Part shown: piece by piece, positions 1 through 64,000 of the stretch
Layout of the letters: each line of letters starts with the position of its first letter
Numbering within the stretch: position 1 is the first letter of the stretch
NCBI RefSeq assembly: GCF_016107285.1
Contig: NZ_RCVQ01000002.1
Coordinates: 1-64,000, forward strand
From: Roseomonas sp. KE0001
Lineage (GTDB): Bacteria; Pseudomonadota; Alphaproteobacteria; Acetobacterales; Acetobacteraceae
Direction: 5' to 3'
Length of the DNA stretch: 64,000 nucleotides
Translations under genes and position numbers: made by a program
The notes under the pieces: generated by a model
Database searches by the model: none
What the model was told of the DNA's origin: nothing
Seen by the model: the letters and a program-made list of their open reading frames with translations, nothing else

Positions 1-27
1 CGGCGCCCAGGATCGGTTGAGGAACCC

Positions 28-55
28 CCGGCCGGAGGGGCGCCCCTCCGGCCGG
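28..55. terminator. Perfect 28-bp palindrome after the siderophore receptor gene
   Basis: Two 14-base arms (CCGGCCGGAGGGGC and its reverse complement) meet without a spacer 20 bases beyond the stop of the receptor gene. RNA from the minus strand would fold into a very stable hairpin and continue into GGGGGTTCC. There is no clear U-run, so it may be a Rho-assisted or processing hairpin rather than a classic intrinsic terminator. Confidence 0.4.
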
Positions 56-75
56 CCCCCGTCAGCCGGTTTGCC

Positions 76-2253
76 TCACCACTTGTAGGTGAGGCTGCCC
101 AGGACGTTCAGGCGGTTGCCGTAGAAGCAGCCGTTCTCGCCCGAGCAGCGGCCGACATAGCGCGTATCCGCCAGGTTGCTGGCGGCGACGGCGAATTCGA
201 AGCCCTTCGCCCGTTCGCTCAGCTTCGACAGGTCGTAGCGCAGCGCGGCGTCGAAGAGGGTGGTGGAGGGCACGACCGCGCCACCGGTGTTCACCGCCGA
301 GGTATTGCCGAGATAGCGGATGCCGGCGCCGAGCGTCAGGCCGGAGAGCGGGCCCCGGGCCTGCACGAAGGTGTACTCGGCATAGAGCCCGGCATTGTTC
401 TTGGCGACGCCGGCCGGGCGGTGGCCGAGCTCGGCCGCCGTGTTGCTGCGGGTGATCTCCGGGTCGAGATAGGTGTAGGACGCGACCAGGCTGACGCCCT
501 GGCCCAGCTCCGCCACCCCCTCGACCTCGACGCCGCGCACGCGGATCTCGCCCACCGCCACCTGATCGAAGGGGCTGTTCGGGTCCGGCGTCAGGGTGTT
601 CTTCTGCGTCAGATGGAAGGCGGCGACCTGCATGAAGCTGCGCAGGCCGCGCGGCTGGTACTTCAGGCCGACCTCGTACTGCTCACCCTCCAGCGGCTGC
701 CAGGCATTGCCGGCGCCGTCGGTGCCGATCTGTGGCTGGAAGGAGCGGGCATAGCTGGCATAGGGGGCGAGGCCATTATCGGCCAGGTAGAGCGCGCCGA
801 GGCGCCAGGTGAAGGCATCGTCGTTCTGGTAGCGCGTGATGCCGGCGTCGCGGTCGTCCACATCGGACAGCGCCCAGTCCTGGCGGATGCCGGCGGTGAC
901 GACCAGGCGGTCGAAGCGGATCTGGTCCTGCAGGTAGAGGCCGTATTGCGTGTTCACCTGCCGCACATTGTCATAGGGCGCGGTCAGCGCCGGGACGGGG
1001 CTGCCATAGACCGGCGCGAAGACATCGAGCCCGCTGGCGAAGGCGAAGTACTGCGCGTTGCGGTAGTTGATCTGGCTGTAGTCGAAGCCGCCCAGCAGGG
1101 TGTGGCGCACCGGCCCGGTGGTGAACTCGGCCTTCACCTGATTGTCCACCTGGAAGGTGGCGACATCGATATCGGCGCGGTAGGCGAAGCGGTTCAGCGT
1201 CCGCCGGTCGGCCTGCAGGCCGCCGCCATAGACCTGCTCCCAGTCGATCTCGGTCTGGGCGTAGCGCAGGTTCTGCTGCACCGACCAGACATTGTTGAAG
1301 CGGTGCGAGATCTCGTAGCCGACGCCGAACTGCGTGCGGTTGAAATGGTCGAAGTCCGGCTCGCCGGTGAAGCGGTCGCGGCTGATGCGGCCGAAGGGCG
1401 TGCGCACGACCGTGCCGTCATAGGGCAGGAACTGGTTCCCCGAGGTCTGGTCGCGCTGATAGTAGGTCAGCAGCGTCAGGCTGGTGTTGTCATCGGGACG
1501 GAAGGTGAGGGAGGGCGCCAGGAAGATGCGGTCGTCCTTGACGTAATCCACCGTCGTGTCGGCGTCGCGCACCAGCCCGGTGAAGCCATAGAGCCACTTG
1601 CCGTCGGCGGTCAGCGGGCCGCTCGATCGGCCCTGCGCCTGCAGGCGGTTGTGCAGCCCGGCGGTGAGCCGCACCTCCCCGGTGGCGAAGTCGCTCGGGC
1701 GGCGCTGCACCATGTTCACGAGGCCGCCGGGCGCGATCTGCCCGTAGAGCACCGAGGTCGGGCCGCGCAGCACCTCGTAGCGCTCCAGCCCGTAGGTCTC
1801 GAAGACGCTGCCGGCATAGCCGGTGTTGTAGCGCAGCCCGTCGAGGAAGAGGCCGTTGTCCTGGGCGTTGAAGCCGCGCAGCTGGAACCAGTCGGTGCGG
1901 CTGTCGGTGCCGTAGTTCTCGCCGCGGATGCCGGCGGTGTAGCGCAGCGCCTCGCCGAGCGTCTGCGCCTGGCGGGCGTCGATCTGGTCGCGCGGGACGA
2001 CGCTGATGGACTGCGGATTCTCGATCAGCGGCGTGTCGGTCTTGGTGCCGGTGATCTGCTGCTCGGCGACGAAGCCCCGCACCGGATCCAGGGCCCGCTC
2101 GGCCTGGCCGGTGACGTCCACCTCCGGCAGCAGCTGGACCGTGCCATCGGCCGCCTGGGCGAGGGCGCCGGCCACCGGCAGGGCCAGCGGCGCGGCGAGT
2201 GCAGTGCCCAGCAGGAGAAGCAGTCGGCGCGGGGCCGTGGGCGAGGAGGGCAT
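76..2253 (-). CDS. TonB-dependent siderophore receptor, FhuA-like
   Basis: Outer-membrane gated channel of 725 aa that imports ferric siderophores using energy from TonB. The protein has a signal peptide ending near ALAQA, a TonB-box-like segment (LPEVDVTG), a plug domain (about residues 65-170, with DTPLIENPQSISVV and FQLRGF) and a 22-strand barrel ending in the aromatic YKW. The late pair of cysteines in CSGENGCFYGN is typical of ferrichrome-type receptors, so a hydroxamate ligand is likely but unproven. The ATG at 2253 is preferred over an upstream in-frame ATG because GGAG lies 6 bases before it and the signal peptide follows directly. A possible Fur site lies upstream. No siderophore ABC transporter or tonB/exbBD is adjacent. 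Confidence 0.93.
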   Translation of the reverse strand: MPSSPTAPRRLLLLLGTALAAPLALPVAGALAQAADGTVQLLPEVDVTGQAERALDPVRGFVAEQQITGTKTDTPLIENPQSISVVPRDQIDARQAQTLGEALRYTAGIRGENYGTDSRTDWFQLRGFNAQDNGLFLDGLRYNTGYAGSVFETYGLERYEVLRGPTSVLYGQIAPGGLVNMVQRRPSDFATGEVRLTAGLHNRLQAQGRSSGPLTADGKWLYGFTGLVRDADTTVDYVKDDRIFLAPSLTFRPDDNTSLTLLTYYQRDQTSGNQFLPYDGTVVRTPFGRISRDRFTGEPDFDHFNRTQFGVGYEISHRFNNVWSVQQNLRYAQTEIDWEQVYGGGLQADRRTLNRFAYRADIDVATFQVDNQVKAEFTTGPVRHTLLGGFDYSQINYRNAQYFAFASGLDVFAPVYGSPVPALTAPYDNVRQVNTQYGLYLQDQIRFDRLVVTAGIRQDWALSDVDDRDAGITRYQNDDAFTWRLGALYLADNGLAPYASYARSFQPQIGTDGAGNAWQPLEGEQYEVGLKYQPRGLRSFMQVAAFHLTQKNTLTPDPNSPFDQVAVGEIRVRGVEVEGVAELGQGVSLVASYTYLDPEITRSNTAAELGHRPAGVAKNNAGLYAEYTFVQARGPLSGLTLGAGIRYLGNTSAVNTGGAVVPSTTLFDAALRYDLSKLSERAKGFEFAVAASNLADTRYVGRCSGENGCFYGNRLNVLGSLTYKW

Positions 2254-2292
2254 GGCGTTCTCCGGAGGGCTGCATCCCGCCCATGGCACTCC

Positions 2293-2311
2293 TGAGAACG
2301 CTTCGCAATGG
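2293..2311 (-). promoter_or_regulatory. Possible Fur box upstream of the siderophore receptor
   Basis: On the minus strand the stretch contains TTGCGAAGCGTTCTCA, about 40 bases before the receptor start codon. It resembles the TTGCGAATGATTCTCA form of Fur boxes seen before many TonB-dependent receptors and differs from it in three positions. Iron repression is expected for such a gene; the site itself is a visual match only. Confidence 0.35.
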
Positions 2312-2388
2312 CAATCACGGACGCTCCGCGCGCGGGCCACGGCTTTCCGCCGGCCTGTGTCACGGGCGCCACGAAGCGGGGAAAAGCC

Positions 2389-2670
2389 CTATCGCACGGC
2401 GGTTTGCCGCCGGGGCTGGGCCGCGCGGTCGGGGGGCGCCGCCGGCGACGGCGGGGGCTGCCAGTCCAGGACCGGCACCGGCGCCGGCATTGGCGCGAGG
2501 GCCGGCGAGCCGCCGGCCGCCGGGGCCTGCCAGAAGCGGTCGAACTGGCTGCTGGTGCTGGTCATCAGATCCCCGCGCGGGCCGGTGTCATTCGGCCAGC
2601 TTTGTGCCTGGGCCAGACCGGGGGCGAGTGCGGCCGCCGCCAGGAGCAGCAATCCGGGCGCGAATCTCAT
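2389..2670 (-). CDS. Small secreted proline-rich protein, unknown function
   Basis: A 93-aa protein with a typical signal peptide (MRFAPGLLLLAAAALAPGLAQAQ, cut after AQA) followed by a low-complexity region rich in Pro and Ala. I recognise no domain. The ATG at 2670 is chosen because the signal peptide begins there; an ATG five codons upstream is also possible. It lies 135 bases upstream of the receptor gene on the same strand, but the receptor has its own promoter region between them. Short length and biased composition leave some doubt that it is expressed. Confidence 0.5.
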   Translation of the reverse strand: MRFAPGLLLLAAAALAPGLAQAQSWPNDTGPRGDLMTSTSSQFDRFWQAPAAGGSPALAPMPAPVPVLDWQPPPSPAAPPDRAAQPRRQTAVR

Positions 2671-2764
2671 GGGATCGACATCCATTCCAGGTGGTGTCGT
2701 ATCCTGGCGTCACGGCCGGACGGATTTCAAGCCTCCTTCGTGCCCAGGCCCCGCGGGAAGGGCC

Positions 2765-3571
2765 TTAGCGCAGGCCGAGCCAGGCGAGGATCAGCAGGCC
2801 GAGGGCGATGCGGTACCACGCGAAGGGGGTGAAGCCGATGCGGCTGATCACGTTCATCAGCCAGCGGACCACCAGCAGCGCAACGATGAAGGCGGCGATG
2901 AAGCCCACCGCGATCTGCCCGCTGGCCGAGAGGTCCAGCACCGCGCGGTTCCTCCACAGGCTGAAGGTGGTGGCGGCGATCATGGTCGGCACCGCGAGCA
3001 GGAAGCTGAACTCGGCGGCGGTGCGGCGATCCACGCCGACCAGCAGGGCGCTGATGATGGTGGCGCCGGAGCGGCTGGTGCCCGGGATCATCGCCAGCGC
3101 CTGGCCGAAGCCGATTAGCAGCGCGGCCAGCGGCCCGATCTCCGGCACGGAATGGATGCTGGGCGCCGGGCGCAGCCTCTCGATGGCGATGATGACGATG
3201 CCGCCCAGGATCAGCGCCACCGCGACGACGAAGGGCGTGTAGAGCAGGTCCGTCACCGTCCTGTAGAGCGTGGCGCCGAAGACCATGGCGGGCAGGAAGG
3301 CCAGCAGCAGGTTGAGGGCGAAGTAGTATTCGGTGCTGCCCCGCTTCCACATGCCGAAGGCGATGCGCAGCAGCGTCGCGCGGAACAGCCAGATCACCGC
3401 CAGCACGGCGCCGAGCTGGATGCTGATCTCGAAGGTCTTGCCGGGCGGCCCCTGGAAGCCGATGGCCTCGCCGAGAAGGATCAGGTGGCCGGTGGAGGAG
3501 ATGGGGAGGAACTCGGTCAGCCCCTCCACGATCCCCATCATCAGCGCGGAGAGAAGCGAGGCGAAATCCAT
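2765..3571 (-). CDS. uppP: Undecaprenyl-diphosphatase UppP (BacA)
   Basis: Inner-membrane phosphatase of 268 aa that converts undecaprenyl diphosphate to the monophosphate and so recycles the lipid carrier for peptidoglycan and other surface glycans; it also gives bacitracin resistance. Family motifs are clear: EGLTEFLPISSTGHL near the N-terminus and PGTSRSGATI in the second half, with about eight hydrophobic segments. The ATG at 3571 has AGGA upstream and gives the usual family length; a longer frame adds 18 unlikely residues. It appears to be a single-gene unit. Confidence 0.96.
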   Translation of the reverse strand: MDFASLLSALMMGIVEGLTEFLPISSTGHLILLGEAIGFQGPPGKTFEISIQLGAVLAVIWLFRATLLRIAFGMWKRGSTEYYFALNLLLAFLPAMVFGATLYRTVTDLLYTPFVVAVALILGGIVIIAIERLRPAPSIHSVPEIGPLAALLIGFGQALAMIPGTSRSGATIISALLVGVDRRTAAEFSFLLAVPTMIAATTFSLWRNRAVLDLSASGQIAVGFIAAFIVALLVVRWLMNVISRIGFTPFAWYRIALGLLILAWLGLR

Positions 3572-3725
3572 GGCGACATCCTGCTCTGGGATGGCCCGGA
3601 TAGCTCGCACCGCCGGAACTGTCACGCCGCGCGAGACCCCGGCCGCCGCCGCCCGGGATGAAATCCAGGACAGGGGCGGTCAGGATCGCGTCAGCGGCCC
3701 GATCGGGGACCCGACCGGGGGGCGA

Positions 3726-4811
3726 TCAGCGCACGGTCTGGCCGGCGGTGAAGGCGAAGTTGTCGAAGGAGTTCTCGGCGACGCGGAACCAGGCGTAGCT
3801 GTCGTCGCGGAAGCGGCGCTGCGACTCCCAGAGCTTCCTGAAGCGCTCGTTCTTCGCCGAGATCTCGTCGTACAGCTCATGCGTCGCCTTCCAGGAGGCG
3901 GCGAGGATCTCGCGCGACCAGGGGCGGAGCTGCGCGCCGGCGGCGATGAGGCGGCGCATGGCCTGCGGGTTGGCGGCGTCGTAGCGCGCGGTCATGTCCT
4001 GGTCGGCCTCGGAGCAGGCGGCCTCCAGCGCCGCCTTGTAGGCGGGCGGCAGGGCGTCGTGCGCCTGCTTGCCGATCAGCAGCGCGGTGCGGGCGGAGGG
4101 CTCCCAGAAGCCGGGGAAGTAGTAGTTTGGCGCCACCCGGGCGAAGCCCAGCTTCTCGTCGTCATAGGGGCCGACGAACTCGACCGCGTCCAGCGTGCCC
4201 CGCTCCAGCGCCGGGTAGATGTCGGCCGCCGCCACCTGGGTCGGCACCGCGCCAAGCTTGGCGAAGACCTGCCCGGCGATGCCGGCGATGCGGAACTTCA
4301 GCCCCTGCAGGTCGGCCAGCGTCTTCACCTCCTTGCGGAACCAGCCGCCCATCTGGGCGCCGGTGTCGCCGGCCGGGATGAAGACGATGTTGTAGTCGGC
4401 GAAGAACTCCTGGGCCAGGGCGGCGCCGCCCCCGTGGCTGTACCAGGCCTTGTTCATCCGGGTGTTCAGGCCGAAGGGGATGGTGGTGAAGAAGGCGAAG
4501 GTCGGGTCCTTGCCGATCCAGTAGTAGGCCGGCGCGTGGGCGCATTCGACCGTGCCGGCCTGCACCGCGTCCAGCGCCTGCAGCCCGCCGACGATCTCGC
4601 CGGCCGGAAAGACGCGGATCTGGAACTTGTTGTCCGTCATGGCGGCGACGCGGCGGGCGATCAGCTCCGGGGCGCCGAACAGGATGTCCAGGTTGCGCGG
4701 GAAGGCGCTGGTCAGGCGCCAGCGCACGTCGGGGGCGGATTGCGCCAGGGCGGGTGCGGCGAGGGCGGCCGGCGCGGTGGCGGCGGCGCCGAGCAGGGCG
4801 CGGCGGTTCAT
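3726..4811 (-). CDS. TRAP transporter solute-binding protein, TakP-like (orphan)
   Basis: Periplasmic binding protein of 361 aa of the DctP family, which delivers carboxylates to TRAP membrane subunits. It has an N-terminal signal with twin arginine (MNRRALLGAAATAP). The stretch FRIAGIAGQVFAKLGAVP and the EFVGPYDDEKLGF motif match the branch that binds 2-oxoacids or lactate, so a monocarboxylate ligand is likely. The start has a strong GGAGGAAG sequence 8 bases upstream. No DctQ or DctM gene lies on either side, so its membrane partner must be encoded elsewhere if it exists. Confidence 0.9.
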   Translation of the reverse strand: MNRRALLGAAATAPAALAAPALAQSAPDVRWRLTSAFPRNLDILFGAPELIARRVAAMTDNKFQIRVFPAGEIVGGLQALDAVQAGTVECAHAPAYYWIGKDPTFAFFTTIPFGLNTRMNKAWYSHGGGAALAQEFFADYNIVFIPAGDTGAQMGGWFRKEVKTLADLQGLKFRIAGIAGQVFAKLGAVPTQVAAADIYPALERGTLDAVEFVGPYDDEKLGFARVAPNYYFPGFWEPSARTALLIGKQAHDALPPAYKAALEAACSEADQDMTARYDAANPQAMRRLIAAGAQLRPWSREILAASWKATHELYDEISAKNERFRKLWESQRRFRDDSYAWFRVAENSFDNFAFTAGQTVR

Positions 4812-4978
4812 GACGGTGTCTTCCTCCCCAGGGGATGCGGCGGCCGGTTGACCCGGCATTCACCTGCTTTATCCCGGAACGATGCGGGGCGAAACCATCC
4901 TGCGCGAACCAATGGACGGCGAACCAGGGGGCGCGAAGCCGGTGGGCCGGCCCCGCCCGGGGCCGGCCACGCGGTCGG

Positions 4979-6283
4979 TCAGTAGCGATAGGCCTCGTGC
5001 TTGAACGGGCCGCTCGCCGGCACGCCGATATACTCCGCCTGGGCGGGGGACAGCCTGGTCAGCTTGGCGCCGACCTTGGCCAAGTGCAGGGCCGCCACCT
5101 TCTCGTCCAGCTTCTTGGGCAGGGTGTAGACCTTGCACTCGTAGTTCTGGTGGTTGGTCCAGAGCTCGATCTGCGCCAGCGTCTGGTTGGAGAAGCTGGC
5201 GGACATCACGAAGCTCGGGTGCCCGGTGGCGTTGCCGAGGTTCACCAGGCGGCCTTCCGACAGCACGATCAGGCGCTTGCCGTCGGGGAAGATCACCTCG
5301 TCCACCTGCGGCTTGACATTGTCCCACTGGAAGTTCCGCAGGGCGCCGATCTGGATCTCGCTGTCGAAGTGCCCGATGTTGCAGACGATGGCGCGGTGCT
5401 TCATCGCCCGCATGTGGTCGAGCGTGATGACGTCCACATTGCCGGTCGCGGTGACGAAGATGTCGCCCTTCGGCGCCGCATCCTCCATCGTCACCACCTC
5501 ATAGCCTTCCATGGCGGCCTGCAGGGCGCAGATCGGGTCGGCCTCGGTCACCATCACGCGGCAGCCGGCGTTGCGCAGCGAGGCGGCCGAGCCCTTGCCG
5601 ACATCGCCATAGCCGGCGACGACGGCGATCTTGCCCGCCATCATCACGTCCGTGCCGCGGCGGATGGCGTCGACCAGGCTCTCGCGGCAGCCATAGAGGT
5701 TGTCGAACTTCGACTTGGTGACGCTGTCGTTCACGTTGATGGCCGGAACCTTCAGCGTGCCCTTCTTCGCCATGTCCCACAGGCGGTGGACGCCCGTCGT
5801 GGTCTCCTCGGAGAGGCCGCGGACGTTCTTCAGCAGCTCGGGATACTTGTCGTGCATCAGCACGGTGAGATCCCCGCCGTCATCGAGGATCATGTTGATC
5901 TCCCAGCCATCCGGGCCCCGGATGGTCTGCTCGATGCACCACCAGAACTCCTCCTCGTTCATGCCCTTCCAGGCGAAGACGGGGATGCCGGCGGCGGCGA
6001 TGGCGGCGGCGGCGTGGTCCTGGGTCGAGAAGATGTTGCAGGAGGACCAGCGGACCTCGGCGCCGAGCGCGGTCAGCGTCTCGATCAGCACGGCGGTCTG
6101 GATGGTCATGTGCAGGCAGCCGGCGATGCGGGCGCCCTTCAGCGGCTGGGACGGGCCGTATTCGGCGCGGATGGCCATCAGGCCGGGCATCTCGTCCTCG
6201 GCCATGGAGATCTCCTTGCGGCCCCAGGCCGCCAGGGAGATGTCCTTGACCTTGTAGTCATGCTGGGCGTTCACGTCGGGCAT
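4979..6283 (-). CDS. ahcY: Adenosylhomocysteinase
   Basis: Cytoplasmic NAD-dependent enzyme of 434 aa that splits S-adenosylhomocysteine into adenosine and homocysteine, relieving product inhibition of methyltransferases. Visible hallmarks are [13 protein letters not shown] (substrate-binding segment), the NAD-binding [10 protein letters not shown], and the C-terminal KHEAYRY. The ATG at 6283 is preceded by GGAG at 8 bases; upstream in-frame residues do not look coding. An imperfect palindrome similar to the one in front of the SahR-like/metH genes lies 69 bases upstream and suggests control by that repressor. The linked PTS operon ends 117 bases upstream on the same strand, an order common in alphaproteobacteria. 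Confidence 0.98.
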
Positions 6284-6351
6284 AGTGCTTCTCCGGATCT
6301 GCCCCGGCGGGTAGCACAGGCGGCCGGCGGATGGCCAGCCCGTACGACGAA

Positions 6352-6373
6352 ACATAAGAATGTGTTTATATGT
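6352..6373. promoter_or_regulatory. Candidate SahR operator upstream of ahcY
   Basis: An AT-rich island in G+C-rich DNA with outer arms ACATA and TATGT around an imperfect inner palindrome (12 of 22 positions symmetrical). The outer arms match those of the palindrome at 52742-52763 just ahead of the SahR-like regulator gene. SahR of proteobacteria is known to bind AT-rich palindromes before ahcY and met genes and to be released by S-adenosylhomocysteine. A small symmetrical element, GGCGCT-GG-AGCGCC at 6380-6393, sits between this site and the end of ptsI and may help end the PTS transcript. Confidence 0.5.
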
Positions 6374-6400
6374 CCGGATGGCGCTGGAGCGCCCGCCGCT

Positions 6401-8224
6401 TCAGGCGGCCGCCTCGCCGAACTCCATCACCAGCTCCTGGATCCGCTTCGGGTCGCTCTGCTCCATGACGCGCCGGGCGAAGCGGGCGCAGTCGTCGATC
6501 TTGAGGGAGCGGACCATCTGCTTCACGCGCGGAATGGCGCTGGCATTCATCGAAAGGGTCCGCAGCCCGAGCCCGAGCAGCAGCGGCACCAGGCGGGGAT
6601 TGCCCGCCATCTCGCCGCAGACCGAGACCGGCATCCGCAGCCGCAGCGCCGCCTCGGTGGCGAACTGCACGAGGCGCAGCACGGCGGGGTGCAGCGGGTC
6701 GTAGAGATGCGCCACCTCGGTCTCGGCCCGGTCCACCGCCAGGGTGTACATGGCCAGGTCATTGGTGCCGATGGCGAAGAAATCCGCCTCCAGCGCGATG
6801 GCGTCCGCCGCCAGCGCGGCGCCCGGCGTCTCGATCATGACGCCGAGCGGCGGCAGGCGCTCGGGCAGGGGCGTGCCCTTGCGGCGCAGGCGGCGGGCCA
6901 CCCGCTCGTAGATCTCGCGAGCCTGGGCGACCTCCTCGGGCACCGTCACCATCGGCAGCAGCACCCGCACCGGACCCTGCGTCGCCACCCGCAGGATGGC
7001 CGCGAACTGCGCCTCCAGCAGCTCGGGGCGCTTCAGCAGCATGCGCACGCCGCGCAGGCCGAGCGCCGGGTTGGGGCCGCTGTGATAGGTCTCGACCCCG
7101 TCGGCCAGGGCCTGGATGTCCTTCTCGCCGCCCCAGTCCAGCACGCGGATGGTCACGCCGTCTCCCGCCAGGGGGCCGACGATCTGGCTGTAGGCCTCGA
7201 ACTGCGCATCCTCGTCCGGCAGGTCCTCACGGTTCATGAAGAGGAACTCGGTGCGCAGCAGGCCGATGCCCTGCGCCCCGGCCTGGGCGATCAGCGGCAG
7301 CTCGGCGGGGATCTCCAGATTGGCCTGCAGCTCCACCTCCTCGCCATCGAGCGTGATGGAGGGCAGGCGGCGCAGCTTGGCCAGCCGCGCCTTCTCCTTG
7401 GCATAGGCGGCGAGCGCCGCCCGGCCGGTCTCCAGCGCCTCCGCGCCCGGGCGCAGCACGACGGTGCCGAGGCCGCCGTCCAGCACCGCCTCGTCGCCGC
7501 GCCGCGCCGCCTCGCTCAGGCCGTGGCAGCCGAGCACGCTCGGAATGCCGAGGGCCCGCAGCATGATCGCGGTATGCCCGTCGGCGCCGCCCTCGTCGGT
7601 CGCCACGCCGGCGATCCGGGTGGGATCGAGCAGCGCGGCATCGGCCGGGGTCAGCTCCTCGGCCACCAGGATGGCGCCCTGGGGCACGTCCTTCAGGCTG
7701 CGGAAAGGGGTGGCGGTGAGGTTGCGGGTCAGGCGGCGGGCGATCTCGCGCACCTCGCCGGCGCGGCGGCGGAGGCCGGCCTTGTCGTCGTCCCGCGCGG
7801 CCAGGATGGCGGCGGCGATGGCCTCGGCCTCGTCCTGCACCGCCGTCTCGGCGGCCAGCAGCTCCTCGGCGATGCGGCGCCGCGCGCCGCGCAGCAGCCG
7901 GCTGTCCCGCAGCATCAGCCCATAGGCGTCGAGCAGCGGTTCCAGCTCCTCCTGCGCCTCCTCGGGCAGAATGGAGAGCCGGTTCTTCAGCTTGGTGACC
8001 TGCTTGCGGCTGAGGGCCACGGCGGCGGCCAGGCGGCCACGCTCCTCCTCGGCGGCGCCGGGGGCGATGGTGCGGCGCGGCGCCTCGGCCGGGGGCTCGC
8101 TGGTGTCATAGACGGCGCCGATCGCGACCCCGGGGGCGATGGGGATGCCGTGCAGGATGGCTTCCCGGGTCCGTCGGCCGACCCGCTTCGGCGCCTCGCT
8201 CTTCTCGGTCCTGTCAGTCTTCAT
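6401..8224 (-). CDS. ptsI: PTS enzyme I (phosphoenolpyruvate-protein phosphotransferase)
   Basis: Cytoplasmic enzyme of 607 aa that takes phosphate from phosphoenolpyruvate and passes it to HPr. The phosphorylatable histidine lies in GGADGHTAIMLRALGIPSV, the substrate-binding arginine in LLRTEFLFM, and the catalytic cysteine in SVCGEMAGNP. Length fits classic EI without the extra GAF domain of EI-Ntr. Its start overlaps the end of the HPr gene by 11 bases, so translation is probably coupled. No EIIB or EIIC gene is near, so the chain probably regulates rather than transports. Confidence 0.95.
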   Translation of the reverse strand: MKTDRTEKSEAPKRVGRRTREAILHGIPIAPGVAIGAVYDTSEPPAEAPRRTIAPGAAEEERGRLAAAVALSRKQVTKLKNRLSILPEEAQEELEPLLDAYGLMLRDSRLLRGARRRIAEELLAAETAVQDEAEAIAAAILAARDDDKAGLRRRAGEVREIARRLTRNLTATPFRSLKDVPQGAILVAEELTPADAALLDPTRIAGVATDEGGADGHTAIMLRALGIPSVLGCHGLSEAARRGDEAVLDGGLGTVVLRPGAEALETGRAALAAYAKEKARLAKLRRLPSITLDGEEVELQANLEIPAELPLIAQAGAQGIGLLRTEFLFMNREDLPDEDAQFEAYSQIVGPLAGDGVTIRVLDWGGEKDIQALADGVETYHSGPNPALGLRGVRMLLKRPELLEAQFAAILRVATQGPVRVLLPMVTVPEEVAQAREIYERVARRLRRKGTPLPERLPPLGVMIETPGAALAADAIALEADFFAIGTNDLAMYTLAVDRAETEVAHLYDPLHPAVLRLVQFATEAALRLRMPVSVCGEMAGNPRLVPLLLGLGLRTLSMNASAIPRVKQMVRSLKIDDCARFARRVMEQSDPKRIQELVMEFGEAAA

Positions 8225-8582
8225 GGAAGCCGGCCTCGATCAGGCCGGCGACCGCATCCAGCGCTTCCCGCGCATCCCACCCCTCGGCCTCCACCACGAC
8301 CTCGTTGCCCTGCCCGGCGCCGAGCATCATCAGCCCCATGATGGAGCAGGCGGGCACCTTCTGGCCATCATGCGAGACCGTGACGCAGGCCGAGAACCCC
8401 TCCGCCAGCGAGACCAACTTGGCGGCGGCGCGGGCGTGCAGGCCGCGGCTGTTCGGCACCCGGACGATGCGGCGCAGCAGCAGCGGGTTGCCCGCCTCGG
8501 CCGAGGCCTGCGCCGCGGCGCTGGAGCGGAAGACGTCGGACGGGGCGAGGCAGGCGGCCGGACGGGGAGGGAGCAGGGTCAC
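8214..8582 (-). CDS. ptsH: HPr phosphocarrier with N-terminal extension
   Basis: Phosphocarrier of 122 aa. The HPr domain covers about residues 34-122; the histidine phosphorylated by EI is in NSRGLHARAAAKL and the serine phosphorylated by HprK is in CSIMGLMMLG. The first 33 residues are an extra, low-complexity extension. A GTG at 8582 is taken as start because GAGGAAAG lies 7 bases before it and the GTG overlaps the stop of the EIIA gene by four bases (GTGA). If initiation were internal, the protein would be the normal ~90 aa, but no good internal ATG is seen. Confidence 0.9.
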   Translation of the reverse strand: MTLLPPRPAACLAPSDVFRSSAAAQASAEAGNPLLLRRIVRVPNSRGLHARAAAKLVSLAEGFSACVTVSHDGQKVPACSIMGLMMLGAGQGNEVVVEAEGWDAREALDAVAGLIEAGFHED

Positions 8583-9055
8583 GAGACTTTCCTCACGCTG
8601 CCGGCCATCGGGCCGCCGGTCTGCTGTGCCATCTCGGCGGGCGGGGTGCAACGCGCCGGCGTGGCACAGGCAATATAATGCCGGCCGGCGCGCATGGCAT
8701 GCTCGACGCAGGGGGAGAGGGTCTCGGCGCTGCGGATGCGCGCCAGCTTGACCAGCAGCGGCAGGTTGACCCCGGCGATCACCTCCACCGTCTCGCCCTC
8801 CCCCGCCTTGGCCTTGGCCACGGCGGTGGCGAGGTTGGAGGGGGTGCCGCCGAACATGTCGGTCAGGATGATGACGCCATCCCCCTGATCGACCTCGGCC
8901 ACCCGTGCGAGGATGTCGCGCTTGGTGTCCTCCATGCCGTCCTCGGGGCCGATGCAGACCGTCTCGACCTGCGGCTGCGGCCCGACGACATGCTCCATCG
9001 CCCGGCGCATTTCCTCGGCCAGACGGCCATGGCTGACCAGTACGAGGCCGATCAT
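8579..9055 (-). CDS. PTS EIIA component, mannose family
   Basis: Cytoplasmic EIIA of 158 aa of the mannose (PTS-Man) type, often called ManX or EIIA-Man in alphaproteobacteria. The phosphorylated histidine is in LVLVSHGRLAEEM at residue 9 and the family motif DMFGGTPSNLA follows near residue 70. With no permease it is a regulatory acceptor of phosphate from HPr, which in related organisms touches the ChvG/ChvI pathway. The ATG at 9055 gives the normal N-terminus; the longer frame is out of family. It sits 13 bases after rapZ and overlaps the HPr start. Confidence 0.93.
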   Translation of the reverse strand: MIGLVLVSHGRLAEEMRRAMEHVVGPQPQVETVCIGPEDGMEDTKRDILARVAEVDQGDGVIILTDMFGGTPSNLATAVAKAKAGEGETVEVIAGVNLPLLVKLARIRSAETLSPCVEHAMRAGRHYIACATPARCTPPAEMAQQTGGPMAGSVRKVS

Positions 9056-9068
9056 CGACGAAACGCCA

Positions 9069-10103
9069 TCACAGTGTGCAAGAAAAGGGGGCCTCCCGAC
9101 CCGTTTGGGACCACGGTCCCGTGCTCGCCGAGCTTGCCGGCCGCGTCCTGTCCATTCCCGCCGGCTCCTGCGCGGCGAGGGTTCCGCCGCCGCTGCTCGC
9201 ATCCGGGGCGGCCGCCAGTTCGCGGTGACTCAGATCGACACGCCAGCCCCGTCCGGCAAGATGCGCGGACAGCATTTCAGCCAGCAGCACCGAGCGGTGC
9301 TTGCCGCCGGTGCAGCCGAGGGCGACCGTCAGGTATTTCTTGCCCTCGGCGGCGTAGCGGGGCAACAGCGGGTCGAGCAGCGCGGTCATGCGCTGCCAGA
9401 ATGGGGCGAAATGCGGATCCGCCCGGATGAAGGCGGCGACCGCCGGATCGCGCCCGGTCAGCGGCCGCAGCGCCGGATCGTAATGCGGGTTGCGCAGGAA
9501 GCGCAGGTCCAGGACCAGGTCGGCCTCGCGCGGCAGGCCCCGCGGGAAGGCGAAGGACAGCACGCTGATCCCCATGCCCTCGGCCTCGACGGCGCCGAAG
9601 CGGCGGCCGATCAGCCGGCGCAGGTCGGGCAGCGGCAGTTCGGTGGTGTCGATCACCAGGTCGGCCGCGTCGCGCAGGGGGCCGAGCAGCTCCCGCTCGC
9701 GGGCGATGCCATCCGCGACCGAGCCGCCCAGCGAGCCGCCGGGGGCCAGGGGATGGCGCCGCCGCGTCTCGGAGAAGCGGCGCAGCAGCACGGTCTCCTC
9801 GGCGGTCACGTAGAGCAGCTGCGGGTCGAGGTCCGGCAGGGCGCGCAGCCGCGCCAGCAGCGCCAGCATCTCCGCCGCCTCGAAGCCGCGCGTCCGCACA
9901 TCGACCCCGACGGCGAGCGGCGCGCTCCGGCCCTCGCGCACCACCTCCTCCAGGACCGAGAGCGGCGGGTTGTCCACGCTCTCGAAGCCCAGATCCTCCA
10001 GAACGCGCAGGGTCGAGGAGCGGCCGGCACCGGAGAGGCCGGTCACCAGCACCACGGGGCGGGGCCGCGCCCCTCCCGGCGCATCCGGTGAGGGCTCGCT
10101 CAC
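9069..10103 (-). CDS. rapZ: RapZ, P-loop RNase adapter protein
   Basis: Protein of 344 aa (YvcJ/RapZ family) that binds nucleotides and, in enterobacteria, recruits RNase E to the GlmZ small RNA to control amino-sugar synthesis; in this lineage the target is not known. The N-terminal kinase-like domain starts with VTGLSGAGRSST: the usual Walker A lysine is an arginine, as in many actinobacterial homologues. The conserved C-terminal domain shows CTGGKHRSV. The start is a GTG overlapping the hprK stop by four bases (GTGA); the open frame continues upstream but without homology. The last ~40 residues are a low-complexity tail. Confidence 0.93.
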   Translation of the reverse strand: MSEPSPDAPGGARPRPVVLVTGLSGAGRSSTLRVLEDLGFESVDNPPLSVLEEVVREGRSAPLAVGVDVRTRGFEAAEMLALLARLRALPDLDPQLLYVTAEETVLLRRFSETRRRHPLAPGGSLGGSVADGIARERELLGPLRDAADLVIDTTELPLPDLRRLIGRRFGAVEAEGMGISVLSFAFPRGLPREADLVLDLRFLRNPHYDPALRPLTGRDPAVAAFIRADPHFAPFWQRMTALLDPLLPRYAAEGKKYLTVALGCTGGKHRSVLLAEMLSAHLAGRGWRVDLSHRELAAAPDASSGGGTLAAQEPAGMDRTRPASSASTGPWSQTGREAPFSCTL

Positions 10104-10564
10104 GCCGCGAAGGCCCCGGCGCGCTGGGACAGGCCGGCCGTGGCGGCGGCGAGGGCCAGCTCGATCTTGGCGGGGGCCGAGGCCTCGAAGGGGTGCAGCG
10201 CCAGCAGGGGCAGCGAGAAGCCGGGCGGGGCGCCCTCCGGCGGGGTGTACCGGCGCGGCGAGGGCAGGCGCGGCACGGCGGCCTGCGGCGCCAGCTCCAC
10301 CGCCAGGCACAGCGGCGCCGGACCATGCGGCAGCCCCTGGAAGATGCCGACACCGCGGACCTCCAGCAGCCCGGCCAGCGCCGCCGGCGCCCGTGCCATG
10401 CCGCCGGGCTCCAGCTCCACCTGGTCGTCGGCGACGAGTCGCCAGCCGCGCTGCATCAGGCGCAGCACCAGGTCGGACTTGCCGGAGCCGGGCGGGCCCA
10501 GCACCAGGACGCCGCCCAGGCCGGAAGGCCCCTCGGAGGCGGCGCAGCTGCCATGGAGCAACAT
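10100..10564 (-). CDS. hprK: HPr kinase/phosphorylase, short alphaproteobacterial form
   Basis: ATP-dependent kinase and phosphorylase of the regulatory serine of HPr. At 154 aa it is the truncated catalytic-domain form of alphaproteobacteria, lacking the N-terminal domain of the ~310-aa Firmicute enzyme. The P-loop GPPGSGKSDL is near residue 24 and is followed by RLVADDQVEL, the family's magnesium-binding region. The ATG at 10564 has GAGGAG about 11 bases upstream. It is the first gene of the hprK-rapZ-EIIA-HPr-EI operon and is divergent from the PLP dehydratase gene. Confidence 0.92.
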   Translation of the reverse strand: MLLHGSCAASEGPSGLGGVLVLGPPGSGKSDLVLRLMQRGWRLVADDQVELEPGGMARAPAALAGLLEVRGVGIFQGLPHGPAPLCLAVELAPQAAVPRLPSPRRYTPPEGAPPGFSLPLLALHPFEASAPAKIELALAAATAGLSQRAGAFAA

Positions 10565-10592
10565 GGGGGAAGTGGCTCCTCTGTAATGTGGC

Positions 10593-10622
10593 GAAATATG
10601 GCAGCATCGGGGTGGCTGTAAA
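10593..10622 (-). promoter_or_regulatory. Possible sigma-70 promoter for the hprK-ptsI operon
   Basis: On the minus strand TTTACA is followed after 18 bases by TATTTC, about 30 bases before the hprK start codon. It is a partial match to the consensus and the only AT-rich stretch in the divergent gap 10565-10724. Confidence 0.3.
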
Positions 10623-10724
10623 AGCCTTCCGTGATCCTGCACCTGCGGTTGCGTTGGTCCGACAAACCAGAACCGGCGCGCGCGATTGCCCGCGCCGGGC
10701 TTCGGTGCCACGCTCGCCCCCGCC

Positions 10725-11687
10725 ATGACCTCTCCCGCATCCTCCGCGCGATCCGCGCCGCCGGACGCGGCGGCCATCCGGGCCGCCGCCGCCCGCATCG
10801 CCCCGCATATCCGCCGCACCCCCCTGCTGCGCCTCTCCGCCCATGACACCGGGGCGCCCTGCGATGTCACGCTGAAGCTGGAGCTGCTGCAGGCGACCGG
10901 CTCCTTCAAGCCGCGCGGCGCCTTCAACCGGCTGCTCTCGGCCGAGATCCCCGCCGCCGGCGTGGTGGCGGCCTCCGGCGGCAACCATGGCGCGGCGGTG
11001 GCCTATGCCGCGCAGGCGCTCGGCGTGCCGGCCGCCATCTTCGTCCCCGAGATCACCGGCCCGGCCAAGCTGGCGCGCATCCGCGCCTATGGCGCCGAGC
11101 TGGTGCAGGGGGGCGCCGCCTATGACGAGGCCCGGCTGGCCAGCGAGGCGCGCGCCGCCGCCACCGGGGCGCTGATCGTGCATGCCTATGACCAGCCCGA
11201 GGTGCTGGCCGGCCAGGGCACGCTGGCGCTGGAGCTGGAGGAGCAGGCGCCGGAGCTGACGCATGTGCTGGTGGCGACCGGCGGCGGCGGGCTGATCGGC
11301 GGCATGGCGGCCTGGTATGACGAGCGGGTCGAGGTGGTCAGCGTCGAGCCGGAGTCCTGCGCCACCCTCTACGCCGCGCTGCGCGAGGGGCGGCCGGTCC
11401 CGGTTCCGGTCGGCGGCCTGGCGGCCGACAGCCTGGGCGCGCGACAGATCGGCGGGCTCGCCTTCCAGGTCGCGCGCCGGCACATCGGCACCGCGCTGCT
11501 GGTGCCGGACGCGGCGATCCGTGCCGCCCAGGCGCTGCTCTGGGACCGCTGCCGCCTGGTGGCGGAGCCCGGCGGCGCCACCGCCCTGGCGGCGCTGCTG
11601 AGCGGCGCCTTCTCGCCGCCCGCGGGCGCCCGGGTCGGAGTCGTGGTCTGCGGCGCCAATGCCGATCCGGCCTCGGTCGCCGGCTGA
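10725..11687 (+). CDS. PLP-dependent threonine/serine dehydratase-like protein
   Basis: Fold-type II PLP enzyme of 320 aa in the family of threonine dehydratase and serine racemase, which deaminate hydroxy-amino acids to 2-oxoacids. The Schiff-base lysine is K62 in ATGSFKPRGAFN, the substrate loop is ASGGNHGAAVAY, and the phosphate-binding glycine loop is ATGGGGLIGG. There is no C-terminal ACT domain, so it is the short, allosterically unregulated form. The ATG at 10725 fits the family N-terminus. It and the next gene are plus-strand and sit between chvG and hprK, which are adjacent in many relatives. Exact substrate is unknown. Confidence 0.85.
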   Translation: MTSPASSARSAPPDAAAIRAAAARIAPHIRRTPLLRLSAHDTGAPCDVTLKLELLQATGSFKPRGAFNRLLSAEIPAAGVVAASGGNHGAAVAYAAQALGVPAAIFVPEITGPAKLARIRAYGAELVQGGAAYDEARLASEARAAATGALIVHAYDQPEVLAGQGTLALELEEQAPELTHVLVATGGGGLIGGMAAWYDERVEVVSVEPESCATLYAALREGRPVPVPVGGLAADSLGARQIGGLAFQVARRHIGTALLVPDAAIRAAQALLWDRCRLVAEPGGATALAALLSGAFSPPAGARVGVVVCGANADPASVAG

Positions 11688-11703
11688 GGCGGCGGAGATG
11701 GGC

Positions 11704-12297
11704 ATGGCCGCGCTCCGCCCCTACCGCGCCATGGCTTGCAACAACGCCTGGGCCAACCACCGCCTGCTGACCGCCTGCGCGCGGCTGCCTCCGGAGGAGT
11801 TCGCGGCGCCGCGCACCGGTTTCTTCCCCAGCCTGCGCGCCACCCTGAACCACATCCTGGTCATCGACCGCTTCTATATCGACGCCCTGGAAGGCGGCCG
11901 ACTCGGCCCCGCCGCCTGGGCCGATCCCGAGCCCTGCGCCGACCTGCCGGCGCTGCGGGCGGCGCAGGCCGCGATGGACCGCCGGCTGATCGCGCTGGTC
12001 GGCGCGCTGACCGAGGCGGATCTGGCGCGGATCGTCACCGTGCACCGCGGCGCGCGGGACCAGCACGACCGGATGGACCGGCTGCTGCTGCACCTGTTCC
12101 AGCATCAGATCCATCATCGCGGGCAGGCGCATGCCATGCTGAGCGGGACGGCGGTGGCGCCGCCCCAGCTCGACGAGTTCTTCGCGGCCGAGGAGGCACC
12201 CCTGCGCGCCGCAGACCTCGCCGCGCTGGGCCTCACCGAGGCGGAGGTCTGGCCAAAGGAGGGGCCAGAGGAGGAGGAGCCGCCGCCCCGGCCCTGA
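11704..12297 (+). CDS. DinB-family metal-dependent four-helix protein
   Basis: A 197-aa DinB/YfiT-type helical-bundle protein; members include thiol-dependent transferases, and many have no known role. The metal-binding histidines appear as LNHIL near residue 50 and HQIHHRGQ near residue 140, the expected triad spacing. The ATG at 11704 is preferred over 11698 because GGAG lies 6 bases before it. It follows the dehydratase gene after 16 bases, so the two are probably co-transcribed, and it converges on chvG. The acidic, proline-rich C-terminal tail is not part of the fold. Confidence 0.85.
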   Translation: MAALRPYRAMACNNAWANHRLLTACARLPPEEFAAPRTGFFPSLRATLNHILVIDRFYIDALEGGRLGPAAWADPEPCADLPALRAAQAAMDRRLIALVGALTEADLARIVTVHRGARDQHDRMDRLLLHLFQHQIHHRGQAHAMLSGTAVAPPQLDEFFAAEEAPLRAADLAALGLTEAEVWPKEGPEEEEPPPRP

Positions 12298-12319
12298 GCG
12301 CGCGATCCCCGCCGGGGCC

Positions 12320-14016
12320 TCAGCCGATCGGCAGCCGCACCACGAAGCGCGCGCCGGCCACCTTGCCGGATTCGTCGCGCCGGTTCTCGGCGCTGATCCG
12401 CCCGCCCAGGCCCTCGACGATCTGCCGGCTGATCGACAGGCCGAGGCCGGAATGCTGGCCGAACTGCTCGCCATGCGGCCGCTCGCTGTAGAAGCGGTCG
12501 AAGATGCCCTCGAGCTTGGCCTCGGGGATGCCCGGCCCCTCGTCCTCGACCATGAACTCCATCATCGCGCCGGTCGGCCGCGCCTTCATCCAGACCTTGC
12601 CGCGCGGCGGCGAGAAGGAGATGGCGTTGCCCAGCAGGTTGCGGAACACCTGCACCAGCCGCCCCTCGACGCCGCGCACCACCAGCGGCGGCTTCGCCAG
12701 CTCCAGCTCGACCACCGGCCCGTCCTCCTTGCGGGTGCTGTTGTGCAGCTCGGCCAGGGCGGAGAGGAAGGGGGCGACGTCCACCGGCTCGGAGGCGGTG
12801 CGGGAGAGCTCGGCATCGACGCGGGAACTGTCGGAGATGTCGGCGATCAGCCGGTCCATCCGCACCGCGTCATCGGCGATGATGTCGAGCAGCCGCTTCT
12901 GGTGCTCCGGATTCTCGATCCGCCGCAAGGTCTCCAGCGCCGAGCGCACGCTGGTCAGCGGGTTGCGCAGCTCGTGCGCCACATCGGCGGCGAAGCGCTC
13001 GTTCTGGTCGATCCGCGCCCAGAGCGAGGTGGCGGAGGATTGCAGGTCGCGCGCCAGCACGCCGATCTCGTCGGTGCGGGCCAGCAGCGGCGTCGGCACC
13101 GAGCCGGCGCGGCCCTTGCCCTGCCGCATGGCGGCGGCGGCGCCGGCCAGCGAGAGGATCGGCGCGGCGATGGTGCGCGAGAGGTAGAGCGAGGCCACCA
13201 CGGTGAGCAGCAGGGCCAGGACGAAGAGGCCGAGGACGGAGGTGCGGATCTCCAGCAGCCGCTCGTCCACCTGCCGCGCCTCGCGCGTCAGCAGCACGAT
13301 GCCGACGCTCTGGTTGCCGCGCCGGGCGGGCTCGGCCACGGACACCAGCAGCCGTCCCTCGTTGGTGCGGCGGATATAGGGCCGCACCCCGCCTTCCAGC
13401 GCCAGCCGGAGCTCCTCGCGCCGGTCGGGGCCGATGGCGGGCTGCCAGTCGAAGGACGGGGCGCCCGGGGTGACATCGACGAAAACCGCGTCATCGGCGC
13501 TGCGCGGGCCGAGGATCGAGCGCGGCAGCAGCGCCAGGATGCGGTCGTAGAGCCCGCCGATGGTGCCGGCCAGCCAGCTGCGGTGCTCGGGCGGCGTCAG
13601 CGGCTCGGTGACGATGGCACCGCCCTGGCCCTCGCGCACGCGGCTGTCGGCCACCAGCAGGCCGGTGTTGTCGAACAGCTTGGCCTGGGTGTTGGGGCTG
13701 GGCTCGACCAGGCGGCGCAGCAGGGGGCGCGCGGTATCGGGCACCAGCACGGCGCGGTCGTCCTGCACCCGCACGGCGGCCTCGGCGATGCCGGCGGCGT
13801 AGATGCGGGCCTGGGTGCGCAGCGCCTCGACCTCGGCCGAAAGCAGGCCGGTCTGGTACTGGTCAAGATAGAGCAGGGAGGCGGCCAGCAGCGCCGGCGC
13901 CACCGCGTTGACGAAGAGGATGCGCCGGAGCAGCGGCGACATGCGCCGCCGCCGCTCGCGCGGCAGGCTCACGGCCGGCGGCGGGGCCGGCGCCGGGCGG
14001 CCGCTGGCGTCGGGCA

Positions 14017-14017
<1 letters not shown>
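12320..14017 (-). CDS. chvG: ChvG-like sensor histidine kinase
   Basis: Membrane sensor kinase of 565 aa, partner of the regulator encoded just upstream. Order of parts: cytoplasmic N-tail, first membrane segment (about 30-50), a ~210-residue periplasmic sensor region, second membrane segment (about 262-282), HAMP, HisKA with the phosphorylated histidine in ADVAHELRNPLTS (about residue 343), and an ATPase domain with RNLLGNA, DEGPGIP and GLGLSI. In relatives ChvG/ExoS senses acid or envelope stress and is held inactive by ExoR. A perfect AAGGAGG precedes the ATG, which shares one base with the chvI stop. The symbol rests on context and architecture. Confidence 0.9.
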
Positions 14018-14718
<701 letters not shown>

Positions 14719-14893
14719 GCGGGGCGGCTCCTCGGGGCTCTTGGTTGAGGCGCGGAACAGATAGGCGGCCCGGAAAGGCTTGTCTCGCGGGCGCGTCTCT
14801 CCGGAAAGCCTTTTCTCTCGCCAATGGCGCCGGATTGTGGCGAAGCCGGGCCAGGATGGCGGCGCGCGTGGCGACAGAGGAGCGGTATCACCG

Positions 14894-15604
14894 ATGGACA
14901 AGGCCGAAGCGATACGCCAGGCCCGCGCCCTGTTGCGCGGCGCGCGGCAGGGGAGCCTGGCCACCCAGCACCAGGGGCAGCCCTTCGTCAGCCTGGTGAC
15001 GCCGGCCATGGCGCCGGACCTCGCGCCCCTGCTCTGGCTGTCACGCCTGGCGATTCACACGCGGCAATTGCAGAGCGACGGCCAATGCGCCCTGATGGTG
15101 CAGGAGGAGGGTGAGTTCATCAATCCGCAGCGTCGTCCTCGCGCGACTGTGACCGGATTCGCGGCCCCGGTTCCACCGGATGAGACGGTGGTGCTGAAAG
15201 CGCGCTGGCTGGCGCTGCACCCTTATGCGGCTCCCTATGCCGGCTTTGCCGATTTCAGCCTGTGGCGCCTTCGCCCCGAGGCGGTGATGCTGGTCGGCGG
15301 CTTCGCGGCCGCCGCCCGGCTGCGCGCCTCCGAGGTCGCGCCGCCGCCCGCCACGGCGGCCGCCCTGGCCGCGGCCGAGGCAGGGATTGTCGCGGAGTTT
15401 CAAGCGGATGAGCGCCTGTCCAGCGGGCTGGCGCGGTGCTGTCCGACGCTTCCCGCCGGCTCCTGGCGGCTGGTCACGCTCGATGTGGATGGCGCGGATT
15501 TCATCGCCGGCGAGCGGCGGTGGCGATGGGCCTTTCCGCAGCCGGTGGACGGGCCGGAGATGGCGCGGCGGCAGTTGGCCGAGCTGATCTGTTCCGCAGG
15601 GTGA
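14894..15604 (+). CDS. HugZ-like heme utilisation / pyridoxamine-phosphate oxidase-fold protein
   Basis: A 236-aa protein with an N-terminal split-barrel FMN-binding-like domain ([21 protein letters not shown]) and a C-terminal DUF2470-like domain (about residues 160-235, with [11 protein letters not shown]). Members include HugZ, which degrades heme to release iron, and related proteins of unknown substrate. The ATG at 14894 follows a GAGGAG sequence; the longer frame adds Arg-rich residues without homology. It is transcribed away from chvI. Heme degradation is a possibility, not shown: the C-terminal heme-ligand residues cannot be confirmed by eye. Confidence 0.8.
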
Positions 15605-15680
15605 CACGATGGGCCGCTGATCGACGCGCAAGCGGCGGATGACCGCGTATTCGTCGTATAATAAGACAACAACACGAACA

Positions 15681-15710
15681 TTGACCGCGACGGGGGAGGC
15701 CGCCTAGGAT
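15681..15710 (+). promoter_or_regulatory. Possible sigma-70 promoter upstream of pckA
   Basis: TTGACC and TAGGAT are separated by 18 bases in the 270-base gap before pckA. It would give a leader of about 160 bases. A good -10-like TATAAT at 15657-15662 lies just upstream but lacks a matching -35. Confidence 0.4.
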
Positions 15711-15820
15711 TTATGCAACCGCGCCCGCAATGCATGTGATACTTTCGTCGTCCGCCGTCCTGCGGCGCGACATCCGTATGGGATGCCTTCTGAGCGCGGG
15801 GAATTTCAATGGCTACTGCC

Positions 15821-15841
15821 CCGGCGGAGTCTGTCCGCCGG
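15821..15841 (+). promoter_or_regulatory. Leader hairpin 33 bases before pckA
   Basis: CCGGCGGA and TCCGCCGG form a perfect 8-bp stem with a 5-base loop in the presumed pckA leader. No U-run follows, so it is not an intrinsic terminator. It could stabilise the message or serve as a protein-binding element. Confidence 0.35.
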
Positions 15842-15874
15842 AGGAACAGCGCCTTGATTGGAGACTAGAGCCAG

Positions 15875-17485
<1,611 letters not shown>

Positions 17486-17511
17486 GCCTTCCGGGCTTTT
17501 CGGGATGACGG

Positions 17512-17543
17512 GGGCGGGGCCGCGAGGCTCCGCCCTTTTTTTT
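17512..17543 (+). terminator. Intrinsic terminator of pckA
   Basis: A 10-bp stem (GGGCGGGGCC with GGCTCCGCCC, one G-U pair), the stable loop GCGA, and a run of eight T residues directly after it, 26 bases beyond the pckA stop. This is a textbook Rho-independent terminator. Confidence 0.93.
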
Positions 17544-17909
17544 CGGGGAGCGGGGCGGGCCGGACCGGCCCCCGCCCTGGCGGCGGGATATTTTCCCGTG
17601 GCATCCCGCGCCCATTCGGTTCATAAGGCGCGCCGGGCCGCCCGGAGGCGGGCGCCCGGACCCGCGGGCATGCGGGCATGACTGAGGCTGCGCCGAGCGC
17701 GATCCTGCCGGATGAACGGCCAGGCCGCGTGGCGGCGTTTCCGGCCACATGGTGCGTTCCGCGGGAACCCTCGCGGCCATCCATGCCGCCCGAGACGCCG
17801 GAAGCCACCGGGACGCTGTCCCGGGGGCGAGATCGGTCCGGCACTGGCCATCCCGCATCGCCCTTTCGGCATTGCCGCGCCGGCCACCGCGCCGCGCGGC
17901 GCGACGCAG

Positions 17910-17933
17910 GGCCCGCCATCGTGAAGGCGGGCC
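17910..17933 (+). promoter_or_regulatory. Leader hairpin next to the pnp ribosome-binding site
   Basis: GGCCCGCC and GGCGGGCC form a perfect 8-bp stem around an 8-base loop, ending 7 bases before the pnp AAGGA sequence. In other bacteria pnp messages are autoregulated through leader stem-loops cut by RNase III; this hairpin is placed suitably for that role, but its function is inferred. Confidence 0.35.
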
Positions 17934-17951
17934 GCGATGCAAGGACGATCC

Positions 17952-20174
17952 ATGTTCGAAAACTACTTCCGCAAGGACATCGCCTGGGGCGGCAAGACCC
18001 TGACGCTGGAGACCGGCAAGGTCGCGCGGCAGGCGGATGGCGCCGTGATGGCGCGCCTCGGCGACACCATCGTGCTGTGCACGGTGGTCGGTGCCCGTAG
18101 CGTGAAGCCGGGGCAGGACTTCTTCCCGCTCACCGTGAACTATCAGGAGAAGGCCTTCGCCGCCGGCAAGATCCCCGGCGGCTTCTTCAAGCGCGAGGGG
18201 CGCCCGTCGGAGAGCGAGACGCTGATCTCGCGCCTGATCGACCGGCCGATCCGCCCGCTCTTCCCCGAGGGCTTCCGCAACGAGGTGCAGGTCATCGCGA
18301 CGGTGCTGTCGCATGACATGGAGAACAACCCCGACATCGTCGCCATGGTCGGCTGCTCCGCCGCGCTGACGCTGTCGGGCATCCCGTTCTTCGGCCCCGT
18401 CGGCGCCGCCCGCGTCGGGCTGATCGAGGGCGCCTATGTCCTCAACCCGACGCTCGAGCAGATGAAGACCTCCAAGCTCGACCTGGTGCTGGCCGGCACC
18501 GCCGAGGGCGTGCTGATGGTCGAGTCCGAGGCGCAGGAGCTGTCCGAGGACGACATGCTGGGCGCCGTGAACTTCGGCCACCAGGGCTTCCAGCCGGTGA
18601 TCGAGGGCATCATCGAGCTGGCCGAGCGCGCCGCCAAGGAGCCGTGGGACCTGCCGGAGGAATCCGCCGAGACCGTCGCGCTCAAGGCGAAGCTGGCCGA
18701 GCTGGGCCGCGTCTCGATCGCCGAGGCCTACAAGGAGACCCAGAAGCTCGTCCGCTACGGCAAGGTGGGCGAGGCCAAGAAGGCGATCCTGGCGCAGCTC
18801 AGCGAGGACGAGGCCGCGCAGGCCAAGGGCCTGCTGAAGGAGCTGGAGGCGGACGTGGTCCGCAACGCCATCCTCGACACCGGCATCCGCATCGACGGCC
18901 GCGACACCAGGACCGTGCGCCCGATCGTGGCCGAGGTCGGCGTGCTGCCGCGCGCGCATGGCTCGGCGCTGTTCACCCGTGGCGAGACCCAGGCGCTCTG
19001 CGTCGCGACCCTGGGCACCGGGCAGGATGAGCAGATCATCGACCAGCTCGCGGGCGAGTACCGCGAGAACTTCATGCTGCACTACAACTTCCCGCCCTAC
19101 TCGGTGAACGAGACGGGCCGGATGGGCAGCCCCGGCCGCCGCGAGATCGGCCATGGCAAGCTCGCTTGGCGCGCCATCCGCCCGCTGCTGCCGGAGAAGT
19201 CGACCTTCCCCTACACGATGCGCGTCGTGTCGGAGATCACGGAGTCGAACGGCTCCTCCTCGATGGCCACCGTCTGCGGCACCTCGCTGTCGCTGATGGA
19301 TGCCGGCGTGCCGCTGAAGCGCCCCTGCGCCGGCATCGCCATGGGCCTGATCAAGGAGGAGAAGGGCTTCGCCGTCCTCTCCGACATCCTGGGCGACGAG
19401 GACCACCTCGGCGACATGGACTTCAAGGTGGCCGGCACGGAGGAGGGCATCACCTCCCTCCAGATGGACATCAAGATCACCTCGATCACGCCCGAGATCA
19501 TGCGGATCGCGCTGGAGCAGGCCAAGGGCGGCCGGCTGCACATCCTGGGCGAGATGGCGAAGGGCCTGACCGGCGCCCGCACCGATGTCGCCTCCAACGC
19601 GCCCAAGATCACCATCATCAACGTGCCGAAGGACAAGATCCGTGAGGTCATCGGCACCGGCGGCAAGGTGATCCGCGACATCGTCGAAACCACCGGCACC
19701 AAGATCGACATCGAGGATGACGGCACGATCAAGATCGCGTCGACCAGCCCCGAGGCGACCCAGGCGGCGATCGACCGCATCCGCGGCATCACCGCCGAGC
19801 CCGAGGTGGGCCAGATCTACAACGGCACCGTGGTGAAGACCGCCGATTTCGGCGCCTTCGTGAACTTCCTCGGCGCCAAGGACGGGCTGGTGCACATCTC
19901 CGAGCTGGCCAACGAGCGCGTCAGCAAGACCACCGACATCGTCAAGCAGGGCGACAAGGTGAAGGTGAAGGTGCTGGGCTTCGACGACCGCGGCAAGGTG
20001 AAGCTGTCCATGCGGGTTGTCGATCAGGCCAGCGGTGCCGATATCACCGAGCAGGTCGGCGCCCGCCGTCCCCGCGAGGGTGGCGAGGGCGGCGACGCCG
20101 GCGAGCGCGGCGAGCGCGAGCCCCGTGGCGAGCGGCGCGAGCGGCGCCCCCGCCGCGATCACGCGGCCGACTGA
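17952..20174 (+). CDS. pnp: Polyribonucleotide nucleotidyltransferase (PNPase)
   Basis: Trimeric 3'-5' phosphorolytic exoribonuclease of 740 aa and core part of the RNA degradosome. Order: first RNase PH domain (about 10-140), helical domain, second RNase PH domain (about 315-545), KH domain with the GxxG loop VIGTGGKVI near 566, and an S1 domain (about 625-695, with ADFGAFVNF). The last 45 residues are an Arg/Gly/Glu-rich tail. The ATG at 17952 with AAGGA 7 bases upstream gives the conserved MFENYFRK start. Confidence 0.98.
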
Positions 20175-20192
20175 GGCTTCGGTCCGGCTGGA

Positions 20193-20228
20193 CGTGGCGG
20201 TGGCCTTCCCTCGGGAGGGGCCGCCACG
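20193..20228 (+). terminator. Hairpin after pnp, probable terminator
   Basis: CGTGGCGG and CCGCCACG pair in an 8-bp stem, with extra pairing inside the loop (CCC with GGG). It starts 18 bases after the pnp stop. There is no U-run, so termination efficiency is uncertain. A second inverted repeat of GGCCGGCC lies at 20256-20285. Confidence 0.45.
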
Positions 20229-20332
20229 CTCACATCACATTTCCAAAAATTACCGGGCCGGCCCTCGGAATACGTGCGGCCGGCCTTAAATGACGCTATC
20301 GTGAAATTCGTTTCTGGGACGGTAGAACTGCG

Positions 20333-21733
20333 GTGAAGGCAATCAACGCGATCCGTATGGGCGGTGTGGACGTGCTTCCGCTGGTGGAGGGGGGCAAGGG
20401 CGTGGCCGTGTCCACCGGTGCCTCCTGCGGGGAATGGGCGGGCGCCGGCGGCGTCGGCACCTTCTCGGGCGTCAACGCCGACAGCTATGACGCGGACGGC
20501 CATGTCATCCGGCAGGTCTATCACGGCCGCACCCGGCGGGACCGTCACGAGGAGCTGGTCGCCTACGGCATCGCCGGCGGCATCGCCCAGGCGCGCGAGG
20601 CCCATGAGCGGGCCGGCGGCCAGGGCCGGGTCCATATCAACGTGCTCTGGGAGATGGGCGGCGCCGAGCGGGTGCTGCGCGGTGTCCTGGAAGGCGCGCG
20701 GGGCCTGATCAACGGCATCACCTGCGGCGCCGGCATGCCCTATCGCCTGGCCGAGATCGCCCGCGAGTTCAACACCTTCTACTACCCCATCGTCTCCTCC
20801 GGCCGGGCCTTCACGGCGCTGTGGAAGCGCAGCTACAGCAAGGTCTCCGAGCTGCTGGGCGGCGTGGTCTATGAGGACCCCTGGCTGGCGGGCGGGCACA
20901 ACGGCCTGTCCAATTCCGAGGACCCGAACCGCCCCGAGGCGCCCTATGAGCGCGTCCGCAAGCTGCGCGAGCAGATGCGCCAGTTCGGCCTGGGCGATGT
21001 GCCGATCATCATGGCCGGCGGCGTCTGGTGGCTGGAGGAGTGGGAGGACTGGATCGACAATCCCGAGCTCGGGCCGGTCGCCTTCCAGTTCGGCACCCGG
21101 CCGCTGCTCACCCGCGAATCCCCGATCAGCGAGGCCTGGAAGCAGCGGCTGCTGACCCTGAAGCCCGGCGACGTGCTGCTGCAGCCCTTCTCGCCGACCG
21201 GCTTCTATTCCTCGGCGGTGCGCAACGACTTCCTGCGGGATCTCGAGGCCCGCAACGAGCGGCAGGTGGCGATCAGCCCCGAGCCGGTGGGCGAGCACAC
21301 CGCCGAATACGGTGTCGGGCCGCGCAAGCGGCTGGTCTGGCTGGCGCCGGGCGATCTGGAGCGCGTGCACCACTGGGAGGCCCAGGGCTATACCGAGGCG
21401 CTGCGCACGCCCGACAACACGCTGGTCTTCGTCACGCCCGAGAACTCGCGCGAGATCCTGAAGGACCAGACGGACTGCATGGGCTGCCTGTCCCATTGCC
21501 GCTTCTCCAACTGGACGCAGCATGGCCCGGACTACAACAACGGCAAGCGCGCCGACCCGCGCAGCTTCTGCATCCAGAAGACGCTGCAGGACATCGCGCA
21601 TGATGGCGCGGTGGAGCACAACCTGATGTTCGCCGGCCACAATGCCTACCGCTTCGGCCAGGACCCGTTCTACTCCAACGGCTTCATCCCGACAGTGCGG
21701 CAGCTGGTCGAGCGGATCATGTCGGGGCGCTGA
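20333..21733 (+). CDS. Nitronate monooxygenase-like flavin oxidoreductase with a cysteine cluster
   Basis: A 466-aa member of the COG2070 family (nitronate monooxygenase / NAD(P)H-dependent flavin oxidoreductase), expected to be a TIM-barrel FMN enzyme; glycine-rich segments include NGITCGAGMP and PIIMAGGVWW. The C-terminal part carries C382, C385, C389 and C413 (C-x2-C-x3-C-x23-C), a pattern that could hold an iron-sulfur cluster and that typical nitronate monooxygenases lack. The start is a GTG with a weak ribosome site; an ATG eight codons later is an alternative. Substrate unknown. It is monocistronic and followed by a strong terminator. Confidence 0.78.
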   Translation: MKAINAIRMGGVDVLPLVEGGKGVAVSTGASCGEWAGAGGVGTFSGVNADSYDADGHVIRQVYHGRTRRDRHEELVAYGIAGGIAQAREAHERAGGQGRVHINVLWEMGGAERVLRGVLEGARGLINGITCGAGMPYRLAEIAREFNTFYYPIVSSGRAFTALWKRSYSKVSELLGGVVYEDPWLAGGHNGLSNSEDPNRPEAPYERVRKLREQMRQFGLGDVPIIMAGGVWWLEEWEDWIDNPELGPVAFQFGTRPLLTRESPISEAWKQRLLTLKPGDVLLQPFSPTGFYSSAVRNDFLRDLEARNERQVAISPEPVGEHTAEYGVGPRKRLVWLAPGDLERVHHWEAQGYTEALRTPDNTLVFVTPENSREILKDQTDCMGCLSHCRFSNWTQHGPDYNNGKRADPRSFCIQKTLQDIAHDGAVEHNLMFAGHNAYRFGQDPFYSNGFIPTVRQLVERIMSGR

Positions 21734-21755
21734 GGCGGCCCCGGCCGGAGAGCAG

Positions 21756-21791
21756 AAAGGGGGGAAGGTCCGCCGGGCCTTCCCCCTTTTT
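21756..21791. terminator. Bidirectional intrinsic terminator
   Basis: GGGGGAAGG and CCTTCCCCC form a 9-bp stem with a 9-base loop, flanked by AAA on one side and TTTTT on the other, so it can end transcripts from both strands. It lies between the flavin oxidoreductase gene and the convergent HAD gene. Confidence 0.92.
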
Positions 21792-21814
21792 CATGCCGGC
21801 TCCTTGATGCCGGC

Positions 21815-23653
21815 TTAGGGGCGCGCCGCGTAATCCGTCAGCCACATGGTGTGGTTGGCCGAGCTGGCCCAGGAATCGAAGTTCCTCACCAGGCGCAGCC
21901 GCGGATGGTCGGCCCAGCTGCCGTCCGCCATCTCCTCCAGGAGCGGCATGGCGAGGCCCAGCGGATCCGCGCGCAGCCCCAGGCGCCGCGTCCAGCCGGT
22001 GTGGTGCCGGGCGAAGTCCAGCATGCCCTCCTCCAGCTCCCGCGCCATCGCCTGGATGCCGTCGGTGGGCGCGCGGCCGGGATCCTCCACCGCCACCACG
22101 CCCCCGGCATCATCCCTGTAGCCGATCACCGGGTCATGCGGCGCCGAGAAGAAGAACTCCGCCGCGACGCGGTTGGCGTGGATGGCCGCCAGCATCCCGG
22201 GCGGCACGCTGTCCGGGCCGACCAGGGACTCCATCGGCATGAGGGCACGGCGCCGGCGGGCATCCTCGCTGTCCGCCAGGCAGAAGTAGTAGCCGGTCAC
22301 ATCCAGCGGCATGAGGCCGCGCAGCGCCGCGACGAAGGCCTCCTGCGTGGTACCGTTCCAGCCGACATCGACCAGCGCGACACGCTGCCCCGGCCGCAGG
22401 CCCAGCTCCAGGAGGTGGCGCAGCAGGCCGCGCCGGTTGCGGCGGGCGATCTTCAGGATCTCCCAGCGCCAGGCCTTGAGCAGGCCGCGCATCGGCTCCG
22501 GCTGGTCGTGCCGGAACCGCGTCTCCGGCCCCAGGCCGAGATCGCGCAGGACGCTGGCGCCCGGCGCCGGCACGTCGATCCGCGCCAGCAGCTCGGCCGG
22601 CGAGAGGCCGTCGGCGCCGGAGAGGAGGAAGGGCAGGTGGCTCTCGAAATTGGCCGGGGTCATGGCCGCCAGGGTGAAGGCGACCCGCGAGCCCAGCAGA
22701 TAGGAGGACGGCGGCAGCTCCTCTGGCCGCACCTGCTCCGCCATCCGCCGCAGGATGTGACCGTCGCGGGAGACGAAAAGGATGTGCTCGATGCCGTCGC
22801 GTCGCGCCGCGCCGGCGATCCAGTCGAGGAAACCGAGCGCGGCGGGCCCGCCCTTCTGGAAGCCCAGCTCCCGGAGGCTGCCGGGAGGCACCTCCTGCTG
22901 GTGGTTGCGGATCAGCGCGCGGGCCAGGGAGGCGGCGGGCGAGATGCCCTTGCACCGCGGCGGCAGCCGGGGCTCGCGGTAGTGGAAGGCGACCAGTCCC
23001 CGCTCCCGCGCCTTGCCGATATCCGAGGCGGCATTGTCGCCGATGTGCAGGATCCGCTCCTTCGGCACGCCGGTCTCGGCGGAGAGCAGGTCGAACAGGG
23101 CGCCGAAGTCGCGCTTTGTGCAGTCGCGGTCGGCGGAGATGAAAAGCGGCACCTCGGGCAGCCCGTGCCGCCGCATCAGGGCGGTGAACCAGGGCGCGCG
23201 CAGGTACATGTCGGAGGTGACGACGACCGGCTTGCCCTGCGCCAGCGCCGCGCGGAACACCGCGATCATCTCCGGATTGGGCAGGGTGATCTCCTGCTCC
23301 AGCACATATTCCGCGTCGCGGATGGCGGCGGCGTCGGGCAGGCCGTCGAAGCAGCGGTAGATGCCGTCGAGGTCGATCTCGCCGCGCTTCTCCTGCTGCA
23401 TGACCCGGAAGGCGCCCGCCTGCGCCGCCCGCCGGCGGGCGCGGAACTCGGCGATGCCCTGGCTCTCGCCCAGGATGTCGAAGGCGTCCTCGGCATCGGC
23501 CAGGGGCCGGATGAAGAGCGTGTCGAAGAAGTCGAAGGAGACCAGCCCAGCGGCCTCGATCAGCGCCGGCAGATCTCGCAGATGCTCCGGCCAGGCGGCG
23601 GGGAGGGGGTCCTGCTGCGCGGGCGGGCGCGCCGCGAGAGGCGCCTCGCTCAT
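21815..23653 (-). CDS. HAD-superfamily protein linked to surface glycan synthesis (COG5610-like)
   Basis: A 612-aa protein with an N-terminal HAD domain: catalytic DFFDT (D41 and D44), TSDMYL near residue 147 and the acidic HIGDNAASDIGKA near 205. The C-terminal ~370 residues are a conserved but uncharacterised region (VSRDGHILRRM, VDVGWNGTTQEAF). Such proteins occur in polysaccharide and glycosyltransferase clusters; the substrate is unknown. Its ATG overlaps the upstream glycosyltransferase stop by four bases (ATGA), so the two products are probably made together. Confidence 0.8.
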   Translation of the reverse strand: MSEAPLAARPPAQQDPLPAAWPEHLRDLPALIEAAGLVSFDFFDTLFIRPLADAEDAFDILGESQGIAEFRARRRAAQAGAFRVMQQEKRGEIDLDGIYRCFDGLPDAAAIRDAEYVLEQEITLPNPEMIAVFRAALAQGKPVVVTSDMYLRAPWFTALMRRHGLPEVPLFISADRDCTKRDFGALFDLLSAETGVPKERILHIGDNAASDIGKARERGLVAFHYREPRLPPRCKGISPAASLARALIRNHQQEVPPGSLRELGFQKGGPAALGFLDWIAGAARRDGIEHILFVSRDGHILRRMAEQVRPEELPPSSYLLGSRVAFTLAAMTPANFESHLPFLLSGADGLSPAELLARIDVPAPGASVLRDLGLGPETRFRHDQPEPMRGLLKAWRWEILKIARRNRRGLLRHLLELGLRPGQRVALVDVGWNGTTQEAFVAALRGLMPLDVTGYYFCLADSEDARRRRALMPMESLVGPDSVPPGMLAAIHANRVAAEFFFSAPHDPVIGYRDDAGGVVAVEDPGRAPTDGIQAMARELEEGMLDFARHHTGWTRRLGLRADPLGLAMPLLEEMADGSWADHPRLRLVRNFDSWASSANHTMWLTDYAARP

Positions 23654-26600
23654 GCCGGCACCGCGAAATGCACGTTCTCGGGATGCAGGTTCGGATTGTG
23701 GAAGGGGTCGTGCATCAGCATGTCCGGATGGGCGGCATAGAGGCGGTAGCGGTCGGCATCGAGGCGGGCGCGGCGCTCGGGCACCTCGTGGTCCTGCCCG
23801 CGGCTCAGCGATTCATGGTGCAGCAGGTGCACCGACGGGCAGACCACGTGATAAAGCCCCTGCTTCAGCAGACGGAAGCAGAGATCGACATCGTTGTAGG
23901 AGACGGGAAACGTCTCGTCGAAGCCGCCGGCCGCCTCGAACTTGCCGCGCTCGATCATCATGCAGGCCCCCGTCACGGCGACCCAGTTGTACTCGAGCAG
24001 GTTGCGCATGAAGTTGCCGAAGGCATCGGCGGTCTCGCCATGCAGGGCATGGCAGGGGCCGCAGGCGAGGTTGATCAGGCCGGAATGCTGGACCCGCCGG
24101 GTCTCCGGGTAGAGGAGCTTGGCGCCGACCGCGGCGATGTGGCTTTGCTGCGCGTATCCCGCCATCCGCTCCAGACCGTCCGGCGTCAGCAGCTCGGTGT
24201 CGTCGTTCAGGAACAGCAGGATCTCGCCCCGCGCCGCGCGCGCGCCGATGTTGTTGAGCTCGGAGTAATTGAAGGGCGCGTCGTGCCGGATCACCCGCGT
24301 CCCGTCCCGCTGCTCCAGCGCCTTCAGGATGCCCAGGGTCTCCGCCTGGTCGGAGCCGTTGTCGAGAATGATGAACTCGAAGTTCCGCCAGCTGCTGGTG
24401 GCGTCGATGGAATCGACGCAGCGGCGCAGCACCGCGCCATTGTTGCGGCTCGGGATGATGATCGAGATCAGCGGATTGCCGCGGACGTCGTAGCGGGCGC
24501 GGAAATAGCCGAACATCTGCTCGACGGGCTCCATCCGGCCCGGCGTGCCGCGGCGCTGCATGGCGGCCTCGCGGCAGCGCTGGCCCGCCAGGACGGCATA
24601 GGGCTTGGCGGAGATGTCCGCCGCGACCGAGCTCGGGATGATGCGCCAGTGATAGAGGACCTTGGGGATGTGGGCGATGCGCCGCGCGCGCTCCGTGACC
24701 CGCAGGATCAGGTCCCAGTCCTGGCTGCCGTCGAACTCGGAGTTGAGCGGCCCCACCTCGCGCAGCAGGCTGCGGCGCACGCAGCTCACATGGCAGGTGA
24801 ACATGGTGCTCATCATCGTGTCGGGCGACCAGTCCGGCTTGAAGAAGGGCTGGCAGAAGCGGCCCTGCTCGTCGATCTTGTCCTCGTCGCTGTAGAGGAA
24901 ATCGGGATCGTCCTGCGCGATGCGGAGCGCCAGCTCCCAGAGGCAGTCCTCGGTCAGCTCGTCGTCATGGTCGAGGAAGACGACATAATCGCCCTTGGCC
25001 TGCTCGATCGCCGCGTTGGTGGCGCCGGAGATCCCGCTGTTCTTCTCCAGCAGCATGACGTGGTAGCGCGGATCGTCGAGGCCGCGCAGGAAGTCGCGCG
25101 TCTCCGCCTTCGGGCTGGCGTCATCGGCCAGGATGAGGGTCCAGTCCGGATACCATTGCGCCTTCACGGAGGCGAGCAGGCGCGAGAGCAGGTCGGTCGT
25201 GGTGTTGTAGGTCGGCACCACGATCGAGAAGTGCGGCCGGCGCGGCAGCGCGGCGAGGCGCCGGTCGAGATCCGGCGGCGGGGCCGGCGGCACATAGATA
25301 TAGCCGCCATCCTGCGCCTCCAGGGCATAGCGCCCGTTGCGGTAGGCCATGCGGTCGGGGCCGCTGTCCGGCGGCGCGGGATGGAAGGCCAGGTGGGCGG
25401 GCGCGGCGGCGGCCGGGGCCAGCGCCATGAGCGGCGCGGGCGCGGCCTCCTGCGTGGTTTCCGGGGGGATCTCCAGTGCCGCCGCCGGCGCCACGGGCGT
25501 GGACAGCAGGTTCGCCGCCAGGAGCTCGCGGCGCGCCTTCAGGAAGGCCAGGCGCTGCGGCATGCGGTGCGGCGTCGCCGCCCACCAGGTCGCCTTGGCG
25601 AAGCGCCGCAGCGTCAGACGCAGGGGTTGCGGCATCCGCGTCAGCCCCTCCCGCAGCGGGCCGGTCAGGCGCCACAGGGTGCTCTGCCGCAGCTCCGCGA
25701 GGCTCTGCTCGGATTGCGAGACCTGCGCCATCACGGCGGCGAAGGCCGATTGCAGGTCGGCTTGCATGGCCTCGCGCTCGGCCAGGGCCTGGCGCAGCTC
25801 CTGCAGGGTCCGGTGCTGCTCCTCGGCCTGTTCGCGCAGCTCGGCGGCCTGGCGCTCCAGCCGGGACGCCTCGTCCCGCGCCAGGGCCAGGGCGGCTCCG
25901 CTGTCCTGGTTCGCCGCGCGCAGGGCCTCGATCTCGGCCTGGCTGGCGGCCTGCTGCGCCGAGAGATCAGCGGCCCAGCGCTCGGCCTGGGCCTGCGCCG
26001 TGGCCGTCCAGTGCTCGGCCTGCGCCCGCAGCGCGGCCTGCTCGGCGGCCAGGCTGTCCCGCAGCCGCTCCGTCTCGCCGCGAAGCTGCTCCGCCTCGGC
26101 CTGCTGCGCCGCGAGGCTGCGCCGCAGCTGGTCGGCCTCGGCCTGGGCGGCCAGGCGGTGGGCCTGGTGCGCGGCGGCCTGGGTCGCTTCCGCCGCCTGG
26201 GCCTGGCCGAGCTGCCGGCGCGTGACTTCCAGCTGGAACTGATGGGTGGCGCCATGACCCAGATGGGCATAGGCAGCGCGGATGGCGCTCACCTCCTCCG
26301 GCGAGGCGCCCAGCAGGGCGCGCAGGCCGTCCGGAACCTCGGGGCCGACCGCCAGCACGCCGAGGCCGTGCCCGTGCAGGAACTCGAAGTTCGGATGCTG
26401 CTGCGACAGGTCCTCCCAGAAGCGCCAGACACCGAAGTTGCGCTCGCGCACATTGGTGTCGTGGAACAGCACCACCGCCCGGCGCGACAGTTTCGGCCGC
26501 CAGGACTCGAAGTCCTCCCTCACATCCTCGAAGGTGTGGCGGCCGTCGATATGCAGCAGATCGATGCTGCCATCGGCGAAATAGGGCAGCGCCTGATCGA

Positions 26601-26994
26601 AGCGGCAGCGCAGCAGGCGGGTGAAGCCGGCATAGTGGCGCTCCACCGTGGCGGAAAGCTCGGCATGGACCTCGCCACCATAGAAGCCGGCATGCTCGTC
26701 ACCCTCCCAGGTGTCCACCGCGTAGCAGGCGGTGGGCAGGCCGAGCCGTTGCACCGCCTGGCAGAAGGTCAGGAAGGAGTAGCCGTTGTGCGTGCCGAGC
26801 TCCACCAGGCTGCGCGGTTGCAGCGCCTCGACGAGCCAGAAGGCGAAAGGGGCATGCTCGAGCCAGGCGGATTCCACCACATGCAGGGGCGACCAGAAGG
26901 AGGCGGGGCTGAAGCAGTGCGGCAGGGATGTCGGGGCCGGACCGGCCGGAAGGGCGCCGGGCGCCGGGACGCGTGGCAGAGCAGTGCTCGACAT
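23650..26994 (-). CDS. Methyltransferase / coiled-coil / double GT2 glycosyltransferase fusion
   Basis: A 1114-aa cytoplasmic protein without membrane segments. Order: class I SAM-dependent methyltransferase of the Methyltransf_24 type (about 60-215, LVELGTHNGYSF, LLHIDGRHTFEDV); a long Ala/Gln/Glu coiled coil (about 255-435); a basic linker with STLWRLTGPLREGL, seen in coiled-coil glycosyltransferases of O-antigen clusters; a first GT-A domain (588-790, VVPTYNT and FLDHDDE); a second GT-A domain (842-1065, IIPSRNN and FLNDDTE). Both GT domains keep acidic metal-binding motifs and look active. It likely builds and methylates a surface glycan, the coiled coil acting as spacer or ruler. GAGG precedes the ATG. 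Confidence 0.88.
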   Translation of the reverse strand: MSSTALPRVPAPGALPAGPAPTSLPHCFSPASFWSPLHVVESAWLEHAPFAFWLVEALQPRSLVELGTHNGYSFLTFCQAVQRLGLPTACYAVDTWEGDEHAGFYGGEVHAELSATVERHYAGFTRLLRCRFDQALPYFADGSIDLLHIDGRHTFEDVREDFESWRPKLSRRAVVLFHDTNVRERNFGVWRFWEDLSQQHPNFEFLHGHGLGVLAVGPEVPDGLRALLGASPEEVSAIRAAYAHLGHGATHQFQLEVTRRQLGQAQAAEATQAAAHQAHRLAAQAEADQLRRSLAAQQAEAEQLRGETERLRDSLAAEQAALRAQAEHWTATAQAQAERWAADLSAQQAASQAEIEALRAANQDSGAALALARDEASRLERQAAELREQAEEQHRTLQELRQALAEREAMQADLQSAFAAVMAQVSQSEQSLAELRQSTLWRLTGPLREGLTRMPQPLRLTLRRFAKATWWAATPHRMPQRLAFLKARRELLAANLLSTPVAPAAALEIPPETTQEAAPAPLMALAPAAAAPAHLAFHPAPPDSGPDRMAYRNGRYALEAQDGGYIYVPPAPPPDLDRRLAALPRRPHFSIVVPTYNTTTDLLSRLLASVKAQWYPDWTLILADDASPKAETRDFLRGLDDPRYHVMLLEKNSGISGATNAAIEQAKGDYVVFLDHDDELTEDCLWELALRIAQDDPDFLYSDEDKIDEQGRFCQPFFKPDWSPDTMMSTMFTCHVSCVRRSLLREVGPLNSEFDGSQDWDLILRVTERARRIAHIPKVLYHWRIIPSSVAADISAKPYAVLAGQRCREAAMQRRGTPGRMEPVEQMFGYFRARYDVRGNPLISIIIPSRNNGAVLRRCVDSIDATSSWRNFEFIILDNGSDQAETLGILKALEQRDGTRVIRHDAPFNYSELNNIGARAARGEILLFLNDDTELLTPDGLERMAGYAQQSHIAAVGAKLLYPETRRVQHSGLINLACGPCHALHGETADAFGNFMRNLLEYNWVAVTGACMMIERGKFEAAGGFDETFPVSYNDVDLCFRLLKQGLYHVVCPSVHLLHHESLSRGQDHEVPERRARLDADRYRLYAAHPDMLMHDPFHNPNLHPENVHFAVPA

Positions 26995-27200
26995 TCCTAT
27001 CCTCTCACCGGGACGAAACAGGCTCGACGCCCATCATCCGATTGCGGGCATCGCGATGACGACTGACCTGCGGCCGGCCGGACAGGCCCCTGGCCAGCGC
27101 GCCGCGCCAGCTCCGCAACAGGGCAGGACGTCCTCTCCAGCCCGTCTGTCATTGGCAGATCGCATAAGGGAAAGCTACCGTCGCGGAGCCTTCCCGCCGC

Positions 27201-28466
27201 TCACGGCACCGTCAACAGCCCCACCACCGCCCCCGTCATGCAGCAGGCGAGGTTGGCCGCCACCAGCGAGGGCCAGGCCAGCGCCAGGATGTCGCCCCGC
27301 CGCTCGGGGCACATCCCCGTCATGCCGGCCAGCATGATGCCGAGGGAGGCGAAGTTGCTGAAGCCGCAGAGCGCGTAGGTCAGGATCAGCCGGCTGCGAT
27401 CGTCCAGCCCCAGCCCGCCCGAGGTGGCGAGCTGCAGATAGGCGACGAACTCGTTCAGCACGACCTTGAGCCCGAGCGATCCGGCGACGGTCGCCAGATG
27501 CTCGCCGGGAATGCCCATCAGCCAGGCCAGTGGCCGGAACAGCAGGCCGAACAGCGCCTGCAGCGACCAGCCGGTCAGCGGTTGCAGGATCATGTCGGCC
27601 AGCGTTACCAGCGCGACGAAGACGATCAGGCTGGCCATCACGCCGAGCAGCAGGGAGAGCCCGTCCGCCGTGCCGCGCACCAGGGCCTCCATGGAACTGT
27701 CATAGAGGCGGGGCGCATGGGCCTCCTCCGCGGCGGGCGGCGCGCCGGAGCCGGAATCGGTGCCTGCCCGGGGCGGGCGCATCAACGCGCCGGCCAGAAC
27801 GCTGGCGGGGGCGCTGATCAGGCTCGCCACCAGGAGCTGGCCCGCCGCGTCCGGCACCACCGGCGCGAGCAGCGTCGCGTAGACCACCATCATGTTGCCG
27901 GCGATGGTGGCGAGCCCCGCGGTCATGACGATCATCATCTCGGCGGTGGAGAGCCGCGCCAGCCAGGGGCGGATCAGCAGCGGTGCCTCGACCATGCCGA
28001 CGAAGACATTGGCGGCGACCGAGAAGCCGCAGGCGCCGGACAGGCCGAAGGCGCGGCGCAGCACCGCCGAGATGCCCCGCACCAGCAGGGGCAGGATGCG
28101 CCAGTGGTAGAGCAGGGCGGAGAGCGCGCCCACCACCAGGATCAGCGGCAGGGCCTGGAAGAACAGGATGAAGCTGGCCCCCGGCCGGATCTCGGCATAG
28201 GGCAGGGGGGCGCCGCCGAGATAGCCGAAGACCAGCGCGGTGCCGGCCTGGGTCGCCCGGTTCAGCGCCGTCACCGCCTCGCCCAGCGCGGCGAAGGCGG
28301 CGCGCAGCGGCGGCAGGTGCAGAAGCATCGCCGCCAGCGCCACCTGCAGCGCCAGCCCGGCCAGCAGGATGCGCCAGGGGACCGGGCGGCGGAAGCCGCC
28401 CAGGGCCCAGGCCAGGGCCGCGAGGCCGAGCAGCCCGAGGCCCGACTGCAGTTGCAGCCCGCTCAC
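27201..28466 (-). CDS. Concentrative nucleoside transporter (NupC/CNT family)
   Basis: Inner-membrane symporter of 421 aa that imports nucleosides with H+ or Na+. Hydrophobic segments run through the whole length; CNT signature stretches are GCGFSVAANVFVGMVEAPLLIRP-like (about 145-165) and LNEFVAYLQLA followed by YALCGFSNFASLGI in the C-terminal half. The start is a GTG overlapping the rmuC stop by four bases. In the family the glutamates in EAPL and NEF bind the nucleoside and cation and both are present. Nucleoside preference cannot be read from the sequence. Confidence 0.92.
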   Translation of the reverse strand: MSGLQLQSGLGLLGLAALAWALGGFRRPVPWRILLAGLALQVALAAMLLHLPPLRAAFAALGEAVTALNRATQAGTALVFGYLGGAPLPYAEIRPGASFILFFQALPLILVVGALSALLYHWRILPLLVRGISAVLRRAFGLSGACGFSVAANVFVGMVEAPLLIRPWLARLSTAEMMIVMTAGLATIAGNMMVVYATLLAPVVPDAAGQLLVASLISAPASVLAGALMRPPRAGTDSGSGAPPAAEEAHAPRLYDSSMEALVRGTADGLSLLLGVMASLIVFVALVTLADMILQPLTGWSLQALFGLLFRPLAWLMGIPGEHLATVAGSLGLKVVLNEFVAYLQLATSGGLGLDDRSRLILTYALCGFSNFASLGIMLAGMTGMCPERRGDILALAWPSLVAANLACCMTGAVVGLLTVP

Positions 28467-29674
28467 GCGCCGAGCGCCGCTTGCGGCAGCGTCTCCCCCC
28501 GGGGGGTCTCCTCCTCCACCTCGACGGCCTCGATCCGCGCCCCGGCGCGCAGGATCTTGTCGGTGGTGATGTCGATCTGGCGGATGTCGTCCTGCGCCTG
28601 GTTGAAATGCGCCTTCAGACGGCCGACGCGCTCGTTCAGCCGGGTGAGGTCAACCATCAGCTTCGCCACCTCCTCCTGAATGCGCCCCGCCTGGGCCCGC
28701 ATCCGGACATCCTGCATCAGCGCCCGCATGGCGGAGAGCATGGCCCAGAGCGTGGTGGGCGAGGCGACATAGACCCGGCGCCGCTGCGCCTCGTCCACCA
28801 GCGCCGCGAAGCCGGTGTGCAGCTCGGCGAAGACCGCCTCGGAGGGGACGAAGAGGATCGCCGCCTCCGCCGTCTCGCCGGGGATCAGGTACTTGCGGGC
28901 GATGTCGTCCACATGGCGGCGCATGTCGGCGCTGAACTGCCGGGCGGCGACGGCGCGGCCCGGGGCGTCCTCCGCCTCGCGCAGCGCGGTCCAGGCCTCC
29001 AGCGGAAACTTGCTGTCCACCGCGACCGGGCCGGGCGGGTAGGGCAGGCGGATCAGGCAGTCGCATCGCGCGCCGGTCGAGAGGGTGTGCTGCCAGGAGA
29101 AGCCATCCGGCGGCAGGCGGTCCTCGATCAGCTGCCGCAGCTGCATCTCGCCGAAGGCCCCGCGCGACTGCTTGTTGCCCAGGATGGCGGTCAGGCTGTT
29201 CACCTGCCCGCCCAGCGCCTCCACGTTCTGCCGCGCCGCGTCGATGACGGCGAGCCGCTCCTGGATCTGCCCGGCCGTCTCCTGCGCCTGACGGGCCTGC
29301 TCCGAGAGGTTGCGCGCCAGCTTCTCGTTCTGCGCCGCCAGCGCCGCGTCCATCCGCTCGTTCTGCGCCGCCAGGGCGCGGTGGACGGCCAGGTTGGCGG
29401 CGGCGAGCTTCTCGTTCTGCGCCGTCAGCGCCTGGGCCAGGCGGTGCGTGGTCTCCTCCAGCCGCTCGCCCAGCATCCGGTCCTGCTGCGCCAGGCGCTC
29501 GGCGGTCATGCCGGCCAGCCGTTCCTGCGTGCCGGCCAGGGCCTCCAGCTTGCCGGCCAGCAGCATGAAGCCCTCCGCGGCCGGGGCCGCCGTGGGGCGC
29601 CGCAGCGCCACCGCCAGGAGACCCAGGGTGATCAGCACGGCGAGACAGGCCAGGGGCAGCAACCAATCGGGCAT
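28463..29674 (-). CDS. rmuC: DNA recombination protein RmuC
   Basis: A 403-aa protein with one N-terminal membrane anchor (about residues 4-24), a coiled coil (about 40-165) with AQNE repeats, and the RmuC nuclease-like domain (about 165-350; GNKQSRGAFGEMQL, VDSKFPLEAW, FVPSEAVFAE). In E. coli it limits inversions at short inverted repeats. The PD-(D/E)xK-like core VDSKFPLE is intact. The ATG at 29674 has GGAG 7 bases upstream. It is translationally coupled with the nucleoside transporter gene, a pairing with no obvious functional logic. Confidence 0.93.
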   Translation of the reverse strand: MPDWLLPLACLAVLITLGLLAVALRRPTAAPAAEGFMLLAGKLEALAGTQERLAGMTAERLAQQDRMLGERLEETTHRLAQALTAQNEKLAAANLAVHRALAAQNERMDAALAAQNEKLARNLSEQARQAQETAGQIQERLAVIDAARQNVEALGGQVNSLTAILGNKQSRGAFGEMQLRQLIEDRLPPDGFSWQHTLSTGARCDCLIRLPYPPGPVAVDSKFPLEAWTALREAEDAPGRAVAARQFSADMRRHVDDIARKYLIPGETAEAAILFVPSEAVFAELHTGFAALVDEAQRRRVYVASPTTLWAMLSAMRALMQDVRMRAQAGRIQEEVAKLMVDLTRLNERVGRLKAHFNQAQDDIRQIDITTDKILRAGARIEAVEVEEETPRGETLPQAALGA

Positions 29675-29799
29675 GAGCGACTCCGTGACGCGCCCATCCT
29701 AGAGCGCTTTGCCGCGCCGGGGACGGGGGAAACGGGCTATAGCCTTGTTTCGCCCAAGGATTCCCACCCGCGGCCGGACGGGTGGTCCGGCTTGACGAT

Positions 29800-29817
29800 A
29801 TCTCTCTGATGAGAGAT
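29800..29817. promoter_or_regulatory. Palindrome upstream of the XRE-cupin gene (operator 1)
   Basis: ATCTCTC-TGAT-GAGAGAT is a perfect 7-bp inverted repeat, 10 bases before the start codon and just after a TTGACG that could be a -35 element (29792-29797). It is the expected position for an autorepressor site. Confidence 0.55.
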
Positions 29818-29819
29818 TT

Positions 29820-29833
29820 TCTCATCCATGAGA
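29820..29833. promoter_or_regulatory. Palindrome over the XRE-cupin start codon (operator 2)
   Basis: TCTCAT-CC-ATGAGA is a perfect 6-bp inverted repeat whose right arm contains the start codon. The 9-mer ATGAGAGAT occurs in both palindromes exactly 19 bases apart, close to two helical turns, suggesting cooperative binding of two dimers. Confidence 0.5.
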
Positions 29834-30406
29834 GATGTCGAGGCGCCCGATCCCTTTGAGGCCCGCATCGCCTCCCGGCTGGGGCAGTTGCGCGCGGCAC
29901 GCGGCCTGTCGCTGGACCAGCTGGCGGAGCGGAGCGGCATCAGCCGCGCCACCCTGTCACGACTGGAGCGGGGCGAGGCCAGCCCGACCGCCGCCATGCT
30001 GGGCCGGCTCTGCGCCGTCCATGGCCTGACCCTGTCGCGGCTGATGGCCGAGGTGGAGGAGGCCGCGCCCGACCTCCTCCCCGCCGCCGCGCAGCCGCGC
30101 TGGACCGATCCCGAGACCGGCTTCCGCCGCCGCGCCGTCTCGCCGCCCGGGCCGGGCCTGCGCGGCGAGTTGCTGGAAGGCCTGCTGCCGCCGGGTGCCG
30201 CCATCGCCTATGCCGCCCCGCCCCTGGCGGGGCTGGAGCATCACCTCTGGCTGCTGGAGGGTGCGCTGGAGCTGACGATCGGGCCGGTGACGCACCGCCT
30301 CTCCCCCGGCGATTGCCTGCGCTACCGCCTGCACGGCCCGAACCGCTTCCACTGCCCGGCCGGAGGCGCCGCCGCGCGCTACGTCCTGGCCATCTGCCAG
30401 CCCTGA
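29828..30406 (+). CDS. XRE-family repressor with C-terminal cupin
   Basis: Transcription regulator of 192 aa. The helix-turn-helix covers about residues 12-68 (LAERSGISRATLSRLERGEASPT) and a cupin sensor domain about 110-190 (GLEHHLWLLEGALELTIG). Cupin-linked XRE regulators usually sense small molecules and control an adjacent enzyme gene, here the GNAT gene 13 bases downstream. Two palindromes at the promoter and start codon suggest autoregulation. There is almost no room for a ribosome-binding site, so the message may be leaderless or very short-leadered. Confidence 0.9.
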   Translation: MRDVEAPDPFEARIASRLGQLRAARGLSLDQLAERSGISRATLSRLERGEASPTAAMLGRLCAVHGLTLSRLMAEVEEAAPDLLPAAAQPRWTDPETGFRRRAVSPPGPGLRGELLEGLLPPGAAIAYAAPPLAGLEHHLWLLEGALELTIGPVTHRLSPGDCLRYRLHGPNRFHCPAGGAAARYVLAICQP

Positions 30407-30419
30407 AGGAGCCGCCGCC

Positions 30420-30968
30420 ATGATCGAGGAACTGACCGCCGGGACCCTGCCCGCGGCCCTGCCCGGCCTCGCCGGGCTGCTGGTCGCCTGCGTTGAGGCC
30501 GGGGCCAGCATCGGCTTCCTCCCGCCGATGCGGCCGGCCGAGGCGGCGGCCTACTGGGATGGGCTCGCCGGCGCCCTCGCCACGGGCGAGCGGCGGATGC
30601 TCCTGGCACGGGATGGGCGGGGCGCCGTGACCGGCACCGCCTCGCTGGTCCTGGCCGGCCTGCCGAACGGCCGGCACCGCGCCGAGGTGGCGAAGGTGAT
30701 GGTGCATCCCGCGGCCCGGCGGCAGGGCGTCGGCCGGGCGCTGATGCTGCGGCTGGAGGCGCTGGCCCGCGAGGAGGGGCGCGACCTGCTGGTGCTGGAC
30801 ACCAAGAGCGGCGAGGCGGCGGAACGGCTCTATCGCGCGCTGGGCTGGATCGCCGTCGGCCAGGTGCCCGGCTATGCGCTGGAGCCCGGGGGGCGGTGCG
30901 CCACCACCTTCATGTACCGCGCCCTCGGCGGAGCGCCGCCGGACGTGGGGCTGGTTGGCAAGGGTTAA
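30420..30968 (+). CDS. GNAT-family N-acetyltransferase
   Basis: A 182-aa acetyl-CoA-dependent acetyltransferase. The acetyl-CoA loop is VHPAARRQGVGRALML (about residues 96-111), followed by LLVLDTKSGEAAERLYRALGW, the usual strand and helix of the fold. The ATG has AAGGAG 8 bases upstream and follows the XRE-cupin stop closely, so both are one operon. The regulator/acetyltransferase pair suggests control of a detoxifying or amino-group-modifying enzyme by its own substrate; the substrate is not known. Confidence 0.88.
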   Translation: MIEELTAGTLPAALPGLAGLLVACVEAGASIGFLPPMRPAEAAAYWDGLAGALATGERRMLLARDGRGAVTGTASLVLAGLPNGRHRAEVAKVMVHPAARRQGVGRALMLRLEALAREEGRDLLVLDTKSGEAAERLYRALGWIAVGQVPGYALEPGGRCATTFMYRALGGAPPDVGLVGKG

Positions 30969-31035
30969 AAATATGCAACCCGGCCACCGGGGCGACGTTG
31001 ACCGCCCATAAGAACCTGAAAGGAAACATGGGCTT

Positions 31036-31392
31036 ATGCGCCAGATCATTCTCGCCGCCAGCTTCGCCATGGCCCTGCCCGGGCTGGCCTTCGCGCAGAG
31101 CGGCGGCATGCGGATCGAAGAAGGCCAGATCCGCGCCAAGCAGCTGATGGACCGCGATGTCTACAGCACCGACAACAAGGAGATCGGCGAGGTCGAGGAC
31201 CTGGTGATCGACACCGCGAGCGGGCGCATCGTCACCACCGTGGTGGAGGTCGAGGGCCGGCTCGGCATGACGGACAAGTATGTCTCGGTGCCGTTGAACA
31301 GGCTCAGCCTCAAGCCCGGCGAGCGGCGCGTGACGATCGACATGACCGAGGAGCAGGTGAAGAGCCTGCCGGGCATCGACTACCGCGACTGA
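31036..31392 (+). CDS. Secreted PRC-barrel domain protein
   Basis: A 118-aa exported protein with a signal peptide (cut after AFAQ) and one PRC-barrel (about residues 32-110: [33 protein letters not shown]). PRC-barrels mediate protein or RNA contacts in photosynthetic reaction centres and RimM; secreted versions are common in alphaproteobacteria and have no settled role. The ATG at 31036 is preceded by AGGAAA at a rather long 13 bases. Monocistronic, followed by a strong hairpin. Confidence 0.85.
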
Positions 31393-31397
31393 GGGCG

Positions 31398-31431
31398 CGG
31401 CCGGGAGGGGGGGGGACTCCTCTCCCGGCCG
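31398..31431. terminator. Shared terminator hairpin between PRC-barrel gene and purH
   Basis: CGGCCGGGAG and CTCCCGGCCG form a perfect 10-bp stem around a G-rich 14-base loop between two convergent genes. T-runs are absent, so it probably acts as a barrier or in Rho-assisted termination for both strands. Confidence 0.5.
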
Positions 31432-31450
31432 ACTTGTCCGGTTCCGCCGC

Positions 31451-33028
31451 TCAGTGGCGGAAGTGGCGCATGCCGGTCAGCACCATGGCGAGGCCGGCCT
31501 CGTCCGCCGCCGCGATCACCTCGTTGTCGCGGATCGAGCCGCCCGGCTGGATCACCGCCGTGGCGCCGGCCGCCGCCGCCGCCTGCAGCCCGTCCGCGAA
31601 GGGGAAGAAGGCGTCGGAGGCGACCACCGAGCCATGCGCCAGCGGCGCCTCCAGCCCGGCCGCCTTGGCCGCCTCGGCTGATTTCCAGGCGGCGATGCGC
31701 GCCGAATCCACCCGGCTCATCTGCCCGGCGCCGACGCCCACCGTGGCGCCGCCGCGGGCATAGACGATGGCGTTCGACTTCACGTGCTTGCAGACGCGGA
31801 AGGCGAAGATCAGATCGGCCATCTCCTGCTCCGTCGGCGCCCGCTTCGTCACCACCTTCAGCCCTTCGGGCGCCACGCGGCCGGCATCGCGCGACTGCGC
31901 CAGGAAGCCGCCCGAGACGGAGCGCAGCAGGCGGCCCGGCGCCGCCGGGTCGGGCAGGCCGCCGGTCAGCAGCAGGCGCAGGTTCTTCTTGCGGGCGAAG
32001 ATGGCCCGCGCCGCCTCATCCGCGTCCGGCGCCACCACCACCTCGGTGAAGATGGCCGAGATGCGCTCCGCCGCCGCGGCGTCGAGCCTGCGATTGGCGG
32101 CGACGATGCCGCCGAAGGCCGAGACCGGGTCGCAGCGCAGCGCCAGCTCCCAGGCGCCGGCGAGATCGGCGCCCTCGGCCACGCCGCAGGGATTGGCGTG
32201 CTTGACGATGACGATGGCCGGCCGCTCGAACTCGGCGACGCATTCGAAGGCGGCGTCCGTGTCGTTCAGGTTGTTGTAGGACAGCTCCTTGCCCTGCACC
32301 TGCTCGGCGGTGGCGATGCCGGGGCGGTTCGAGCCGTCGGTGTAGAAGGCGGCGCGCTGGTGCGGGTTCTCGCCGTAGCGCAGCGTCTGCCGCAGCACCC
32401 CGGCGGCGGCCAGGCGCGGCGGGAACTCCTGGCCGAGCCCCTCGGCGAACCAGGCGGAGATGGCGGCGTCATAGGCCGCCGTGCGGGCGAAGGCGGCGGC
32501 GGCGAGGCGGCGGCGGGTGGCCAGGCCGGGGCCGCCCTGCCGCTCGATCTCGGCCTGCACCTCGGCCATCTGCTCCGGCGCCGTGATGACGGTGACATCG
32601 GCATGGTTCTTGGCCGCCGCGCGGGTCAGGGCCGGGCCGCCGATGTCGATCTCCTCGACCGTCTCGCCATGGGAGGCGCCCTTCGCGACGGTGGCCTCGA
32701 AGGGGTAGAGGTTGGAGACCAGCAGGTCGATCGGCGCGATGCCGTGCTGCGCCATCTGCGCCACATGACCCGCATCGTCGCGGCGGCCGAGCAGGCCGCC
32801 ATGGATCTGCGGCACCAGGGTCTTGACCCGGCCGTCCAGGATCTCGGGGAAGCCGGTGTGGTCGGAGACGTCCTTCACCGGCAGTCCGGCCTCGCGCAGC
32901 AGGCGCGCGGTGCCGCCGGTCGAGAGGATCTCCACGCCCTTGCCGGCGAGGAAGCGGGCGAAATCCAGCAGCCCGGTCTTGTCATGCACCGAGATCAGGG
33001 CGCGGCGGATGGTCACGATATCGGCCAT
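31451..33028 (-). CDS. purH: Bifunctional AICAR formyltransferase / IMP cyclohydrolase
   Basis: Performs the last two steps of purine synthesis: formylation of AICAR with 10-formyl-tetrahydrofolate and ring closure to IMP. It is 525 aa long with the cyclohydrolase domain first (about 1-200; [31 protein letters not shown]) and the transformylase domain after it (KHANPCGVA, and KSNAIVYA near 420). The ATG at 33028 gives the normal start [14 protein letters not shown]; upstream in-frame residues are not conserved. It is separated from polA by about 130 bases and probably has its own promoter. Confidence 0.98.
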
Positions 33029-33160
33029 GGGGGGCGAACCTTTCCGGCAGTCACAGCATCGGGCGCGGGATAGACCCTTGGCGCGCAAGGCTCAACCGGG
33101 AGCGGCGCGGGGCTGGGGTGCGTCAGCGGGGCCAGTGAGGGCGTCGCCCTGCGCCTTTCC

Positions 33161-36031
33161 TCAATGCGCCACGCCCCAGTTCGGCCCGAACCCGATCTCG
33201 GCCTTCAACGGCACGCGCAGCTGGGCGACGCCTTCCATCACCTGCCGCACCACCGCGGAGGTCGCCTCCACCTCCGCCTCCGGCACCTCGAAGAGCAACT
33301 CGTCATGCACCTGCAGCAGCATCCGCGCGGCGAGGCCCGCCTCGCGCAGCGCCAGCGGCATGCGCACCATGGCGCGCTTGATGATCTCGGCCGCGCCCCC
33401 CTGGAAGGGAGCGTTGATGGCGGCGCGCTCGGCATTGCCGCGCCGCGCCTGTTCGCGCGCCTGGATGCCGTCGATCCAGAGCCGGCGGCCGAAGGGCGTC
33501 TCGACATAGCCGCGCTCGCGCGCCTCGGATTTCAGCCGCTCCATCTCCTCCAGGATGCCGGGGTAGCGGGTGAAATAGGCCTCGATGATGCCGCGCGCCT
33601 CGCCCGGCCCGATGCCGAGCCGCGCCGCCAGGCCGAAGGCCGACATGCCGTAGATGATGCCGAAGTTGATCGTCTTGGCCCGGCGCCGCGCCTCCCGGTC
33701 CACCTTCGCGGGGTCGAGGTTGAAGATGTCGGCGGCGGTGCGGCTGTGGATGTCCTCGCCGCGCTCGAAGGCCTCGCGCAGCGAGGGCACGTCGGCCAGA
33801 TGGGCCAGCAGCCGCAGCTCGATCTGCGAATAGTCGGCGGCCAGCAGCACATGCCCCGGCTCGGCGACGAAGGCGCGGCGGATGCGCGCCCCCTCCTCGG
33901 TGCGGATCGGGATGTTCTGCAGGTTGGGCTCGGTCGAGGAGAGCCGGCCGGTGGAGGTGACGGCCATGGAGAAATCGGTGTGGACGCGGCCGTCGCGCTT
34001 GTCGATCTGCGCCGCCAGCCCCTCGACATAGGTGGATTTCAGCTTGGCGAGCTGGCGCCAGTGGAGCACCCGGCGCGGCAGTTCATGGCCGCGCGCGGCG
34101 AGATCCTCCAGCACGGCGGCATCCGTCCCCCAGGCGCCGGCCTTGCCGCGCTTGCCGCCGGGCAGGCCCATCTCGTCGAACAGGATCTCGCCCAGCTGCT
34201 TCGGGGAGCCGACATTGAAGGGCTTGCCGGCGAGGCCATGGATCTCCTGCTCCAGCGTCACCATGCGCTGGCCGAAATCCTCGCCGATGCGGGCCAGCTC
34301 GGCGCCGTCCACCCGGATGCCGGCGACCTCCATCTCGCGCAGCACGCCGACCATGCGGCGCTCCACCTGCTCATAGAGCGCCAGGGCCCGGTTCGGCAGC
34401 AGGCGCGGCCGCAGCGCGTGCCAGAGCCTGAGCGTGACATCGGCATCCTCGGCGGCATAGGCCGTCGCCTTGTCGAGCGCCACCTGGCTGAAGGGAATCC
34501 GGGCGCGGCCCGTGCCGGTCACCTCGTCGAAGGACACCGGGCGGTGGCCGAGATGGCGCAGCGACAGCTCGTCCATGCCGTGCCCGTGCCGGCCGGCATC
34601 CATGCTGTAGGAGATCAGCATGGTGTCATCGACCGGATCGAGGGTGAGGGCGCCGTGCTCGGGCCGGCCCAGCACCTCCAGATCGTACTTGGCGTTGTGC
34701 AGGATCTTGAGGATGGCGGGATCGGCCAGCAGCGGCCGCAGCGCCTCGACCACCGCCTCCTGCGTCATCTGCGCCGGCGCCTCGGGCGCGGCCTGCAGCA
34801 TGTCCCCGGTGCCCGGCGGCGGGCCGTGGCGCAACGGGATGTAGCAGGCGCGGCCCGGCGCCACGGCCAGCGAGAGGCCCACCAGATTGGCCCGCAGCGC
34901 GTCCAGCGCATCGGTCTCGGTGTCGATCGCCAGCAGGCCGCCGGCCCGCGCCGCTTCCAGGTAGGGGGCGAGGCCCGCCGCGTCGGTCACCGTCTCGTAG
35001 GGGCCGAAGGGCGCGGCATCGGCGGCGGGGGTGATCTCGGTGGTGGCGCCCGGCGCCGGCTCCGGCAGTTGCGGCACGAAGCGCGGCCGGCTGACCGGCG
35101 CGCTCTCCGGCGCCGCGTCGCCGTCCAGCCCCATGCGGTGCAGCAGCGAGCGGAAACCCTGCTCGCGCAGGAAGCCGGCCAGCCGGCCCGGCTCCGGCGG
35201 GCGGGCCAGCAGGTCGTCGATCGGGCGCGGCAGCGGCGCCGCGGCATCGAGCTGCACCAGCCGGCGGCTGATCCGCGCCAGCTCGGCATGCGCGATCAGC
35301 GCCTCGCGCCGCTTCGGCTGCCTGATCTGCGGCGCCGCGGCCAGCAGCCCCTCCAGGTCGCCATACTCGGTGATCAGCGCCGCGGCGGTCTTGATGCCGA
35401 TGCCGGGCACGCCGGGCACGTTGTCGGTGCTGTCGCCGGCCAGCGCCTGCACGTCCACCACCTTCTCCGGCGGGACACCGAACTTCTCCAGCACGTCCGG
35501 CTCGCGGATCGGCTTCTGCTTGATCGGGTCCAGCAGCTGCACGCCGGGACGGACGAGCTGCATCAGGTCCTTGTCGGAGGAGACGATCGTCACCTGCCCG
35601 CCCAGCGCCTCGAAGCCGCGGGCATAGGCGGCGATGAGGTCATCCGCCTCGTAGTTCTCCAACTCGATGCAGGCGACGCCATAGGCCGCCGTGGCCTCGC
35701 GGATCAGGGCGAACTGCGGCACCAGCTCCGGCGGCGCCTCGGGCCGGTGCGCCTTGTACTGGTCGTAGATCTGGTTGCGGAAGGTGACGCGGGAGGCGTC
35801 GAAGACCACCGCGATATGCGTGCTGGCATGGCGGGTCAGGAACTGGCCCAGCATGTTGGTGAAGCCGAAGACGGCGTTCACCGGCACCCCGTCCGGCCGC
35901 GTCATCGGCGGCAGGGCGTGGAAGGCGCGGAAGATGTAGCCCGAGCCGTCGACCAGGATCAGGTGCGGCTCGGCCTCCTTCGGGGCCTCGGCCAGGATCC
36001 CGGACGGGACGGTTCCTTCCGCGCCGGCCAT
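33161..36031 (-). CDS. polA: DNA polymerase I
   Basis: Replication and repair polymerase of 956 aa with all three activities. The 5'-3' flap exonuclease covers about 20-300 (YKAHRPEAP, SSDKDLMQL, GDSTDNVPG). The 3'-5' proofreading domain (about 360-560) keeps its acidic motifs (AIDTETDAL, HNAKYDLEVL, AYAAEDADVTL), unlike some bacterial PolA. The polymerase core shows motif A DYSQIELRLLAHL, motif B RRAKTINFGIIYG and motif C LLQVHDELLFE. The start codon shares one base with the stop of the zinc-finger gene upstream (TGATG). Confidence 0.98.
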   Translation of the reverse strand: MAGAEGTVPSGILAEAPKEAEPHLILVDGSGYIFRAFHALPPMTRPDGVPVNAVFGFTNMLGQFLTRHASTHIAVVFDASRVTFRNQIYDQYKAHRPEAPPELVPQFALIREATAAYGVACIELENYEADDLIAAYARGFEALGGQVTIVSSDKDLMQLVRPGVQLLDPIKQKPIREPDVLEKFGVPPEKVVDVQALAGDSTDNVPGVPGIGIKTAAALITEYGDLEGLLAAAPQIRQPKRREALIAHAELARISRRLVQLDAAAPLPRPIDDLLARPPEPGRLAGFLREQGFRSLLHRMGLDGDAAPESAPVSRPRFVPQLPEPAPGATTEITPAADAAPFGPYETVTDAAGLAPYLEAARAGGLLAIDTETDALDALRANLVGLSLAVAPGRACYIPLRHGPPPGTGDMLQAAPEAPAQMTQEAVVEALRPLLADPAILKILHNAKYDLEVLGRPEHGALTLDPVDDTMLISYSMDAGRHGHGMDELSLRHLGHRPVSFDEVTGTGRARIPFSQVALDKATAYAAEDADVTLRLWHALRPRLLPNRALALYEQVERRMVGVLREMEVAGIRVDGAELARIGEDFGQRMVTLEQEIHGLAGKPFNVGSPKQLGEILFDEMGLPGGKRGKAGAWGTDAAVLEDLAARGHELPRRVLHWRQLAKLKSTYVEGLAAQIDKRDGRVHTDFSMAVTSTGRLSSTEPNLQNIPIRTEEGARIRRAFVAEPGHVLLAADYSQIELRLLAHLADVPSLREAFERGEDIHSRTAADIFNLDPAKVDREARRRAKTINFGIIYGMSAFGLAARLGIGPGEARGIIEAYFTRYPGILEEMERLKSEARERGYVETPFGRRLWIDGIQAREQARRGNAERAAINAPFQGGAAEIIKRAMVRMPLALREAGLAARMLLQVHDELLFEVPEAEVEATSAVVRQVMEGVAQLRVPLKAEIGFGPNWGVAH

Positions 36032-36255
36032 CAGTGGTGCCCGTCGTCGCCCGCGCCCTCGGCCAGGACATAGGTCCGGGAGCAGTAGGGGCAGGTGACC
36101 TGCCGGTCCTCGATGCGGAGATAGACGGTCGGGTGGCCAAGCGCCCCGCCGCCATTGTTGCAGGCGACGACGCGGGACTGCACCTCGGTCAGGTCCTCGG
36201 GGGTCACGCCGGGCAGCAGCATCGGGGCATAGCCGGTCAGGTTCGCGTCACGCAT
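36031..36255 (-). CDS. Small zinc-finger protein, zf-CHCC (NDUFS6-like)
   Basis: A 74-aa protein with the CHCC zinc motif: C in VACNNGGGALGHP, the histidine of GHP, and CPYC in VTCPYCSRTYVL. The same motif occurs in the mitochondrial complex I accessory subunit NDUFS6 and in small alphaproteobacterial proteins. It probably binds one zinc ion; its bacterial role is not established. Translation is coupled to polA by a one-base overlap. The ATG at 36255 lacks a strong ribosome site. Confidence 0.88.
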   Translation of the reverse strand: MRDANLTGYAPMLLPGVTPEDLTEVQSRVVACNNGGGALGHPTVYLRIEDRQVTCPYCSRTYVLAEGAGDDGHH

Positions 36256-36480
36256 GGCAAGGGGGTTCCATCCGGAAGGCTGGCAAGGTGGGCGGACCAT
36301 AGGGCCTCGGGCGGCGGCATGCCAGCGGGGGCGGGACCGTCCCCTGAAGACCGCTTCCGAGGCCGGCCGGCGGCGGGGGGGCCGCATCGCACCCTCGCGG
36401 TTGGCGGCGGGACTCGATACGAATAGTCCGGGCCGGACGCGGCGGCATCCCGGCAAGGCGGAGAGGGGCGGAGGGGAAAG

Positions 36481-36990
36481 ATGCAGCAGGATCGCGACGC
36501 GGCCTTCATGGGCCTCGCCCTGGCGCAGTCGGAACGGGCCGCCGCGCGCGGCCAGACGCCCTTCGGCGCGGTGGTGGTGGACCCGGAGGGCGCGCCGGGC
36601 GGCCTGGTGGTGGGCGAGGGCCACAACCAGGTGCGCGCCGACCGCGATCCCTCGGCGCATAGCGAGGTGATGGCCCTCCGCGCCGCCTGGAGGCGGCTCG
36701 GCAGCGCGGCGGCCCTGCGGCGCTGCACGCTCTACACCAATTGCGAGCCCTGCCTGATGTGCAGCACCGTGATCGCCCAGTTCGGCATTCCGCGCGTGGT
36801 GGTGGCGGCGCGCGCCAGCGACGTGCCGGGCTCCCGCCCGGTGCTGGGCCTCGGCCTGCCGGGGGTGGCGGCGTGGCAGAACCGGCAGCCGGACTGGCCG
36901 GCGGTCGAGGTGGTGCAGGACCTGCGGCGCGAGGAGGCGGTCCGCATCATCCGGGCCTTTCCCTGGGAGGCGCCCTGGGACGCGGCCTGA
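36481..36990 (+). CDS. Nucleoside/cytidine-type deaminase
   Basis: Zinc deaminase of 169 aa in the family of guanine deaminase (GuaD), tRNA adenosine deaminase and riboflavin deaminase. The zinc ligands and the catalytic glutamate are in SAHSEVMAL (H and E) and NCEPCLMCS (two C). Start ATG follows GGAGGGG. The substrate is not certain: the C-terminal half lacks obvious tRNA-binding features, and the next gene is an amidohydrolase of the chlorohydrolase type, which suggests a base or modified base deamination step. Confidence 0.88.
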   Translation: MQQDRDAAFMGLALAQSERAAARGQTPFGAVVVDPEGAPGGLVVGEGHNQVRADRDPSAHSEVMALRAAWRRLGSAAALRRCTLYTNCEPCLMCSTVIAQFGIPRVVVAARASDVPGSRPVLGLGLPGVAAWQNRQPDWPAVEVVQDLRREEAVRIIRAFPWEAPWDAA

Positions 36991-37198
36991 CGCCGGCGGC
37001 GCCGGCGCGGCGTGCCGGCCGGTATCGCCCTGCGGGCGGGCGAAGGGCATGGGGGGTTTCCTGGACCGGTGCTTCCGCCCGGTTTCAGGCCGTGCCCGCA
37101 TCCCGCGGCCCGGGAAAGCGGTGAAACGCGGCGCCCCCGATTGACCCTGCCCCGTGGCTGGGAAAGGCTTCCCTTTCCGCCCAGATGGAGAATGCCCG

Positions 37199-38632
37199 AT
37201 GGCCCGCACGCTGATCCGCGCCTCGCACATCATCGCCTGCCAGGATGGCGGGCACCGCCATCTGAAGGACGGGGTGGTGGTGGTCGAGGACGACAAGATC
37301 CTGCATGTCGGCCGCGACTTCGACGGGACCGTGGACCAGACCATCGACGCCGCCGGCAAGGTGGTGACGCCCGGCTTCATCAACACCCACGCGCATCTGT
37401 CGGAGAGCCCGCTCGACAAGAGCTTCGTCGAGGATCGCGGCCCGCGGCAGTTCTACCTCTCCGGCCTGTTCGAGTTCCTCTCGGCGCGCGATGGCGCCAT
37501 CACCGAGGAGGCGCGCCGCGCCTGCATCGCCTATTCCATGCCCGAGCTGCTGCGCACCGGCACGACGACCATCATGGAGATCGGCCGGCATGGCGACGTG
37601 GTGGCCGAGCACGCGGCGCGCTGCGGCATCCGCGCCTATATCGGCCAGGGCTACCGCTCCGGCCGGTGGTACACCAACAACGGCCGCACCGTGGACTACG
37701 AGTGGACCGAGGATGACGGCGTCGGCGCCATGGATGCCGCGATCGACTTCATCGAGCGCGTGGACGGGCGCGAGGGCGGCCGCATCAAGGGCTTCCTGAC
37801 GCCGATGCAGATCGACACCTGCTCCGAGGCGCTGCTGCGCCGCTCGGCCGAGGCGTCGAAGGCCATGGGCGTGCCGCTGGCGCTGCATGTCAGCCAGTCC
37901 GTGCCCGAATTCCACGAGATGACGCGCCGCCATGGCTGCACGCCGATCGAGTGGCTGCAGAGGATCGACTTCCTGTCCGAGCGCTGCATCCTCGGCCATT
38001 GCATCATTCCGGGCGAGAGCAGCTGGGCCAACTACCAGGCCGACGATATCGGCATCCTGGCCGACACGGGCGCCAATGTCGCGCATGCGGTGTGGGTGTT
38101 CGCGCGGCGCGGCATCGCCATGGAGAGCTTCGCCCGCTACCAGGCGCGCGGCGTCAACATGACCATCGCGACCGACACCTGCCCGCAGAGCATGATCGAG
38201 GCGATGCGCTGGACCTCGGTGGTCAGCAAGATCGTCGACCGGCGCACCCAGGTCGCCACGGCGGCGGACGTGTTCAACGCCGCGACCCTGAACGGCGCCA
38301 GGGCGCTCGGCCGCGACGACCTCGGCCGCATCGCGCCCGGCGCCAAGGCCGACCTGCTGATCTGGGGCGGCGAGTCGCTGTTCATGACGCCGCTGCGCGA
38401 CCCGATCCGCAACATCGTCTTCTCGGCCACCGCCGAGGATCTGGAGACCTCCATCATCGACGGCCGCGTGGTGATGCAGGACCAGGTGGTGCCGGGCTAC
38501 GATCCGGTGGAACTCGGGCGCGCGGTGCAGAAGGGCGCCGAGGCGATGTGGGCGGGCATGAAGTCGCGCGACTGGGCCGGGCGCGACATCGAGCAGCTCT
38601 CGCCCTCCTCCTTCCCCGCCTTCAAGGGCTGA
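37199..38632 (+). CDS. Amidohydrolase of the TRZ/ATZ type
   Basis: Metal-dependent hydrolase of 477 aa. Metal ligands are visible in order: HxH in FINTHAHLSE, H in ALHVSQS, H in ILGHCIIP and D in IATDTCPQSM. This is the mononuclear (subtype III) pattern of aminohydrolases that remove amino groups from cytosine, guanine, adenosine derivatives or triazines. The ATG at 37199 follows GGAG. It lies 208 bases after the deaminase on the same strand; the two may share a purine or pyrimidine salvage role, but the substrate cannot be stated. Confidence 0.87.
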   Translation: MARTLIRASHIIACQDGGHRHLKDGVVVVEDDKILHVGRDFDGTVDQTIDAAGKVVTPGFINTHAHLSESPLDKSFVEDRGPRQFYLSGLFEFLSARDGAITEEARRACIAYSMPELLRTGTTTIMEIGRHGDVVAEHAARCGIRAYIGQGYRSGRWYTNNGRTVDYEWTEDDGVGAMDAAIDFIERVDGREGGRIKGFLTPMQIDTCSEALLRRSAEASKAMGVPLALHVSQSVPEFHEMTRRHGCTPIEWLQRIDFLSERCILGHCIIPGESSWANYQADDIGILADTGANVAHAVWVFARRGIAMESFARYQARGVNMTIATDTCPQSMIEAMRWTSVVSKIVDRRTQVATAADVFNAATLNGARALGRDDLGRIAPGAKADLLIWGGESLFMTPLRDPIRNIVFSATAEDLETSIIDGRVVMQDQVVPGYDPVELGRAVQKGAEAMWAGMKSRDWAGRDIEQLSPSSFPAFKG

Positions 38633-38639
38633 GGCGGGG

Positions 38640-38676
38640 CCGGGCGGGGGACGGCGCGCGCGCTGGCCCCGCCCGG
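38640..38676. terminator. Hairpin between convergent amidohydrolase and flavin-like genes
   Basis: CCGGGCGGGG and CCCCGCCCGG form a 10-bp stem with a 17-base GC-rich loop, 8 bases after the amidohydrolase stop. No T-run is present. Confidence 0.4.
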
Positions 38677-38704
38677 GAAGCCTGGCTGTCAGAAGCCCTG
38701 GCCG

Positions 38705-39139
38705 TCAAAGGGTGACCTCGCCCTCCTCCGTGCCGTCCCAGTAGGTGATGCGGGTGGCATGGACCTTGACGATCAGGAGGCCCGGCGTCTCGATACCCTG
38801 CTCGAACCAGCGGTCCAGCTCCTTGGTCCAATGAGCCTCGAAGGCGCCCTTGTCCCGGATCAGCTCGGCCTTCCCCTCGACCGCGATGAAGAGCGGCCGC
38901 TGCCCGAGCATGCCCTTGCTGCCGGTGAAGGAGAGGGCGACCTTCGGGTCACGCTCGATATCCTCGACCGTGTGCGTCGTCTCCAGGGTGAAGAAGTACG
39001 AATCGCCCTCGTATTCGACATCGCCGTTGTTGCTCATCGGTCGGCCGGCGATGTCGCCGCTCGCGGCGTGGGTCGAAAGCATGCAGAAGTCGATGCTGCG
39101 CATCGACTTCGACAGCTCGGACAGGGTCATCTGGCGCAT
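38705..39139 (-). CDS. Pyridoxamine-phosphate-oxidase-fold protein (general stress protein 26-like)
   Basis: A 144-aa split-barrel protein (about residues 10-135; DFCMLSTHAASGDIAGRPM, DPKVALSFTGSKG, YWDG). The family binds FMN, F420 or heme and includes stress-induced Gsp26-like proteins; no specific reaction can be given. The ATG at 39139 is chosen because GGAG stands 8 bases before it; an ATG two codons upstream is too close to that sequence. It appears to be a single-gene unit. Confidence 0.88.
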   Translation of the reverse strand: MRQMTLSELSKSMRSIDFCMLSTHAASGDIAGRPMSNNGDVEYEGDSYFFTLETTHTVEDIERDPKVALSFTGSKGMLGQRPLFIAVEGKAELIRDKGAFEAHWTKELDRWFEQGIETPGLLIVKVHATRITYWDGTEEGEVTL

Positions 39140-39274
39140 CGGCATTCTCCCAGGGGGTATCCGGATGCCGAACGCATGGCCGCCGCTTCCGGTTGACCCG
39201 GGATGGCCATCGATGCCGGATCGCAGGGCGCGGGCCGGTTCCCGCCGCCCGGCGAGGCCGGCCCGCGCCAGCCC

Positions 39275-40300
39275 TCACTCCGGTGCCACGCGCACCAGCA
39301 GCTTGCCGAAGTTCTTCCCCTCCAGCAGGCCGATGAAGGCCTCCGGCGCCGCCTCCAGCCCCTCCACCACATCCTCGCGGTAGCGCACCTTCCCCTCGCG
39401 GATCCAGCCGGCCATCTGCTGGCGGAATTCCGGCATCTGCTTCGCGAATTCCCTCTGGATGAAGCCGCGGATGGTGAGGCTGCGGGACAGCACCTGGCGC
39501 ATCAGCACCGGCAGCCGGTCCGGGCCGGGGAACTCGCCCGTGCTGTTGTACTGCGCGATCAGGCCGCAGACCGGAATGCGGGCGAACTCGTTGAACAGCG
39601 GGAAGACCGCGTCCCACACGGCGCCGCCGACATTCTCGAAATAGACATCCACGCCCTCCGGGCAGGCGGCGGCGAGCTGCGCCGGGAAATCGGGCGCGCG
39701 ATGGTCGATCGCCGCGTCGAAGCCCAGCTCCTCCCGGATGAAGGCGCATTTCGCCGCGCCCCCGGCGATGCCGACGGCGCGCGCGCCCTGGAGGCGGGCG
39801 ATCTGCCCCACCGCCGAGCCCACCGGCCCGCTGGCCGCCGCCACCACCACCGTCTCCCCGGCCCTGGGCCGGCCGATGTTCAGCAGCCCGGCCCAGGCGG
39901 TGAAGCCCGGCATGCCCAGCACGCCGAGCGCGGTGGAGACGGGGGCCTCGGCCGGGTCCAGCCTGCGCAGCCCGCGCCCGTCCGAGAGCGCGTGGCTCTG
40001 CCAGCCGGAATGCGACAGCACGACCTCCCCCTCGGTGAAGTCCGGGTTGCGCGAGCGCAGCACGCGGGAGACGGTGCCGCCTTCCATCACGGCGCCGATC
40101 TCGACCGGGGCGGCATAGGATTTCGCGGCGCTCATCCGGCCGCGCATATAGGGATCGAGCGAGAGGTAGAGGGTTTCCAGCAGGACCTCGCCCTCGGCGG
40201 GCTCCGGGATGGGCTGGGTGTCGAGGCGGAGGTCGGAGGCCTTCGGCCGCCCCTCGGGCCGGCTGGCGAGCAGGTAGCGGCGGTTCATCGGCGCGGTCAT
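39275..40300 (-). CDS. NADPH-dependent alkenal/one reductase, CurA-like (MDR family)
   Basis: A 341-aa zinc-free medium-chain reductase. The N-terminal GroES-like domain contains LSLDPYMRGRM, typical of leukotriene B4 dehydrogenases and CurA; the nucleotide-binding region has AAASGPVGSAVGQIARL near residue 155, and CGLIAQYNS follows. Family members reduce the C=C bond of enones such as curcumin or lipid-derived alkenals, so detoxification is likely. No zinc-binding cysteine cluster is present, as expected for this branch. Confidence 0.93.
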   Translation of the reverse strand: MTAPMNRRYLLASRPEGRPKASDLRLDTQPIPEPAEGEVLLETLYLSLDPYMRGRMSAAKSYAAPVEIGAVMEGGTVSRVLRSRNPDFTEGEVVLSHSGWQSHALSDGRGLRRLDPAEAPVSTALGVLGMPGFTAWAGLLNIGRPRAGETVVVAAASGPVGSAVGQIARLQGARAVGIAGGAAKCAFIREELGFDAAIDHRAPDFPAQLAAACPEGVDVYFENVGGAVWDAVFPLFNEFARIPVCGLIAQYNSTGEFPGPDRLPVLMRQVLSRSLTIRGFIQREFAKQMPEFRQQMAGWIREGKVRYREDVVEGLEAAPEAFIGLLEGKNFGKLLVRVAPE

Positions 40301-40420
40301 GGCGTGTCATCCCTGGCGGTTGCCGGAGAAAGGTAGGGACGCCGCGCCGGTGGCGCACCCCCCCCTCGGATGGCGGGCGGGAAGGCCGGAGCCCGGCGGC
40401 GGCGCCGGGCTCCGCCCGGC

Positions 40421-40804
40421 TCAACGCGGGGTCGCGTTGAACTTGTCGAAGAGCGTGTTGGCCGCGTTGACACAGGCCTGCAGCGGCTCCTTGTCCGAGC
40501 AGTGGACGCGCACCGCCGTGTCGCCGCGGCGGAAGGAGAAGCTGGAGCCCGGCGGGGGCGGCGGCGGGCGATGCATGCCGTGCATCATGTGCGGGCCGCG
40601 CGGCGGGCGCGGGCCTTCCGCCCGGTCGCCCGATCCGCCCATGGGGCCACCCATGGGTCCGCCCATCGGGCCGCGATCCGGGCGCTGCGGCGCCTCGGCG
40701 GCGGGGCCACCGGCCGGCGGGGCCGGCGGCGCGGGCTGGGCGGCGGCCAGGCCCGAAAGCCCCAGCCCGAGGACGCCCACACCCAGCATCAACAGTCGAC
40801 GCAT
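40421..40804 (-). CDS. Small secreted protein with MGGP repeats
   Basis: A 127-aa exported protein: signal peptide (MRRLLMLGVGVLGLGLSGLAAAQ), a Pro/Ala-rich stretch, an MGGPMGGPMGG repeat encoded by imperfect 12-base units, a His/Met segment (HMMHGMHRPPPP) and a short folded-looking C-terminus (VRVHCSDKEPLQACVNAANTLFDKF) with two cysteines that could pair. The Met/His-rich region suggests copper or other metal binding, an inference only. The ATG is preceded by GGAAGAGG. I recognise no named family. Confidence 0.75.
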   Translation of the reverse strand: MRRLLMLGVGVLGLGLSGLAAAQPAPPAPPAGGPAAEAPQRPDRGPMGGPMGGPMGGSGDRAEGPRPPRGPHMMHGMHRPPPPPPGSSFSFRRGDTAVRVHCSDKEPLQACVNAANTLFDKFNATPR

Positions 40805-41110
40805 CGCCTCTTCCTTTCCTGGCTTCCCGGCAGGCCAAGGGCCTGCCTGCGGTCCGGAGGATAGGGGAGGCGCCATGACCCGTCTCATACGATGGGAAAC
40901 CAAATGTCTCTCAAAGGCGGCGAAACCAGGGCGGCGGGGGGAGCAGGGCGCTTGCGGCGTCCCCGGCGCCGGCCTTAGGTGGTCCGGTCCACCCACTCCA
41001 CGGAGGCAATACGGATTGGCCCTGAACCTCAGCGCGCGGGCCGGCCTCGACGGGAACGGATGCCTGCCCGCCGGGGCGAAAGCCATGGCGGCGGAACCGG
41101 GGAAGGCCCT
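40805..41110. other. 306-base divergent gap before the DMT transporter
   Basis: The gap separates the MGGP protein gene (minus) from the EamA gene (plus). It has one AT-richer spot (around 40890-40915) that may hold promoters. An upstream extension of the plus frame starts at 40979 but is Arg-rich and unlike transporter N-termini. No RNA gene or repeat is seen. Confidence 0.5.
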
Positions 41111-42067
41111 GTGAGCGGCCCGGGAAAACCCCTGTCCGGCGCCCTCGCGATCCTCGTCGCGGCGGTCCTGTGGGGAACGACGGGCACGGCGGCGACCTTC
41201 GCGCCGGGCGTCTCCGCCGCCGCGATCGGGGCGGCGGCCATGGGCATTGGCGGTCTTCTGCAGGCCGCGGTCGCGGGCGCGGGCATCGCCAGGGCGCGGA
41301 CCCTCCTCGCGCGGCACTGGCGCGACCTCGCCCTGGGCGCCGCCTCCGTGGCGGTCTATCCGCTGGCCTTCTATGCCTCCATGCGCATGGCGGGTGTCAC
41401 GATCGGTACCGTCATCTCCATCGGCTCGGCGCCGCTTCTCGCCGCCCTGATCGAATACCGGATGGAGGGCCTCAGGCTCACGAGGCGCTGGCTGACCGGC
41501 GCGGCCCTCGGGCTCGCCGGCATGCTGCTGATGAGCCTGGCGGAGGCGACCGGGCGCCCGATGCCGGGCGGCGCCTCCCCGGTCGCGGGCATCCTGCTGG
41601 GTCTTATCGCGGGGCTGACCTACGCGATGTACTCCTGGACGGCGCGCCGGCTGATGCGGAACGGCGTGCCCTCGATGGCGGCCATGGGCGCGACCTTCGG
41701 CGCCGGCGGCCTGCTTCTGCTGCCGGTGCTGCTCGCGACCGGCGCGCCCTTCCTCGCCTCCTGGAGCAACGCCGCGGTCGGCGCCTACATGGCGACGGTG
41801 CCGATGTTCCTCGGCTATCTCTGCTTCGGCTACGGGCTCGCGCGCATCGCCGCCAGCACGGCGACGACGATCACGCTGTTCGAGCCGGTGGTGGCCGCCG
41901 GGCTCGCCGTGCTCGTCGTTGGCGAACGGATGCCGCCCCTCGGCTGGCTGGGGGTGGGCCTCGTGGTCCTCTGCCTCGTCATCGTGAGCGCGCCGGCCGG
42001 GCGGCGGCCGGGCCCGGTGGCCAACCCGGTGGCCGCCGAGCCCCGGTTGCGGCGGGCGGGGCCCTGA
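41111..42067 (+). CDS. EamA-family (DMT) transporter
   Basis: Inner-membrane exporter of 318 aa with ten hydrophobic segments forming two EamA repeats (about 8-145 and 158-295), each with the family's glycine/alanine-rich helices (VLWGTTGTAATF, GYGLARIAASTATTITLFEPV). Members export amino acids, nucleosides or drugs. The start is taken as the GTG at 41111 (AAGG 5 bases upstream), which places the first helix at residue 10; earlier ATGs give an Arg-rich, non-conserved leader. Converges on the ferredoxin reductase gene. Confidence 0.88.
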   Translation: MSGPGKPLSGALAILVAAVLWGTTGTAATFAPGVSAAAIGAAAMGIGGLLQAAVAGAGIARARTLLARHWRDLALGAASVAVYPLAFYASMRMAGVTIGTVISIGSAPLLAALIEYRMEGLRLTRRWLTGAALGLAGMLLMSLAEATGRPMPGGASPVAGILLGLIAGLTYAMYSWTARRLMRNGVPSMAAMGATFGAGGLLLLPVLLATGAPFLASWSNAAVGAYMATVPMFLGYLCFGYGLARIAASTATTITLFEPVVAAGLAVLVVGERMPPLGWLGVGLVVLCLVIVSAPAGRRPGPVANPVAAEPRLRRAGP

Positions 42068-42086
42068 CGGCGCCGCCTGACCGCCC

Positions 42087-42905
42087 TTACTTCTCCACGA
42101 AGGCCTTCTCGATCACGTAATGGCCGGGACGGCTGTTGGCGCCTTCCTCGAAGCCCATGCCCTCCAGCAGATCCTTGGTCTCGGCCAGCATCTCCGGGCT
42201 GCCGCAGAGCATGATGCGGTCGCTCTCCGGCGTGAAGCGCGGCAGGCCGAGGTCGCTGAACAGCTTGCCGGAGCGGATCAGGTCGGTGACGCGGCCCTGG
42301 TTGCGGAAGGGCTCCCGCGTCACGGTCGGGTAGTAGAGCAGCTTGTCCCCGACCAGCTCGCCCAGCACCTCGTCCCGCGGCAGGGCCTCGATCATCGCCG
42401 CATAGGCCAGCTCCTTCACCTGCCGCACCCCGTGCAGCAGCACCACCCGCTCGAACCGGTCATAGACCTCCGGCTCCCGGATCAGCGACAGGAAGGGCGC
42501 GAGGCCGGTGCCGGTGCCATAGAGCCACAGCGTCCGGCCCGGCAGCAGCGCGTCGGTGACCAGCGTGCCGACCGACTTCCGGCCGACCAGGATCTCGTCG
42601 CCCGGGCGGATGTGCTGCAGCCGGCTGGTCAGCGGGCCGTCCTGCACCTTGATCGACAGGAATTCGAGCCCCTCGTCATAGGGCGGCGAGGCCACGGAAT
42701 AGGCGCGCACCAGCGGCTTGCCGTCCACCACCAGCCCGATCATGACGAACTGCCCGGCGGTGAAGCGCAGGGCCGGGTTGCGCGTGCAGCGGAAGCTGAA
42801 CAGGCGCTCGGTCCAGTGATGCACGCTTTCCACCGTCTCGGTGAAATAGGCGGCATGGGCGGATTTGAGGACGGGTCGGGTTTCGGCGTTCATCGGCGGA
42901 GACAT
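42087..42905 (-). CDS. fpr: Ferredoxin-NADP+ reductase
   Basis: FAD enzyme of 272 aa (bacterial subclass I) that moves electrons between NADPH and ferredoxin or flavodoxin and supports iron-sulfur assembly and oxidative-stress defence. The FAD motif is RAYSVASPPY, the pyrophosphate loop GTGTGLAPFLSLIRE, and the C-terminus ends in YVIEKAFVEK, the tail that in bacterial enzymes contacts the flavin. Start ATG at 42905 or four codons later at 42893; neither has a strong ribosome site. It is divergent from the GNAT/pentapeptide gene. Confidence 0.94.
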   Translation of the reverse strand: MSPPMNAETRPVLKSAHAAYFTETVESVHHWTERLFSFRCTRNPALRFTAGQFVMIGLVVDGKPLVRAYSVASPPYDEGLEFLSIKVQDGPLTSRLQHIRPGDEILVGRKSVGTLVTDALLPGRTLWLYGTGTGLAPFLSLIREPEVYDRFERVVLLHGVRQVKELAYAAMIEALPRDEVLGELVGDKLLYYPTVTREPFRNQGRVTDLIRSGKLFSDLGLPRFTPESDRIMLCGSPEMLAETKDLLEGMGFEEGANSRPGHYVIEKAFVEK

Positions 42906-43016
42906 GGCCTTTTCGTTGCGCCGGGCAAGTCTCAGGGGAGCCTTGGGCCGGAAGGCGAGGGCAGGGCCAAAGCACGGCTTGCAAGCGGAAGCGGTTGCGG
43001 TGAGCCTTCGCCTATC

Positions 43017-43793
43017 ATGAGCACGCCCCCGGACGCCACACCTCGCGACGCAACCCCCCCATCGGCTGCGGTCGGGCCGCCGCCGCTCGGGCCGGCGGTG
43101 GACCCCACGCCCCGGCCCCTGCCCGCCCGCGTGCCGCATCGCGGCGCCAGCGTCACGCTGGAGCCGCTCGGCCTGCGCCACGCGGAGGAGCTGTGGGAGG
43201 CGGTGCGGGGCGCCGACGACAGCTGGGCCTATCTGGGCTACGGCCCCTTCGCGGATTTCGGCCCCTTCCGGACGTTCCTGGGCGGCTTCTGCACCACGCA
43301 CGACCCGATCGCCTGGGCGGTGCGGCCGCACCTCTCGGGCCGCGCCCAGGGCTGGCTGACGCTGATGGAGATCCAGCCCGCCCATGCCGCCATCGAGCTG
43401 GGCAACATCTGGTTCTCGCCGCGCATGCAGCGGACGCGGGCCGCCACCGAGGCGATGTTCCTGCTGATGCGCCACGCCATGGACGACCTCGGCTACCGCC
43501 GCCTGGTCTGGAAATGCAACGCGCTGAACGCTCCCTCGCGCCGCGCCGCCGCGCGCCTCGGCTTCGTGCCCGAGGGCGAGCACCGGGCGCATCTGGTGGT
43601 CAAGGGGCGGCGGCGCGACACCGCCTGGTTCTCCATCCTGGAGGAGGAGTGGCCGGCCCGGCGCGACGCCATCGCCGCCTGGCTGGAGGAGTCGAATTTC
43701 GACCAGCACGGGCGGGCCCGGCGCGGCCTGGGCGGGGTCGACCTGAGCGGGGCCAATCTGGGCGGGGCCAATCTGGGTGGGGCGGCCGGCTGA
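43017..43793 (+). CDS. GNAT acetyltransferase (RimJ/RimL type) with pentapeptide-like tail
   Basis: A 258-aa acetyltransferase. The GNAT core (about 40-215) includes ELGNIWFSPRMQRTRAATEA and the CoA-pocket segment CNALNAPSRRAAARLGF, typical of RimL-like N-terminal or small-molecule acetylases. The last 20 residues (GVDLSGANLGGANLGG) fit the A(D/N)LxG pentapeptide pattern, encoded by 15-base repeats; such a short run is unlikely to fold as a full pentapeptide helix. The first 35 residues are Pro-rich and disordered. Substrate unknown. Confidence 0.86.
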   Translation: MSTPPDATPRDATPPSAAVGPPPLGPAVDPTPRPLPARVPHRGASVTLEPLGLRHAEELWEAVRGADDSWAYLGYGPFADFGPFRTFLGGFCTTHDPIAWAVRPHLSGRAQGWLTLMEIQPAHAAIELGNIWFSPRMQRTRAATEAMFLLMRHAMDDLGYRRLVWKCNALNAPSRRAAARLGFVPEGEHRAHLVVKGRRRDTAWFSILEEEWPARRDAIAAWLEESNFDQHGRARRGLGGVDLSGANLGGANLGGAAG

Positions 43794-43915
43794 GGCCCCG
43801 GGGTCGGGGCGCGCCGCCTTCGCTGCAACGCAACCTTGAACGGAACCCTGGCCCGCCTGCATCGTTGCTGAGGTGAACCCTCCGAGCGTTCCAACCGCCC
43901 CCAGGACCAACGCCG

Positions 43916-44947
43916 ATGCTGAACTCGACCGATCCGGACCAGATGCGCGCCGCGCTGGAAGCGATCAAGGAAGGCCGCAGCGCCCGCGAGGCGCCGCGGC
44001 GTCTGGCCCCCGGCGGCGGCGTGCGGGCCAACCGCCCGACCGAGATTCCGGCGCGCGGCTGGTGGAGCATCCTCAAGCGCACGATCCTGCAGGCGAACGA
44101 GGACCGACTGATGACCGAGGCGGCGGGCATCACCTTCTACGCCCTGCTCTCGATCTTCCCGGCGCTGACCGCCCTGGTCTCGATCTACGGCCTCTTCGCC
44201 GATCCGCTGACCGTCTCGCAGCACCTCAGCATGCTGAGCGGGCTGATCCCCGAGGGCGGCATGCGGATCCTGGACGAGCAGCTGAGCCGCCTGACCTCCG
44301 GGGGCGCCACCTCGCTGGGCTTCAGCGCCATCCTCGGCCTGCTGATCGCGCTCTGGAGCTCGAACCAGGGCACCAAGGCGATGTTCGACGCGCTGAACGT
44401 GGTCTATGAGGAGAAGGAGAAGCGCAGCTTCGTCCGGCTGACGGTGATGACCCTCTGCTTCACCCTGGGCGCGCTGTTCTTCATCATGCTGGCCATGACC
44501 GCCGTGGTGGTGCTGCCCATCGTGCTGGCCTTCGTCGGGCTGGAGAGCACCACCGAGTGGATCCTGCGCCTGTCGCGCTGGCCGATCCTGCTGCTGGTCA
44601 TCACCGGTCTGCTGGCCGTGCTCTACCGCTTCGGGCCGAGCCGGGAGCGCGCGCGGTGGCGCTGGGTGAGCTGGGGCGGCGCCTTCGCGGCCCTCGGCTG
44701 GGTAGCGATCTCCGCCGGCTTCTCGCTCTATGTCAGCCGCTTCGGCAACTACGATGCGACCTACGGCTCCCTCGGCGCCGTGATCGGCTTCATGACCTGG
44801 ATCTGGCTCTCCGCCATCGTCGTGCTGGTGGGCGCCGAGCTGAACGCCGAGATGGAGCACCAGACGGCGCGCGACACCACGACCGGGCCAGACGAGCGCC
44901 TCGGCCGGCGCGGCGCGCGGATGGCCGATACCGTGGCGCGCGGCTGA
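43916..44947 (+). CDS. YihY/BrkB-family inner-membrane protein
   Basis: A 343-aa protein with six hydrophobic segments (about residues 73-315). Family hallmarks are AAGITFYALLSIFPALTALVS, NQGTKAMFDALN and the C-terminal WIWLSAIVVLVGAELNAEME. Members were once called ribonuclease BN and are now regarded as membrane proteins of unknown, possibly transport, function. The N-terminal 45 residues are a charged cytoplasmic region. It stands alone, 110-120 bases from both neighbours. Confidence 0.92.
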   Translation: MLNSTDPDQMRAALEAIKEGRSAREAPRRLAPGGGVRANRPTEIPARGWWSILKRTILQANEDRLMTEAAGITFYALLSIFPALTALVSIYGLFADPLTVSQHLSMLSGLIPEGGMRILDEQLSRLTSGGATSLGFSAILGLLIALWSSNQGTKAMFDALNVVYEEKEKRSFVRLTVMTLCFTLGALFFIMLAMTAVVVLPIVLAFVGLESTTEWILRLSRWPILLLVITGLLAVLYRFGPSRERARWRWVSWGGAFAALGWVAISAGFSLYVSRFGNYDATYGSLGAVIGFMTWIWLSAIVVLVGAELNAEMEHQTARDTTTGPDERLGRRGARMADTVARG

Positions 44948-45070
44948 GCCGCGGCGGGCAGGGCATCGCGCCGGGCCCGCGCCGTCACTGGCTGGTCACG
45001 AAAGCGTCAAACGCCTGCAATCGCGCGCGCCTAACAGCGGCCTCCATCGACCCCGCTGGAGATTCGCCCC

Positions 45071-46534
45071 ATGCGCGCGCTGCTGCTCGCCGCGACGGCC
45101 CTGATCGGCCTCGCCACCTCCGCCCAGGCCCAGGCCCAGGCCCAGGCCCAGACACAGGCCCAGACTCAGGCCCAGCCTCAGGCCCCGGACCGCAAGGTCG
45201 AGGCCCGGCTCGCCGGCCATGCCATCCTGCCGGCCCTCACCCTGGAACTGCCGCCGGCCGACGCGCCGCGGGACGCGCTGATCTCCGGCAAGTTCACCGC
45301 CGCCGCGCGGCAGGACCGGCCGGGCAGCCTGCCCGGCACCACCGGCCCCGCGCCCACCGGCCGCCCCACCGGGATCAGCCTGCCCTTCATCGGCCAGCCG
45401 GTGCAGGGCTTCTCCGGCATCAAGCCGGTGGCCGGCGAGCCCGGCGCCTACTGGGTGCTGACCGACAACGGCTTCGGCAACAAGCGCAACAGCGGCGACG
45501 CGCTGCTGGCCTTCCGCAAGATCCGCCCGGACTTCGCCACCGGCCAGGTGGCGGTGGAGCGGACCGTCTTCCTCTCCGACCCCGACCGCCGCGTGCCCTT
45601 CCGCATCGCCCATGAGGGCACCGAGGCGCGCTACCTGACCGGCGCCGATTTCGACCCGGAGAGCATCCAGCCCATCCCGGACGGGAGCGGCTTCTGGATC
45701 GGCGAGGAGTTCGGTCCCTTCCTGCTGCAGGTCGATGCCGCCGGCCGCGTCCGCCGCGTGGTCGAGACGAGGCTGGACGGCGAGGTGCTGCGCAGCCCCG
45801 ACCACCCGGCGCTGGCCACCGGCGCCACCCCGGTGGCCGGCACCGCCTTCCGCGTCCGCCGCTCCGGCGGCTATGAGGGCATGGCGATGACGCCGGATGG
45901 CGGCCGCCTCTGGGCGCTGCTGGAGCAGCCGCTCTTCGTCGCCGGCACCGACCGGGCCGAGGGCGCCTTCCTGCGCATGATGGAATTCGACACGGCGAAG
46001 GGCGACTGGACCGGCCGCAGCCTGAAGCTGCGCCTGACCGAGGGCGCCACGGCGATCGGCGATTTCAACTTCATCGACGAGCGCCGCGCCCTGGTCATCG
46101 AGCGCGACAATGGCGAGGGCGATGCCTCGCTGGCCTGTCCCCCGGCGGGAGGGCAGGCGGGAGGGCAGGCGGGCCATCCCGGCACCCCGCCGCGCTGCTT
46201 CCCCGATCCGGCGCGGGTCAAGCGCGTCACGCTGGTCGATCTCGGCGCGCCGGATGCCGAAGGTTTCGTGAAGAAGCTGGCCCATATCGACCTGCTCGAC
46301 ATCCGCGACCCCGAGGGGCTGGCCCGGCAGCGCGGCGACCGCGCCGCCGACGCGGCGGCGGAGCGCTTCGCCTTCCCCTTCTTCACCATCGAGAACGTGG
46401 CGATGGTGGATGCCGAGCACATCATCCTGGCCAATGACAACAATCTGCCGTTCAGCGCCGGCCGCCACCTGGCGCGGGCCGACGACAATGAGGTGGTGCT
46501 GCTGCATGTCCCGGCCCTGCTGAACGCGCGTTGA
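45071..46534 (+). CDS. Secreted phytase-like esterase domain protein (PF13449)
   Basis: A 487-aa exported protein: signal peptide (1-18), a run of ten Ala/Thr/Pro-Gln pairs from a hexamer repeat, then the esterase-like domain of the phytase family (about 100-485; GFSGIKPV, WVLTDNGFGN, IGEEFGPFLL, YEGMAMTPDG, NVAMVDAEHIILANDNN). These look like beta-propeller blades; the enzymatic activity is assigned only from the family name. A second in-frame 12-base repeat yields GGQAGGQAG near residue 360. Substrate unknown. Confidence 0.85.
   Translation: MRALLLAATALIGLATSAQAQAQAQAQTQAQTQAQPQAPDRKVEARLAGHAILPALTLELPPADAPRDALISGKFTAAARQDRPGSLPGTTGPAPTGRPTGISLPFIGQPVQGFSGIKPVAGEPGAYWVLTDNGFGNKRNSGDALLAFRKIRPDFATGQVAVERTVFLSDPDRRVPFRIAHEGTEARYLTGADFDPESIQPIPDGSGFWIGEEFGPFLLQVDAAGRVRRVVETRLDGEVLRSPDHPALATGATPVAGTAFRVRRSGGYEGMAMTPDGGRLWALLEQPLFVAGTDRAEGAFLRMMEFDTAKGDWTGRSLKLRLTEGATAIGDFNFIDERRALVIERDNGEGDASLACPPAGGQAGGQAGHPGTPPRCFPDPARVKRVTLVDLGAPDAEGFVKKLAHIDLLDIRDPEGLARQRGDRAADAAAERFAFPFFTIENVAMVDAEHIILANDNNLPFSAGRHLARADDNEVVLLHVPALLNAR
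45122..45181 (+). repeat. Hexamer repeat coding for Ala-Gln pairs
   Basis: Ten consecutive 6-base units: five exact GCCCAG copies followed by five variants that keep CAG (ACACAG, GCCCAG, ACTCAG, GCCCAG, CCTCAG). They sit directly at the end of the signal peptide of the phytase-like esterase. Copy-number changes would stay in frame and alter only the linker. Confidence 0.9.
46144..46173 (+). repeat. 12-base tandem repeat in the phytase-like esterase gene
   Basis: Two exact copies of GGCGGGAGGGCA plus half a third copy, in frame (AGGQ repeat). It lies in a surface loop of the predicted propeller, flanked by two cysteines (residues about 357 and 376). Confidence 0.85.
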
Positions 46535-46549
46535 AGGGCGGCCCGCCTC

Positions 46550-46569
46550 CCCCGCCCTTGCGGGCGGGG
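46550..46569. terminator. Hairpin after the phytase-like esterase gene
   Basis: CCCCGCCC-TTGC-GGGCGGGG is a perfect 8-bp stem with a stable tetraloop, 15 bases after the stop. No T-run follows. Confidence 0.4.
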
Positions 46570-46633
46570 CGGGGCCCGACTAACCCCTGAGGGGGAGAGG
46601 GCCGGCCCGCGGCCCCGCGATAGGAGAGCCGGG

Positions 46634-47149
46634 ATGCCCTTGCGCGACGCCACCCCCGCCGATCTGCCGGCCATCACCGCCATCTACGCGCATCATGTGC
46701 TGACCGGCACCGGCACCTTCGAGGAGGTGCCGCCCACCCCGGAGGAGATGGCGGCGCGGCTGGCGCGGGTGCAGGAGAGCGGCTGCGCCTGGCTGGTGGC
46801 CGAGGAGCAGGGGGAGGTGCTGGGCTATTGCCACTTCACCCCGCTCGGCGAGGCGCCCACCTACCGCTACACGGCGCAGGATTCGATCCATGTGCGGCAC
46901 GACGTGCACGGCCAGGGCCTCGGCAAGACGCTGGTCGCCGCCCTGCTGGAGCGGGCCGAGCGGGCCGGCTTCCGGCAGATGGTGGCGGTGATCGCCGATT
47001 CGGAGAATGTCGGCTCCATCGGCCTGCATCTCTCGCTCGGCTTCCGCCAGGTCGGCATGCTGCGGGGGGCGGGCTGGAAGTTCGGCCGCTGGCTCGACGT
47101 GCTGCATATGCAGCGCAGCCTGGGCCCCGGCGACAAGACGCTTCCCTGA
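46634..47149 (+). CDS. GNAT acetyltransferase, phosphinothricin-acetyltransferase-like
   Basis: A 171-aa acetyltransferase resembling Bar/Pat and YncA-type enzymes, which acetylate phosphinothricin, methionine sulfone or sulfoximine. Family features: IYAHHVLTGTGTFEEVPPT at the N-terminus, the CoA loop HGQGLGKTLV near residue 95, and SIGLHLSLGFRQVGMLR. AGGAG lies 9 bases before the ATG. The actual substrate is probably a cell metabolite; herbicide resistance should not be assumed. Confidence 0.9.
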   Translation: MPLRDATPADLPAITAIYAHHVLTGTGTFEEVPPTPEEMAARLARVQESGCAWLVAEEQGEVLGYCHFTPLGEAPTYRYTAQDSIHVRHDVHGQGLGKTLVAALLERAERAGFRQMVAVIADSENVGSIGLHLSLGFRQVGMLRGAGWKFGRWLDVLHMQRSLGPGDKTLP

Positions 47150-47246
47150 CAAAGACTGACCTTCCGGCCTTCACAGACCTGTCAGCCGGGGTGGAAACGC
47201 CTCGTGCTGCAGCGCATTCAAAGGGGAGATCGAGAAGGAGCGGCCG

Positions 47247-48380
47247 TTGATCGAGGATATCGACACCACCGCGCGCGAGGTCGTGGCCTCGCTGGGCTGG
47301 GCGCCCGACTGGCTGGTGAGCCTGGGCGTCCTGGCCGTCACGGTGCTGCTGGCGCTGCTGGCGCACCGCGTGCTCTACCGCCTCATCACCCGGCTGGTGC
47401 GGGAGCGGGACCTGTTCTGGCGTTCCCTGGTGGCGCGCACCGAGGGGCCGACGCGCCTGGCGCTCATCATCCCCGCCCTGTCCATCGGCGCCAGCATCGC
47501 GCCGCTCGACGGGGCCCAGGCCAGCATCATGCGCCACGTCCTGGCGATCTGCTTCATCTGCCTGGTGGGCTGGGTGGCGCGGACGGCGCTGCACATCTGG
47601 ACCACCGTCTATCTGCGCCGCTTCAAGCTCGATTCCGAGGACAACCTGCTGGCGCGCAAGCACACCACGCAGTCGCGCATCCTGCAGCGCATCGCCGCCA
47701 TCCTGATCGTCACCGTCACCGCCGCGGCGGCGCTGATGACCTTCGACGGGGTGCGGCAGTATGGCGTCTCGCTGCTCGCCTCCGCCGGCGCCGCCGGCCT
47801 GGTGGTCGGCCTGGCGCTGCAGCCGCTGCTGAAGAACCTGATCGCCGGCATCCAGCTCGCCGTCACCCAGCCGATCCGGCTGGAGGACGCGGTGATCGTC
47901 GAGGGCGAGTGGGGCAATGTCGAGGAGATCACCAGCACCTATGTCGTGGTGCGGCTGTGGGACTGGCGGCGGATGGTGCTGCCGCTCAGCTACTTCATCG
48001 AGAAGCCGTTCCAGAACTGGACGCGCGAGAATTCCTCGCTGATCGGCACGGTCTTCCTCTACACCGACTACACGGCACCGCTGGAGGCCATGCGGCGGCG
48101 GCTGGAGGAGATCGTCCGCGCCTCGCGCAACTGGGACGGCCGGGTGGTCGTGCTGCAGGTGACGGACTTCAAGCCGGCCACCATGGAGGTGCGCATGCTG
48201 GCCAGCGCCAGCTCCGCCGGCCGCGCCTTCGATCTGCGCTGCGAGGTGCGGGAGCAGATGATCGGCTGGCTGCAGGCGCAGCATCCCGGCGCCCTGCCGC
48301 GCCAGCGGGCCGAGATCGACCGGCTGCCGGCGGATGCCTCCTGGATCGCGCCGCGGCAGGAGGCGGTGCCGGCGCAATAG
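47247..48380 (+). CDS. Mechanosensitive channel, MscS family
   Basis: Inner-membrane tension-gated channel of 377 aa. Four or five hydrophobic segments precede the pore helix (SLLASAGAAGLVVGLALQPLLKNLIAGI, about residues 172-198; glycine/alanine-rich, as in TM3 of MscS), followed by the beta domain (DAVIVEGEWGNVEEI) and a C-terminal alpha/beta region. The start is a TTG with AAGGAG 7 bases upstream; no suitable ATG exists nearby. Belongs to the larger MscS-like group rather than the 286-aa E. coli type. Confidence 0.92.
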   Translation: MIEDIDTTAREVVASLGWAPDWLVSLGVLAVTVLLALLAHRVLYRLITRLVRERDLFWRSLVARTEGPTRLALIIPALSIGASIAPLDGAQASIMRHVLAICFICLVGWVARTALHIWTTVYLRRFKLDSEDNLLARKHTTQSRILQRIAAILIVTVTAAAALMTFDGVRQYGVSLLASAGAAGLVVGLALQPLLKNLIAGIQLAVTQPIRLEDAVIVEGEWGNVEEITSTYVVVRLWDWRRMVLPLSYFIEKPFQNWTRENSSLIGTVFLYTDYTAPLEAMRRRLEEIVRASRNWDGRVVVLQVTDFKPATMEVRMLASASSAGRAFDLRCEVREQMIGWLQAQHPGALPRQRAEIDRLPADASWIAPRQEAVPAQ

Positions 48381-48509
48381 GCCGGCGCGCCATCACTTTC
48401 CCGACGGGCGCCGCGCCGCCCGCCCGGGAGGGCAGGCAGGGCGCGGCGCCCGTGCCATTCTCCCGCCGCGCCGGGCCGGAAGAGCCCGGCCGCAGGGAGA
48501 ACCGAAAGA

Positions 48510-49613
48510 ATGTCGCATCTGTCCCGCGATCTGTCCCGCCGCCTGCTGCTCGGCACCGCCGCCGCCCCCGCCGCTGCCCTGATCCATCCGGCCGCCGCGC
48601 AGCAGGCTCCGCCGCGCGACTACGGGCGGGGCGCGCCCCCCATGCGCTACCCCGACGCCGACATCGTGGCGCTGGACCCGAAGCGCTTCACCGCGCGGCT
48701 CGGCAACAGCGCCATCCGCCGTGTCTGGACCGGCATGGGCTGGGCCGAGGGTCCGGCCTGGCACGCCACCGGCCGCTTCCTGGTCTGGTCCGATATCCCG
48801 AACGACGAATGCCTGCGGCTGACCGAGGAGGATCTGCACGTCTCCCGCCGCTTCCGCAGCCCCTCCGGCTACTCCAACGGCAACACCTTCGACCGCGAGG
48901 GGCGGCAGATCGCCTGCCGGCATTTCCACCGCGACGTGGTGCGCTACGAGCCCGAGGGCGGGCTCACCGTGCTCGCCGCGCGCGGGCCGGACGGGCCGTT
49001 CAACGCGCCGAACGACGTGGTGGTGCATCCGGCCGATGGCGGCATCTGGTTCACCGATCCCGGCTATGGCGCGCTGATGGACTACGAGGGCAATCGCCTG
49101 CCCGAGGCGGCGACCTCGCCGCGCCCGCTGATCAAGGAGGCGGTCTACCGCATCGACCCCGCCAGCGGCGCGGTCGCCAAGGTCACGGACGCGCCCTACA
49201 AGCCGAACGGCCTCTGCTTCAGCCCGGACTACCGGACCCTCTACGTGGCCGATACCGGCCTGTCGCACTACCCGGAGGCGAAGAGCATCGTCTGGGCCTT
49301 CGGGGTGGACGGCACCGGCCTGCGCGACCCCCGCACCTTCTGCTCCATGGAGATGGACGGCCGCACCGGCATGGCGGACGGCATCCGCTGCGACGAGAGC
49401 GGCAACCTTTGGGTCGGCGCCGGCTGGGTGGGGGACGGCTATGACGGGGTGCATGTCTTCGCCCCCGACGGGCAGCGCATCGGGCTGATCAGGCTGCCCG
49501 AGATCTGCGCCAACCTCTGCTTCGGCGGCACCCGGCGCAACCGGCTGTTCATGACCGCCGGCCAGTCGCTCTACATGGTGCCGGTGGAGACGCGCGGCGC
49601 GCATTTCTGCTGA
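48510..49613 (+). CDS. SMP-30/gluconolactonase-family protein, Tat-exported
   Basis: A 367-aa predicted six-bladed propeller lactonase. The N-terminus has a twin-arginine signal (SRRLLLGTAAAP) cut near HPAAAQQ. Conserved metal and substrate positions appear in AEGPAW (E), NAPNDVVVHPADGGIWFTDPGYG (N, D) and ADGIRCDESGNLWVG (D). Such enzymes hydrolyse sugar lactones such as gluconolactone or xylonolactone; periplasmic sugar oxidation is common in acetic-acid-bacterium relatives, which makes a role there plausible. GGGAG is 11 bases before the ATG. Confidence 0.9.
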   Translation: MSHLSRDLSRRLLLGTAAAPAAALIHPAAAQQAPPRDYGRGAPPMRYPDADIVALDPKRFTARLGNSAIRRVWTGMGWAEGPAWHATGRFLVWSDIPNDECLRLTEEDLHVSRRFRSPSGYSNGNTFDREGRQIACRHFHRDVVRYEPEGGLTVLAARGPDGPFNAPNDVVVHPADGGIWFTDPGYGALMDYEGNRLPEAATSPRPLIKEAVYRIDPASGAVAKVTDAPYKPNGLCFSPDYRTLYVADTGLSHYPEAKSIVWAFGVDGTGLRDPRTFCSMEMDGRTGMADGIRCDESGNLWVGAGWVGDGYDGVHVFAPDGQRIGLIRLPEICANLCFGGTRRNRLFMTAGQSLYMVPVETRGAHFC

Positions 49614-49680
49614 GGCGCCGGAGCCCGGCCGGGGAAGGCGCCAGGGGAGGCGGGGCGCGCCCTGGAGCGTTTGTTTTTGC

Positions 49681-49730
49681 GAGCATCTTCACCCGATCCG
49701 GTGGTTCCACCGGATCGGGATCTGCTCTAG
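49681..49730. repeat. Palindromic intergenic element with TAGAGC-type end
   Basis: A perfect 13-bp inverted repeat (CCCGATCCGGTGG, TT, then its complement; 49692-49719) flanked by GAGCA on one side and TGCTCTAG on the other. It resembles the small dispersed palindromes found between genes in many alphaproteobacteria. Its right end supplies the TAG stop codon of the AsmA gene on the minus strand. As RNA it would also be a strong hairpin between two convergent genes. Confidence 0.6.
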
Positions 49731-51571
49731 CGCGGCGTCAGGCAGGGGTTGCGCCGCGCGAAGGGGCGCAGCTCCGGCAGCAGGCGGTTCACCACGTCGG
49801 GCGCCGCCAGCAGGGCGCGCCCCTCGGCGGACCAGCGGGCGGGGCGGATCTGCGGATCGTCGATGCTGCCGCTGACCCGCACCGGGATGTCGAGCGCCAG
49901 GCTGCCGGTGGTGTCGCGCTGGCTGCCGATGATCATGTCCATCTGCCGCCGCCGCAGGTCGATGCTGCCATTGCCGGCGATGGTGCCCTCGCGGGCGCGG
50001 AGCCGCAGCGGCGCCACCGTGGCCTCGCCGCCACGGAGGTCCACCACGGCGATCAGGCAGGCGATCGGGCTGCCGCCCTCGGCGGCGCGGAACAGGCTGC
50101 GCAGGTCGAGCGAGGCGATCTCCAGCAGCCGCCGCTGCACCTGCCCGCCCCGCATGGCGATCACCGCCGAGGCATGGGCCGTGCTCGCCGCCGCCTTCAG
50201 CGTGCGGCCGCGTGCCTGCACGGCGAAGCGCCCGTCCACACGGCCCGAGAGCGGCAGGGCGCCGAGGCCGAGGGCGCGGCGCACCGCCTTGATCTGCAGG
50301 CCGCTGGCCTCGGTGCCGGCCTGGATATGGCCGGTCTCGACCGCGCCCTCGGCGGTGATGCGGCCGCCGAGATAGGTGAGGGCGAGCTGCTCCACCGTGA
50401 TCCGCCCCGGCGCCAGCGCGGCGGCGAGCCGCGCCTCGGTGGCGCGGAGGGCGCCGAAATCGAGCCGCTCGGCCGTCAGCTCGGCCTGCACCACGGTATC
50501 GGGTGCCTGGTCCACCGCCAGGGTCAGGTCCGCCGCCGTGCCGCCGCTGTGCCGGCGGTCGAGCAGGGCGTCGAGGTCGAGATGGCCGAAATCCAGCGCC
50601 GCCTCGATGGCGTCCGCCTGGCCGTCGGCCCCTTCCCGCAGGACCAGGCGGCGCCCCGCGATCGCCGCCTCGCCCAGCGCGCCGGTGATGCCGTCGAGCC
50701 GCCAGAGCGCGCCCTGGTGCAGGAGGTTGCCGGCCAGCCGCAGCGCCGGGGCGCCCTTCTCGGCCGCCTCCAGCCCGGCGATGCGGAGCAGCGTGTCCAG
50801 CGCCGGCGCCTCCAGGCTGAGCGCCCCCTCGGCGCCGTCCAGGTTCAGCGGGTCGGTCATGCCGCCCTGGAAGCGCAGCCAGGTCTCCTCCCCCGCCCGC
50901 AGCCGCAGCGCCGCGGGGAAGGGGGCCGCCGTGTCGCGCAGGGCGTCGAAGGAGGCGAGGTCGCCCTCCAGCGCCACCGGCACGTCGTTGTAGCGCCCCT
51001 CGGCGGTGAGGCGGACCGGCGCGGCGGCATCGGCGGCGGCGAGCGCCACGGCGTCCAGCTCGGTGCGCAGCAGGGCGCCGCCGCTGGTGCGGAAGGTGAT
51101 GGCGATATCGCGCAGCCGGGCATCGAGCAGCGTCGGGAAGCCGGCGCGGCCCGTATCGGTGGCGTCGGCGGCGGTGGCGTTCTCCGCCTCGCCGAACTTC
51201 CAGTTCTTGCGGCCGCCGGCCTCGCGCTCGAGGATCAGCCGCAGCCCCTCGGCCTCCAGCCGCCGCAGCCGCGGCGCGCCGCCAAGGAGGGAGAGCGCTT
51301 CGACCTCGGCCGTCAGCCCGTCGAGCGCCAGCATCTCGGGGCGGCTGCCGCCGGGAAGATTGGCCAGCCGCAGCCCCTCCAGCCGCAGCGTCACCCAGCG
51401 GCCGGGGCTGACATGCAGCGCCGCCACGCTGACCGGGCGGCCGAGCCGGGCCGTGGCCCAGCGCGCGGCCAGCGGGGCAAGATCGACCCGCCCGAGCAGC
51501 AGGATGGCGGCGGCCAGCAGCAGGGCGAGGCCGCACAGACTCCAGGCCAGCCAGCGGAGGGCGCGTGTCAT
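49727..51571 (-). CDS. AsmA-family envelope protein
   Basis: A 614-aa protein with one N-terminal membrane anchor (about 10-28) and a long periplasmic beta-rich region; the AsmA N-terminal motif is RPVSVAALHVSPGRWVTLRLEGLRL and the C-terminal AsmA_2-like part has VRVSGSIDDPQIRP. Such proteins bridge the two membranes and take part in phospholipid transport or outer-membrane assembly. The stop codon lies inside the palindromic repeat, so the last residues (ARRNPCLTPR) may be altered relative to homologues. Confidence 0.88.
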   Translation of the reverse strand: MTRALRWLAWSLCGLALLLAAAILLLGRVDLAPLAARWATARLGRPVSVAALHVSPGRWVTLRLEGLRLANLPGGSRPEMLALDGLTAEVEALSLLGGAPRLRRLEAEGLRLILEREAGGRKNWKFGEAENATAADATDTGRAGFPTLLDARLRDIAITFRTSGGALLRTELDAVALAAADAAAPVRLTAEGRYNDVPVALEGDLASFDALRDTAAPFPAALRLRAGEETWLRFQGGMTDPLNLDGAEGALSLEAPALDTLLRIAGLEAAEKGAPALRLAGNLLHQGALWRLDGITGALGEAAIAGRRLVLREGADGQADAIEAALDFGHLDLDALLDRRHSGGTAADLTLAVDQAPDTVVQAELTAERLDFGALRATEARLAAALAPGRITVEQLALTYLGGRITAEGAVETGHIQAGTEASGLQIKAVRRALGLGALPLSGRVDGRFAVQARGRTLKAAASTAHASAVIAMRGGQVQRRLLEIASLDLRSLFRAAEGGSPIACLIAVVDLRGGEATVAPLRLRAREGTIAGNGSIDLRRRQMDMIIGSQRDTTGSLALDIPVRVSGSIDDPQIRPARWSAEGRALLAAPDVVNRLLPELRPFARRNPCLTPR

Positions 51572-51590
51572 GCCACGCAGCCTGACCCGA

Positions 51591-51956
51591 TCAGGGCCCG
51601 GCCGCCAGCCGGAAGCGGGCGGTGGTCACGCTGTCCTGTTCCAGCGCGGCCAGGATGGCGGCACGCCCGGCGGCGCTGCGGGTCACGGCGACGACACCGT
51701 CGAACCAGGGAAGCTGGCCGCGCAGCCGCGCCTGGAAGAGACGGTCGAGCGCCAGGGCCACGGAGCTGCGCGGCTGGCAGCACAGGCAACCCGCAGGGTG
51801 GGCGGCGGCGGCCAGCACCGGCGCGGCGAAAGGCTCGACCCGCGCGGGGGCCGGCGGCAGGCCGGCGCCATCCTCGGCCAGCACCACGGCGCCCGGCGGC
51901 GCGTCGGGCACGTCCAGCAGGCGGACGGGGATGCGGGCATCGAGGGACCAGGCCAT
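51591..51956 (-). CDS. Hypothetical protein with CLCC motif
   Basis: A 121-aa cytoplasmic protein. It holds GCLCC near residue 58, similar to the GCxCC motif of CobW/G3E metal-chaperone GTPases, then LALDRLFQARLRGQLPWFDGVVAV and EQDSVTTARFRL. There is no P-loop, so it is not a GTPase itself. It may be a partial relative of CobW-type proteins or a small metal-binding protein; I cannot name it. The ATG at 51956 is used, with a TTG three codons upstream as alternative. It precedes AsmA by 19 bases on the same strand. Confidence 0.65.
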   Translation of the reverse strand: MAWSLDARIPVRLLDVPDAPPGAVVLAEDGAGLPPAPARVEPFAAPVLAAAAHPAGCLCCQPRSSVALALDRLFQARLRGQLPWFDGVVAVTRSAAGRAAILAALEQDSVTTARFRLAAGP

Positions 51957-52105
51957 GGCGCGCAAGATGGGGATGCGGGGAACCGCACGGCAAGCCCGGG
52001 CGTCATCGGCCCCCCACGCCCGGCCGGCGCATGGCGTCCCGGGGAGACAGGCCCGGGGCCCGGTGCCATGATGCCCTCCGCAACCGGCACCGCTCCCTTC
52101 CAGCC

Positions 52106-52665
52106 ATGTCCTATTCCGGCCCGATCATCGACGCCCACCACCATCTCTGGGATCTGTCGCTCGGCCGGCATCCCTGGATCACCGGCGCGGGCGTCGCGGC
52201 GCTCGGCGACGTCGCCTACCTGCGGCGCGACTACGGCCTCGCCGAGCTGCGCTCCGACATGGAGGGGCAGGGCGTGGTCGGCTCCGTGCATGTCGAGGCG
52301 CTGTGGGACCGCGCGCGCGACCCGGTGGAGGAGACCCGCTGGCTCGAGGGGCTGGCGCGGCCCGTCGGCCTGCCGCCCGGCATCGCCGCGCGCTACGTCG
52401 CCTCTGTTCCGCTCGGCCGGCCCGGCGCCGCCGAGATCCTGTCGCGGCAGCTCGCCGCCTCCCCGCGCGTGGTGGGCCTGCGGGAGACGGTGCGCTGGCG
52501 GACCTCGCCAGCCAGCAGCGCATCGCCGGCGAATTGCAGCTCCACGCCTTCCAGGATGTGCCCTACATCCCGCTCGGCCAGTATTTCTACGCCACCGCGC
52601 ACCGCAAGGAGCTGACGGGCATGCTGGACGGCTTCCCGGTCTTCTGGAACCTCGCGCGCGGGTGA
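52106..52665 (+). pseudogene. Chimeric remnant: amidohydrolase 5' part joined to a peptide-binding protein 3' end
   Basis: The first ~131 codons (52106-52498) encode the N-terminus of a COG3618 amidohydrolase (IIDAHHHLWDL, VVGLRETVRW). At about 52500 homology switches, in a different frame, to the last ~54 residues of an ABC-type oligopeptide-binding protein (SBP_bac_5: AFQDVPYIPLGQYF, GFPVFWNLARG), ending at 52663-52665. Read through from the ATG, the first frame runs to unrelated residues and stops near 52615. Neither gene has its other half nearby, so a deletion or rearrangement fused two genes at GCGCTGGCG. Both functions are lost. Confidence 0.82.
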
Positions 52666-52741
52666 TGCGGCGCCTGGCGGGGGCGTGTCCAATCCCCGCT
52701 TTCCAGGCCTCGGGCCAGCAGGGCGGTCCGCCATGAGGCTG

Positions 52742-52763
52742 GACATAAGGATATCTTTATGTC
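52742..52763. promoter_or_regulatory. Candidate SahR operator before the sahR-metH operon
   Basis: Arms GACATAAGGAT and ATCTTTATGTC are reverse complements in 10 of 11 positions and form an AT-rich palindrome ending 11 bases before the regulator start codon. The position is ideal for autorepression, and the outer arms match the site before ahcY. Confidence 0.7.
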
Positions 52764-52774
52764 ATCCGCAGCCC

Positions 52775-53734
52775 ATGGAGCCCCTGCTGGCGCAACTGCG
52801 CGCCGCCGCCGAACCGACCCGCCTGCGCCTGCTGGCCCTCTGCGCCCGCGGCGCCTTCTGTGTGTCCGAGCTGTGCGCCATCCTCGGCCAGTCCCAGCCC
52901 CGCCTGTCCCGCCACCTGAAGCTGCTGGTCGAGGCCGGGTTGCTGGAGCGGCTGCCCGAGGGCGCCAATGTCTATGTCCAGCTGGCGCCCGAGGCCGACC
53001 TCGCCCGGCAGATCCTGGCTCGGCTGCCGGAGGATGACCCGACCATCGCCGCCGACCGCCGCGCCAGCGCCCGCATCGCCGCCGAGCGCGCCCGCGAGGC
53101 CTCGGAGGCCTTCCGCCGCGATGGCGCCGACTGGGACGAGATGCGCGCCCTCGGCCTTCCCGCCGCGGCGATCGAGGCGGCGCTGCTGCGGCTGCTGCCG
53201 GAGCGGCTCGACCGGCTGGCCGATATCGGCACCGGCACGGGCCGCCTGCTGGAGGTGACGGCGCCGCGCGCCCGGGCGGTGCTCGGCCTCGATGCCAGCC
53301 GCGACATGCTGGCCCTGGCCCGCGCCCGCCTGGCCGAGCGCGGCATCGGCAATGCCTCCGTCCGGCTGGCCGACATGTACCGCCTGCCGCTGCCCGATGC
53401 CGGCTTCGACGCCGCCACGCTGCAGATGGTGCTGCATTATGCCGAGGACCCGGCGGCGGCGCTGGCCGAGGCGGCGCGGCTGCTGCGCCCCGGCGGCCTG
53501 CTGCTGGTCATCGACCTGGCGCCGCATGGCCGGGGCGAGTTGCTCGCCGGCATGGCGCATCTCTGGCCCGGCTTCGACGATGCCGGCATGGCGGGCTGGC
53601 TCGGCGCCGCCGGCTGCGCGCCCCTGCCGGCCACCACCCTGCCGGGGCCGGACGACCTCCAGGTCCGCATCTGGCCGGCGCGCCGCCTCGCCGTTCCGCT
53701 CGCCGCCCTCTCCGAATCCACCCTGACACTCTGA
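52775..53734 (+). CDS. SahR-like ArsR-family regulator fused to a SAM-dependent methyltransferase domain
   Basis: A 319-aa protein: winged helix of the ArsR family (about 1-90; LAAAAEPTRLRLLALC-like start, FCVSELCAILGQSQPRLSRHLKLL) and a class I methyltransferase domain (about 140-290; LADIGTGTGRLLE, LRPGGLLLVIDLAPHG). In alphaproteobacteria such fusions match SahR, which represses methionine-cycle genes and responds to S-adenosylhomocysteine. No metal-binding cysteine pair typical of ArsR or SmtB sits in the DNA-binding helices. The ATG at 52775 follows the operator; an upstream in-frame ATG (52733) would place the operator inside the gene. It is 15 bases before metH. Confidence 0.88.
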   Translation: MEPLLAQLRAAAEPTRLRLLALCARGAFCVSELCAILGQSQPRLSRHLKLLVEAGLLERLPEGANVYVQLAPEADLARQILARLPEDDPTIAADRRASARIAAERAREASEAFRRDGADWDEMRALGLPAAAIEAALLRLLPERLDRLADIGTGTGRLLEVTAPRARAVLGLDASRDMLALARARLAERGIGNASVRLADMYRLPLPDAGFDAATLQMVLHYAEDPAAALAEAARLLRPGGLLLVIDLAPHGRGELLAGMAHLWPGFDDAGMAGWLGAAGCAPLPATTLPGPDDLQVRIWPARRLAVPLAALSESTLTL

Positions 53735-53749
53735 AGGAAGGCCCTGCCC

Positions 53750-56700
53750 ATGGCCCGTCCGCCCCTGCTCCAAGCCCTGCGCGACCGCGTCCTGCTGTGT
53801 GACGGCGGCATGGGCTCGCGCGTGCAGGCGCTGACCCTCGATGTCGAGAAGGACTATTGGGGCAAGGAGAACTGCACCGAGGTGCTGAACCTCTCGCGCC
53901 CCGACCTCGTGCGCGACATCCATCGCGGCTACTACGAGGCCGGCTCCGACATGGTGCTGACCAACTCCTTCGGCGGCTCGCCCATCACGCTGGAGGAGTT
54001 CGAGCTCGGCGCCCGCGCCTTCGAGATCAACCGGCTCTCGGTCGAACTGGCGCGCGAGGCGGCGGAGAGCTTCGCCGATGGCCGCGACCGCTGGGTGATC
54101 GGCGATATCGGCCCGGGCACCAAGCTGCCCTCCCTCGGCCATATCGACTACGACACGCTGGAGGCGGCGCTCACCGAGCAGTGCCGCGGCCTGATCGCCG
54201 GCGGCGCCGACGCGCTGCTGACCGAGACCAACCAGGACACGCTGTTCATCAAGGCCGCCGTCAACGCCGCCAGGATCGCGCGGCGCGAGGCGGGCAGCGA
54301 GATCCCCGTCTTCGTGCAGGTGACGGTCGAGACCACCGGCACGCTGCTGGTGGGCAGCGACATCGCCGCCGCGACCACGGTGGTGCAGGCGCTCGACGTG
54401 CCGCTGATCGGCCTGAACTGCGCGACCGGGCCGCAGGAGATGGCCGAGCACGTCCGCTACCTGTCGCAGAACTGGCCCGGCCTGATCTCGGTGCAGCCCA
54501 ATGCCGGCCTGCCCGAACTGGTCGATGGCCGGACGCACTACCCGCTCGCCGCCGAGGAGATGGCGGTGTGGATGGAGCGTTTCGTCAGCGAGGACGGCGT
54601 CAACCTGGTGGGCGGCTGCTGCGGCACCTCCATCCCGCATATCCAGGCGCTGGACGCCATGCTGCGGCGGGTCGATGGCGGCCGCTTCCGCCCCGCGCCG
54701 GTGCGGCGCAGCGTCCACTGGGTGCCCGCCGTCGCCAGCCTCTACGGCGCGACGACGCTGCGGCAGGAGAACGCCTATTTCTCCATCGGCGAGCGCTGCA
54801 ACGCCAATGGCTCCAAGGCGTGGCGCGAGCGGCAGGCGGCGCATGACTGGGATGCCTGCGTCTCCATCGGGCGCGAGCAGGTGGGGGAGGGCTCCAACTC
54901 CCTCGATATCTGCACCGCCTTCGTCGGCCGCGACGAGCGCGCCGAGATGGACGAGGTGGTCCGCCGCTTCACCGGCAGCGTCAACGCGCCGCTGGTGATC
55001 GATTCCACCGAGACGCCGGTGATCGAGAGCGCGCTGAAGCTGCATGGCGGCAAGCCGATCATCAACTCGATCAACTTCGAGGATGGCGAGGGCCACGCGA
55101 CCGACCGGCTGGTGCTGGCCAGGAAGTTCGGCGCCGCCGTCATCGCGCTCACCATCGACGAGGTGGGCATGGCGAAGACGCCGGAGGACAAGCTGCGCAT
55201 CGCCGAGCGCCTGGTGGATTTCGCCTGCAACAAGCATGGCCTGCCGCAGAGCGACCTGCTGATCGATCCGCTGACCTTCACCATCGCGACCGGCAACGAG
55301 GACGACCGCAAGCTCGGGCAATGGACGTTGGAGGGCATCCGCCTGATCCGCGAGAAGTTCCCCGACATCCAGATCATCCTCGGCCTGTCCAACATCTCCT
55401 TCGGCCTGAACCCGGCGGCGCGGCATGTGCTGAACAGCGTGTTCCTCGACCACGCGGTGAAGGCGGGCATGACCGGCGCCATCGTGCATGTCAGCAAGAT
55501 CAAGCCGCTGCACAGCATCCCGCCCGAGGAGGTGAAGGTCGCCGAGGACCTGATCTTCGACCGCCGCGCCGAGGGCTACGACCCGCTGCAGAAGCTGCTC
55601 GAGATCTTCGCCGGCCGCAAGGCGGCGGATGCCGCCAAGAAGGTGAAGGCCGAGACGGTCGAAGGCCGGCTGAAGGACCGCATCATCGACGGCGACCGCA
55701 AGGGGCTGGACGAGGAGCTGCAGGACGCGCTCGACAAGGGCATCAAGCCGCTCGACATCATCAACACCATCCTGCTCGACGGCATGAAGGTGGTGGGCGA
55801 GCTGTTCGGCTCCGGCAAGATGCAGCTGCCCTTCGTGCTGCAGAGCGCGGAAACCATGAAGGCGGCTGTCGCCTACCTCGAGCCGCACATGGAGAAGATC
55901 GAGGGGCAGGAGAAGGGCACCATCGTCCTCGCCACGGTGAAGGGCGACGTGCACGACATCGGCAAGAACCTGGTCGACATCATCCTGACCAACAACGGCT
56001 ACAAGGTGGTCAACCTCGGCATCAAGGTGCCGCTGAACGACATGGTCGCCGCGGTGCGCGCGCACCGGGCGCATGCCATCGGCATGTCCGGCCTGCTGGT
56101 GAAGTCCACCGTGGTGATGAAGGAGAACCTCGAGGAGATGGCGCGGCAGGGGCTCGACCTGCCCGTTCTGCTGGGCGGCGCCGCGCTGACCCGCAACTTC
56201 GTCGAGGATGACTGCGTGCGCGCCTATGCGGTGGGCGAGAGCCCCGGCGGCCGCGTCGCCTATGCGCGCGACGCCTTCGACGGGCTGCACCTGATGGACC
56301 GCGTGATGGGCAGCGACTTCGACGCCTATCTCGCCTCGCTGCAGCAGAAGCGGGCCGGCAAGTCGAGGAACACGGCGCGGGTGCTGGGGCAGGCCGACCC
56401 GCGCGGCTTCGCCCCCGTCGATCTCGCCTATGCCGAGGAGCGCCGCCGCCGCATGACCGCCGACGAGGCGGTGCCCCGGCCGCCCTTCTGGGGCAGCCGC
56501 GTCCTGCAGGCCGACCCCCGCGCCATCGTGCCCTTCATCAACGAGCGCAGCCTGTACCAGTTCCAGTGGGGCTTCCGGAAGCAGGGCCGCTCGCTCGACG
56601 ACTTCATCGGCTGGGCGAAGCAGGAATTGCGGCCGGTGCTGAAGCGCATGCTGGCGCTGGCGGAGCAGGAGAGGATCCTCGCCCCCCAGGCCATCTACGG

Positions 56701-57265
56701 CTACTGGAAATGCGCCGGGCAGGGCAATGACGTCATCCTGTTCGAGGAGGACGGCGTCACCGAGGCCTGCCGCTTCACCCTGCCGCGCCAGCCGAAGCAG
56801 GATGGCGAGTGCATCGCCGACTTCATCCGCGACATCGGCGACGGGCCGGAGGCGCGCGACGTGATCGGCCTGCAGGTCGTCACCGTCGGCCAGAAGGCCA
56901 GCGACATCGCCCGTGACTGGTTCGAGGGCAATCGCTACCAGGACTATCTCTACCTGCACGGCCTGTCGGTGGAGATGGCGGAGGCCATGGCCGAATACGT
57001 CCACAAGCGCATCCGCGCCGAGCTCGGCTATGCCGGGGAGGACGACCGCGACATGGAGAAGATGCTGGCGCAGTCCTATCGCGGCGGGCGCTATTCCTTC
57101 GGCTACCCGGCCTGTCCGCGGCTCGAGGACCAGGCGCCGCTGCTGCGGCTGCTGGAGGCGGAGCGCATCGGCGTCTCGATCAGCGACGAGTGGCAGTTGC
57201 ACCCGGAGCAGTCGACCAGCGCCATCGTGCTGCACCATCCGCGCGCGAAATACTTCTCGGTCTGA
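53750..57265 (+). CDS. metH: Cobalamin-dependent methionine synthase
   Basis: Methylates homocysteine with 5-methyltetrahydrofolate through methylcobalamin. At 1171 aa it has all modules: homocysteine domain with zinc cysteines (LNCATGP near 223 and VGGCCGTS near 289), pterin domain (about 340-610; SIGERCNANGS), cobalamin cap and binding domain (about 640-870) with GDVHDIGKN, whose histidine (about 735) ligates cobalt, and a C-terminal SAM-binding reactivation domain (about 890-1165; RYSFGYPACPRLEDQ). AAGGAAGG precedes the ATG. Probably co-transcribed with the SahR-like gene; metF is not in this window. Confidence 0.98.
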   Translation: MARPPLLQALRDRVLLCDGGMGSRVQALTLDVEKDYWGKENCTEVLNLSRPDLVRDIHRGYYEAGSDMVLTNSFGGSPITLEEFELGARAFEINRLSVELAREAAESFADGRDRWVIGDIGPGTKLPSLGHIDYDTLEAALTEQCRGLIAGGADALLTETNQDTLFIKAAVNAARIARREAGSEIPVFVQVTVETTGTLLVGSDIAAATTVVQALDVPLIGLNCATGPQEMAEHVRYLSQNWPGLISVQPNAGLPELVDGRTHYPLAAEEMAVWMERFVSEDGVNLVGGCCGTSIPHIQALDAMLRRVDGGRFRPAPVRRSVHWVPAVASLYGATTLRQENAYFSIGERCNANGSKAWRERQAAHDWDACVSIGREQVGEGSNSLDICTAFVGRDERAEMDEVVRRFTGSVNAPLVIDSTETPVIESALKLHGGKPIINSINFEDGEGHATDRLVLARKFGAAVIALTIDEVGMAKTPEDKLRIAERLVDFACNKHGLPQSDLLIDPLTFTIATGNEDDRKLGQWTLEGIRLIREKFPDIQIILGLSNISFGLNPAARHVLNSVFLDHAVKAGMTGAIVHVSKIKPLHSIPPEEVKVAEDLIFDRRAEGYDPLQKLLEIFAGRKAADAAKKVKAETVEGRLKDRIIDGDRKGLDEELQDALDKGIKPLDIINTILLDGMKVVGELFGSGKMQLPFVLQSAETMKAAVAYLEPHMEKIEGQEKGTIVLATVKGDVHDIGKNLVDIILTNNGYKVVNLGIKVPLNDMVAAVRAHRAHAIGMSGLLVKSTVVMKENLEEMARQGLDLPVLLGGAALTRNFVEDDCVRAYAVGESPGGRVAYARDAFDGLHLMDRVMGSDFDAYLASLQQKRAGKSRNTARVLGQADPRGFAPVDLAYAEERRRRMTADEAVPRPPFWGSRVLQADPRAIVPFINERSLYQFQWGFRKQGRSLDDFIGWAKQELRPVLKRMLALAEQERILAPQAIYGYWKCAGQGNDVILFEEDGVTEACRFTLPRQPKQDGECIADFIRDIGDGPEARDVIGLQVVTVGQKASDIARDWFEGNRYQDYLYLHGLSVEMAEAMAEYVHKRIRAELGYAGEDDRDMEKMLAQSYRGGRYSFGYPACPRLEDQAPLLRLLEAERIGVSISDEWQLHPEQSTSAIVLHHPRAKYFSV

Positions 57266-57275
57266 TGCCCGGAGA

Positions 57276-57301
57276 CCCGGCTTCCCCAGAATGAAGCCGG
57301 G
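57276..57301 (+). terminator. Hairpin after metH
   Basis: CCCGGCTTC and GAAGCCGGG pair perfectly around an 8-base loop, 11 bases beyond the metH stop. It is followed by GCTTGATCC, with no real T-run. Confidence 0.5.
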
Positions 57302-57477
57302 GCTTGATCCTGTCGGCGCGGCTGCGGCCATCCCTCTGACGCGGCGCAGGAATCTCCGAATTTCCGGTTGCCTCTCCGGCGGCCCCGTGGCCTAGAGCGG
57401 GACGCCGGCCGGGGGGATCGCCCGGGCCGGGGACATTCGCGTCGGAAGGCGCCGGAGCGCGGCGGGAGAAGGATGGC

Positions 57478-58365
57478 ATGGACCGGGCGGTGAGGCTCGC
57501 GGCGGGCAGCGTGATCGTGGGCCTTGGCGTCCTGGGCCTGAAGGGCCTCGCCTGGTGGCTGACGGGCAGCGTCGCCCTGCTGGCCGATGCGCTGGAATCC
57601 ATCGTCAACGTGGCGGCGGCGGGCGCGGCTTTGGTCGCCGTCACCCTCTCCGCCCAGCCTCCCGATGCCAACCACCCCTACGGCCATGCCAAGGCGGAGT
57701 ATTTCTCCGCCGTGCTGGAGGGGGTGCTGATCGTCGTCGCCGCCCTGCTGATCCTGAACGAGGCCTGGGGTGCCTGGCGGAACCCCCACCCGCCGGAGGC
57801 GGTCGGGATCGGCCTGGCGATCTCCGCCCTGGCCACGGTGATCAACGCCGCCTGGTCGCGAGTGCTGTTCCGCGCCGGGCGCGAGATGCGCTCGCCCGCC
57901 CTGCTGGCCGATGCGCGGCACCTGCTGGCCGATGTGGTGACCTCGGGCGGGGTGATCCTCGGCGTCGGCGCGGTGGCCGCCACCGGCCTGCTCTGGCTGG
58001 ACCCGCTGCTGGCGGCGCTGACGGCGCTGAACATCCTCGTCTCGGGCTTCCGCCTGCTGCGCGAGAGCGTCGGCGGGCTGATGGACGAGGCGGTGGAGCC
58101 GGGCCTGCTGAACCGGATCCGCGAGCTGGTCTCGCGCGAGGCGATGGGGGCGATCGAGGCGCATGACCTGCGCACCCGCCATTCCGGCCGCACCACCTTC
58201 GTCGAGTTCCATCTTGTCGTTCCCGGCGAGATGCGGGTGGCCGAGGCGCACGAGATCTGCGACCGGGTGGAGGCGGCGCTGAAATCCGAGCTTGGCGCCG
58301 CCATCATCACCATCCATGTGGAGCCGGAGATGAAGGCCAAGCACCAGGGGGTGCTGGTCCTCTGA
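57478..58365 (+). CDS. Cation diffusion facilitator transporter
   Basis: Inner-membrane metal/proton antiporter of 295 aa with six hydrophobic segments (about 8-185) and a C-terminal cytoplasmic domain (about 205-290, with THRHSG-like RTRHSGRTTFVEFHL). The transport site formed by the second and fifth helices reads E40 and N44 (LADALESIVN) with H and D in ARHLLAD. Zinc or iron exporters usually carry H/D or D/D in the first pair, so the metal cannot be predicted. GGAGAAGG precedes the ATG. The adenosyltransferase gene follows after 25 bases. Confidence 0.92.
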   Translation: MDRAVRLAAGSVIVGLGVLGLKGLAWWLTGSVALLADALESIVNVAAAGAALVAVTLSAQPPDANHPYGHAKAEYFSAVLEGVLIVVAALLILNEAWGAWRNPHPPEAVGIGLAISALATVINAAWSRVLFRAGREMRSPALLADARHLLADVVTSGGVILGVGAVAATGLLWLDPLLAALTALNILVSGFRLLRESVGGLMDEAVEPGLLNRIRELVSREAMGAIEAHDLRTRHSGRTTFVEFHLVVPGEMRVAEAHEICDRVEAALKSELGAAIITIHVEPEMKAKHQGVLVL

Positions 58366-58390
58366 ACGCGCGGCGGCAAGGGAGGCGGGG

Positions 58391-58969
58391 ATGGTGCGGC
58401 TGGATGTGATCACCACGCGCGGCGGCGATGGCGGCCAGACCTCGCTCGGCGACGGCAGCCGCGTGGCCAAGGATTCGGCGCGAATCGAGGCGATCGGCAC
58501 GGTGGACGAGGCCAATGCGGCGATCGGCCTGCTCCGCCTGCACACGGAGGGCGGGCCGGACGCCATGCTGGCCCGCATCCAGAACGATCTCTTCGATCTC
58601 GGCGCCGATCTCTGCGTGCCCGGCGGCGGCGAGGCGGCGGAGCGGCCGCGGCTGCGGGTGACGGATGCCCAGTGTGCCCGGCTGGAGGCCGAGCTGGCGG
58701 CGATGAATGCCGGGCTGCCGCCGCTGCGCTCCTTCGTGCTGCCCGGCGGCACCCCGGCCGCGGCGCACGCGCATCTGGCGCGGACGCTGGCCCGCCGGGC
58801 CGAGCGCGCCGCCGTCGCCCTGGCCGCCGCCGAGGCGGTGAACCCCGTCGCCATCCGCTACCTCAACCGCCTGTCGGATCATCTCTTCGTGCTGTCGCGC
58901 GCCCTGAACGCGGGGGGCGACGTGCTCTGGGTACCCGGCGGCGGGGCCACGCCGGGCGGAGAGGCCTGA
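58391..58969 (+). CDS. Cob(I)alamin adenosyltransferase, PduO type
   Basis: A 192-aa enzyme that attaches the adenosyl group of ATP to reduced cobalamin. The ATP-binding N-terminus TRGGDGGQTSLGDGSRV and the helical-bundle signature NPVAIRYLNRLSDHLFVLSR are clear. It produces adenosylcobalamin, while MetH just upstream uses methylcobalamin; both point to the same B12 supply. It lies in the same direction as the CDF gene, 25 bases after it, and the chromate genes follow after 76 bases. Confidence 0.95.
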   Translation: MVRLDVITTRGGDGGQTSLGDGSRVAKDSARIEAIGTVDEANAAIGLLRLHTEGGPDAMLARIQNDLFDLGADLCVPGGGEAAERPRLRVTDAQCARLEAELAAMNAGLPPLRSFVLPGGTPAAAHAHLARTLARRAERAAVALAAAEAVNPVAIRYLNRLSDHLFVLSRALNAGGDVLWVPGGGATPGGEA

Positions 58970-59045
58970 CCCGCGCGCTTCGCCCCTTGCGCGCCGCGCC
59001 GGCACGGCGATCCTGGCCGCGGCGAGGCGATCGGGGGGATACGCG

Positions 59046-59618
59046 ATGCAGGATGCCGGATTGCGCCGGCCGGGCCTGTCGGAGCTGTTCACGGGCTTCC
59101 TGCTGCTCGGGCTGACCGGCTTCGGCGGCGTCCTGCCCATGGCGCGGGCCATGATGGTGGAGCGGCGGCGCTGGCTCAGCGAGGCCGGGTTCACCGACCT
59201 GCTCGGCCTCTGCCAGTTCCTGCCCGGCGGCAACATCATCAACATGTCGGTCGCCGTGGGGCTCCGCTTCCAGGGCGCGCGGGGGGCGGTGGTGGCGCTG
59301 CTGGGGCTGATCCTGGCGCCCAGCGCCATCGTCATCGGCCTGGGCAGCCTCTATGCCCGCTTCCAGGACCACCCGACGCTGCGCCATCTCTTCGCCGGCC
59401 TCGCCGCCGCCGCCGCGGGGCTGCTGATCGCCACGGCGGTGAAGATCGCCCGACCGATCTGGGGCAGGGCGGTGCCCATGGTCATCGCGGGGCTGTTCTT
59501 CCTGGCCATCGCGGTGCTGCGCCTGCCGCTGCTGCCGACCATCCTGGTGCTGGCGCCGCTCGGCATCCTGGCCACCTGGTGGGCGGGGCGCCGGAAGGAA
59601 GCGGGGCGCGCGGCATGA
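59046..59618 (+). CDS. Chromate transporter, first half (short-chain CHR)
   Basis: A 190-aa membrane protein of the chromate ion transporter family with GLTGFGGVLP near the N-terminus and LCQFLPGGNIINMSVAVG, the CHR family signature. Short-chain CHR proteins work as pairs of single-domain subunits, and this one is coupled to the next gene by a four-base overlap (ATGA). Besides chromate efflux, the physiological substrate is often unclear. Confidence 0.92.
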   Translation: MQDAGLRRPGLSELFTGFLLLGLTGFGGVLPMARAMMVERRRWLSEAGFTDLLGLCQFLPGGNIINMSVAVGLRFQGARGAVVALLGLILAPSAIVIGLGSLYARFQDHPTLRHLFAGLAAAAAGLLIATAVKIARPIWGRAVPMVIAGLFFLAIAVLRLPLLPTILVLAPLGILATWWAGRRKEAGRAA

Positions 59619-60145
59619 CCGGCACGCTCCTCGCCCTGGCCCTGATCTTCACCCAGCTCTCGCTGCTGGCCTTCGGCGGCGGCAACACCATTCTGCCCGA
59701 GATGCAGCGGCAGGTGGTGGAGGTGCACGGCTGGATGTCGGCGCGCGACTTCACCGCCCTCTTCGCCCTGGCCCAGGCGGCGCCGGGGCCGAACATGATG
59801 GTGGTGACGCTGGTCGGCTGGCAGGTGGCGGGCTGGCCCGGCCTGCTGGTCGCCACCCTGGCCAAGTTCGGCCCTTCCTCCCTGGTCACCGCCCTGGTGC
59901 TGGGGGTGTGGGACCGCTTCCGCGACCGCCCCTGGCGCAAGGTCGCGCAGGCCGGTCTGGCGCCGATGACGGCGGGGCTCGTGGCGGCCAGCGCCGTGCT
60001 GATCACCGAGGCCTCGGTGCGGGACTGGGCGCTGGGCGCCGTGACCGGCGCGGTGGCCCTGGCGGCGCTGACCACGCGGCTGCATCCGCTCTGGCTGCTG
60101 GCGGGCGGCGCGCTGTTCGGGCTGAGCGGCATCGGCCAGGGGTAG
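59615..60145 (+). CDS. Chromate transporter, second half (short-chain CHR)
   Basis: A 176-aa partner of the preceding gene. CHR features are LLAFGGGNTILPEMQRQVV and ALAQAAPGPNMMVVTLVGW. The sequence is clearly homologous to the first half, as expected for an ancient duplication, and the membrane orientation of the two is expected to be opposite. The ATG at 59615 overlaps the previous stop. Converges on the TonB-like lipoprotein gene after 38 bases. Confidence 0.92.
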   Translation: MTGTLLALALIFTQLSLLAFGGGNTILPEMQRQVVEVHGWMSARDFTALFALAQAAPGPNMMVVTLVGWQVAGWPGLLVATLAKFGPSSLVTALVLGVWDRFRDRPWRKVAQAGLAPMTAGLVAASAVLITEASVRDWALGAVTGAVALAALTTRLHPLWLLAGGALFGLSGIGQG

Positions 60146-60183
60146 GGCCGGAGGTGAGGCCGGGGGTGGAACGGGAGGTGGCC

Positions 60184-60582
60184 TCAGCCGCCGAAGCGGG
60201 GCGTCCTGTAGACGATCGGCACCTGCAGGGAGAGGTGGTCCCCGCCCTCCAGCGCGAAGTCCGGCGGCGGCGGCAGCGGGCTGGTGTTCAGGACGGTGGT
60301 GAGGGCGGCGGCATCGAGCAGCGGGCTGCCGGACCCCTCCACCACCCTCGGCGTATAGAGGCGCCCGTCACGGTGGACGCTGAATTTCACCAGCACCCGC
60401 CCCTCCGGCACCAGCATCGGGTTCCGGTCCGGGTCCCGTGGGTAGTAGCGCTTCTCGTTCAGCTTGCGCACCACCGCGCCATGCCAGGTGGCGAGTTCGG
60501 CGCGCTGTGCCGGGGTCAACGGCCCTGATGCCGCGCAGCCGGCCAGGATCAGCAGGGAGAGGGCGATCAATCCTCGGCGCAT
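60184..60582 (-). CDS. TonB C-terminal-domain lipoprotein
   Basis: A 132-aa exported lipoprotein: lipobox LILAGC, then a TonB C-terminal-like domain (about 35-130; RYYPRDPD, GRVLVKFSVHRDGRLYTPRVVEGSGSPLLDAAAL). Classic TonB has a membrane anchor and a long Pro-rich arm to reach receptors; here the domain is tethered by lipid with almost no linker. It therefore probably does not energise receptors directly and may have a structural role. The second of two ATGs (60582) has the better GGAG spacing. Confidence 0.82.
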   Translation of the reverse strand: MRRGLIALSLLILAGCAASGPLTPAQRAELATWHGAVVRKLNEKRYYPRDPDRNPMLVPEGRVLVKFSVHRDGRLYTPRVVEGSGSPLLDAAALTTVLNTSPLPPPPDFALEGGDHLSLQVPIVYRTPRFGG

Positions 60583-60684
60583 CATCAGCTCCCGGTTGAG
60601 AAGGCGATGATAGCCAGGCCCAGGCCTGCCGCAAAGCCATGCCCGGTTGCCCCGGACCGTTCCCGGGGCCGGTTCCTCGGAGCC

Positions 60685-61374
60685 TCAGAACATCAGCCCC
60701 AGCGCGCGAACGCCGAACCAGGCGAGCGCGCCCAGCACGCAGAGGGCGAAGAGGCAGCCCGCCAGGGTCAGCCCCAGCCCCAGCCCGACCACCCGGTTAT
60801 CCTGCTCCACCACGCCCAGCGCCATGACGATGGTGCCGAAGGCGGGCGGCCCGTTGGTGCCGGGGCCGGGCAGGATCAGCATCAGGGCGGCGAGCGCGGT
60901 GGACCAGCCGACCAGCCGGTCTCCCGCCGGGCCGGTGAACCAGCCCGGCCGCGGCCGCACCACCTTCTCGACCAGCCGCAGCCCCTTGCCCGAGGCCGAG
61001 GCGAGGCGCAGCAGATCGGTCCGCTTCACCGTGCGGTCGGCCAGGAAGCGGGGCAGCACCGGCACATGCCGCCCGAGCCCCATCTGCACGCCCAGGATCA
61101 GCATCGGCAGGCCGAAGACGCTGGCCATGCCGGGCAGCAGGCTGGGCAGGCAGAGCAGCAGGATCAGCAGGCCGAAGGCGCGGTCGCCGAAGGCCTCGGC
61201 CATCTCGCCCAGGCTGATGCGCTCGCCCGGGAAGGTCGCCGCCACCTCGGCGATGATGCGCGTGATCGGGGCGTGGACATCCCCCGGCAGGGGGGGCGTG
61301 TGGTCCGGGGCGGGATTCAGCCTGGCCTCGCCCGGTGCGACGTGTGGCGCGGAAGCACCGGCAGTTCCATCCAT
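60685..61374 (-). CDS. ExoD-family membrane protein
   Basis: A 229-aa inner-membrane protein of the ExoD family, first described in exopolysaccharide production and alkaline tolerance of Sinorhizobium. Family signatures are GDRAFGLLILLLCLPSLLP and LPMLILGVQMGLGR, with hydrophobic segments in the second half (about 150-225). Function at the molecular level is unknown. Two consecutive ATGs (61377 and 61374) could start it; the second has better spacing to GAGG. Confidence 0.9.
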   Translation of the reverse strand: MDGTAGASAPHVAPGEARLNPAPDHTPPLPGDVHAPITRIIAEVAATFPGERISLGEMAEAFGDRAFGLLILLLCLPSLLPGMASVFGLPMLILGVQMGLGRHVPVLPRFLADRTVKRTDLLRLASASGKGLRLVEKVVRPRPGWFTGPAGDRLVGWSTALAALMLILPGPGTNGPPAFGTIVMALGVVEQDNRVVGLGLGLTLAGCLFALCVLGALAWFGVRALGLMF

Positions 61375-61597
61375 CATTCAGCCTCGCTGTCACGCACGTG
61401 CCGCCCGCCGCCCATTCCCCACGCGCCGCCCCCGCGCGCCGTCCGGGGCGGCACGGGGCAAGGGAGCAGCTTTCCGGCACCGAGGCAAAGGAAAGCCACG
61501 GGGCGCGGAAGGACCGGGCCCGGAAGCGGCACGGCACGGCCTTCGAGATGAGGACGCGGCGGGCGGGATCAATGGGCGGCGCCGGACCGGCCGCCGC

Positions 61598-62116
61598 TCA
61601 GCTGGCCGGAGGCCGCTTCACGCCGGGCAGGGGCTCCGCCTCCGGCAGGCGCTCGGCGGGCACGACGCTCAGCGTGCCCTCCGTCTCCAGCACCACGGCG
61701 GCGGCCTGCTCCGCCCGCGCCAGGCCCTGCCCGCGCAGGGCGGCCAGGACATCCTCCCGTGTCACCCGCTGGGCCCGCAGCGCCCTGTCGAGGAAGCGGC
61801 CCTGGTGCAGCAACAGGACCGGCTCGGACTTGACCAGCGCATCGAATCGCGGCGAGCGCACCGAGAGCCAGGCCACCCCGAACTGCAGCCCCGCCAGGAG
61901 GATGATGGCCAGGATGCCCTCCAGCAGCGCCACCGACTTGGTCAGCAGGACCGTGGCCAGGATGGAGCCCAGCGCCACGGTGACGACCAGGTCGAAGGCG
62001 TTGAGCTTCGCCAAGGTGCGCTTGCCGGAGGTGCGCAGCAACAGCACCAGGGCCGCGTAGGCCAGGGTGCCGACGACCAGCACGCGGGCCAGTCCGGTCC
62101 AGGAATCGAAGAACAC
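61598..62116 (-). CDS. YetF-like DUF421 membrane protein
   Basis: A 172-aa protein with three hydrophobic segments (about 10-85) and a soluble C-terminal DUF421/YetF domain (about 90-160; GRFLDRALRAQRVTREDVLAALR). The motif RTSGKRTLAKLNAFDLVVTVALG is typical. The family's role is not established. The start is a GTG at 62116 with GGGAG 7 bases upstream. It is 220 bases upstream of exoD on the same strand and divergent from the DUF1194 gene. Confidence 0.88.
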   Translation of the reverse strand: MFFDSWTGLARVLVVGTLAYAALVLLLRTSGKRTLAKLNAFDLVVTVALGSILATVLLTKSVALLEGILAIILLAGLQFGVAWLSVRSPRFDALVKSEPVLLLHQGRFLDRALRAQRVTREDVLAALRGQGLARAEQAAAVVLETEGTLSVVPAERLPEAEPLPGVKRPPAS

Positions 62117-62322
62117 CGGTCAACTCCCGCGGATTGTGGGCAGGACGGGGATGGCGTCCTCCCCGGCGGGGAAAGCGCGGCGCCTCGCCGTTGCGGGCAG
62201 AACGGGCCTCGCCGCGGATGGTTCAGGTCCGGACCCGATTTTTGCCCGCCTTGCGCCCTGGCCGGTCTCCGGGCCTGATGGCGTCCCCGATGGGGGCGCC
62301 CCCGATGAGGAGGGAGGAGCTC

Positions 62323-62937
62323 ATGCAGCCCGTGGACCTGGCCCTTGGCCTCGCCGTCGATGTCTCGGCCAGCGTCGATTTCGACGAGTTCGGCCTGATG
62401 ATCGGCGGCCTGGCGGGCGCCTTTCGCGAGCCCGACATCGCCGCCGCCTGCGCCGCCGGGCCGCGCGGCGCGGTGGCGGTGGCGGTGCTGTTCTGGTCGG
62501 CCGCGCAGGACGTGGCCGTGTCCTGGCGGCGGATCGACGGCGGCGAGGCCGCGGCGGCGCTGGCGGCGGCGATCGAGAACGCGCCGCGCCTGCCGCAGCC
62601 CGGCGCCACCGGCCTCGGCCCGGGCATGGCGGCGGGGCTGGCGCTGCTCGGGCGCTGCCCGGCCGAGGCGGCGCGGCTGGTGCTCGATGTCTCGGGCGAC
62701 GGGCGGCACAATCTGGGCCGCGCGCCCGGCCCGGTGCGCGATCTCGGCGTGGCGGCGGGCGTCACCTTCAACGCGCTGGCGGTGCTGAACGAGGAGCCCG
62801 ACCTGCTGGCGCATTACGAGGCCGAGGTGATCGGCGGCCCCGGCGCCTTCGCCATGAGCTGCGCCGACTATGCCGACTTCGCCGAGGCGATCCGCCGCAA
62901 GCTGCGGCGCGAGATCGGCGGCGGGCTGATCGCCTGA
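62323..62937 (+). CDS. DUF1194 von-Willebrand-A-like protein without signal peptide
   Basis: A 204-aa protein covering the whole DUF1194 domain: the MIDAS-like DVSASVDFDEF at residue 14, LVLDVSGDGRHNLG, and VIGGPGAFAMSCADYADFAEAIRRKL near the end. Most relatives carry a signal peptide ahead of this domain; here the ATG at 62323 has GGGAGGAG 6 bases upstream and leads directly into the domain, so a cytoplasmic protein is predicted. A short G/C hairpin (CCCCC/GGGGG then TTT, 63005-63020) about 70 bases downstream may end the transcript. Confidence 0.87.
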   Translation: MQPVDLALGLAVDVSASVDFDEFGLMIGGLAGAFREPDIAAACAAGPRGAVAVAVLFWSAAQDVAVSWRRIDGGEAAAALAAAIENAPRLPQPGATGLGPGMAAGLALLGRCPAEAARLVLDVSGDGRHNLGRAPGPVRDLGVAAGVTFNALAVLNEEPDLLAHYEAEVIGGPGAFAMSCADYADFAEAIRRKLRREIGGGLIA

Positions 62938-63143
62938 GGCCGGGAGGCATCAATCCCGTTGATGGCGCCGTCAGAATTTTTGCGGCCCGCGCAGGGCTGT
63001 GGCGCCCCCGGCGGGGGTTTCCTTTCCCCGGGCGGCGGTGCAGCCTGCGGTCGGCTGTTTGTGCAGAGGCGCGGACCGGGAGAAGGGAAGCCCGGGCGGC
63101 TTCCGGGCGGCCTTTACCGAAGAGTGCGTCAGGAACCGTCCAC

Positions 63144-64000
63144 ATGCTGCTGTTGATCCCCGGCCCCGTGCAGACCCGCCCCGAAGTGCGGGCCGCCATG
63201 GCGGTCGACATCGCCCCCTGGGACCGTGACTTCGCGCCCGAATACGCCGCCATTCGCGACAAGGTCCGGGACCTGGCGGGCGGCGAGGCCGGGCGCCACG
63301 CCTGCCTGCCGCTGCAGGGCGCCGGCCATTTCATCACCGAGGCGGCGCTGCGCACCTTCGTCCCGCCCGGAACCGGCCGGATCCTGATCCCGATGAACGG
63401 CGCCTATGCCGAGCGCATGGCGCGGCTGGCGCGCGAGGCCGGGCGGCAGGTGGTGACGCTGCCGGCGCCCGACACCCAGGGCGTGCCGCCGGCGGCGGTG
63501 GCCGCGGCCCTGGCGGCCGATCCCGCCATCACCCATGTCGGCGTGGTCTATTCCGAGACCGGCAGCGGCATCGTCAACGACGTGCCGGCGATCGGCGCCG
63601 TGGTGCGCGCGGCCGGGCGGCGGATGCTGGTGGACGCCGTCTCGGCCTTCGGCGCGCTGCCCTTCGACCTGAAGGCGCAGCCCGAGGTGGATGCGGTGGT
63701 CTTCACCTCGAACAAGTGCATCGAGGGGCTGCCGGGCATCGGCTTCGCCATCTGCCCGATCGACCGGGTGGAGGCGGCGGCCGGCCAGGCCGGCTCCTGG
63801 TCCTTCGACCTCGCCGACATCTATGCCCACGCGCTGCGCAGCGGCTGGGGCAGCTTCCGCTTCACGCCGCCGGTGCAGGCGCTGCACGCCTTCGGTGTCG
63901 CGCTCGACATCTTCCTGGCCGAGGGCGGCCAGCCGGCGCGCCTCGCCCGCTACCGCGAGAACTGCCGCATCCTCCACGAGGGCGCGCGCGCCCTGGGGCT
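63144..64000 (+). CDS. 2-aminoethylphosphonate-pyruvate transaminase-like protein (partial)
   Basis: Class V PLP aminotransferase, 285 residues visible, cut by the end of the window. The start LLLIPGPVQTRPEVRAAM, the segment DIAPWDRDF and the phosphate-pocket stretch LQGAGHF resemble PhnW; the Schiff-base lysine is in FTSNKCIEGLPGIGF, as in PhnW (NKC). PhnW makes phosphonoacetaldehyde from 2-aminoethylphosphonate. Relatives acting on alanine or serine with glyoxylate share the fold, so the substrate is likely rather than certain. AGGA stands 9 bases before the ATG. Its partner gene may lie beyond 64000. Confidence 0.83.
   Translation, partial: MLLLIPGPVQTRPEVRAAMAVDIAPWDRDFAPEYAAIRDKVRDLAGGEAGRHACLPLQGAGHFITEAALRTFVPPGTGRILIPMNGAYAERMARLAREAGRQVVTLPAPDTQGVPPAAVAAALAADPAITHVGVVYSETGSGIVNDVPAIGAVVRAAGRRMLVDAVSAFGALPFDLKAQPEVDAVVFTSNKCIEGLPGIGFAICPIDRVEAAAGQAGSWSFDLADIYAHALRSGWGSFRFTPPVQALHAFGVALDIFLAEGGQPARLARYRENCRILHEGARALG

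Follow-up and report, generated by a model that had tools for sequence, protein, structure and literature searches.

This analysis revealed that two overlapping genes of Roseomonas sp. KE0001 probably encode a polysaccharide-assembly complex similar to that of Klebsiella pneumoniae O7, which would build a ribofuranose-containing polymer and stop it by methylation at a length ruled by a coiled coil. The genes lie in the window, i.e. the whole stretch of 64,000 nucleotides analysed, on the minus strand: an ORF at 23650-26994 encodes a protein of 1114 aa and the next ORF, at 21815-23653, a protein of 612 aa. For the larger protein, a terminator, a coiled-coil ruler and a polymerase on one chain is the reading that we favour. 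A full-length relative, 56% identical, is found in Pseudoroseomonas ludipueritiae (locus L010). The features of the pair are as follows.

23650..26994, minus strand: fused methyltransferase/coiled coil/GT2/GT2 protein, 1114 aa (ORF, Pfam, AlphaFold model, full-length relative L010)
26335..26913, minus strand: methyltransferase domain PF13578, residues ~28-220, predicted chain-stop enzyme (Pfam 7e-27, SAM motif)
25684..26301, minus strand: long helix/coiled coil, residues 232-437, predicted ruler of ~30 nm (DSSP of the AlphaFold model; length compared with L010)
25591..25644, minus strand: residues 451-468, a basic amphipathic stretch where the coil ends, which may contact the membrane (hydrophobic moment)
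24505..25239, minus strand: first GT2 (GT-A) module, residues ~586-830 (Pfam, conserved motifs)
23725..24483, minus strand: second GT2 (GT-A) module, residues ~838-1090 (Pfam, motifs, Foldseek)
23650..23653, minus strand: overlap of the two genes, 4 bases (ORF coordinates)
21815..23653, minus strand: predicted ribofuranosyltransferase, 612 aa, comprising a HAD phosphatase (PRP) and a glycan phosphoribosyltransferase (gPRT) (profile, single-sequence and Foldseek matches)
22982..23545, minus strand: HAD phosphatase domain, residues ~37-224, with DFFDT (D41, D44) and GDN..SD (D206, D211) (sub-threshold Pfam PF00702, invariant residues)
22277..22846, minus strand: gPRT domain, residues ~270-459, with SRDG (295-298), SR (322-323) and VDxGWxGTTQ (428-437) (alignment to Bcs3 and 7shg)

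With regard to the 1114-aa protein, Pfam recognised Methyltransf_24 (7e-27) and two GT2 stretches (5e-51). Its motifs were followed in an alignment of 20 rows (A1), 13 of which extend to the GT modules. The SAM motif E65-L66-G67-T68..G71..S73 (ELGTxxGxS) is present in all 19 rows with letters at this site. Residues D675, D677, D678 and Q758-D759 of the first GT are found in 13 of the 13 rows reaching the GT modules, and D932 and D1035 of the second each in 12 of them. Given this conservation, the SAM pocket and both GT domains look intact; the original prediction had named a methyltransferase lacking a SAM pocket as evidence against itself. The AlphaFold model has a mean pLDDT of 78.8 and, when submitted as a whole to Foldseek, gave the two-module polymerases K4CP and heparosan synthase as top matches.

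The PF13578 match runs to residue 180 and the strands of the methyltransferase to 215, and the long helix starts at 232. No kinase domain was found in the protein by Pfam, and neither a kinase nor a CBM-like domain lies between methyltransferase and coil according to Pfam and the AlphaFold model. The proposed order of a methyltransferase, a coil and two apparently active GT-A domains on one chain holds for the domains and their motifs, but the coil is nearer 206 residues than the ~180 first suggested, because the helices of the model span 232-361 and 368-437, with a single break at 362-367 (DSSP). Most of the coil has a pLDDT of 60-75. Its heptad signal is weak: with 500 shuffles and nine periods tried, the power of I/L/M/V/F/Y/W was matched by 2% of the shuffles at period 3.5 and by none at 3.55, and it became insignificant when Ala was added (28% of shuffles at period 3.5). 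The length of the coil is kept to one residue in the one ortholog pair compared (199 residues in KE0001, 198 in P. ludipueritiae), while its sequence is nearly scrambled, with 28 of 198 positions identical without gaps and 53 with gaps, against 68% identity for the methyltransferase and 64% for the GTs. Such a pattern fits a spacer better than a binding scaffold, and the coil may accordingly be viewed as a ruler. Among homologues with a fused GT, the spacing between methyltransferase and GT is variable, ranging from 148 to 344 residues in the closer ones. Residues 451-468, which show the highest hydrophobic moment among 1096 windows of 18 residues, may contact the membrane. This stretch, like the kept coil length and the wzm-wzt neighbours described below, is an independent sign in favour of the ruler reading.

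The kept coil length and the placement of the methyltransferase, which occupies the coil's far end just as known terminators do, weigh against another reading, in which the glycan is decorated by the methyltransferase, for example on each repeat unit or at a side position, and the coil serves only as a scaffold or a rod for oligomerisation. Something else would then determine chain length, for example transporter stoichiometry. We consider this reading unlikely, although it has precedents in WsaE, whose methylation in vitro is independent of chain length (PMC2943079), and in Klebsiella O2a, where length is governed by the transporter:synthase stoichiometry (PMC11231755). It is also favoured by the export genes of KE0001: the genome has no CBM-bearing Wzt, so that export would proceed without a cap being read. 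The carbohydrate-binding module of Wzt (PF14524, Wzt_C) had 0 matches in this genome, as in those of P. ludipueritiae and of four further alphaproteobacteria. The Wzt-like ATPases of KE0001 matching at E<=1e-25 aligned to the 465-aa query no further than residue 271. Such a module on Wzt is stated for all terminated examples (PMC11231755). If the coil does rule a methyl stop, export would take place through a Wzm/Wzt-type transporter devoid of this module. Possible exporters are an ABC pair at ~450 kb of contig C12 (L110) and a Kps-like set at ~168-188 kb of the same contig (L109: Poly_export, ABC2_membrane, Capsule_synth). An ABC2_membrane gene on contig C16 (L096) was dropped as a candidate, its neighbour being an MFS transporter.

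The 612-aa partner had been described as a COG5610 HAD protein, a term for which a literature search gave no match. The HAD domain is indeed present: D41, D44, D206 and D211, which we take to be the catalytic aspartates of the HAD family, are invariant in alignments of three and four rows. The protein is, however, a full-length relative of the 7shg and Bcs3 ribofuranosyltransferases. In a profile search, PDB 7shg was matched with E 1e-44 over profile positions 44-567 and Bcs3 with E 5e-31, covering both HAD and gPRT. The single sequence matched 7shg with 4e-8 (residues 143-523) and Bcs3 with 1.5e-11 (residues 87-458). An accessory hydrolase was therefore ruled out, as these matches run through the gPRT part. 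Although the structural model is weak (mean pLDDT 63, below 50 for residues 459-612; TM ~0.28), the top 8 of its 888 Foldseek matches were all Bcs3 or 7shg. The PRPP site of Bcs3 includes the acid pair D680 and E818 together with S678, R679, S707 and R708 (PMC10299916). Reading the alignment by hand, we found as counterparts D297 (E in L064), D429, S295, R296, S322 and R323, whereas R712 of Bcs3 is lost (T327). From these homologies, the partner is likely a PRPP-dependent bipartite ribofuranosyltransferase (gPRT-PRP) and the third polymerase enzyme. The pair hence predicts, by analogy, a ribofuranose-containing polymer; with PRPP as donor, no dedicated sugar-nucleotide genes would be needed for the ribofuranose residue.

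The original prediction was right about the four-base overlap of the two genes, which suggests translational coupling, and about the absence of other glycan genes from the window. The Pfam scan of the 40 other window ORFs found no wzx, wzy or sugar-nucleotide gene, and no exporter or further glycosyltransferase gene near the pair. The only ORFs touching glycan or lipid-carrier biology were BacA/UppP (2765-3625) and ExoD (60685-61377). Glycan genes of the wzx, wzy or sugar-nucleotide sort do occur elsewhere in the KE0001 genome, as does rmlD. Among 58 related loci, the methyltransferase gene adjoins a wzm-wzt pair in 22, and it is linked to a ribofuranosyltransferase in three: adjacent in L010, fused in L063, and overlapping by 4 bases in L064, where the pair sits in a cluster with wzm-wzt. 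L010, L068 and L101 are identical DNA, so that outside KE0001 the linked ribofuranosyltransferase is known from one other species plus two distant loci, which weakens the argument from gene order. The relative at L021 has as neighbours a nucleotidyltransferase, a dTDP-4-dehydrorhamnose epimerase, GTs and a Wzm/Wzt-like pair without the C-terminal module. In the opposite direction, ribofuranosyltransferase regions were found in 9 other family genomes of 80 searched, and none of the ten examined contained this methyltransferase, two of these stretches ending early at contig ends.

The isolation of the pair could also mean that it builds a defined short glycan, for example a glycoprotein or glycolipid oligosaccharide, through three glycosyl transfers and one O-methylation. 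The P. ludipueritiae stretch, with no evident glycan genes (ORF starts read and one Pfam scan), would agree with this, as would the sporadic occurrence of the gene, which has a full-length match in one of 16 other genomes of the genus. Given the resemblance of the tandem GT-A model to polymerases and the frequent linkage of the methyltransferase family to wzm-wzt, we regard a short glycan as rather improbable. Still less credible is that the pair is left over from an acquired O-antigen cluster, decayed and now without function. The isolated position and the lack of a CBM exporter would fit such a remnant, and in P. ludipueritiae a low GC3 (0.67/0.71 against 0.75-0.89 in the surroundings) and an adjacent integrase-core (rve) gene suggest lateral transfer. 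In contrast, both reading frames are open in KE0001, the active-site motifs are intact, and GC3 is native (0.91, 0.94).

In the mechanism that we prefer, the two GT2 modules, drawing on nucleotide sugars, and the 612-aa ribofuranosyltransferase would alternately extend a lipid-linked chain at the membrane. The partner would use PRPP in two steps, the gPRT transferring ribose-5-phosphate and the HAD domain removing the 5-phosphate. The coil of ~206 residues would keep the N-terminal methyltransferase ~30 nm from the polymerase, so that a chain would be methyl-capped and stopped only once it had grown far enough to meet this enzyme. The domains and their motifs, the homology to ribofuranosyltransferases of solved structure, the unchanged coil length and the wzm-wzt linkage of the methyltransferase family come from the sequences; the identities of the sugars, capping as the task of the methyltransferase, the role of the coil as a ruler, the formation of a complex and the export route are what we infer here.

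Coil genes of the wider family frequently carry tandem repeats. We screened 58 methyltransferase ORFs from the 58 loci, 37 of which have at least 60 residues by a simple coil rule; the 21 others were excluded from the array count, one of them (L050) having a 21-bp array. A tandem array with a period of at least 15 bp was found in 18 of the 37, and in 14 of these the period is divisible by 21, i.e. a multiple of the heptad, a few of the counted arrays falling outside the coil (e.g. L010 residues 485-498, L060 127-137). As controls, other open frames of at least 250 codons, stop to stop, were taken from the same loci; a coil was found in 22 of 888 and an array in two of these 22, both divisible by 21. 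Among close pairs with measurable, unequal coils, a length difference divisible by seven is seen solely in L040/L041 (three heptads), and both are metagenome assemblies, so that the assembler may have collapsed repeats. In other close pairs the difference is 1, 8, 12, 15, 19, 23 or 65 residues, and L022/L025 have coils of equal length. These differences speak against a general heptad-step rule. In the coil of KE0001 itself, the repeats are limited to a weak 21-bp pair (80% match). A wider proposal, which we hold to be doubtful, is that an alphaproteobacterial fused ruler-polymerase sets length by coil and methyl stop alone, with ABC export devoid of a CBM and hence no cap-reading exporter, and that heptad-unit minisatellites in the ruler genes of the family make glycan length resettable with the coil kept in register.

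If the preferred reading is true, the pair would form a compact system in which two proteins make a ribofuranose-containing polymer of defined length and end it with methyl only. Chain stopping would be separated from the checking of the stop at export, both of which are kept together in known systems. With the heptad-multiple repeats, ruler length would become a trait that changes fast and can be tested directly, and a concrete enzyme prediction would replace the annotation "COG5610 HAD protein".

The original prediction likened the system to WbdD. In WbdD/WbdA of E. coli O9a, too, a coiled-coil ruler bears a methyl-type terminator at its distal end (PMC3482155; ruler PMC5082667), but WbdD combines its methyltransferase with a eukaryote-like kinase and has a separate polymerase, WbdA, whereas the KE0001 protein is fused and lacks the kinase. 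As no WbdD chain was retrieved at E<=5 in a PDB search with the KE0001 methyltransferase domain, membership in this type was rejected. The partner shares the order of HAD phosphatase then gPRT, with matching motifs, with 7shg (Thermobacillus composti) and Bcs3 CrpP-CriT (PMC10299916), Bcs3 having in addition a ribitol-phosphate transferase and an SH3b domain. By layout, WsaE of Geobacillus stearothermophilus is similar, with a methyltransferase (methyl-only cap) and two rhamnosyltransferase modules on one chain (PMC2943079, PMC3898925); its partner WsaF is a rhamnosyltransferase rather than a predicted ribofuranosyltransferase, and the wsa cluster contains Wzm/Wzt, whereas the KE0001 pair has no adjacent exporter. 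In WbbB of Klebsiella O12, one polypeptide likewise carries the polymerase modules, a coiled coil and the terminator (PMC11231755), the last being a Kdo transferase instead of a methyltransferase; a literature search for WbbB with Raoultella gave no match. K. pneumoniae O7 resembles KE0001 in the layout of both proteins: ORF6 has an N-terminal methyltransferase, a central coiled coil and two C-terminal GT2 on one chain, and ORF7 is a separate ribofuranosyltransferase of the same cluster, their activities having been demonstrated in vitro (PMC11231755). In O7, a kinase and an Ig-like CBM separate methyltransferase and coil and the cap is a methyl-phosphate, whereas in KE0001, which lacks both domains, the helix begins ~12-17 residues after the methyltransferase; the O7 genes sit with wzm-wzt and rml, and the KE0001 pair stands alone. 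What sets KE0001 apart is that methyltransferase and coil adjoin without a kinase and that its genome lacks the Wzt carbohydrate-binding module ascribed to characterised terminated systems. The fusion reading stands, although full self-containment does not, the partner being a likely third polymerase enzyme, and a fusion of terminator, ruler and polymerase is already published, above all in O7 ORF6 (PMC11231755) and also in WsaE (PMC2943079) and WbbB (PMC11231755).

This analysis confirmed, by open reading frames, Pfam, AlphaFold and motifs, that a methyltransferase (MT), a coiled coil and two GT-A domains lie on one chain. It adds the identity of the partner protein, a missing export checkpoint, a kept coil length and a repeat pattern. 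The genes concerned, together with a same-strand nucleoside transporter gene whose end lies 206 bases upstream of the pair, are:

21815-23653, minus strand: partner gene, 612 residues
23650-26994, minus strand: MT-coil-GT2-GT2 gene, 1114 residues
27201-28466, minus strand: nucleoside transporter gene (Nucleos_tra2)

The first two genes overlap by four bases, and their GC3 (0.91 and 0.94) is at the level of neighbouring genes in the window. Pfam finds Methyltransf_24 and two GT2 stretches in the 1114-residue protein; the sole match of the partner, originally predicted to be a COG5610 HAD protein, is a sub-threshold HAD. A partner profile comprising the window protein, its Pseudoroseomonas ludipueritiae relative and one distant relative matched the ribofuranosyl transferase of PDB 7shg (1e-44 across profile positions 44-567) and Bcs3 (5e-31). 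The single sequence also matched both, at 4e-8 and 1.5e-11, respectively. Of 888 Foldseek hits, the top eight were 7shg or Bcs3 (3.5e-14 or better), and the ninth scored 1e-6. The partner model is poor overall (pLDDT 63), and the identity claim therefore rests on the sequence match. Such gPRT/HAD enzymes are described as using PRPP to transfer Ribf-5-phosphate, from which the HAD domain then removes the phosphate (PMC11127046, PMC10299916). In an alignment read by hand, S295, R296, D297, S322, R323 and D429 of the partner occupy the positions of the PRPP-site residues of Bcs3. Two other fusions were observed, the first in a relative and the second in another family member:

L063:9923-13756: single ORF, 1277 aa, MT (24-198) and ribofuranosyltransferase (603-1224)
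L133:8039-11038: single ORF, rhamnan synthesis protein F (RgpF) and ribofuranosyltransferase-like region

With regard to the 1114-residue protein, an AlphaFold model built with 20 aligned rows is confident for the MT and both GT-A modules. Between them lies a helix at residues 232-361 and 368-437 (pLDDT mostly 60-75), followed by short helices up to residue 496 and a low-confidence linker. The best Foldseek matches of the whole model were the two-module polymerases chondroitin polymerase K4CP and heparosan synthase. The MT and GT enzymes appear active, for the alignment shows conservation of SAM motif I, of the metal-site motif in each GT-A module and of the putative base positions; metal-site and base residues are assigned here as in GT2 enzymes generally. 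At a coiled-coil rise of about 1 nm per heptad, the 206-residue coil would span about 30 nm, compared with a distance of about 20 nm given for WbdD (PMC5082667). Among the protein's 1096 18-residue windows, the net basic stretch 451-468 ranks first in hydrophobic moment; it lies at the place where a membrane-associated amphipathic helix is reported for WbdD (PMC11231755).

The length of the coil was compared with that in one species, P. ludipueritiae, whose three loci (L010, L068 and L101) are identical DNA:

L010:8512-15072: the pair in P. ludipueritiae

Identity is 68% in the MT and 64% in the GTs, whereas the coil proper, 199 residues in the window and 198 in P. ludipueritiae, shares 28/198 positions ungapped and 53 with gaps. 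The two coils are still related, since their alignment score of 110 exceeds that of shuffles (40 +/- 14). A coil which has lost its sequence while keeping its length behaves as a spacer would (PMC5082667). Homologues farther away differ in length, with an MT-to-GT spacing of 148-344 among the closer fused ones, as expected if each polymer had a length of its own. The P. ludipueritiae pair has a GC3 of 0.67 and 0.71, lower than the 0.75-0.89 around it, and adjoins an integrase-core (rve) gene; lateral acquisition by this species is therefore likely.

Coil genes of other relatives contain tandem repeats:

L040:3909-8561: coil gene, Bacteroidota assembly
L041:3945-8534: coil gene, Bacteroidota assembly
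L064:1204-1347: coil repeat, 3.4 copies of a 42-bp unit, 96% match

The L040 and L041 proteins are identical across 1529 residues save 21 extra residues in the L040 coil, corresponding to three QNSELQN-like heptads, a difference that could possibly reflect repeat collapse in assembly. L019 and L021 are set apart by a coil duplication of 18 residues, a length that does not correspond to whole heptads. In L064 the MT-coil gene stands separate, overlaps a ribofuranosyltransferase gene by four bases and is followed by a GT-like gene, wzm and wzt. Judged by titles and abstract openings, which are no proof of absence, no paper among those listed by a search on tandem repeats, coiled-coil heptads and O-antigen chain length was evidently on topic.

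Relatives are encoded at 58 loci, 27 of which have a wzm-wzt pair within the fetched stretch. At 22/58 the MT gene lies less than 1 kb from wzm-wzt on the same strand, and in 21 of these 22 Wzt has 440-484 aa, leaving room for a C-terminal module. The carbohydrate-binding module Wzt_C, taken as the export checkpoint of terminated glycan systems, was searched in 12 genome handles. It matched in four of the five non-alphaproteobacterial ones (L012, L013, L016 and L065) and was not found in the fifth, L060, nor in any of the seven alphaproteobacterial ones, which represent six species, since the DNA of G013 is here identical to that of the L010 genome. In the Roseomonas genome itself, the two Wzt-like ATPase matches extend no further than residue 262 or 271 of a query of 465 residues, an ABC pair of 250 and 283 aa lies at about 450 kb on contig C12, and rmlD matched above the cut-off. 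The alphaproteobacterial relative L021 is clustered with genes for a nucleotidyltransferase, a dTDP-4-dehydrorhamnose epimerase and two GTs, as well as with an ABC pair, the ATPase of which has only 246 aa. A further export set, accompanied by two GT4-type genes, lies on the same contig as the window pair, about 150 kb away:

G000:C12:168000-187999 (about 168-188 kb): Kps-like capsule export set with Poly_export, ABC2_membrane and Capsule_synth

The original prediction of a fused terminator, ruler and polymerase stands in part: the ruler stays the best reading, all function being inferred by us, but the architecture already has a published precedent. Klebsiella pneumoniae O7 similarly combines an MT-coil-GT2-GT2 chain (ORF6) with a separate ribofuranosyltransferase (ORF7); its polymerisation and termination have been reconstituted in vitro, and homologues are mentioned for Gluconacetobacter diazotrophicus (PMC11231755). 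In O7 ORF6 a kinase and a CBM-like domain separate the MT from the coil, whereas in the window protein the last MT strand is closely followed by the long helix. Methyl-only stops are also known, in Escherichia coli O8 (PMC3482155) and WsaE (PMC2943079). Given these published systems, the layout of the pair is a variant rather than a new kind.
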